A DNA stretch of 30,099 nucleotides from a virus: IMG/VR virus record IMGVR_UViG_3300023313_000023, positions 1-30,099 of that record; one strand, 5' to 3'. The notes beneath the pieces are model-generated. The model was not told where the DNA came from and made no database searches. It worked only from the letters and a program-made list of their open reading frames with translations. A program made the position numbers and the translations under genes. Shown here piece by piece: positions 1 to 30,099 of this stretch (positions are counted from its first letter, which is position 1; each line of letters starts with the position of its first letter).

Positions 1-410
1 GATCTGGGGATGCCATTAAAACCTGCTGGTTTGTTGTTGTTAAGCGATTGCCATGTTGACAACAAGTCAAAGAATCCCTCAGCAATAAATAGTTTACGCC
101 CCTTTGGGGCTACATTCTGCCCCATTAAGTCACAACTGACGGTTACATCTCCAACAGTAGTGAAACGTCCATTGTTTTTAGGTCTGTTAGGACTATATTT
201 GATGAAACCTACGACCTTACCTTTCTTTGTCACTGGTAGATACCAGGCATCAACCTGCTGGTCAACCTCACTATACATTTGTCTGAGGCCGAAGTGTTTA
301 ATTGTGGCTGTATCTATACCTCTATCTGGTATGGCAAACACCTCTTGAGCATTATCTAATACATATTGCACAGACTCATTGCTCCTCACTTGCTTCTTAA
401 AATTACTCAT
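1..410 (-). CDS. T7 gp4-like primase-helicase, N-terminal part (cut by window edge)
   Basis: The 136 visible residues read as the RNA-polymerase/TOPRIM part of a T7 gp4-type primase that makes primers for lagging-strand synthesis. An N-terminal segment (residues about 20-45, with DRGID) resembles the start of the gp4 primase core. The TOPRIM motif LFIAEGFFDLLS lies at residues 107-118, with the acidic pair Glu111 and Asp115. The helicase half would lie beyond the left edge. No zinc-binding domain precedes the core, unlike T7 gp4A, so the protein resembles the short gp4B form; a small Cys-rich ORF sits directly upstream. The ATG at 410 follows a GGTGG-rich ribosome site. In-frame ATGs at 446 (preceded by AAGGG) and 461 are alternatives, and 446 would overlap the upstream gene. 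Family is fairly certain, start is not. Confidence 0.8.
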   Translation of the reverse strand, partial: MSNFKKQVRSNESVQYVLDNAQEVFAIPDRGIDTATIKHFGLRQMYSEVDQQVDAWYLPVTKKGKVVGFIKYSPNRPKNNGRFTTVGDVTVSCDLMGQNVAPKGRKLFIAEGFFDLLSTWQSLNNNKPAGFNGIPR

Positions 411-429
411 ATTCCCACCACCTTTATTA

Positions 430-609
430 TTATAATCTACAGTCATAATAGCCCTTGCCATGTTTGTACGCTGTTAGGCGCTCATACAAGCTCACTACAG
501 GCTTATCTAGCTTGCCTGAACCATTGCATAGGGGACAAAAAACATCAGCTTGTACAGGCTCTTTGGCACCTGCCATGACAGTACACTCGCACTGGTTATT
601 AGCTATCAT
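430..609 (-). CDS. small Cys-rich (zinc-ribbon-like) protein, 59 aa
   Basis: This short ORF encodes 59 residues with a CxC pair (Cys7, Cys9) and a CPLCNGSGK motif (Cys25, Cys28, residues 25-33). That four-cysteine layout fits a small zinc finger; CxxCxGxG-type motifs occur in DnaJ-like zinc domains and in small phage proteins. Its start overlaps the end of the upstream gene by 11 bases, and its stop lies 20 bases before the ATG of the primase-helicase, so the three are surely co-transcribed. Because the primase here lacks its own zinc-binding domain, a role as a detached zinc module is possible, but the spacing does not match the T7 gp4 zinc domain and this is only a guess. Function unknown. 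Confidence 0.6.
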   Translation of the reverse strand: MIANNQCECTVMAGAKEPVQADVFCPLCNGSGKLDKPVVSLYERLTAYKHGKGYYDCRL

Positions 610-796
610 TGCTCATCTCCCTATGGTCTATCTCACATTGCAAAAGGTAGATGTCTGTCTCTAGTACATGGACAGCAGCTCTAGCGAAGTTGTATTCCTC
701 GCTCCCCACCACATTAGAGCTAATGGTTAGACACTCATTATCTAGCTCATCTTGTAGATATTCTACCTCGTTCTTTAATTCTTTAATGGTTTTCAT
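599..796 (-). CDS. small hypothetical protein with heptad-like helix, 65 aa
   Basis: The 65-residue product begins with a charged helix (residues 1-20, MKTIKELKNEVEYLQDELDN) with leucine and isoleucine spacing typical of a coiled coil, followed by a second helical stretch. It has no cysteine cluster, signal peptide or membrane segment. The start ATG overlaps the stop of the upstream gene as ATGA, and the stop overlaps the next gene by 11 bases, so translation is probably coupled. I do not recognise the family. Position just upstream of the primase suggests early expression, but this does not define a job. Confidence 0.65.
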   Translation of the reverse strand: MKTIKELKNEVEYLQDELDNECLTISSNVVGSEEYNFARAAVHVLETDIYLLQCEIDHREMSNDS

Positions 797-933
797 ACCT
801 CATACCCTCGTTTGTTTAACATTAGTTTAAGTTTGTTAGCCTGGTCTAACCAAAGCTCTCGTTCTTTACCTTTCGCCTTGCTTGCATAGTGTAAGGCTGT
901 GGTGTAGTTCTCTCTCATTTGTTTAATTGGCAT
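793..933 (-). CDS. very small basic protein, 46 aa
   Basis: A 46-codon ORF fills the space between two better supported genes exactly: its ATG lies inside the last codons of the upstream gene (11-base overlap) and its TGA overlaps the ATG of the next gene as ATGA. The product is rich in Lys and Arg (for example KAKGKERE at residues 20-27) and predicted mostly helical. A ribosome site is weak, in line with coupled translation. No family recognised. The tight two-sided overlaps are the main evidence that it is real. Confidence 0.6.
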   Translation of the reverse strand: MPIKQMRENYTTALHYASKAKGKERELWLDQANKLKLMLNKRGYEV

Positions 934-1309
934 GATTTAACTCATCAATGGCTTGTGTTAGTAGCTGTCTTGCTTCCTCAATGGTTAGCTCGTCATCTAG
1001 ACCAACGTCTGCTAACACTGTCTCACCTGCGAAGTAGGCAAGGCCATTAGCTACTGTCTCCGCTGTTACATCAAAAGCACTGCTAGTGGTTTTGCCAAAC
1101 ACCTCTTCCTTGATTGTGATAAGTTCAGAGATGGCACTAAACGAGTCGTTGAAGTGCTTATCAATCCATTTGCCAGCTTCGTAATATCCTATGATATAAT
1201 CATCTTCATTAAAGCAATGGTAATGAAAGTCTTCCATACTATCAACATTATCTAATGTGTCTAGTGCATGGTTTAATAGTTCCAATCTTAATTCGTTTGT
1301 AATGTTCAT
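923..1309 (-). CDS. acidic early protein, 128 aa
   Basis: The product is 128 residues and clearly acidic throughout, with a central stretch YIIGYYEAGKWIDKHF (residues 43-58) that recalls a common family of small phage hypotheticals; I cannot name it. The ATG at 1309 is chosen because GGAG sits seven bases upstream; a TTG at 1321 in the same frame would put that ribosome site inside the gene. It is the first gene after the minus-strand promoter at 1353-1381 and overlaps the following gene by 11 bases. High acidity is also seen in DNA-mimic anti-host proteins such as T7 Ocr, but nothing here proves such a role. Confidence 0.75.
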   Translation of the reverse strand: MNITNELRLELLNHALDTLDNVDSMEDFHYHCFNEDDYIIGYYEAGKWIDKHFNDSFSAISELITIKEEVFGKTTSSAFDVTAETVANGLAYFAGETVLADVGLDDELTIEEARQLLTQAIDELNHAN

Positions 1310-1352
1310 AATATTCTCCAAACTGTTAATGTTTATTTACTGTCTGGCTGGG

Positions 1353-1381
1353 AGTTTACAGAAGTGTAAACAACAAGTCAA
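1353..1381 (-). promoter_or_regulatory. minus-strand sigma70-like promoter with dyad operator
   Basis: Reading leftward, TTGACT (1381-1376) is followed after 17 bases by TAAACT (1358-1353), with AT-rich sequence upstream that could act as an UP element. A perfect inverted repeat GTTTACAGAAGTGTAAAC (1354-1371; 7-bp arms, 4-base centre) covers the -10 and half the spacer, where a bound repressor would block polymerase. The start point would fall near 1346, some 37 bases before the ATG at 1309. Confidence 0.6.
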
Positions 1382-1452
1382 GGTTTATTTTCTATTTATT
1401 TATATCTATTTTCTAAAACTAAATCCCTTTATAAAACAACAAGTTATAAAAT

Positions 1453-1486
1453 GACACTTTACATACCTATTTGCTAACGCTATAAT
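1453..1486 (+). promoter_or_regulatory. rightward promoter, copy 1 of the ACACTTTACAT repeat
   Basis: TTTACA (1458-1463) and TATAAT (1481-1486) are 17 bases apart, an excellent sigma70 match. The ACACTTTACAT block and a downstream ACGC block recur at identical spacing at 4309-4341 and 5112-5144, both of which point into the late genes. This copy points rightward into a region where all genes run leftward, so its transcript would be antisense to the genes at 1608-2029. Start point about 1493. Confidence 0.65.
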
Positions 1487-1492
1487 ACTATA

Positions 1493-1610
1493 TAGGTGGT
1501 TCACAACCACAAGCAAACTATCTAAACTTTCGTTAGCTCTCTACTCTACTACTTAGCTAACAAACTAGTTAATAATAGTTTAGAGAATAAGGAGAGTTTA
1601 CTAGTTGTTA
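1493..1610 (+). ncRNA. candidate structured non-coding or antisense RNA
   Basis: Immediately after the rightward promoter come consecutive perfect stems: GTGGTT/AACCAC with a 3-base loop (1496-1510), GTTAGCT/AGCTAAC (1532-1561), AAACTA/TAGTTT (1562-1581), and an alternative longer pairing of 1558-1569 with 1600-1610 (11 bp with one bulged A) that encloses AAGGAG. No ORF of useful length follows. The same stems would also form in a leftward transcript reading through the gap, so strand is uncertain. The 3' end is not defined; a further dyad, GACCACC-A-GGTGGTC, lies at 1613-1627. Confidence 0.35.
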
Positions 1611-1847
1611 ATGACCACCAGGTGGTCTATAAGGATATAAGTTTCCGTCAGTATCATAACAAAACAATACTCCTGATAGCTCTTGCCAGTCTCCTGTAAA
1701 CTTCTTTTGTTTGGTTGTCATAGTAGTCTTAACCTTAACACTGGCTAAGCATTTGTTGATGTTATCATTGTCTTTAACTATATATGTTAACACTACTAAC
1801 AAGATAACAGTCATAACTAGGTATGTATTACGCTTGCTCACGCTCAC
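1608..1847 (-). CDS. small single-pass membrane protein, 79 aa
   Basis: The 79-residue product has a short basic N-terminus (MSVSKRNTY) and one hydrophobic segment (about residues 9-24, YLVMTVILLVVLTYIV), so it is probably anchored in the inner membrane. The remaining soluble part, about 55 residues, ends in a proline/glycine tail. Its ATG overlaps the stop of the upstream gene by four bases, which supports translation as part of the same operon. The last codons form a perfect dyad in DNA (1613-1627). No family recognised; a small early membrane protein could act on host physiology or superinfection, but nothing shows this. Confidence 0.65.
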   Translation of the reverse strand: MSVSKRNTYLVMTVILLVVLTYIVKDNDNINKCLASVKVKTTMTTKQKKFTGDWQELSGVLFCYDTDGNLYPYRPPGGH

Positions 1848-2029
1848 GATGCTTGCTCCTTAAGTAAGTCTATACCTGTTGACTCCTTGATGATGCTTGC
1901 CAGCTTGCCATTGTCTGAAGCTAACCCATCTTTGTAGCCATCAAGGTATAGTTCGGTGAGTAGTAGGTCTATACTATCCCTGTTTAAATCACTGCTTGCT
2001 AGTAGCTCTGCTAGTTGTTTAATGTTCAT
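1844..2029 (-). CDS. small helical hypothetical protein, 61 aa
   Basis: A 61-residue product, MNIKQLAELLASSDLNRDSI at the start, leucine-rich and predicted helical with no membrane segment. An AGGAG ribosome site lies about eight bases upstream of the ATG, the clearest in this part of the cluster. It overlaps the next gene as ATGA. The first four residues (MNIK) match the start of the protein at 2564-2788, which may reflect shared start-region sequence more than homology. Function unknown. Confidence 0.65.
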   Translation of the reverse strand: MNIKQLAELLASSDLNRDSIDLLLTELYLDGYKDGLASDNGKLASIIKESTGIDLLKEQAS

Positions 2030-2088
2030 TAGTTTAGCTCCTGTAAGGCTGTATAAGCCTCGTTAGTTGTTGGTCATACATTGGTATA

Positions 2089-2117
2089 GGTCAAGGCAAA
2101 ATAACGTCACCTTGACC
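2089..2117. repeat. perfect 8-bp inverted repeat between early genes
   Basis: GGTCAAGG (2089-2096) and CCTTGACC (2110-2117) are exact reverse complements separated by 13 bases. They lie in the only sizeable gap (2030-2130) of the upstream half of the early operon. No T-run follows on either strand, so it is not a standard terminator; it could be a processing stem or an operator. Confidence 0.5.
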
Positions 2118-2130
2118 CCTTGTAGGCTGT

Positions 2131-2286
2131 TTAACCTAGTAATACAACCTCGCTCTCTCTATTCTCTTCAATCATATCAAGCAAGCCCTTGACACACTCA
2201 GTGAGACTAGCGGAGGTAACAGTTAAACAGTCATAATTATCATCACTAGTCCCTACCCAAATGCCTTGTACTCTTGTGAAGCTCAT
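2131..2286 (-). CDS. very small hypothetical protein, 51 aa
   Basis: A 51-codon ORF, starting MSFTRVQGIWVG, with two cysteines (20 and 31) and an acidic C-terminal half. The ATG overlaps the TGA of the upstream gene as ATGA. Upstream lies AAGGGG, a good ribosome site placed about ten bases before the ATG. No family recognised. It is shorter than many gene finders accept, but both the ribosome site and the coupled start support it. Confidence 0.55.
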   Translation of the reverse strand: MSFTRVQGIWVGTSDDNYDCLTVTSASLTECVKGLLDMIEENRESEVVLLG

Positions 2287-2417
2287 GATTCACACCCCTT
2301 GTTAGTTGCTCTGCTTATTAATTCAACCACCACTACCGTGATGATAACCAACACTACCTGAGTTAAACTAAAATCTGGTAGTGCGCCTGTTAATGTAGCC
2401 CATGCTGAATATAACAT
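2283..2417 (-). CDS. very small membrane peptide, 44 aa
   Basis: A 44-residue product with one hydrophobic helix (about residues 19-34, TQVVLVIITVVVVELI), enough for one membrane pass, and a polar C-terminus ending KGCES. Its ATG lies five bases after the stop of the preceding membrane peptide (2422-2562) and is preceded by GAGGGTGAGA, a usable ribosome site. The stop overlaps the next gene as ATGA. Two membrane peptides side by side in an early operon are worth noting; function is unknown. Confidence 0.55.
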   Translation of the reverse strand: MLYSAWATLTGALPDFSLTQVVLVIITVVVVELISRATNKGCES

Positions 2418-2421
2418 TATC

Positions 2422-2562
2422 TCACCCTCTCATTGACTCAATCATCTTGTAAGTGAATATGCCTAATCCTATAGCCAATACAACTGTTAGGGCAATAAGG
2501 CTATTTTGGCCTGTGTTAAGCCAAGTCATGGCGTTAAAGAATAGTTCTGCTATGGTGTTCAT
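2422..2562 (-). CDS. very small membrane peptide, 46 aa
   Basis: A 46-residue product with a hydrophobic segment at about residues 22-38 (LIALTVVLAIGLGIFTY), flanked by a mostly uncharged N-terminus and a short basic C-terminal tail. The ATG follows GAGGGA by eight bases and starts one base after the stop of the upstream gene. It is followed directly by a second membrane peptide. Small membrane peptides of early phage operons sometimes inhibit host functions or block superinfection; that is only a possible role here. Confidence 0.55.
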   Translation of the reverse strand: MNTIAELFFNAMTWLNTGQNSLIALTVVLAIGLGIFTYKMIESMRG

Positions 2563-2563
2563 T

Positions 2564-2788
2564 TTATAATCCCTCGATGACAGTGTCGACTGCTTCTATC
2601 ATCTCTTCAGTTGACCATGCCTCGTTATCTTGTGATGTGTTGACTGCCCACCACTTGTTGATAAGACTCACATCTACCAAGCCATTGTCCACCAGGCCTT
2701 CCATGTCTTCCTCTGTTACAAACCAAAACATGTCGCTGTTATGTTGGTTTGCTATGATGTCTTTCATTGCTGCTTCTTTAATGTTCAT
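2564..2788 (-). CDS. small acidic hypothetical protein, 74 aa
   Basis: The 74-residue product is acidic and rich in aromatic residues (MFWFVTEEDMEGL at about 20-32 and KWWAV at 45-49), soluble in appearance, without cysteine. A strong G-rich ribosome site (GAGGGGGG) precedes the ATG, and the first 11 bases overlap the upstream gene. No family recognised. The codon content and operon position support it as a real early gene. Confidence 0.65.
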   Translation of the reverse strand: MNIKEAAMKDIIANQHNSDMFWFVTEEDMEGLVDNGLVDVSLINKWWAVNTSQDNEAWSTEEMIEAVDTVIEGL

Positions 2789-2987
2789 TTGTCTTACCCC
2801 CCTCTGTTTCCGCTTCCGCTTGTGCTTGGGTTAATAATTTAATCATACTAACCCCCCTATCAAATTCTTTATTGCTCATCGGCTGGTGTAGTGAATCTAT
2901 GATAGCTTGAATTGCTATGCCTATAGTATCATTGTTTTGTTCCATGGTTGAGAACAATAGATAGATAGGTAGGTTTGAATAGTCCAT
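2778..2987 (-). CDS. small hypothetical protein, 69 aa
   Basis: A 69-residue product with a helical N-terminal half (residues 4-34) and a polar, Gln/Glu/Ala-rich C-terminus (LTQAQAEAETEGG). AAGGAT lies seven bases before the ATG. It is separated from the first early gene by only 35 bases and overlaps the next by 11. No signal peptide or clear membrane segment. Function unknown. Confidence 0.65.
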   Translation of the reverse strand: MDYSNLPIYLLFSTMEQNNDTIGIAIQAIIDSLHQPMSNKEFDRGVSMIKLLTQAQAEAETEGGKTNEH

Positions 2988-3022
2988 GTTATATCCTTGC
3001 CGCCAATGGGCGGCCTTGTTTG

Positions 3023-3217
3023 TTAGTTTATTAAATAAGTCTTCACTTGCTTTAGAGTTTGGTAAGACTCCTCAAAGCTTCTATCTTCTACACCATACCC
3101 AGTGTCAATCATCTGGTAGAGAGCCCAAGTGTTGGAGTCCTGGCCATCTATCTCCCAGCTCTTGCCATCACTGGTAGTGGCTGTGTATATCCTGTAGTGC
3201 TTTTTGATTAGTTTCAT
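3023..3217 (-). CDS. first gene of the leftward early operon, 64 aa
   Basis: The 64-residue product (MKLIKKHYRIYTATTSDGKS at the start) has a basic N-terminus and a beta-rich pattern with a WEIDGQDS turn, ending in a helix. The ATG at 3217 follows GAGGAGAGAG, one of the strongest ribosome sites in the window; a TTG at 3250 in the same frame would leave this site inside the gene and coincide with the promoter -10, so it is rejected as start. It lies directly behind the strong promoter at 3250-3277 and so is likely the first early protein made. No family recognised. Confidence 0.7.
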   Translation of the reverse strand: MKLIKKHYRIYTATTSDGKSWEIDGQDSNTWALYQMIDTGYGVEDRSFEESYQTLKQVKTYLIN

Positions 3218-3249
3218 AATGTTTCTCTCTCCTCGTTTAAGTTGTAGCA

Positions 3250-3277
3250 AGTATAGCCCTATGATTCAGGATGTCAA
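3250..3277 (-). promoter_or_regulatory. strong leftward sigma70 promoter for the early operon
   Basis: On the minus strand TTGACA (3277-3272) is followed after 16 bases by TATACT (3255-3250): a perfect -35 and a 5/6 -10. The start point would be near 3243, about 26 bases upstream of the first early ATG, leaving room for its GAGGAG ribosome site. Nothing else in the window matches the host consensus so well in this direction. Confidence 0.75.
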
Positions 3278-3393
3278 CAACTCATTGTGTTTAATTTCAC
3301 TGGTCGGAGGAGTGGATATAGACACCCTTTATAGGTAATCAAAAAACATGCTTTTCTCGCCCATTCAACGAACTCACTAGCACCCCCAAACTG

Positions 3394-3419
3394 TAAAGGT
3401 AACAACGCAAGCACCTTTA
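3394..3419. repeat. 7-bp perfect inverted repeat
   Basis: TAAAGGT (3394-3400) and ACCTTTA (3413-3419) are exact reverse complements with a 12-base loop. A second weaker stem (AGAGCC/GGCTTT with one G-T pair, 3421-3439) follows at once. No T-run; role unknown. Confidence 0.4.
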
Positions 3420-3583
3420 GAGAGCCTTATAGGGGCTTTAACAGCGGAATAGTTGTTGGTATGAATGTTGCATGGGGCAATAGTATAGAGACAAACTATA
3501 ATCATAGGGGCAAGATAGTCTGAATGTATGATGAGCTATAGGGATAAGGTTAGCTAGGCTAAGTATGTTTGTTAGTGGGCTTA

Positions 3584-3599
3584 TGTGACTATGGTCACA
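3584..3599. promoter_or_regulatory. TGTGA-N6-TCACA dyad (CRP-like site)
   Basis: TGTGACTATGGTCACA has perfect 6-bp arms and both half-sites of the enterobacterial/vibrio CRP consensus at the correct spacing. It lies next to a leftward TTTACA (3613-3608) with CATAGT 16 bases on, which would place the dyad over a -10, and upstream of a rightward TTGACA (3622-3627) with a poor -10. No binding is proven. Confidence 0.35.
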
Positions 3600-3721
3600 C
3601 AACTATAAATGTAAAGTACACTTGACACGTGTTACTTCCATGGGGCTAGTGTTATCTATGACCTCTTGCTACTACAAATGTAAGGGGGCTAGAATCTCTT
3701 GCCAATGTTCTCGCGGGGGAC

Positions 3722-3746
3722 GAGAGAAAAAGGGGGGAGGGGGGGA
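3722..3746 (+). other. 25-base all-purine tract with G6-A-G7
   Basis: The + strand is purine only from 3722 to 3746 and contains a run of six G, one A and seven G (3732-3745). A short TCTCG/CGAGA stem brackets a G5 run just upstream (3710-3724). Such a tract can form G-quadruplex or triplex DNA or stabilise an R-loop; role unknown. Confidence 0.5.
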
Positions 3747-3855
3747 TAAGGAGTCTTGATAGGGAGGTGCAACACACCTATAATAATTTATCATAGAAAA
3801 TCACTGAGGACCTTGCACTTACCATAAAGGGGGATAATGATAACTATAACTGCCA

Positions 3856-3938
3856 TACCCACAATGGGTACCATAGTCCCCAAAGGGGGACCTATATGCT
3901 TTAACAATAAAGCACAATGGTCATTAAGGGGGTTAATG
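3856..3938. repeat. array of four consecutive perfect hairpins
   Basis: Four 6-bp perfect stems follow one another: TACCCA-CAA-TGGGTA (3856-3870), GTCCCC-AAAG-GGGGAC (3876-3891), GCTTTA-ACAA-TAAAGC (3898-3913) and CATTAA-GGGGG-TTAATG (3922-3938). Gaps between them are 5, 6 and 8 bases, loops 3 to 5 bases. No ORF runs through, and no T-run makes any of them a normal terminator. Confidence 0.6.
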
Positions 3939-4222
3939 CTCTATATACAAGTCATTAGCTAGAGTATACATAGTTGTTTACTCCCTTACTATCTAAAGGA
4001 AAACATAGCTAATGGCTCCTATTCCGTATTATTGTAGGGAAACACACTGTAAGGCTCTGAGAGGCTCTGTAAGAGACGCAGAGGGTTAAGTAACCCGATG
4101 CTATGGGGTGAGGGTAGATAATGGCGTAGAGAGGCTAATAGAGGGCTTAGCGTTGATGCTTACACTTTAGAGCTTGTATCATTCTGCTTCGGTCTACCGA
4201 CCTCGCACTGGACCTTCTTGGG

Positions 4223-4254
4223 GCTTATAAAATAATAATAAATAATTTATAAGC
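4223..4254. repeat. AT-rich 9-bp inverted repeat upstream of the late promoter
   Basis: GCTTATAAA (4223-4231) and TTTATAAGC (4246-4254) are perfect reverse complements around a 14-base loop of only A and T. The surrounding 4223-4310 is very AT-rich. It could be an easily unwound element of an origin or part of the promoter region's control; no decisive motif is seen. Confidence 0.45.
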
Positions 4255-4308
4255 TAACTCATTGACAACTAAGTGGTTGAGTAAATAGTTTATAATAATA
4301 TAGAAATA

Positions 4309-4341
4309 ACACTTTACATTGGGGGTCTTTGACGCGATATT
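4309..4341 (+). promoter_or_regulatory. rightward promoter, copy 2 of the ACACTTTACAT repeat
   Basis: AAATAACACTTTACATTG (4304-4321) is shared base for base with copy 3. TTTACA (4313-4318) is followed after 17 bases by GATATT (4336-4341), preceded by TTGACGC, again shared. The start point near 4348 gives a leader of about 360 bases before the first late gene; that leader contains the stem ACCTAG/CTAGGT (4527-4544) but no gene. A further TTGACA at 4262-4267 with AATAGT 17 bases on could add a second start. Confidence 0.6.
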
Positions 4342-4707
4342 AGGTAGGGCTAAGCATTAAGTTGTTTAGTGTTGACCTTCACCTCCGGGTTCCAATTGTT
4401 AGTTTGGTGAGATGACTAACAGCTAGTAGAGCACAGATAGCTAAGCTAGTAGCGGATAAACAGAATAGGCAATAGAGTAGTTGAGAGCTAGTTAGCTTGC
4501 ATACCAAATAGAAGCCACCTCAAGTGACCTAGTTAAGTCTAGGTGTTAGTCAAGAGTAAGACTTAAACATTACTTTCTGATAAAGACCTTCTCACACTAA
4601 GTTATATAGAAGATAAAGAGTAGACCTTGCACACACCTCTCTTACCCTTATATATTATCACTTAGGAACTACGGGGGTATTATATATAAATTATAGAGAA
4701 CTAACTA

Positions 4708-4893
4708 ATGAAACTAACTCTACAAGACCATCATAGAACTATAACTATAGAAGAAGAGTCTTTCTGTGATGTTCATGAGGCTCTAGAACTTTGTACTCTA
4801 GCCCTCCTGGCACAAGGCTATCACAAAGAATCTGTAGACAGAGCTGTTCTCTCTCTAGCTCTAACCATAGAAGAGGACTCTGTAGATGCTTAG
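4708..4893 (+). CDS. first rightward gene, small hypothetical protein, 61 aa
   Basis: The 61-residue product is acidic with two cysteines and a helical centre (VHEALELCTLALLAQGY, residues 22-38). It begins the rightward block after the long leader from the promoter at 4309. The ribosome site is weak (AGAGAA about nine bases before the ATG). It overlaps the next gene by eight bases. No family recognised. An AT-rich stretch just upstream (4676-4695) could hold another promoter but has no clear -35. Confidence 0.6.
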   Translation: MKLTLQDHHRTITIEEESFCDVHEALELCTLALLAQGYHKESVDRAVLSLALTIEEDSVDA

Positions 4894-5098
4894 CAAACCT
4901 TTCTATGACAAGACTAGCTCAGCTAAATACTTAGCTCTAACTGATGTATTTGCGGAGTCTCTAAGCAAGAGATTAGCTGAAGAAGGTCTAACTATGCAGA
5001 TAAGTCCCGCTATAGATGGATTTAATTTCCATATAGGAAATGAAGTTTATTGCTTATTAAACAATGGGGTAGAGGCTATGTGGCAGAGGGTGGCATAA
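4886..5098 (+). CDS. small hypothetical protein, 70 aa
   Basis: A 70-residue soluble-looking product with a helical N-terminal half (residues 13-34) followed by beta-like segments and a C-terminal EAMWQRVA. GAGGA lies ten bases ahead of the ATG within the upstream gene, with which it overlaps by eight bases. The stop comes just before the third promoter repeat. No family recognised, and nothing in the context gives a function beyond late-region location. Confidence 0.6.
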   Translation: MLSKPFYDKTSSAKYLALTDVFAESLSKRLAEEGLTMQISPAIDGFNFHIGNEVYCLLNNGVEAMWQRVA

Positions 5099-5111
5099 TT
5101 ATATGAAAATA

Positions 5112-5144
5112 ACACTTTACATTGACCTCTCTTGACGCGATGTT
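5112..5144 (+). promoter_or_regulatory. rightward promoter, copy 3 of the ACACTTTACAT repeat
   Basis: TTTACA (5116-5121) and GATGTT (5139-5144) are 17 bases apart, inside the same long block seen at 4304-4342: AAATAACACTTTACATTG on the left and TTGACGCGAT on the right at identical distance. The expected start point (about seven bases after the -10) is 5151, which is the A of the next ATG, so the transcript would be leaderless or nearly so. Confidence 0.6.
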
Positions 5145-5150
5145 AGTAAT

Positions 5151-5333
5151 ATGGTAAACATAGAACATAACAACATTAACAACACAGGTCTTTATGAGCA
5201 AGGAGGTTACGACCCTCTTGATGATGAGACTAGAGAGACAGGGTTTCACGATAAGTTCTTTGACTCTATAAGCCCACGACATGACATTAACTTCTTAGAC
5301 ATTGAGGAAACATTGGATGGTGACTTATGCTAA
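5151..5333 (+). CDS. small acidic hypothetical protein, 60 aa, possibly leaderless
   Basis: The 60-residue product is Asn/Asp-rich (MVNIEHNNINNTGLYEQGGY) and acidic, with no membrane segment. The ATG has no ribosome site and lies exactly at the start point predicted from the promoter repeat. A perfect AAGGAGGT occurs within the ORF (5200-5207) but no usable start codon of any long frame follows it. The stop overlaps the next ATG by seven bases. Real coding status is therefore less sure than for its neighbours; no family recognised. Confidence 0.5.
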   Translation: MVNIEHNNINNTGLYEQGGYDPLDDETRETGFHDKFFDSISPRHDINFLDIEETLDGDLC

Positions 5334-5602
5334 CTAGTAGAGAGGAGAAAATAGCTAAAAGACTAGAGAGTAAGTTTTCTAATGTGAGCTTTAGTTTTAA
5401 AAGAGAAGAACCAAGCAGGACTCAAAGATTAGAGATAAGAATAACTAATAAAGAGGCAAGAAGTACAGTTAGCACTTGGATACTTTGTTCCTATTTTGAT
5501 TATATAGATGATGATGATTTAGAATACCACTTAACCGATTTATCAATAGATATGGCAATAGAGTTAGGCAAAGAGGTGTTCTTACGTAGAGGGGATAAGT
5601 AA
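5327..5602 (+). CDS. hypothetical protein, 91 aa
   Basis: A 91-residue product with a basic N-terminal half (REEKIAKRLESKF and following) and an acidic patch DYIDDDDLEYHL (about residues 63-74). It begins inside the preceding ORF and its stop is shared with the next ATG (TAATG), so the three form one translational unit. GGATGGTG upstream could serve the ribosome. No domain recognised. Confidence 0.65.
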   Translation: MLTSREEKIAKRLESKFSNVSFSFKREEPSRTQRLEIRITNKEARSTVSTWILCSYFDYIDDDDLEYHLTDLSIDMAIELGKEVFLRRGDK

Positions 5603-5892
5603 TGGCCACATATACAAAGCAACCTTTGAATGTAGAAGCTAGGCAATACCTCGACTCTGCCTCTGGGTTAGACATCACTACATGGATTAATACCCTGCCT
5701 ATTGACACAGGCGCACAGCGGAAGCAGTTTGCTGAGTTCGTCTTGAATATGAACGGAGAGGCTCTTGGCCTTATACAATCAGGTAATGATAAGACAGCAA
5801 CTCTTAATGACTATTGCGTTCTTAATGAGGATGGGGAGTTCTCTTTCCTTTCACCTATTAGCTTTGAGAGTAAATATGCGTTCTTGGCTTAA
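5602..5892 (+). CDS. phage hypothetical of the KKPVxVEAxQ...PGDW type, 96 aa
   Basis: The N-terminus TKQPLNVEARQYL matches the KKPVxVEAxQF opening of a widespread phage hypothetical family, and the C-terminal half (LNDYCVLNEDGEFSFLSPIS) matches its PGDW-x-V-x-GEFYPCKPDIF beta module with the cysteine and tryptophan positions changed. Members lie scattered in phage genomes; function is unknown. GGGGAT precedes the ATG by six bases. The end of the gene overlaps the start of the holin candidate by 17 bases, so it sits at the head of the lysis cassette. Confidence 0.65.
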   Translation: MATYTKQPLNVEARQYLDSASGLDITTWINTLPIDTGAQRKQFAEFVLNMNGEALGLIQSGNDKTATLNDYCVLNEDGEFSFLSPISFESKYAFLA

Positions 5893-6091
5893 GACACAAC
5901 TAGAACATCTGAAGAAGGCTTATAAGTCTTTAACTATTTGGTGGAATGTAGCAGGCTCTGTCCTACTAGCAGCTAGTCTAGCAGACCCTATGGTCGCTTC
6001 CTACCTAACAGCACATGGTTTTGTGTGGGTTATCATCTTAGGCAATATGGCACTAAGATTTAAGACCACTAAAGCACTGAGTCATAAATAA
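5876..6091 (+). CDS. holin candidate, small membrane protein, 71 aa
   Basis: The ATG at 5876 (with GAGAG upstream) gives 71 residues: an amphipathic N-terminal helix (MRSWLKTQLEHLKKAYKS), then hydrophobic segments at about residues 22-40 (WWNVAGSVLLAASLADPMV) and 44-60 (LTAHGFVWVIILGNMALR), then a basic tail RFKTTKALSHK. This pattern, with N-LRFKTT-x-AL at the end, is typical of small phage holins that permeabilise the inner membrane. An upstream in-frame ATG at 5765 would extend the protein into an implausible out-of-frame reading of the previous gene and is rejected. Directly upstream of the spanin pair, which supports a lysis role. Confidence 0.7.
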   Translation: MRSWLKTQLEHLKKAYKSLTIWWNVAGSVLLAASLADPMVASYLTAHGFVWVIILGNMALRFKTTKALSHK

Positions 6092-6420
6092 TGTTTAGTA
6101 CAATAAAATCCTATGTGATAGTAGGTGTGAGTGCCTTAGTAGCTATGCTATTAGGGCTTTTACGTTATAAGAGCAAGAAGCTAGAAGAGGCTAAAGTAGT
6201 CAGTGCCTATAACAAAGCTCAAGTGAAGAGCTTAGAAGATGAGAAAGAAACCAACGAAGAGATTAGAGCGCAAGTTGCCATCGACATCTCTGAGATAGAG
6301 AAGAACTATGACAATTACACAAAAGACATTAAGCACTCTGATGGTGCTGTTCTTAGTCCCGCTATTATCAGGATGCTTCAGCGAAGCAGTAGTAAAGAGA
6401 GAGCTGATAAGACCTCCTAA
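6091..6420 (+). CDS. i-spanin (Rz-like inner-membrane spanin subunit)
   Basis: The 109-residue protein has an N-terminal membrane segment (residues 7-24, SYVIVGVSALVAMLLGLL) followed by a charged coiled-coil domain (about 28-85), the layout of Rz-type i-spanins, which span the periplasm and bind the outer-membrane lipoprotein to fuse the membranes in the last step of lysis. T7 18.5 and lambda Rz are the models. It starts at the stop of the holin candidate (TAATG), and a lipoprotein ORF begins inside it in another frame, the classic overlapping Rz/Rz1 arrangement. Identity is by architecture, not by sequence similarity. Confidence 0.8.
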   Translation: MFSTIKSYVIVGVSALVAMLLGLLRYKSKKLEEAKVVSAYNKAQVKSLEDEKETNEEIRAQVAIDISEIEKNYDNYTKDIKHSDGAVLSPAIIRMLQRSSSKERADKTS

Positions 6421-6589
6421 CGAACTACTGAGTAAATGCACCTACACGGACCTCCCAGAGGTCTACACCGATGAAGGCCTGGCACTATGGGCTTTAAGTC
6501 TTAAACAATCACTTGAAATATGCAACGCCAAGAAGAAGAACCTCCGACAATGGTACGACACAATGGCTAAGAGAAATGGAAATCAATGA
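6308..6589 (+). CDS. o-spanin (Rz1-like outer-membrane lipoprotein)
   Basis: This 93-residue protein has a signal peptide (residues 1-22, hydrophobic core LMVLFLVPLL) with lipobox LSGC at 20-23, so processing would leave lipid-modified Cys23 and a 71-residue periplasmic protein. It overlaps the i-spanin in another frame by 113 bases and extends beyond it, like Rz1/Rz of many phages. Two further cysteines (in SKCTY and LEICN) are unusual and could allow disulphide-linked dimers. It would pair with the i-spanin across the periplasm to disrupt the outer membrane. Confidence 0.85.
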   Translation: MTITQKTLSTLMVLFLVPLLSGCFSEAVVKRELIRPPNELLSKCTYTDLPEVYTDEGLALWALSLKQSLEICNAKKKNLRQWYDTMAKRNGNQ

Positions 6590-6918
6590 TAGCAGAAAGC
6601 AGCGTAGTAACCTTCTTAAAGTATTTATGGGTTGGTGTACTCATACCTGCGTTTGCTTTCCTATACCGAAAACAAGAGAAGCACGAACAAAAGACAGAAG
6701 ACTGCCGAGAAGAATTAAGAAGAGAGGTCTTTACTAAAGTGGAGACTCTAGCTGAGATAGACCACCGCCTACTCCCTGTCATCATGGAGATGAAGCAGAG
6801 TAAGGAAGCTAGGGTTGAGAACACTATAGCGGTTAAAGACCTAACTACTTTGATAACTAATTTAAGAATAGACCTCGCTGAACGTAATGGCGAGTCTAAA
6901 ACGAGACATAATGATTAA
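6586..6918 (+). CDS. single-pass membrane coiled-coil protein, 110 aa
   Basis: The product has one N-terminal hydrophobic segment (about residues 8-27, VVTFLKYLWVGVLIPAFAFL) and a long charged helical domain (30-105) of coiled-coil type. It is joined by ATGA overlaps to the o-spanin upstream and the first tail fibre downstream, so it belongs to the same transcript. Its topology would suit a second holin, an antiholin or another lysis regulator, but no conserved motif distinguishes these. No endolysin domain is present in it or its neighbours. Confidence 0.6.
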   Translation: MIAESSVVTFLKYLWVGVLIPAFAFLYRKQEKHEQKTEDCREELRREVFTKVETLAEIDHRLLPVIMEMKQSKEARVENTIAVKDLTTLITNLRIDLAERNGESKTRHND

Positions 6919-8729
6919 TGGCTAGATATAATAAGACAGATGTACAAATAGGGGATAATGTCAAGAGTGATGTTAATGTCCAGCTAGGTCTTATTGAAAC
7001 TGCTATAGGAGATAGTTTAAGCCGTAAAGGAGATTTACCCAATACTATGGAAGCTGATTTAGATATGAATTCTAATCAGATTCTTAACATACCAGACGCT
7101 AAGACATTACAAGAGCCTGTTAGTTATGCTCAACTTCTCTCTACTACTACACTGTTTCAGGCAGCAGATGCTAAGTTTTATGATAGTGTAGCTCTAGCCC
7201 AAGCTGATACATCACTGGTTGCAGGGGATGTCATTATCATTAAAGAAAGAGCTTCAGCTCTGTTTGATGTCATCTCTGGAACTGGTACAGCTAATACATT
7301 TGATATAGTTGCTCACGCTACACTGAGTCTGAGCTTCTCGCTGAGAGAGACTTCAGAGGTTAACATAGTAGCTTTAGGTGCAAAGCCAAACACTTCTACA
7401 GATACAGCACCAATACTACAAAGGGTTGTAGATTTAGAAACATCTTCTAGTGTCTTTTTTCCAGAAGGGGAGTATTCTTTCTTTAGCGGTGTAGTTGTTG
7501 GCAGAGCTTTAACAATTAAGGGTGCAGGTTTTGCTGGCTCTGCTGTTAATTCCTCCTCTAGTAAAAGTACAACATTTTTAGTTAAAGAGTTCTCAGGTGA
7601 TTTGCTAACCTTTGACGGCTCTGCTATAGCAGGCGCAATAGTTGGTAGTGGCGGTGGAGTACAGAAACTAGCAATATTAAACAAGTTTGGTACGTCTGGC
7701 TCAGCTAACGGCTCAGCTATAGTAATAACGGGGGCTGATAGTGTAAACAGGGCAACATGGGTTAAAATAGTAGATGTAGAGATAAATAAATATACAAGCT
7801 CTTATGCTGACTTCACATATGGAGTAGACATAGACGGCACCACAGTTACAAAAGCAATTGGTGGAATAAGAGATATTTTTATCAGCAGGACAAGAATAGC
7901 CAGTGACTCTGGAGCGTCTAATGCTATAAGGGTTAGAACTGGGTTTAACATTTTCATTGACAGTGTATCGATGAACCTAGCCAATGGCTCTATATCATTG
8001 ACAGGTGTATCCGCAACAGATGCTAGTGGTAGTATAAGAATATCTAACTCCTATGGAGCTGGTGTTTTTTCAGACTATGTGGATAGCGTGTACCTAACAG
8101 GTGGTAACTACACATCTTTAACAGCAACAGCTAACAGCTCAGATATAGTGTATTCACCCTCAAAGGCTGGGGTTAGCGATAATAAATCAATAGTGTCAAT
8201 GGTTGCTAATAGCAGATACACTATAATGAATAATAACGGTAATACAGCCGTTGTCGGCAGAGATTTAAATGCTGGTGATAGTACGAATACAACCCAGTTA
8301 GATGTTGGAAATATCAATATTAGTCAAGGCTCTGCTGTAATAGCTTATCAAAATGCAGACCCAGTTACAGGTACACAGAACGCCTATTTCTATTTGAAAG
8401 GAAGGAATGCAGCAAACACAGGCCTTGCTAATCACGCTTATATAAGAATGAACCAAGTAGCTGGCACTGATTCAGCTCAGATGCAGTTCTATTGTGGCTC
8501 AGACAGAAGAATATATTGTTACCAGCAAGGTAATCATAATATTCAGTTAAAAGGTAGTCTACTTCCAGAAACTTCAGCAACATATAATCTAGGGAGTGCT
8601 TCGCAGAAGTGGGGGAAAGCTTTCTTGTCTATCTCAACCTTCGCTGATGATGCTTCTGCTGGAGCTGGTGGTATAGCGCAGGGGCAATTATATAAAACTG
8701 CAACTGGGCAGGTGATGATAAAGCTATGA
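6918..8729 (+). CDS. tail fibre/spike protein 1, beta-helix, 603 aa
   Basis: A 603-residue adhesin. Residues 1-60 form an anchor that includes ADLDMNSNQILNI, a sequence type common at the start of phage tail proteins. Residues 83-142 form a module (ADAKFYDSVALA, VIIIKERASALFDV, FSLR) shared with fibres 2 and 3. At about 148-172 a segment (VNIVALGAKPNTSTDTAPIL) marks the entry to a pectate-lyase-type right-handed beta-helix, which runs to about residue 520. The C-terminal SATYNLGSASQKWGKAFL and AQGQLYKTATGQVMI are typical fibre end modules. It should be a trimer attached to the tail and bind or cleave surface glycan; no catalytic residues can be assigned. Confidence 0.85.
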   Translation: MARYNKTDVQIGDNVKSDVNVQLGLIETAIGDSLSRKGDLPNTMEADLDMNSNQILNIPDAKTLQEPVSYAQLLSTTTLFQAADAKFYDSVALAQADTSLVAGDVIIIKERASALFDVISGTGTANTFDIVAHATLSLSFSLRETSEVNIVALGAKPNTSTDTAPILQRVVDLETSSSVFFPEGEYSFFSGVVVGRALTIKGAGFAGSAVNSSSSKSTTFLVKEFSGDLLTFDGSAIAGAIVGSGGGVQKLAILNKFGTSGSANGSAIVITGADSVNRATWVKIVDVEINKYTSSYADFTYGVDIDGTTVTKAIGGIRDIFISRTRIASDSGASNAIRVRTGFNIFIDSVSMNLANGSISLTGVSATDASGSIRISNSYGAGVFSDYVDSVYLTGGNYTSLTATANSSDIVYSPSKAGVSDNKSIVSMVANSRYTIMNNNGNTAVVGRDLNAGDSTNTTQLDVGNINISQGSAVIAYQNADPVTGTQNAYFYLKGRNAANTGLANHAYIRMNQVAGTDSAQMQFYCGSDRRIYCYQQGNHNIQLKGSLLPETSATYNLGSASQKWGKAFLSISTFADDASAGAGGIAQGQLYKTATGQVMIKL

Positions 8730-8775
8730 TAGGCCACTCAACATCCAACACAACAACAGGATATAAACACTAACA

Positions 8776-10140
8776 ATGGCTAGATATACACCCACACCTA
8801 TAGGCTCAGGATATAACTCAACCGCTAGTATCAATGCTGAACTAGACAAGGTTGAGGCTGCCATTGGTGATACACTAAGCCGTGTTGGTGATGCTCCTAA
8901 TACTATGTCTACTGACATAGATATGAACTCTAATCAAATACTAAACCTACAACCTGCTGTAACAGGTGGAGAACCTATAACATTAAGTCAAGGGCTAGAC
9001 TCTCTTAATTGGACTCTACAACAAGCAGACGCTAAGTTCTATGACACAGTGGTACTAGCTACAGTAGATACAAGCCTTGTAGCTGGTAATGTAGTTATTA
9101 TTAAGGAGAGAGCTTCAGCTATATTCGATGTTATAAGTGGTACAGGGACGGCTAATGGTTTTGATATAGTTGCTCACGCAACGCTTAATTTAAGCTTCTC
9201 TCTTAGAAGAGAGAATTCACTAAATGTATTAACACTAGGTGCTGTTAGGGATGGCACCACACAAACTTCTGTAATACAGAGAGCTATAGATATACAATAT
9301 GACACTGGGGGCTTATCATTAGATGGTGCTTTTGTGTACATACCTAAAGGTGTTGTAGTTGATGTAACACTACTAGCATTAAAAGATAATGTAACACTAC
9401 AAGTTGATGATGGACAAACCCTCAAGGTAATAATGAATGGTCAGAATGTATCTGGAGCTGTCAACGAGCAATGGAATGTAGCTGGTTATCACCCTTCCTA
9501 CAACTTAGATGCTCACGATGATTACACAGGTGTTACACTAGGTACAGGGCAAGTTCTGGGGTATAGATGTAGTTTTCTATATAGGATAAATGGGGCAGGT
9601 AACTGGCAGGTAGCACAAGACATAAATAATGTTAAAGACAAGCATTTGACCTTTTTTGCATTAAATCCTTCACAACAAGTGTTAAACCTTCACCATAATG
9701 GTAAGATAAGATATGGGAGGAGAACATCAATACAAGACTTCTCTGACCCCCCAGCTTCTCATTCTTTTAATGAGAATGTCCTTATACAGAGGGATATAGG
9801 GCAAGTTGTTACTTTCCAAATGAGGACAGTTACGGCAGGTGTATTAGATAGCGCTGCTTCAATAGGTGTTAGAAAATTGTTCCAGCTTCAAACATCTGGA
9901 GAACTCTCTGTACTAGACAACCTAGCTGCTAATTTTATATTTAGGTTTAAAGACTCAGGTACGTTTGTTTGTAAAAAAGGTGTAACAGGTAGCAGCTATA
10001 CAACATCAGCAAGAAATGCTTTAACAGGGTGGGCTGCTAATGAAGTAGGCACTATGGTATTCGACTCTACTCTTGGTAAGCCTATATGGCTTAAAGCAAC
10101 AACACCTGTGTGGGTGGACGCTACAGGAGCTACGGTTTAA
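8776..10140 (+). CDS. tail fibre protein 2, 454 aa
   Basis: The N-terminus (ARYTPTPIGSGYNSTASIN, DIDMNSNQILNL, then ADAKFYDTVVLATVDTSLV and IIKERASAIFDV) is homologous in protein to fibres 1 and 3, although the DNA has diverged widely. A LGAVRDGTTQTSVIQRAID segment follows, but the rest differs: the body lacks a long beta-helix pattern and the C-terminus (TMVFDSTLGKPIWLKATTPV, VDATGATV) matches a small end domain found on many phage tail proteins. It sits 46 bases after fibre 1; the ribosome site is poor (AGGA far upstream). It likely offers a second receptor specificity or a structural fibre. Confidence 0.8.
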   Translation: MARYTPTPIGSGYNSTASINAELDKVEAAIGDTLSRVGDAPNTMSTDIDMNSNQILNLQPAVTGGEPITLSQGLDSLNWTLQQADAKFYDTVVLATVDTSLVAGNVVIIKERASAIFDVISGTGTANGFDIVAHATLNLSFSLRRENSLNVLTLGAVRDGTTQTSVIQRAIDIQYDTGGLSLDGAFVYIPKGVVVDVTLLALKDNVTLQVDDGQTLKVIMNGQNVSGAVNEQWNVAGYHPSYNLDAHDDYTGVTLGTGQVLGYRCSFLYRINGAGNWQVAQDINNVKDKHLTFFALNPSQQVLNLHHNGKIRYGRRTSIQDFSDPPASHSFNENVLIQRDIGQVVTFQMRTVTAGVLDSAASIGVRKLFQLQTSGELSVLDNLAANFIFRFKDSGTFVCKKGVTGSSYTTSARNALTGWAANEVGTMVFDSTLGKPIWLKATTPVWVDATGATV

Positions 10141-10141
10141 C

Positions 10142-10636
10142 ATGGCAGACTTCTCAAGATTCTATACATCTAACGGTAGGTTCGCTTATAAGACTATGTT
10201 CTATGAGATGAGCACACCTAAGTCAAGAAAGAAGATGGAGCCTATGTTCACACTAAAGGCACATGACCACAAGGGTTATCCATCAGCCTATCTAATCTAC
10301 ATGGGCTCAGTGGATGAGTTTGATGCAGCTAAGAAACTAGCGCCTTCTCATAGGATATGGGAGATGATGACAGAGGCTCATTGGTTCATGCACGGAGACC
10401 CTGTAAGGTCGCATGATGGACTAGCTAGTTGGAGACAACACATGAAAGCAAGAGATGATAGCATGGCTAAAGCTCTCTTGTTAGAGAAAGTTAAAGAAGG
10501 GGATGTTACTAGTGCTAGAGCCTTGTTAGCTGAAGGTAAGAAGAAACATACAACCAAGCGTAAGAAGATAGCTAAGCAAGACAGTCCAGAGGTTACTATG
10601 ATTAAAGAATTCAAACAAAGAACAGGTAAGCTATAG
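10142..10636 (+). CDS. terminase small subunit candidate, 164 aa
   Basis: The ATG at 10142, one base after the stop of fibre 2, gives 164 residues: a folded N-terminal part (residues 1-75), a helical segment with EKVKEGDVTSARALLAEG (about 121-138) and a basic tail KKKHTTKRKK (139-148). The E-GD-xxA-LL motif and basic linker resemble many terminase small subunits, which recognise the packaging site and hand DNA to TerL. The gene lies one ORF upstream of the large subunit, with fibre 3 between. T7 gp18 is much shorter and not visibly similar, so this call is tentative; a tail-fibre accessory protein is the alternative. Confidence 0.45.
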   Translation: MADFSRFYTSNGRFAYKTMFYEMSTPKSRKKMEPMFTLKAHDHKGYPSAYLIYMGSVDEFDAAKKLAPSHRIWEMMTEAHWFMHGDPVRSHDGLASWRQHMKARDDSMAKALLLEKVKEGDVTSARALLAEGKKKHTTKRKKIAKQDSPEVTMIKEFKQRTGKL

Positions 10637-12538
10637 ATGGCTGATTACAACCATACACCTATCTCGAGTGGCTATAACACAACTGCCTCTATTAACAATG
10701 AGCTACAAGCTGTAGAGACAGCGGTAGCAAGTAAGTTAGATGAGAGTGGTGGTGTTCTAGGGAGTGACTTAGATGTTAATAGCCGTAAGCTCCTTAATGT
10801 AGCAGATGGTACTAATAGTGGTGATGGAGTTAACTATGCTCAGTTAGTAGAGAAAGCTTCTATGCAGGTTGCTGATGCTAAGTTCTACGACACTGTCCTC
10901 TTAGCGCAGGCTGACACCACCTTAGTGAGTGGTGATGTGGTTATTATCAAAGAGCGCGCTAGTGCCTTGTTTGATGTTATCACAGGTACAGGCTCAGCCA
11001 ATGGGTTTGACATTATCGCGCATGGTTCACTTAGTCTAAGTTTTAGCTTGAGAGTAGATGGCGCAGCCAATATTGTGGCTTTTGGGGCTGTAGAAGGTGG
11101 GGTGGTAGACATAACGCAGGCTCTTGATAGTATTATAGCTCTAACTCTAACACCAACTATTTATTTTCCAGCAGGTCAATGGCTAGTAAAAGAGTGGATA
11201 ATAAGTAAGCCTTGTACTATAACAGGCGCAGGAATAGACGAGACAAAGATAATACCAAACACCTCAGTTAGTGATAGTGTTTTTGTTATAGCATCCGACA
11301 ATATAACAATCACAGAACTTGGCTTCCAACAAAGAAATGCATCAGGCAGCTCTCAATCAAACATATATGGAACTTGTATCGAACTAAATGCAGTGAAAGG
11401 GAGCGCAGCTTTTACAAGGCACATGGAAGGTGTTAACATACACAAGGTTAAATTCAGAAACCTAAAAATGAATGGTATATTTATCCCACATTTACTAAGG
11501 GAGTCTTTTATAACTGAGTGCAGGTTCTTAGGGATGGGGGATGTTACTAATGACTTCAGTTGCATAAAGGCAGAAAATAGTATAGGTAACGCAAGTAATA
11601 ACAATAATCTATGGATAAGAGATAATAGTTTTTACAGGTTCGAGACACCCCTTATAAATTTCAAGAAATCAACACTTATAACAAATCTTGACCAACCTCA
11701 TTATTCAGATATAAAACTAGCAGGCAACCTACTGCATGGTCAGTTATTAGATGAGACTGCAGCAGTTGAAACAGTGCAAGCAGGGGCGAGCATTTGTATA
11801 CTAATCGAACAAGGTACAGATGTATTCTTGTTAGACAACAAAATAACAGCGCAACACGCACAGTTCCCCGCTGTAAAAATAACTGGTGTAAAAACAACTA
11901 ATAAGGCTTTCTTGTGTATTGGGAACAGGTTTTCAGTAAAAGGTACTATCGGTGGTGTTACTTACAGTAGAGCCATAGGTAATGCAACAGGGAGTGTAGT
12001 GGACATAGAGAATACAAAGTCTGTAGTATTCACAAACAATGTAGTTCAAGGGTCTACCTATAATATTGATATTGACATAAAGTCCACATCCACTGAGATG
12101 AATGCTGGAACTGTAAAAGTAACTGGTGATGGCAATACAACAGAATCAGGGGATATTCTGTTCAGCGTCCCGTCAAACTGGACAGGTATTTACCTAAGCG
12201 AAAATATAATTTATAAAAATGGGCAAACAAAGCTGCAATCAACAGGGCAGACAACACCTGCAATAGCTTTTGGTAACACCACTACAGGCTTCGATGGGAC
12301 TGGTGGTGGTTTTATATCAACTGCCGTAGATGGAACACTAGTCCAGTTAGAGTATGCTGCTAGTGTAAGACCTTTCCCTTCAGGCACTAGAAGTCTAGGA
12401 ACTAATAGCCAAGCATGGGGGAGCGTGAACAGCGTAGCTTATAAGGCTGGGGGTGTAGCAGGGGTAAGCGGAACATTCACAACATCCGACAGTAAGACAG
12501 TAACTGTTACTAGCGGCATTATAACAAGTATAGTATAA
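10637..12538 (+). CDS. tail fibre/spike protein 3, beta-helix, 633 aa
   Basis: Starts right after the preceding stop with the shared anchor (MADYNHTPISSGYNTTASIN) and the shared module (ADAKFYDTVLLAQADTTLVS, IIKERASALFDV). From about residue 145 the NIVAFGAVEGGVVDITQALD segment leads to a long right-handed beta-helix with many short repeating N-N and I-x-I turns (to about 520), as in pectate-lyase-like spikes. The C-terminus has the fibre motif TRSLGTNSQAWGSV. It is likely a trimeric receptor-binding spike; no active-site residues are identified. Position between the TerS candidate and TerL is unusual for T7-like gene order. Confidence 0.85.
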   Translation: MADYNHTPISSGYNTTASINNELQAVETAVASKLDESGGVLGSDLDVNSRKLLNVADGTNSGDGVNYAQLVEKASMQVADAKFYDTVLLAQADTTLVSGDVVIIKERASALFDVITGTGSANGFDIIAHGSLSLSFSLRVDGAANIVAFGAVEGGVVDITQALDSIIALTLTPTIYFPAGQWLVKEWIISKPCTITGAGIDETKIIPNTSVSDSVFVIASDNITITELGFQQRNASGSSQSNIYGTCIELNAVKGSAAFTRHMEGVNIHKVKFRNLKMNGIFIPHLLRESFITECRFLGMGDVTNDFSCIKAENSIGNASNNNNLWIRDNSFYRFETPLINFKKSTLITNLDQPHYSDIKLAGNLLHGQLLDETAAVETVQAGASICILIEQGTDVFLLDNKITAQHAQFPAVKITGVKTTNKAFLCIGNRFSVKGTIGGVTYSRAIGNATGSVVDIENTKSVVFTNNVVQGSTYNIDIDIKSTSTEMNAGTVKVTGDGNTTESGDILFSVPSNWTGIYLSENIIYKNGQTKLQSTGQTTPAIAFGNTTTGFDGTGGGFISTAVDGTLVQLEYAASVRPFPSGTRSLGTNSQAWGSVNSVAYKAGGVAGVSGTFTTSDSKTVTVTSGIITSIV

Positions 12539-14119
12539 ATGAACAAAGAACTACAAGAAATAAAAGACTCATGCGAGAATGACCTTAAGACCTTCGCTAG
12601 ATGGCTTTATCCAGATAGGTACTATGGTGAGCTACATGACGATATGTTTGACTTTATACAGCATGGGGATGCAGATAGTAAGCTACTCTTAGTGAGTCGT
12701 GACCATCAGAAGTCTTTTTGTATGGCAGTGGCTACTACATGGATGATAACGGTAGACCCAAGTGTTACAATAAACTATGTAAGCTATAACTCTGACTTGG
12801 TAGAGAAGCAGTTAGGACAGATTAAGAGCGCATTAAGAAGTGAGAGACATAGAATGTTATGGCCTACTCATCTCAACTGGGTTAAAGACAGAGGAGAGTT
12901 AATCCATAGAAGCAAGAGCGGTATGTGGCAGAATGTTAAGTTTAAGATAGACCATCCTAACGCTTCTAAGACTGACCCTACCGTGAGAGCTGGTACTGTG
13001 CGAGGTACTAACACAGGTATGCACTCAATGGTTAATGTATTTGATGATGTAGTGACAGATGAAAATTGGAGAAGTGAGAGTGATAAGGCTGAGACTATAG
13101 CCTCTTATGAGAACTTCTCGAAGATTCTTAGTCCAGGTGGTAAGACTTACGCTGTAGGAACTCGCTATAGTCCAGATGACCTCTATCAGCATATCATGGA
13201 AGAAGAAGCTAGATGGGTAGAGAATGGTGAAGAGAAGAGTGAAGTGTTATGGGAAGTGTTCCAAAGGTCTGTAGAAGATAGTGTGTTAATGGATGGCAGT
13301 GGTGTATTCTCATGGCCTAGAGAACAACAGGTTGGTGGGGTATCTTACGGATTTAACCCAAGAGAACTAGCTATTAAGAAAGAGAAGCTAAGCAAGACAG
13401 GGCTCTCTAACTTCTATGCTCAATACTACAACAACCCGAATCATGAAAGCACTAACTCATTAAAGAGAGGTTTGTTTAAATACTTAAACCCTCGCCACCT
13501 AACAGAAACTAATGGTACGTGGCACTACGAAGATGAAGCATTAAGAATATATGCTTATGCTGATTTAGCTTTCACAGATAAGTCGAGCAAGCACGCTAAG
13601 AGAAGAGATTTCACAGCGGTAGTAGTAGTAGGAGTAGATTCAGAAGGTTACATCTATGTACTCGATATGGAGAGATTCCAGACAGATAAGAACCAAGTGT
13701 ATTATGACAGAATTATAGAACTATACTCCCATTGGGGATTCAAGAGTATAACGGTTGAGACTAACTCAGCTGGTAAGTTCATCAAGAAGTATTTAGAAGA
13801 TGAAGTGAGAAGACAAGGTGGTAGACTACGTGTCGAGGGTAAACCCCACGTAAGTCATGAAGGTAGTAAGATGGAGCGTATAGAGCAGACTCTAACTCCT
13901 CGCTATCTAAACCAAACAATATTCCACACTAAAGGTGGATATACCAAGATTTTAGAGGAAGAGCTAGTGTTAAGTAGGCCACCTCATGATGATTTAAAAG
14001 ATGCTTTAGCAGGTGCAGTGAGTTTATGTACGGCTCCTCTTAAAGCTCAGAAACCTATAAACAAAAGCAACGTAGTCGCTATCAGCAGGTTTGGTGGGAT
14101 GCGCAGAGGAAGACGATAG
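12539..14119 (+). CDS. terminase large subunit (packaging ATPase-nuclease)
   Basis: 526 residues with the two-domain plan of TerL proteins. The N-terminal ATPase has a deviant Walker A at residues 53-59 (SRDHQKS, following a beta strand LLLV) and a Walker B ending FDD at 168-170. The C-terminal RNase H-like nuclease shows the expected acids: Asp342 (YAYADLAF), Glu408 (ITVETN) and Asp484/485 or 488 (HDDLKDAL). It drives DNA into the prohead at the portal, encoded next, and cuts concatemers. T7 gp19 is the model and has a similar length (586). The ATG directly follows the stop of fibre 3. Confidence 0.93.
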   Translation: MNKELQEIKDSCENDLKTFARWLYPDRYYGELHDDMFDFIQHGDADSKLLLVSRDHQKSFCMAVATTWMITVDPSVTINYVSYNSDLVEKQLGQIKSALRSERHRMLWPTHLNWVKDRGELIHRSKSGMWQNVKFKIDHPNASKTDPTVRAGTVRGTNTGMHSMVNVFDDVVTDENWRSESDKAETIASYENFSKILSPGGKTYAVGTRYSPDDLYQHIMEEEARWVENGEEKSEVLWEVFQRSVEDSVLMDGSGVFSWPREQQVGGVSYGFNPRELAIKKEKLSKTGLSNFYAQYYNNPNHESTNSLKRGLFKYLNPRHLTETNGTWHYEDEALRIYAYADLAFTDKSSKHAKRRDFTAVVVVGVDSEGYIYVLDMERFQTDKNQVYYDRIIELYSHWGFKSITVETNSAGKFIKKYLEDEVRRQGGRLRVEGKPHVSHEGSKMERIEQTLTPRYLNQTIFHTKGGYTKILEEELVLSRPPHDDLKDALAGAVSLCTAPLKAQKPINKSNVVAISRFGGMRRGRR

Positions 14120-15895
14120 ATGACAGATATAACTACAGCTTTACAAGGCTTCTCTACTGAGACAGACAAAGCAGCCTTCATCACTCATAGGTTCACTGAG
14201 TTGGACTCTATGAGAGAAGAAGCTCTAAGCCAGTGGAGTGAGATTGAAGCTTATCGCTATGCTACAGATACACATAGTTTACCAGATGGTAGTGCGTTCT
14301 CCCACAGCACTCACTTGCCTGTGGTTGCCTCCATTGCACAAGACTTAGAAGCTATTCTTAAGCAGGTTACTACACCCCATGATGACTACTTCACCTTTAA
14401 ACCTATGGATTTAGAGGCAGCAAGCCTAGACCAGAGAGACAAGGTAGTAGCCTATTTAAAGAGTAGATTTATAGTTAATGGTTATGAGAAGGAACTAGGT
14501 AAACTAAGGAGTGATTTAATCACCTATGGTAATTGCTTCTCTCATACATTCTTTGTAGATGAGTCAGTTGGTGATAAGCAAGGTTACATAGGACCTACGA
14601 CTAAACGTATCAGTCCTTATGATGTAGTGTTTAACCCTACGGCTTCGAGTTTTGACGATACAGCGAAGATAGTACGAGAAGTGGTAAGTCTAGGGGAGCT
14701 AAAGAAAAGAGGCACCAGCGGCCTTATAGACCCCTTAGCGGTCGAATCTATATTAGATGGTAGAGCTAACTACAAACCTACTCGCTATGGTCGTAATAAA
14801 GATGCTCAATATACCCCAGCAGGGTTTGGGAGTTATGAAGACTACATGATTAGTGGCTATATAGAACTCCTATGGTTCTATGGTTCTGTCTATGACCAAG
14901 TAGGACAAGAACTCCATGAGAACAGAGTGATAGTAGTAGCAGATAATGTCCATCTATTAATGGATGAGCCTATTGCTACCTACGATGGTAAAGCTAACAT
15001 CTTCCATAGTGTATGGCAACAACAACCAGACAATCTTTATGGTCTTTCTCCGTTAGCCAACATCATTGGTATTAACTGGCAGATTAACCACAGAGAGAAC
15101 GCTAAGAGTGAAGCTCTTGATAGATTGATTAAACCAGATGTAGTGCATCTAGGTGATGTAGTAGAAGTCTTTGATGATGAAACAGGACAGACTACCTACA
15201 TAGCACCAGAAGGTGGTGGTGTACAAGAACTAGCAGTTAATACTCAGTTCTTTAGCTTTGACCTACAGATAGACAGATTAACCCACGCAGCGAGAGCAGC
15301 AGCACGACTACCTAGTGACCTTACAGGTTTTAGGAGTCAGGGGGAAAAGACCTTAGGCGAGGTTACAGCGCTTACTGACGGTGGTATGAGAGGTTTCATA
15401 GACAAAGCTTCAGACTTCGAGAAGACGACTTTAGAGAACCACTTGTCAGCCTCCATACAGCTTGCGAGAGATAACTTTACATTAGCCTTCACTATACCAA
15501 GTCAAGGTGATAGTGGCTTCTTACAAATGCTAGAGATTACCAAAGATGACTTAAGTGTTAATGGTATTCTCATTCCTCAAGGTGCTAGACGCTTTGCTAG
15601 GAAGAACCAGATTCTAGGTACATTGACACAGCTATCAGCTACTCCTTTAGCTCAAGTGATAGGTATGCACATTAGCGGTAAGGGGGGAAGCAAGCTAGTA
15701 GAAGAATTACTGGAAATGCATGGCTCAGGACTATTCTCAGAGTATGCACAGATTATAGAACAAGCTGAAGCACAGCAGATAGCTAACCAAGCTGAACAAG
15801 AAGTAGCTGCAGCAACAGCTCAACCAACACAAACAGAATTGTCATTAAACAGCGCAATAGACCAAGCGTCTGTGCAAACCACATCAGGAGCATAA
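14120..15895 (+). CDS. portal (head-tail connector) protein, T7 gp8-like
   Basis: 591 residues, slightly longer than T7 gp8 (536). The sequence runs RFTELDSMREEALSQWSEIE at the start, has the SQWxE/YR region, a long central wing/stem segment and a helical Gln/Ala-rich C-terminus (about 545-580), consistent with the crown and barrel of podovirus portals. It forms the dodecameric ring through which DNA enters and leaves. GAGGAAG precedes the ATG by seven bases. It sits between TerL and scaffold, in the standard packaging-to-head order. Confidence 0.9.
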   Translation: MTDITTALQGFSTETDKAAFITHRFTELDSMREEALSQWSEIEAYRYATDTHSLPDGSAFSHSTHLPVVASIAQDLEAILKQVTTPHDDYFTFKPMDLEAASLDQRDKVVAYLKSRFIVNGYEKELGKLRSDLITYGNCFSHTFFVDESVGDKQGYIGPTTKRISPYDVVFNPTASSFDDTAKIVREVVSLGELKKRGTSGLIDPLAVESILDGRANYKPTRYGRNKDAQYTPAGFGSYEDYMISGYIELLWFYGSVYDQVGQELHENRVIVVADNVHLLMDEPIATYDGKANIFHSVWQQQPDNLYGLSPLANIIGINWQINHRENAKSEALDRLIKPDVVHLGDVVEVFDDETGQTTYIAPEGGGVQELAVNTQFFSFDLQIDRLTHAARAAARLPSDLTGFRSQGEKTLGEVTALTDGGMRGFIDKASDFEKTTLENHLSASIQLARDNFTLAFTIPSQGDSGFLQMLEITKDDLSVNGILIPQGARRFARKNQILGTLTQLSATPLAQVIGMHISGKGGSKLVEELLEMHGSGLFSEYAQIIEQAEAQQIANQAEQEVAAATAQPTQTELSLNSAIDQASVQTTSGA

Positions 15896-16153
15896 ATGGC
15901 TAAGATAGTAGTCCCACCTTTTCTACATACGGTAGATGCTGACATCAAAGTAAAGATGATTAAGCAACACAAGATATGGAAGAACTGGGACATTAATGAA
16001 TTATTAGTAAAACACTTAGAGGATGCGTTAGAAAGTCTAATCCGACAAGATGAAACTGAAAGCTTCTCTTCTTACTTTGAAACGAGATGGGCTAAAGCTA
16101 AACGGCTAGGTAAGCGTGAAGCCATTAGAAACCTTCTCAAAAACCTTAAATAG
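15896..16153 (+). CDS. small hypothetical protein between portal and scaffold, 85 aa
   Basis: An 85-residue basic, helical product with AGGAG eight bases before the ATG. It starts directly after the portal stop. The C-terminal half (TRWAKAKRLGKREAIRNLLK) is strongly basic and may bind nucleic acid or another head protein. T7 encodes no recognisable counterpart with this sequence at this place (its gp7 and gp7.3 lie nearby), so a minor head or host-range role is only a guess from position. Confidence 0.65.
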   Translation: MAKIVVPPFLHTVDADIKVKMIKQHKIWKNWDINELLVKHLEDALESLIRQDETESFSSYFETRWAKAKRLGKREAIRNLLKNLK

Positions 16154-16166
16154 GAGCAACACCAAT

Positions 16167-16847
16167 ATGAGTTTCCAAGACCAGGAAAACACCACAACCG
16201 AACAAACAACAGACCAGTTGACGTTCACAGTAGGAGATAGGACTTTTGATGCAGATTCAGCAGCAACTAAGATTGGCGCAGCTGATGAACACATTGCTAA
16301 GATTGAAGCAGAGAACGCAGCCGTGAGGGAACAAATGGCAGCACTTGAAGCTAAGGTCGCTCAAAGCACTAAGATTGATGAAGCCTTGAACCAATTGCAT
16401 AGCACTGATGAAACCAAAACTACACCTGATACAAAGGGCGTTAGCGAGGAACAAATTGGGGCGATTGCTACGAAACAGATTGAAGACTACTTAGCAGCAC
16501 AGCAAGTGAAAGAAGCGCAAGCTCAAGCACTAGCCTTGTCTGAGAAGACGTTTAAAGAGACTAGCGAAGCATTAGTAAGCCAGTTTGGTGATAAGACAGA
16601 TGAAGTGATGAAGACTAAGGCTCAAGAAATGGGCATTACGTTTGATGAGCTAATCGGTCTAGCTAAACAACCTGCTACAGCTAAGCTACTTCTACAGAAC
16701 ATAGCACCTTCAATCAGTAAACAATCAGCACCTTCGGGTTCTTTTAACTCTGCCTCATTCAATGGACAGGCTGCTCCTGCTCAAGACATTGATTGGTCTA
16801 AAGGTGGAAGTAATCACATTTTCGAGGCATTACAAGCCTCTCGCTAA
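16167..16847 (+). CDS. scaffold (head assembly) protein, 226 aa
   Basis: The ATG at 16167 is chosen for the GGAG site ten bases upstream; an in-frame start at 16116 overlaps the previous gene. The 226-residue product is acidic, Gln/Ala/Glu/Lys-rich and mostly helical, with a coiled coil at about 40-72 (IAKIEAENAAVREQMAALEA) and a low-complexity C-terminal third (SGSFNSASFNGQAAPAQ) ending in a short charged tail. Composition, size and position between portal and capsid match T7 gp9-type scaffolds, which guide coat assembly and leave before maturation. Confidence 0.85.
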   Translation: MSFQDQENTTTEQTTDQLTFTVGDRTFDADSAATKIGAADEHIAKIEAENAAVREQMAALEAKVAQSTKIDEALNQLHSTDETKTTPDTKGVSEEQIGAIATKQIEDYLAAQQVKEAQAQALALSEKTFKETSEALVSQFGDKTDEVMKTKAQEMGITFDELIGLAKQPATAKLLLQNIAPSISKQSAPSGSFNSASFNGQAAPAQDIDWSKGGSNHIFEALQASR

Positions 16848-16866
16848 CTTTAAAAGGTAATATACT

Positions 16867-17001
16867 ATGGCACAAACTACGGGTAACTCCAGCAACATCA
16901 CACGCCAACAGATTTATTCTGGTGGCTTAATGGAATCTTTTGATAATCACCTACTAGGTTTGATTATGATGAGTGACCAATCAGCAGCTTTCCCCGACGG
17001 T
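16867..17001 (+). CDS. major capsid protein, exon 1 (codons 1-45)
   Basis: The ATG at 16867 has AAAGG seven or so bases upstream and encodes MAQTTGNSSNITRQQIYSGG and on to AAFPDG. The frame meets TAA at 17005, three bases into the intron, so unspliced RNA would give only a 46-residue peptide. The exon ends in GACGGT, which pairs with GCCGTC at 17010-17015 to form P1 with the obligatory U-G pair at the splice site. Joined to exon 2 it gives a 317-residue capsid protein reading FPDG-DTFNID without a break. Confidence 0.9.
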
Positions 17002-17952
17002 AAATAATTGCCGTCTTTAAATCTTTTCTGAATAACGTGGAAGTCTAACGACCAACACGAGGCAAGCTTAACAAATTAGACACTCTAGGAGATTAGAGAT
17101 TATGGACGTAAAATATTACGCAGGTCTGTTCGATGCAGACGGGAGTTTCGGAATACAGGTCGATAAACGACAAGACGGGACTTTTAGATTATCAGCAAGA
17201 GCTTCATTAAAACAGCTAGAGTTCAGAGCTAAACCGTTAAAGGATTTAGCAGAAGAACTTAAAGGTACACTATATACAGAACTACACGAGGACAAGCCTG
17301 GATGGCGACCAACCTGCGGTTTTGTAGTTACTCATCAAAAAGCTGTAAGTCTTATGGAGAAACTAAAAAACCACTTAGTAATTAAAAGAGAAGTGGTAGA
17401 TTATATTCTCACAATAAATGGGCAAGTAGTCAACAAGGAAGTGTTAAAGGCTATTAAGAAGATATTGAAAGACTTAAGATATGAAATACATACACTCAAT
17501 AAGAACCACCCAAGCAGAAGATGGATGGCTGGTTATATAGACGGGGATGGATGTATACGCTCACAAGTTAGAAGGTATGGTGGACTATCTACCAAGCTAG
17601 AAGTTACAAGTTATGATAGAGATACGCAAGGTGTAGAACTATTACAAAAGGCTTTTGGTGGAAGTATAAACAAACACGGCAACAACGCAATTAGGTGGGT
17701 TGTCAACATTACTGAAAACAATGCTAACAAGATAATCGGTTATTTTCAAAAACATAGTAGTATGAAGAGAACACAATTACTCTATGTGTTGGATTATTTG
17801 AACAAAGGCAAACACCTCAAGAAACGAGGAGCTACTTTAGAGTCAAATACTAGGTTGAAAGAAACACTCCAACAACTCAAGCAGCCACAACGACTAAGTG
17901 AAAAGACACCTTCGGGTGAAGCTATAGTCTGAATAGGTGAAACTCCTATTGG
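17002..17952 (+). mobile_element. group I intron in the capsid gene
   Basis: The 951-base intron interrupts the capsid gene after codon 45. P1 is exact: exon GACGGU (16996-17001) pairs with intron GCCGUC (17010-17015) across an 8-base loop AAAUAAUU, with U-G at the cut. Near the 3' end are the conserved R-like ACGACTA (17889-17895), the P8 hairpin CACC-TTCG-GGTG (17907-17918), the S-like TATAGTCT (17923-17930), P9 AATAGG/CCTATT (17932-17950) and terminal G 17952. R and S resemble those of the T4 td intron (group IA type). Splicing restores the capsid frame exactly. It carries a homing endonuclease gene and so is potentially mobile. Confidence 0.9.
17102..17932 (+). CDS. intron-encoded LAGLIDADG homing endonuclease, 276 aa
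   Basis: Two LAGLIDADG motifs are seen, YAGLFDADGSF (residues 6-16) and WMAGYIDGDGCI (141-152), each with its acidic metal-binding residue, so this is a monomeric two-domain endonuclease of about the usual size. It would cut intronless capsid genes near the insertion site to start homing. AGGAG precedes the ATG by ten bases. Its last fifteen or so codons coincide with intron core elements R, P8 and S, and the TGA stop lies at the S/P9 boundary, which shows tight coadaptation of ORF and ribozyme. LAGLIDADG enzymes are less common in phage introns than HNH or GIY-YIG enzymes. No inactivating change is visible. Confidence 0.92.
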   Translation: MDVKYYAGLFDADGSFGIQVDKRQDGTFRLSARASLKQLEFRAKPLKDLAEELKGTLYTELHEDKPGWRPTCGFVVTHQKAVSLMEKLKNHLVIKREVVDYILTINGQVVNKEVLKAIKKILKDLRYEIHTLNKNHPSRRWMAGYIDGDGCIRSQVRRYGGLSTKLEVTSYDRDTQGVELLQKAFGGSINKHGNNAIRWVVNITENNANKIIGYFQKHSSMKRTQLLYVLDYLNKGKHLKKRGATLESNTRLKETLQQLKQPQRLSEKTPSGEAIV

Positions 17953-18771
17953 GACACGTTCAATATCGACCAGATTGCTGATGCAACCTTAACCAACTAC
18001 ACTGAGAACGCGGCAGTAGCATACTCTGCAATTTCTTTATCACGAATCACACTAACCATTTCTGATTACAAGCAAGATGGCTTCTACGAAACTGATGCAA
18101 TGAAAATGGACTCTTGGAAGTCTGACTTATTCTTTGCTAAGCGTATTAAGCGTTCTATGGTTGCCTTCGGTGAGCAATTAGAAAGTGATTTATACATTGC
18201 GGCTAACGCCTCTCAAACAGCTTCAGCTACTAACGCAATTGATGGGTTAGCTAGACGAGTTGTATTAGCAGCTGCCTACACAGCACAGGATGTATATGAT
18301 GCTATCGCTGACATTAAGCTTGCTTTCGATAAGTCTAATGTTCCAGAAGTAGGGCGCATGCTAGTTGTTGACCCTAGTGTAGAACGCATCCTCAATGGCT
18401 TAGGAACTAACGCACTATTAGTATCTGACTCTCCTCGTTTTGAGGGCTTGTTAGAGAGTGGCTTTAGCTCTAAACATCACTTTGTACGAAACATCTTAGG
18501 TTTTGATGTGTTTACATCTAACTTACTTCCTGTTTCTACAGGTGCTGAAACCGTTAACGTTGTAGTAGCTGCAATTGGCTCCACTCGTAACTTCGCTTTC
18601 TCTGTTGCAGATGATGACTCTAAGGCAATGATGGGTGTTATCCGTCAGAAGCCTACCCCTGAGTTCTTCCGTAACACAGAGAATAAGCGTGACCAGTGGT
18701 CTGCTACAGCTCGTTATGGCTTCGCGGCTTACCGCCCTGAAAGCTTGTACGTTCTAATCACTAATCCATAG
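17953..18771 (+). CDS. major capsid protein, exon 2 (codons 46-317)
   Basis: The reading frame opens at 17953 with DTFNIDQIADATLTNYTENA and runs 272 residues to TAG at 18771. An internal ATG at 18100 is not the start, since the conserved capsid-like frame extends upstream to the splice site. The full 317-residue product matches the size and position of a HK97-fold coat of a T7-like podovirus (T7 gp10A, 345). It includes helical spine-like RVVLAAAYTAQDVYDAIADI and the PEFFRNTENKRDQW segment near the end. A terminator lies 16 bases after the stop. Expression depends on intron excision. Confidence 0.9.
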   Translation, partial: DTFNIDQIADATLTNYTENAAVAYSAISLSRITLTISDYKQDGFYETDAMKMDSWKSDLFFAKRIKRSMVAFGEQLESDLYIAANASQTASATNAIDGLARRVVLAAAYTAQDVYDAIADIKLAFDKSNVPEVGRMLVVDPSVERILNGLGTNALLVSDSPRFEGLLESGFSSKHHFVRNILGFDVFTSNLLPVSTGAETVNVVVAAIGSTRNFAFSVADDDSKAMMGVIRQKPTPEFFRNTENKRDQWSATARYGFAAYRPESLYVLITNP

Positions 18772-18787
18772 AGATTAGGTAATTGAT

Positions 18788-18812
18788 AGGGGAGTGAAAG
18801 CTCCCCTTTCTT
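18788..18812 (+). terminator. rho-independent terminator after the capsid gene
   Basis: AGGGGAG (18788-18794) and CTCCCCT (18801-18807) form a perfect 7-bp GC-rich stem with a 6-base loop, followed by a T-rich tail TTTCTTC. It lies between the capsid stop and the tail tubular A gene, the same place as T7 T-phi behind gene 10, where partial termination lowers expression of downstream genes. Confidence 0.8.
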
Positions 18813-18832
18813 CAACAAACAAAGGTTATACA

Positions 18833-19582
18833 ATGGCACTATATACACTACTAGACATCGTAAATTACTATGCCGATGCGACTGATGGATTCAGAGTCTC
18901 TACTATAGATGATGGCTTAGAGAGTCAGCAAGTAGCGGCTATAGCTGAAAAAGTATTCCATGATATAAACAACGACATCTTTGAGAATAGTCTCAGTGAG
19001 AGACTCATACAGCTAGAGAGCTTAGCAGACTCAAACAAACCAAATTACTTAAAGCTTCCTACTACGGTTTCAAGACCTAAAGAGGGAGTGGTGATGTACA
19101 ACAAGGCGACTGGAAGCGAGGTTCTAAACCTTCAACCTATCTACTGGAAAGACCCTGTAGACTTCTTAATTGATATAGGCTCAGTTGATAGTGATGTACC
19201 TAACACACAAACCATCACAGACTTTGGTGGTTATAAATACAACATTAAAGACAACAAGCAACCAAGCTGTTACACAAGCTTTGACGATGAACACCTAGTG
19301 TTTGATAGCTATGATAAGAATGAAGACAGTGTATTACAGAGTTCTAAGTCTGGTATAGTTGTGTCAATACAGCGTATCTTTAGTAGAACAGATGCTTATG
19401 TTATAGACTTCCCTGAGTGGTTTCACTCAACTTATTTGAACAATGTTATAGCAGAAGCAAGTGCTATGCTGAGAGAAGAACCCATCCCTACAGTTGCAAG
19501 AATGGCTAGGATAGGTATTATACAAGCAAGAAACAAACAACGAATTGGTAAAAAACACACTACGAGGAAATACGGACGATGA
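18833..19582 (+). CDS. tail tubular protein A (head-to-tail adaptor), T7 gp11-like
   Basis: The ATG at 18833, with AAAGG eight bases upstream, gives 249 residues (T7 gp11 is 196). The protein is mixed helix and sheet; it opens MALYTLLDIVNYYADATDGF, has the conserved-looking DINNDIFENSLSERLIQL region (about 43-60), and ends in a basic tail KQRIGKKHTTRKYGR. It should form the ring under the portal. The in-frame start at 18794 lies within the terminator stem and is rejected. It overlaps the next gene by four bases. Confidence 0.8.
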   Translation: MALYTLLDIVNYYADATDGFRVSTIDDGLESQQVAAIAEKVFHDINNDIFENSLSERLIQLESLADSNKPNYLKLPTTVSRPKEGVVMYNKATGSEVLNLQPIYWKDPVDFLIDIGSVDSDVPNTQTITDFGGYKYNIKDNKQPSCYTSFDDEHLVFDSYDKNEDSVLQSSKSGIVVSIQRIFSRTDAYVIDFPEWFHSTYLNNVIAEASAMLREEPIPTVARMARIGIIQARNKQRIGKKHTTRKYGR

Positions 19583-19851
19583 GTAATATTACATATAAGC
19601 CAGGCAATGCACAAGAGCTACAAGTTATTGCTAAGACCCCAGCGGGTAAAGAGATTGGTATCAGAGTTAAAGAAGGTGAGGCTGGTTGGTCTATTGCCTA
19701 CACCTCTGGTGGCGAGCTTCCTGCTAAACTACAAGGTCGCTACACGCGTAACACCTATGCTGTCACTGCTATCCACTCTTACATTGCCGAGATGGAAGCT
19801 GCGGTGAAAGAGATTAAAGCTAAATCTACTAAGGTTAAAGGTAAGAAATAA
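19579..19851 (+). CDS. small basic virion-region protein, 90 aa
   Basis: A 90-residue product with a beta-rich centre (VIAKTPAGKEIGIRVKEGEAGWSI is spread over residues 17-40) and a Lys-rich C-terminal helix (EAAVKEIKAKSTKVKGKK). It overlaps the adaptor gene as ATGA and is followed two bases later by the GTG of the tail B homologue. No family recognised. Its location within the tail genes suggests a small structural or assembly protein. Confidence 0.65.
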   Translation: MSNITYKPGNAQELQVIAKTPAGKEIGIRVKEGEAGWSIAYTSGGELPAKLQGRYTRNTYAVTAIHSYIAEMEAAVKEIKAKSTKVKGKK

Positions 19852-19852
19852 C

Positions 19853-20833
19853 GTGGGCTTGGCGAGAGGCGACAAGGAGCAAGTATTACCCTTTAAGGGG
19901 TTAAATACTGAATCTAACCTACTCCATTTCCCTCAAGAGTTTAGTCCTGACCTATTAAACATGGAAGCAGGCTACACCCCCAATATGGTTAGACCTCGTA
20001 AGGGTGTATCTATAAGCGGGCTTGAGAGATTAGCTGACACAAGACCTGTTAATGACCATGATGTTGCTATCAGCAGCTTCTTATGGGAAAGTGTAGACAG
20101 TGACCCAGATAAGAACTTTATTTGTGTGCAGGTAGGGAGATACCTTTACTTCTTTGATGATGGTGGTATCCTTGACCCTACTACTAATGTACACAGTGAG
20201 AGAGTTGATTTAAATGACCTTCTCAGTGGTACATCACTAGGAACTCTTGCTAACCTAGAGAAGACAAGATTAAACTATACTAATGTGAAGGGGAAACTGC
20301 TAATCGCTAGTAGGATTATAGACCCAACATTAATACAATATGATGCTACTACAGTGGCAATATCTATCTCTAAGCTTGCTTTAAAAATGAGAGATATACT
20401 TGGTGTGTCTGACGGGTTGGAGATTGATGAAAGACCTGCCGCCTTAACAGACGACCATAAATACAACCTTCTAAATCAAGGTTGGTACAAACAAAGAAGA
20501 CTTACATCAGGCAGTGGTACTCAGAGTGACCCTATTGTTCAGTACAATACAATCAATGGTGAATACCCTGCTAACTCAGATATTGTGTGGGTAGGCATGG
20601 TGGACTCAGCAGGGGACTTAATCTTTGATGCTGAATGGCTAAGAGACCAAACCTTTGGCTCAACCCCAGCCCCTAAAGGGCACTATGTTGTTGATATATT
20701 TAATATAGACAGAGGAGCTGTTATTACCACTCCAACAAGCAGTGGTAACACAAGCAGTGGTAGTGCGCCTAGTGGTGGTTCAGGGAGTGGACCTATAGGA
20801 AGTATTTACCCTCCAGCTATAATTTTACCTTAG
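19853..20833 (+). CDS. tail tubular B (nozzle) homologue, N-terminal half, 326 aa
   Basis: Begins with GTG at 19853; AAGGT lies about ten bases ahead. The start, LPFKGLNTESNLLHFPQEFS followed by LLNMEAGYTPNMVRPRKGV, is the typical opening of podovirus nozzle or stabilisation proteins (T7 gp12-like): a G-L-N-T-E / D-N / R-x-G pattern. The protein ends in a Gly/Ser/Thr-rich stretch (SSGNTSSGSAPSGGSGSG, about residues 297-316) and a TAG at 20831. Family members usually continue without a break into the part encoded by the next ORF, so this is the first half of a split gene. Both halves together give 751 residues, close to T7 gp12 (794). Confidence 0.75.
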   Translation: MGLARGDKEQVLPFKGLNTESNLLHFPQEFSPDLLNMEAGYTPNMVRPRKGVSISGLERLADTRPVNDHDVAISSFLWESVDSDPDKNFICVQVGRYLYFFDDGGILDPTTNVHSERVDLNDLLSGTSLGTLANLEKTRLNYTNVKGKLLIASRIIDPTLIQYDATTVAISISKLALKMRDILGVSDGLEIDERPAALTDDHKYNLLNQGWYKQRRLTSGSGTQSDPIVQYNTINGEYPANSDIVWVGMVDSAGDLIFDAEWLRDQTFGSTPAPKGHYVVDIFNIDRGAVITTPTSSGNTSSGSAPSGGSGSGPIGSIYPPAIILP

Positions 20834-20841
20834 GAATATAA

Positions 20842-22119
20842 ATGGCTTTAACTACACCAATTGAATCATTAGACGACAGACCCTCTTGCTGTGAGTATGC
20901 AACAGGGAGAGTCTTCTATGGTTTCAGAAATAACATCTACTACTCTCAAGTTATGGAAGCAGAGTCAATAGATAAGCTTAGTAAGTGCTACCAAGCTAAC
21001 GACCCTACAGCTGAGCAGCTGAGTGATGTCTTAGCAACAGATGGTGGGACTATACAAGTGAATGATGCTAATAGTATAGTCCAGATAAAGAACTTTAAGA
21101 ATGGTGTTCTAATCTATGCGCTTAACGGTGTGTGGTATTTAAGTGGCCCAGACACAGGCTTTACAGCTACTAACTTTAGCTTAACTCAAGTGAACAGCAG
21201 TGGATGTATATCCCCTCAGAGTGTTGTAGTGGTTGAGGATGCTCACTACTATTGGAGTAATGAAGGCTTGTTTAGTGTGGGAGTCAATAAGTTTGGGAGT
21301 GCTGAATCTATTAATATCATAGAAGGAACTACTCAAAGCTTCTACTCAGCTATCCCCATGACTTCTAAGAAAAGAAGCTATGGTGTTTACAACAGGATTA
21401 GAAAGCAGGTGGAATGGCACTATTCCTCAACTGACCAGACTGGAGCAACTGATTATAGGGAAGCTAAAGACCTCTCTCTTATATTAGACCTAAGAACTGG
21501 TGGGGTGTGGCCTCAATCATACAATAGAACCAAACAAGAAGCAGCAGGCCAGTTCATAGCTTGTCCTGTTAATACAACACAAGCAACAGAAAGTCAAGAC
21601 TCAGTAGTAGTGGTTATAGATGCAGGCACAGTGACTACTACTCAAGATTATTCAATAGACTTTGGGCTTAAAACAGACACAAGCTTTCAAGACTTTAGTA
21701 CAAACTACACAACAGCTTATATAGAGACTGGCTATGAGACTCTTGATAAACCTAGTAATAAGAAAGTAGCTCCTTACATAACAACCCACTTCTCGCAAAC
21801 AGAGCAGAATTGGATTAATGATGGCTCAGGTGGTCTTACTTTAGACTTCAAGAGTGGTTGCCAGATGAGGGCTAAATGGGATTGGAATGATAGTTCTACC
21901 AATGGGAGATGGAGTCCAGCTCAACAAGCCTACAAGTTCAGACGAGTTAATGTACCAGCTGCGGCAGGTGCTTTCGATAGTGGGGAAACAGTTATCACTA
22001 CTAAGAGTAAGATGTTAGGCAGAGGTAATGCCTTGTCTATAAGATTTGAACAAGAAGCTAATAAGGATATGAAGCTCTTAGGTTACACAGTTCAGTATAA
22101 TGTTAAAGGAAGAATGTAA
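20842..22119 (+). CDS. tail tubular B (nozzle) homologue, C-terminal half, 425 aa
   Basis: The segment DRPSCCEYATGRVFYGFRNN followed by IYYSQVME, then CYQANDPTAEQLSD, DGGTIQV, LNGVWYLSG and TGFTATNF, matches the central and C-terminal part of podovirus nozzle proteins closely. AGGA, formed partly by the TAG stop of the preceding ORF, lies seven bases before the ATG. The frame differs from that of the first half, so it is not reached by stop readthrough. The two proteins probably assemble together as a two-chain nozzle. The stop overlaps the next ATG (TAATG). Confidence 0.8.
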   Translation: MALTTPIESLDDRPSCCEYATGRVFYGFRNNIYYSQVMEAESIDKLSKCYQANDPTAEQLSDVLATDGGTIQVNDANSIVQIKNFKNGVLIYALNGVWYLSGPDTGFTATNFSLTQVNSSGCISPQSVVVVEDAHYYWSNEGLFSVGVNKFGSAESINIIEGTTQSFYSAIPMTSKKRSYGVYNRIRKQVEWHYSSTDQTGATDYREAKDLSLILDLRTGGVWPQSYNRTKQEAAGQFIACPVNTTQATESQDSVVVVIDAGTVTTTQDYSIDFGLKTDTSFQDFSTNYTTAYIETGYETLDKPSNKKVAPYITTHFSQTEQNWINDGSGGLTLDFKSGCQMRAKWDWNDSSTNGRWSPAQQAYKFRRVNVPAAAGAFDSGETVITTKSKMLGRGNALSIRFEQEANKDMKLLGYTVQYNVKGRM

Positions 22120-22535
22120 TGCCTTGCCAGTCAGTTGACGTTGACACTTTGATAGCTAACTCTCATCTTATTAAAGATACATGGGATGAAGTAGACCAAC
22201 GCAAAGAAGCAGGGATGAAGCTAGACCCTGATTGGGACTTAATGAAAGTGTTAGAGTCTATGGGTAATCTCAAGTGTTATTTGTTTGGTGACTATGGCTA
22301 TGCTATATTTGTTCTATCCCCAGACTTGCACAGGAAAGATAAGACTATAGCGGTAAGCAGCGTTATGTACTTAGATAAAGAACACAGGGGCGAGTTGGAA
22401 AGCTTGCTCCCTACCATTGAGAAAGAACTAAAAGATTGTGGAGCTGATATGATAAGTCTAATAGTAAAGACTAGAGAACAAGGTAAGCTGTATGATTACA
22501 AACTATATGAAAAAATTTACCAGAGGTTTATATAA
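22119..22535 (+). CDS. GNAT-fold-like, T7 gp13-position protein, 138 aa
   Basis: The 138-residue protein shows the order of a GNAT (acetyltransferase) fold: a beta meander (KCYLFGDYGYAIFVLS, then KTIAVSSVMYLDKEHRGELE) followed by a helix, a strand (GADMISLIVKT) and a C-terminal helix-strand. YLDKEHRG takes the place of the acetyl-CoA loop V-x-P-x-x-R-G-x-G but lacks its glycines, so catalysis is doubtful. T7 gp13, equally 138 residues and in the same place between gp12 and gp14, is needed for internal virion assembly. Start overlaps the previous stop; AAAGGAAG lies upstream. Confidence 0.6.
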   Translation: MPCQSVDVDTLIANSHLIKDTWDEVDQRKEAGMKLDPDWDLMKVLESMGNLKCYLFGDYGYAIFVLSPDLHRKDKTIAVSSVMYLDKEHRGELESLLPTIEKELKDCGADMISLIVKTREQGKLYDYKLYEKIYQRFI

Positions 22536-22993
22536 TGGCAACAGCAGTTGTAGTGGCTATAGCAGCAGTGGCTTCAATCAGTGAGAGCCGTAAAGCGAGA
22601 AAGGCTAGCAGACGAGCTAGAAAAGTAGATGAGCGTAGAGGTCGTTTACAAGCTGGTAGACAGGCTATAGATGGTGTTAGACAGGCTCAAATAGCTAGGG
22701 CACAGATAGCTCAAGGTGCAGTTAATAGTGGCGTGGGAGGCAGCTCAGCGAGTCTGGGGGCGCAAGGTGCTGTACAGAGTCAAGCTGGTGGTAACATAGG
22801 CTTCGCTCAACAAGTGTTTAACCTACAGCAAAGTAGGAATAGACTTATCAATAGTGCAGCTATGCACACCTTCAATAGCAATGCTTTCGCGACTATAGGC
22901 TCAGCAGCAGCAGGGTTTGTACAAGCAGGGCAAGGCAAGAGGGCAGATGGCGGGGCACCAGTGACAGACTTATCAACATCGGCAGGCGGTTAA
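22535..22993 (+). CDS. internal virion protein, T7 gp14-like, 152 aa
   Basis: The N-terminus has a hydrophobic Ala/Val helix (residues 2-14) followed by a very basic segment (SRKARKASRRARKVDERRGR, 18-37) and an Ala/Gln/Gly-rich helical domain with GAVNSGVGGSSASLGAQGAV (about 61-80). This is the composition of gp14-type ejection proteins, which leave the capsid first and form a channel in the outer membrane. Position before the two large ejection-protein genes supports it. Starts at the stop of the previous gene. Confidence 0.8.
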   Translation: MATAVVVAIAAVASISESRKARKASRRARKVDERRGRLQAGRQAIDGVRQAQIARAQIAQGAVNSGVGGSSASLGAQGAVQSQAGGNIGFAQQVFNLQQSRNRLINSAAMHTFNSNAFATIGSAAAGFVQAGQGKRADGGAPVTDLSTSAGG

Positions 22994-25900
22994 ATGGAAG
23001 ATTTAATACAGAACACAGCAGAGACAGACCTGTTTGATGAGCCTCCTGTAGCACAAAACACTCCTAAGGCGGAGGATGTTACTGCGGCAGCTCTCAATCA
23101 AGGGATGAAGCTAGACGCTCCTGAGACTAAAGCCACTATAGAGCAAGCTAAAGAAAGTCAGAAGATAGGGGATAATAGCTTTGTTCAGCAAGCTAAAGTA
23201 GCTGTGGATAGTGCTGGCAAGCAACAGATTATAGACAAGCATCTAGGCCAGCCTAGTGTTGACCTTGTGGCTTTGGATAAAGAACTAAGCTCTCGCCAAG
23301 TTAAGCCTGAAGAATGGATAGCAGCAGCAGCTACTAAACATGCACTAGGTTCTCAAGAGATAGTGGCTGATTCACAAGAGCAGTTTGACAGGGCGGATGC
23401 TTTGTTTAAAAGCTCTAGCGCTTATGTGGCTAAACAACAAGCTCTCAATGCTTTACAAGAAGAGGTTATTAAACTAGAAGATGAACAACCTACATTGGAT
23501 TGGTGGATAGACTTTGCTAGTGCTATAGTTGAGCCAGGCCAGCTTAATGCTCTCTTGGCTAATACAGCAGCAGAGTTCACAGGGGATGCTAATCTAGCTG
23601 GTTATGCCCTGCCTACAGTTTCAGTTAATGCTATTATAGATAGAATAAACTCTTTCCCTATAGAGGGGCAAGCAGATGAGATAATGAGGTTCATGGATTT
23701 AGCAGCTAGAAAGAACTCTCAACTAGGGCAGAGTGCTAACAGGCAAGCTAATACATTCCTTGTCAATACTATAGTTAATTCTATTAAAGAGAACAGGCTT
23801 AATGAAGGCATCGGTGGTATCAAGAACCCCTCTGATTTAGGTCTAGATATATTAGGCACAATTGATATATTTGGTGTTATTAAGGCACTTAAAACACTAG
23901 GCTCAAAAGCTCCTAAACTTATAGACAAGTTAGTTGGTGGAGTGTTTAAGAAGAAAGCTAAGACAGCAGCAGTTAGAAACAAAGTGGTGATAAACCCTAA
24001 CCTAGACCTTGTAGAGAACAGGGGAGCGCTGGGTGATGCTTTAGAGAAAGCTAAGCCTGGCACTATAGAACAACAAATGAAAGCAGCTAGGGATAAAGTA
24101 GAAGCTGAAGCAGCTGATAAGTTACAGAGTGGTAGTAGAACAGGTGTTGATAAGGACGTACAAGACGCTCTACAAGCAGAAGTAGATAAGACATTAGATG
24201 AGCTAGGGTTAACTCCTAAAGGCTTACAGCAGCGCTCACAGCCTAATGTGACAGGTGCTTTAGATGATGTTAGCTTACCTCCTTCAGCTACTAACCCTTT
24301 ACTTAAAGACCTATGGGAGTTGTTTGATAATAGTAATGATAAGATATTACTAGGTAATGCTACCAACAGAGAAAAGATATTTGATGAGTTTCATAACACA
24401 ATTAAAGAAAGCTTTGAGGGTCATCCTCATAAGTCTAGGTCATTCACAGAAGAACCAGTGAAAGGTGACACACTTAGCTTAGGTACTTCTGTTACTAGGT
24501 TTGGTAAGAACCCACAAGATGCTTATAAGAGTCAGGCAGGAGCTACAAGATTAAACGATAAACTTAAAGCACAAGGTGAATCAGCTTCTGTCATACAAGG
24601 TGAAGATGGTAAGTTCTGGGTTGAAGTTAGAAGACGACACGTTATAGATGAAAAAGATGCGGGTGTGTTTAGTAACATCACAGGGCAGAGACTCACAGCT
24701 AAGCTAGGCTCATGGAAGAACTTTATCTCTGGTTGGTCTAAACTAACTAAAGGTGTTATGGACGGGATGAACCCTCAAGCTATGACATCATGGGCAAGGG
24801 ATTTAGACGCAGCTGTAGGGAGAGAACTTTCTAAAGTGGCAGACCCTTTCTTTAAACTACAGCGAGGGGATAAGCTTCAATACAAAGAGGCTGTTAAAGC
24901 ATTAAGGTCTGGTGAAGCTAACAAGACCATATACACAAGAAGTGAGCTGAGAGAGTTACAACCTAACATGACAGACGAAGCCTTTGTTGCATACAACTCC
25001 TATTTAAGTGCAGCACAAGGGATGAGGGTAGCAAGAGCTATGGTTAAACGTAGGGCTTTAGCTAAGGCTGGTAGAAAGGAAATAGTTATAGGTGATGAGA
25101 CTATACACGGTACGGTTCTTAAAGAGCCACCTGTCATAGCAGAGAGAGTTTTATCTAAAGATGGTAGTCATGTTGCAGAGGAAGGGGCAGATAGAATTAT
25201 ATCTGGCACACAAGTGTATGACCCTCTAAAAGGAGAAGCTGCAACTGTGACAGATGCCTTCTTAGAAGACTTGTACAAGAATGGTGGTGTAATCATCAAG
25301 ACTCATGGTAACTACATGGCTGGTGATACTGGTGGTTACTCTCATATAGTAGCTAATAGTAAGAAAGCATTTGAAGTGAGTGAATTACCTGTACTACCTG
25401 GCTTTGGGAGAGAGGGGTATGCTACCCAGAGATTCTATGAAGATGCAAGCTTTGTTGTTAAAGCTAGAACAGAAAGAACTATCAATGGAGTTAAAGGTTT
25501 TGTTAATGAAGGTGTTGGTATAGCTAAGACTAAAGATGAGGCTAACAGACTCCTTAAAGCATTAGAGGAAGAGCATCCAGATACTAAGTTTCGTGTTGAC
25601 CAGAGTAGAGAGTTAAACTACCAACTAGGTGAATCAGCTGAGTCTGGGGGGGCTAATGGTCCAACATGGGCTAGACGAAGAAAGGATGAGCTGCTACGAG
25701 CTGTTGATAGAAACAACCAACTCATTGATGCACCAACTAAAGGCTTTGCTGAGAGTTTTGGAAGAGGTATAGCTGATACATCTAGTATTAAACTACAAGA
25801 GACTTCTGGTATACTTAAACAAAGATGGATGAACCAGTTTGGTAATCTACTCAAAGGTGAAGCTAAGAAGAATGGGTTCCCTAAAGAGTTTAGTAATGAA

Positions 25901-27889
25901 ATGCTAGACCACGCTAAGATAAGAGAGATGGGTGTTGAGCCTAATGATGTTCTACAAGATGCTAGACTTCTACACTACAACATTAACTCTATGGAGCAAG
26001 AGACTACATTAGGAATTGTTAAGCGTAAGAGAGCTTTCATGGCAGGTATGGCTAGAGCTGCTGGGGCTAGTGATAGCTTCGCAGGGAGAATGGCACACAA
26101 GGCTATTACTAAAGCTAATGAGCTTAATCCTTTCATGGCAGCAAGACACATAACTGCGGTAGCTAACATTGGCTTGTCTCTGTACCAACTCCCGCAGAAC
26201 ATACTATCTGCTATGTCACTAATAGCTATACAAGGTGGGAGAAGTGTTAGCTCAATCATTGATGCTACTCACTTAGTTAGAGGGCTATCAACTCAAGGTA
26301 CAGCAGCAGAACTAGCAGCTATTAAGGCTCTATCTTCTCGATTAAGTATAGACCTTAAGACAGCTAAGAAGTATATAAGAAACTACAAGACATCGGGGAT
26401 AGCTGGCTCAGCCAGTGATGTGGACAACGTAGTGAGCTATGCTGTACTAGGCGAGAAAGGTGTTACAGGTAGTGCTGGAGCAGCTCTTAAGCGAGGGCTC
26501 AACAAGGTTACAGGTGTTGTAGGTAAGTCTATTGATGTTACTAACTTTGGTTTCTACTCAGCAGCTTTCAGGAAGACTCAGAAAGAATGGACTACATTAG
26601 GAAAGAAGATAGGGACAGATGATTTCTTTGCTGAGGTCAATAGAAATACAAGACGTATGGGGCAGAACCAGAACAGAAGTGACCTGATAGGCATTGAAAG
26701 ACAGAACAACCCTGCTGTATTTGCTATGCAGTTTGCTCAACATCTACTAAGACTAGGTGATGATATGGTAGATGTAGTTAGAAAAGCAGGTGGTTCTAAA
26801 GTGGACAGTGCTTTTGTATCAACACAAGGAGAGGCTATAAGTGCGCTAGTACGCTACTTCGCTATCTTCGGTGCTGCTGGGATAGGTCATACAGGTGTTG
26901 AGATACTAAACTCCTCAGCCGCTGATAATGTAGTTCCAGATTGGATTGTTAATCCTAATACTAAGAGTGAGAAATTAATCTCTGACTTCGTTAACGGGGG
27001 CATTCTTGATGTTCTAATTAACCTACCAACTAAGGATAGTGAGCTATCTGTAGCAGCGGGGGTTAGTCCAGGTGGCTCTGTAGACCTCTTAATGGATAAG
27101 GTGGATGGTGTTAGGTTAATGATGGCTAAAGGAGCTATGGACACAGATGTAGCTGACTTACTCTTTGGTGCTACAGCAACTACCTTCTCGAACATAGGTA
27201 GAAACTTTGCAGGGCTTATGTCTCTACAAACTAAATCTCTTGATGATATGACTCCAGAAGAATTATCAAGTGCTGTAGGGGACTTTGCTTTAGAGTTTGG
27301 CAAGGCTGTAGGAAGAACTGCTAAGACCTTCACAGATGTTGAGATTGCTATTATGGAAGCTAACCTCAAGAAGTCTATTAGTAAATCCTCTGGTAAGACA
27401 GGTGTTGATAAGACTTTGTTTGAAGCTGTTGGGCAAGCCTTTGGATTTAAGTCTCGTGGGGAGATTATACAGGGCAGAGAGAAGTTTGAGAACTATGTTG
27501 AGAAAGAGCACTTTGCTAAGATTAGTGGTGTGTTCACTAACTTAGTTAGGCAAACTTACATGAGAGATATTGAACCAGGTAATCAGGAGTCCTACCAGAA
27601 GTGGGCTAAGAGAATGGAAAGACGTGCTACTATCCTTATGGCAGGCGCCAGACCAGACCAAGAGAAGAAGCTTAAGTCTAAGATATATGCACAATGGCTA
27701 AGCAGCTTAGATACAGATAAAGAATTAACTGATAGAATTCAGTCACTACAACAAAGAGGATTAACCCCTCAAGAGTTGTTTGCTAAGTTAGCGAGGGACC
27801 CCTCATTAACACAAGATAAACTAGATTACGTGAGATTTATGTTAGAGTCAATTAAACAAGTGAAAGAACAAAACGGAGCAGAGTTATAA
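22994..27889 (+). CDS. giant internal virion (DNA ejection) protein, 1631 aa
   Basis: By far the longest gene of the window. The 1631-residue product is Ala/Lys/Glu/Leu-rich and largely helical, with hydrophobic helices near residues 1055-1080 (NIGLSLYQLPQNILSAMSLI) and 1280-1303 (ISALVRYFAIFGAAGIGHTG). Size and place suit a T7 gp16-like core protein that helps pull DNA through the envelope. T7 gp16 (1318) carries an N-terminal lytic transglycosylase, but I see no such catalytic motif here. The order also differs: the longest protein precedes the one of gp15 size. Stop and next ATG overlap (TAATG). Confidence 0.75.
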   Translation: MEDLIQNTAETDLFDEPPVAQNTPKAEDVTAAALNQGMKLDAPETKATIEQAKESQKIGDNSFVQQAKVAVDSAGKQQIIDKHLGQPSVDLVALDKELSSRQVKPEEWIAAAATKHALGSQEIVADSQEQFDRADALFKSSSAYVAKQQALNALQEEVIKLEDEQPTLDWWIDFASAIVEPGQLNALLANTAAEFTGDANLAGYALPTVSVNAIIDRINSFPIEGQADEIMRFMDLAARKNSQLGQSANRQANTFLVNTIVNSIKENRLNEGIGGIKNPSDLGLDILGTIDIFGVIKALKTLGSKAPKLIDKLVGGVFKKKAKTAAVRNKVVINPNLDLVENRGALGDALEKAKPGTIEQQMKAARDKVEAEAADKLQSGSRTGVDKDVQDALQAEVDKTLDELGLTPKGLQQRSQPNVTGALDDVSLPPSATNPLLKDLWELFDNSNDKILLGNATNREKIFDEFHNTIKESFEGHPHKSRSFTEEPVKGDTLSLGTSVTRFGKNPQDAYKSQAGATRLNDKLKAQGESASVIQGEDGKFWVEVRRRHVIDEKDAGVFSNITGQRLTAKLGSWKNFISGWSKLTKGVMDGMNPQAMTSWARDLDAAVGRELSKVADPFFKLQRGDKLQYKEAVKALRSGEANKTIYTRSELRELQPNMTDEAFVAYNSYLSAAQGMRVARAMVKRRALAKAGRKEIVIGDETIHGTVLKEPPVIAERVLSKDGSHVAEEGADRIISGTQVYDPLKGEAATVTDAFLEDLYKNGGVIIKTHGNYMAGDTGGYSHIVANSKKAFEVSELPVLPGFGREGYATQRFYEDASFVVKARTERTINGVKGFVNEGVGIAKTKDEANRLLKALEEEHPDTKFRVDQSRELNYQLGESAESGGANGPTWARRRKDELLRAVDRNNQLIDAPTKGFAESFGRGIADTSSIKLQETSGILKQRWMNQFGNLLKGEAKKNGFPKEFSNEMLDHAKIREMGVEPNDVLQDARLLHYNINSMEQETTLGIVKRKRAFMAGMARAAGASDSFAGRMAHKAITKANELNPFMAARHITAVANIGLSLYQLPQNILSAMSLIAIQGGRSVSSIIDATHLVRGLSTQGTAAELAAIKALSSRLSIDLKTAKKYIRNYKTSGIAGSASDVDNVVSYAVLGEKGVTGSAGAALKRGLNKVTGVVGKSIDVTNFGFYSAAFRKTQKEWTTLGKKIGTDDFFAEVNRNTRRMGQNQNRSDLIGIERQNNPAVFAMQFAQHLLRLGDDMVDVVRKAGGSKVDSAFVSTQGEAISALVRYFAIFGAAGIGHTGVEILNSSAADNVVPDWIVNPNTKSEKLISDFVNGGILDVLINLPTKDSELSVAAGVSPGGSVDLLMDKVDGVRLMMAKGAMDTDVADLLFGATATTFSNIGRNFAGLMSLQTKSLDDMTPEELSSAVGDFALEFGKAVGRTAKTFTDVEIAIMEANLKKSISKSSGKTGVDKTLFEAVGQAFGFKSRGEIIQGREKFENYVEKEHFAKISGVFTNLVRQTYMRDIEPGNQESYQKWAKRMERRATILMAGARPDQEKKLKSKIYAQWLSSLDTDKELTDRIQSLQQRGLTPQELFAKLARDPSLTQDKLDYVRFMLESIKQVKEQNGAEL

Positions 27890-30069
27890 TGGCAACATTT
27901 AATACAGGTATAGACACTAGCGGCAGTAATGCTCCTGCGGTAGCTGCACCAGACTTTAGTCAGAGTCAATCCACTGTAGGTGATATAGCTGTCTTAGCTA
28001 AGTTTGGAGCAGGACTCTTAGCTAACCAACAGAAGCAAGCAGCTACAGAAGCTAAGGCTAAGCACTCTGAGAACATAGCGGCAACTGCATTAAAGGTTAA
28101 CGCTAAACAACTGGAACTACAAAACCAGCGGGCCAGTGCTTTTGAGATTAGTAAACAAACTGGGGACATGATAAAGTCTCTCCCAGCAGCAGACCAATTA
28201 GCTGTTAGAACAGCGGCTAACAAACTTAATGATGTTGTAGATAAGCAATTAAACGATGAAATAGCAAGGAAGAAAGCTCAAGACGCGGCAGACCAAGCTG
28301 AATCTATTAAGTTCTTAGGTGTTGATTTCGATAAGACAAACCGACATCAGAAAGAAACCATAGAGCTGATGGCAAGTAAAGAAGCTAAAAGGAATGAAGA
28401 GATTAAACAACTCGACCTTGAAGCTAAGCAAGCCACTAGTATAACCACTAAAGCAAGCTTAAGGTCTAAAGCTATAACTGGGGAATTGTTTGGCAGAGTG
28501 TCTGAGGTTTTAACTAAAGATATTTACCACCTAAGGCAACGGCTGGGGAACGGGGAGATAGATGAGAAGCAGTTCCAGAGTGAACTAACTGTTAAAATGG
28601 ATAGAGGGTTAATAGAGTTAAACAGTGGGATACAGAAACTAGTGGAGTCAGAAGACCCATTAGTAGCTAGTGATGTGGTTAATAGAACACAGACTATCAT
28701 ACAGAATTACCAATCGTTAGTTAAAGGCTATAGTGATTCAGCCGCAGGAACACCTAGAGCTAAGGCTCAACAGGCTGTGGTAGAGGCTAATGAAATAGCC
28801 GTTAAATTAAAGCTGAGTGAACACCCTGATACTAACACACTCATGGTGCTTGCTAAAGCAGGTGTAATAGACCCTAATGCCTTTACTAAGAGTATTGATT
28901 TTATAGGTAATGGTTTGTTTGAGAGGGCTACAAAACACGTTGTTAAGCTACTTGGTGATTCAGTTAGTGAGGCGCAAGCAGAAGATATCGCTAAGAAACA
29001 AACCGAACTCTCTATTCCCCATAAAGACTCTAAGCATGGGTATGTAAGTCAAGTGTTTGCGCTTGCCTCCACTAGTAAGCCAGGTAGTAAAGAGGATGAC
29101 GCAGAGGTTAAAGCCTTAGCAGAAACTAACGCTGCTGTGCAGAATGGCATTACAGCAGACTTAAAGAGTGGAGCTATTAAGGACCCAACAGGACAGGTTA
29201 AAGAAGTTAATGACAGTGATGCACTTAAGTCTCATGCTTACATGGGGGATAACCCTTCTAAGCACCAGTTTGGTGATGAAGTGTTCAAAGGAGTTATTAA
29301 TATAGGTGAAGGGTTTGATAAACTATCATCAGTGAATAAGGTTAAAGCAGCTCAAACCACTTCTAAATACTTAGCTAACTTTGTAGGGGATAATAACAAT
29401 GGTAAGTTCATCCCTTCCCTTAATGCCTCTTATGCGAAGATAGCACCTAAGGGTGTTAACCTCTATACAGCTGGCATAGACCCACACACAGGCGGTATTA
29501 AGATAGTTCTAGCGAGTGATGCAGAGATAGATGCAGCAGTGAACACCAAGAGTCTAGGTCAGTTTGACCTTAACTTTAATGGTGAGAGTAATAGAATTAA
29601 ACTAAAGAGAGACTTAGCTAAGTGGGCTTCAGCTGTAGAGAACAATAAGAAGTTAAACTCTCTTATTAATGTTACAGCTAAGACAACAGGTGTTGCTAAA
29701 GAAGTGGTTGTTAGACAACTACTACTACAAATGGGTAGCTCTGGCATCCCTATAGATGAGAGTGTCACTGTAGCTCCTGCTGAAACACCAAAACCTAAAG
29801 ATAGTAAGACACAAAAACCTAAGTCTAATAACACCATAACACCTGCTGAGAACGCTTCCATAGATGCTCAGATACAGGCTCTAAGTAATGCAGAGTTTAA
29901 AGCTTTCATTGATGTTGACCCTCGTACTCAAGAGGTGCTTTCTAAGCTACCAAAGAGCTCACAGGAGAACTTTAAATCATTACCTAGAGAGAAACAACAG
30001 AGGATAATTTCTATGTCCCCTGAGGCCATACAGGACCTTGCAGCCACCTTCGCTCCAGTGGGTGGGTAG
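27889..30069 (+). CDS. internal virion protein, T7 gp15-size, 726 aa
   Basis: A 726-residue Ala/Lys/Gln-rich protein (T7 gp15 is 747). The N-terminal third is strongly helical with heptad character (about residues 45-150, for example QKQAATEAKAKHSENIAATA); there is no signal peptide. A proline/lysine linker (PAETPKPKDSKTQKPKS, about 625-645) precedes a C-terminal domain with repeated L-P-K-S-S-Q-E-N-F and L-P-R-E-K segments. Together with its neighbours it should form the internal core ejected with DNA. Assignment rests on composition, size and position. Confidence 0.7.
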   Translation: MATFNTGIDTSGSNAPAVAAPDFSQSQSTVGDIAVLAKFGAGLLANQQKQAATEAKAKHSENIAATALKVNAKQLELQNQRASAFEISKQTGDMIKSLPAADQLAVRTAANKLNDVVDKQLNDEIARKKAQDAADQAESIKFLGVDFDKTNRHQKETIELMASKEAKRNEEIKQLDLEAKQATSITTKASLRSKAITGELFGRVSEVLTKDIYHLRQRLGNGEIDEKQFQSELTVKMDRGLIELNSGIQKLVESEDPLVASDVVNRTQTIIQNYQSLVKGYSDSAAGTPRAKAQQAVVEANEIAVKLKLSEHPDTNTLMVLAKAGVIDPNAFTKSIDFIGNGLFERATKHVVKLLGDSVSEAQAEDIAKKQTELSIPHKDSKHGYVSQVFALASTSKPGSKEDDAEVKALAETNAAVQNGITADLKSGAIKDPTGQVKEVNDSDALKSHAYMGDNPSKHQFGDEVFKGVINIGEGFDKLSSVNKVKAAQTTSKYLANFVGDNNNGKFIPSLNASYAKIAPKGVNLYTAGIDPHTGGIKIVLASDAEIDAAVNTKSLGQFDLNFNGESNRIKLKRDLAKWASAVENNKKLNSLINVTAKTTGVAKEVVVRQLLLQMGSSGIPIDESVTVAPAETPKPKDSKTQKPKSNNTITPAENASIDAQIQALSNAEFKAFIDVDPRTQEVLSKLPKSSQENFKSLPREKQQRIISMSPEAIQDLAATFAPVGG

Positions 30070-30099
30070 TGAACACATCTATACTAAAAGCTAAGAAGA
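30069..30099 (+). CDS. start of a further gene (cut by window edge)
   Basis: A GTG at 30069 overlaps the TAG of the previous gene (TAGTG) and opens MNTSILKAKK before the edge. The overlap is of the kind used throughout this operon, and ejection-protein genes often come in a series, so a further internal virion gene is plausible. Too little is seen for any family call. Confidence 0.4.
   Translation, partial: MNTSILKAKK

Follow-up and report, generated by a model that had tools for sequence, protein, structure and literature searches.

Phage introns typically encode HNH or GIY-YIG enzymes and interrupt genes such as td, nrd, DNA polymerase or terminase; a review of group I introns in bacteria from 2014 leaves capsid genes unmentioned and names enzymes of the HNH, GIY-YIG and related families, not LAGLIDADG, as those usual in phage introns (PMC3984707). 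The closest described system is that of mycobacteriophage LittleE, in which RT-PCR and an N-terminal protein sequence that spans the junction demonstrated splicing of a group I-type intron in the capsid gene, and a capsid-gene intron in the lactococcal Tuc2009 is cited in the same paper (PMC3706429). The LittleE intron (about 820 bp) lies in the major capsid gene and holds a putative LAGLIDADG-type gene, whose 177-aa, I-CreI-like product is encoded on the opposite strand.

The stretch of DNA analysed here (the window) is the 30,099-base virus record IMGVR_UViG_3300023313_000023, a metagenomic contig. We consider it very probable that the one major capsid gene identified there is split by a mobile group I intron, which splices out, homes by means of a LAGLIDADG enzyme and belongs to a family found almost exclusively in capsid genes. 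The window resembles LittleE in having a group I-type intron in the major capsid gene and a LAGLIDADG-type gene. However, its endonuclease differs from that of LittleE in being a 276-aa, double-motif protein whose gene lies in P6 on the sense strand and overlaps the core, and no mycobacteriophage capsid intron was among the matches listed for it at E ≤ 10. The intron follows the P3-P9 core scheme of the T4, SPO1 and Twort introns and of RF00028, with U.G at the 5' site and a terminal G, whereas its LAGLIDADG gene, its capsid host and its position below the RF00028 threshold set it apart from typical phage introns. The preliminary description of this DNA had placed an intron in the capsid gene as a departure from the usual hosts; the location stands, but LittleE provides a precedent (PMC3706429).

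Exons, junction and host phage

The window carries the structural module of a podovirus, with a T7-type terminase large subunit, portal, scaffold, capsid and tail genes. In the major capsid gene, exon 1 (16867..17001, + strand) has 45 codons and ends in FPDG. Exon 2 (17953..18771, +) includes the ORF at 18100-18771, a profile match to the phrog_267 major head protein (E 8.1e-24), and its alignment is continuous upstream to 17953. When 17001 is joined to 17953 the result is an open reading frame for a 317-aa capsid protein that runs through FPDG^DTFNID (^ marks the junction here and below), as had been predicted. The preliminary description also expected intronless homologues to be continuous across this point, and they are: three intronless IMG/VR relatives (L001-L003; 82, 71 and 71% aa identity) have no gap at FPDG^DTF, and the capsids of the cultured Zobellviridae RIO-1, Vibrio 1.293, MEP402 and ICP2 also align gap-free with the joined protein. 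The exact empty site GACGGT^GACACGTTC is present in L002 and L003. The intronless form of the capsid site, GACGGTGACACGTTC, is the presumed target of the endonuclease.

The order portal, small ORF, scaffold, capsid is the same in the window and in RIO-1, with the capsid gene directly after the scaffold gene. The label "T7-like podovirus" given earlier agrees with the type of terminase, but among cultured phages the capsid is closest to those of Zobellviridae (RIO-1, ICP2, MEP402). A single major capsid gene was found in the 30-kb record; since this is a metagenomic fragment, a second intact copy may lie outside it. Elsewhere in the window, three consecutive large genes (6918-8729, 8776-10140 and 10637-12538, all +) have an N-terminal region in common (about 'VVIIKERASALFDVISGTGTANGFDIVAH') and then diverge, and look from their sequences like a duplicated tail-fibre or tailspike set.

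Ribozyme core and encoded endonuclease

The group I intron occupies 951 nt (17002..17952, +), as delimited by the empty sites of L001-L003, the core fold, covariation across 22 introns and an insertion site common to a related intron, L027. Its core is complete, comprising P1 and P3-P9 with the P3/P7 pseudoknot included, all on the + strand. P1 (16996..17015) is a 6-bp helix, GACGGU/GCCGUC, between GACGGT (16996-17001) and GCCGTC (17010-17015), the 3' strand beginning after 8 intron bases and U.G lying at the 5' splice site; every coordinate of this previously proposed pairing holds. The 5' strand of P3 (TCTTTTC, 17022..17028) pairs at 7/7 positions with GAAAAGA of P3' (17900-17906). P4 (CGTG 17036-17039 with CACG 17056-17059; 4/4 pairs) encloses P5 (GTC 17043-17045 with GAC 17050-17052), the two together spanning 17036..17059, and the 5' strand of P6 (GGC-AA-GCTT, 17061..17069) is matched with AAGC-A-GCC (17879-17886) in the minimum free energy fold of the ORF-less core. 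P7 (17892..17929; GACTA 17892-17896 with TAGTC 17925-17929, 5/5) surrounds P3' and P8 (CACC TTCG GGTG, 17907-17918). The P9 hairpin (AATAGG 17932-17937 with CCTATT 17945-17950) and the terminal G lie within 17932..17952; P5, P6, P8 and P9 were assigned by fold or by eye. The last intron nucleotide is G17952, at a junction set independently by the empty sites. An automated search, using P1 with U.G, P9, a terminal G and an open frame as criteria, ranked 17001/17002 and 17952/17953 top for the window, with this P1 also best, and hence agrees with the empty sites on the 3' site first proposed.

Without its ORF the core RNA folds into P1, P3, P4, P5, P6, P8 and P9 (z = -3.2; one of 200 shuffles folded equally well), and P7 (GACUA/UAGUC) is left free as the pseudoknot partner. 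The apparent absence of P7.1/P7.2 argues against subgroup IA. Pairing was compared across 22 related introns, the window included, with 10,000 strand shuffles. P3 forms 143 of 154 possible pairs (shuffled mean 78, maximum 103) and is paired at 5/7 positions or more in 21 of the 22 introns despite 21 different 5' strand sequences, and P4 forms 87/88 (shuffled mean 64, maximum 80), so that both exceed every one of the shuffles. P7 is fully paired (110/110) and shows A-U to G-C swaps on both sides in L020, L027, L065 and L069; being highly conserved, it gains little from the shuffle test, in which 8 of the 10,000 equalled the observed value. These results, with the empty sites, uphold the proposal of a capsid gene split by a group I intron.

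The exon-1 frame meets a TAA stop at 17005..17007 (+), 3 nt into the intron. Each of the 33 reconstructed introns, at any insertion phase, has such a stop no more than 18 nt from its start, a count slightly biased by the demand of the junction search for an open exon side; L031, L035, L036, L054, L065, L073, L077 and L094 are not part of this set. Stops just inside introns are known and have been read as keeping ribosomes off the core (PMC3984707).

Within the intron, 17102..17932 (+) encodes a double-motif LAGLIDADG homing endonuclease of 276 aa, identified by Pfam LAGLIDADG_1 (E 2.6e-18), by its motifs and by a family profile that matches the structures of I-OnuI and I-CreI. The motifs AGLFDADG and AGYIDGDG are intact, and D11, D13, D147 and D149 are invariant in 10 homologues. 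This ORF had been omitted from the preliminary description. From its start in the P6 loop it extends at the 3' end over P6', P7, P3', P8 and P7', its last codons doubling as the P7-P3'-P8-P7' RNA and its stop codon falling directly after P7'; of the 22 introns, 21 (one of them the window's) have an ORF that ends beyond the start of the P7 5' strand. Because of this overlap with the catalytic core, translation of the endonuclease should compete with folding of the ribozyme, and may thereby compete with splicing.

Taken with the anatomy, the junction, the covariation, the endonuclease family, the empty sites and the host-gene bias described below, this leads us to infer splicing, cutting and homing. 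In the precursor RNA, ribosomes would be halted ahead of the ribozyme by the stop 3 nt into the intron, the RNA would fold into P1-P9, guanosine would then attack after U17001, and the exons would be joined at FPDG^DTF to restore the 317-aa capsid protein. The LAGLIDADG enzyme would cut the intronless capsid site of co-infecting phages, whose repair would copy the intron in; cutting and homing are read from the enzyme family and from the patchy presence of the intron.

It is very unlikely that the intron no longer splices and that the DNA comes from a dead or defective phage genome. Its origin in a metagenomic contig is compatible with such a reading, but every core helix is perfectly paired, no stop interrupts the endonuclease ORF, the exons or the neighbouring structural genes, both active sites of the enzyme are retained, and the exons are conserved. 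Even less credible is a gene in pieces, in which a free-standing endonuclease gene has entered the locus and the capsid is assembled from two halves that are translated separately, with no splicing: although the exon-1 frame ends 3 nt into the insert and an ATG is found at 18100 within exon 2, such a gene has no need of a ribozyme, and yet a full, covarying group I core brackets the ORF, with P1 and the terminal G exactly at the junction defined by the empty sites. Furthermore, exon 2 read from 18100 drops 49 conserved residues, and the 45-residue exon 1 constitutes no domain. LAGLIDADG enzymes are also found in inteins and, in rare cases, in group II introns, but either identity is improbable in the extreme here, as the insert is out of frame with the exons (TAA, 17005-17007), the ORF matches in Pfam and PHROGs are all to endonuclease families and to no intein family, and the P3/P7 pseudoknot, with its covarying P3, is arranged as in group I introns. 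The readings as intein, group II intron and gene in pieces were accordingly rejected, the first two being contradicted by the reading frame and the core.

A family of introns in capsid genes

The spliced and mobile group I intron favoured here has many relatives. A profile search of IMG/VR with the endonuclease gave 211 matches, of which 80 were kept and reduced to 57 non-redundant loci. In 50,697 phage records the same profile gave three significant matches, of which two belong to one phage, and it gave only two very distant ones in 84,980 prokaryotic genomes, where no bacterial or prophage reservoir of the endonuclease family was seen. The adjacent host exon scores as the phrog_267 major head protein in 52/57 loci and as the terminase large subunit in two (L020, L025), and has no clear assignment in the other three (L031, L036, L077). 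Since eight of the ten members from which the profile was built lie in capsid genes, other host genes may be under-sampled in these counts.

Along the capsid, the junctions that were reconstructed occupy about ten positions, among them EIW^SGK, GKLI^EK, EIA^NTDYEG, FPDG^DTF, LHI^KT, GDA^WY, AWYV^TD and DAA^EQMK. In a tree of the family, members at the same site often cluster, yet neighbours can also be found at different sites of the same gene. The intron of L027 lies at exactly the site of the window, the sequence TTTCCC[C/T]GACGGT^GACACGTTC being near-identical around the junction, with 33% aa identity between the two capsids and 34% between the enzymes. The terL member L025 is firmly grouped with the capsid members L017 and L019, and its site, TTCCT^GGTAC, resembles the capsid site of L019, CGCCT^GGTAC, with CCT^GGTAC in common at the centre; as judged from these sequences, the resemblance is a plausible route for jumping of the intron between terL and capsid. 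In L031 and L036 (with gaps also in L065 and L073) a second LAGLIDADG ORF or extra sequence lies between the first endonuclease and the capsid exon, which suggests two putative introns within one capsid gene in L031 and L036.

Two named phages carry members of the family. In Pseudoalteromonas phage J2-1 (MF370964.1, L025 / L102) the endonuclease is of the same family (34% aa identity) with the same core layout, whereas the host gene is terL rather than the capsid gene; its LAGLIDADG intron is unannotated. RF00028 group I matches lie in J2-1 at 34890-35109 and 119470-119712, and terL may hold two introns. Pseudomonas phage HHBS10_2 (PQ287653.1, L103 2360-4183), a cultured phage, resembles the window in having the same endonuclease family (28% aa identity), P6-ORF layout and capsid family, with the insertion about 30 codons upstream of the window's (FIES^EQYS). 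One copy of the capsid gene was found in its record, and this sole gene is split by an unannotated 885-nt intron; the annotation has no capsid gene, labels the endonuclease as HNH and covers exon 2 with an antisense 'hypothetical protein'.

Comparison of HHBS10_2 with 13 phages that are 92-98% identical reveals one extra block, of 885 nt against O4, and the exact empty site is found in near-identical phages (intronless relatives: O4, K4, PA11 and IME180). Only one breakpoint fits the comparison with O4, GAGAGT^AAATAG...GCGTTAG^GAACAA, in which U precedes the cut and the intron ends in G; P1 is GAGAGU/GCUCUU, and the ORF-less RNA folds with z -5.6. The same record has a sub-threshold RF00028 match at 22162-22950 (-) (E 1.9e-7), possibly a second intron. 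The paper that reports the isolation of HHBS10_2 and its imaging as a podovirus does not use the word 'intron' in its main text (PMC12141865). As the phage was isolated and imaged, its capsid gene must function and hence be spliced, so that the viability of HHBS10_2 is strong indirect evidence that the intron family splices.

Detection and significance for phage biology

The covariance-model check suggested for the window went against expectation: Rfam gave no group I match, either in a gathering-level scan of the window or at E ≤ 10 in 16950-18010, and a tRNA/tmRNA search of the window was likewise empty. At gathering, no RF00028 match was found in 17 family loci, and when RF00028 was forced on six records it matched other introns of J2-1, but not the one with the family endonuclease. 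The silence of Rfam is probably caused by the 800-nt ORF in P6 and is then a limit of the model, RF00028 being a means of detection rather than a defining feature of the class.

It is likely that these loci represent a lineage of LAGLIDADG group I introns specialised on the phage major capsid gene, re-targeted to about ten sites along it and occasionally to or from terL through target resemblance, and that, because Rfam misses them, capsid genes of many uncultured phages read as broken or absent. Targeted literature searches of open-licence papers found no description of a capsid-restricted LAGLIDADG intron family; this family appears to be the undescribed part, an intron of the kind found in the window being already known. 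LittleE already provides a capsid-gene group I intron; the novelty lies in the family specialised on capsid genes and in a test pair that is ready for use.

HHBS10_2 was deposited without a capsid gene as a result of the intron being missed by both the Rfam model and the annotation, and intron-bearing genomes may escape surveys of uncultured phages that rely on the capsid gene. With its intronless relatives O4, K4, PA11 and IME180, HHBS10_2 forms a culture pair that makes splicing and homing testable now. A homing element that keeps largely to a single essential gene while shifting along it offers a good system for studying target change in endonucleases. If splicing holds, the most abundant virion protein of these phages would hinge on the correct self-excision of an RNA from late transcripts.
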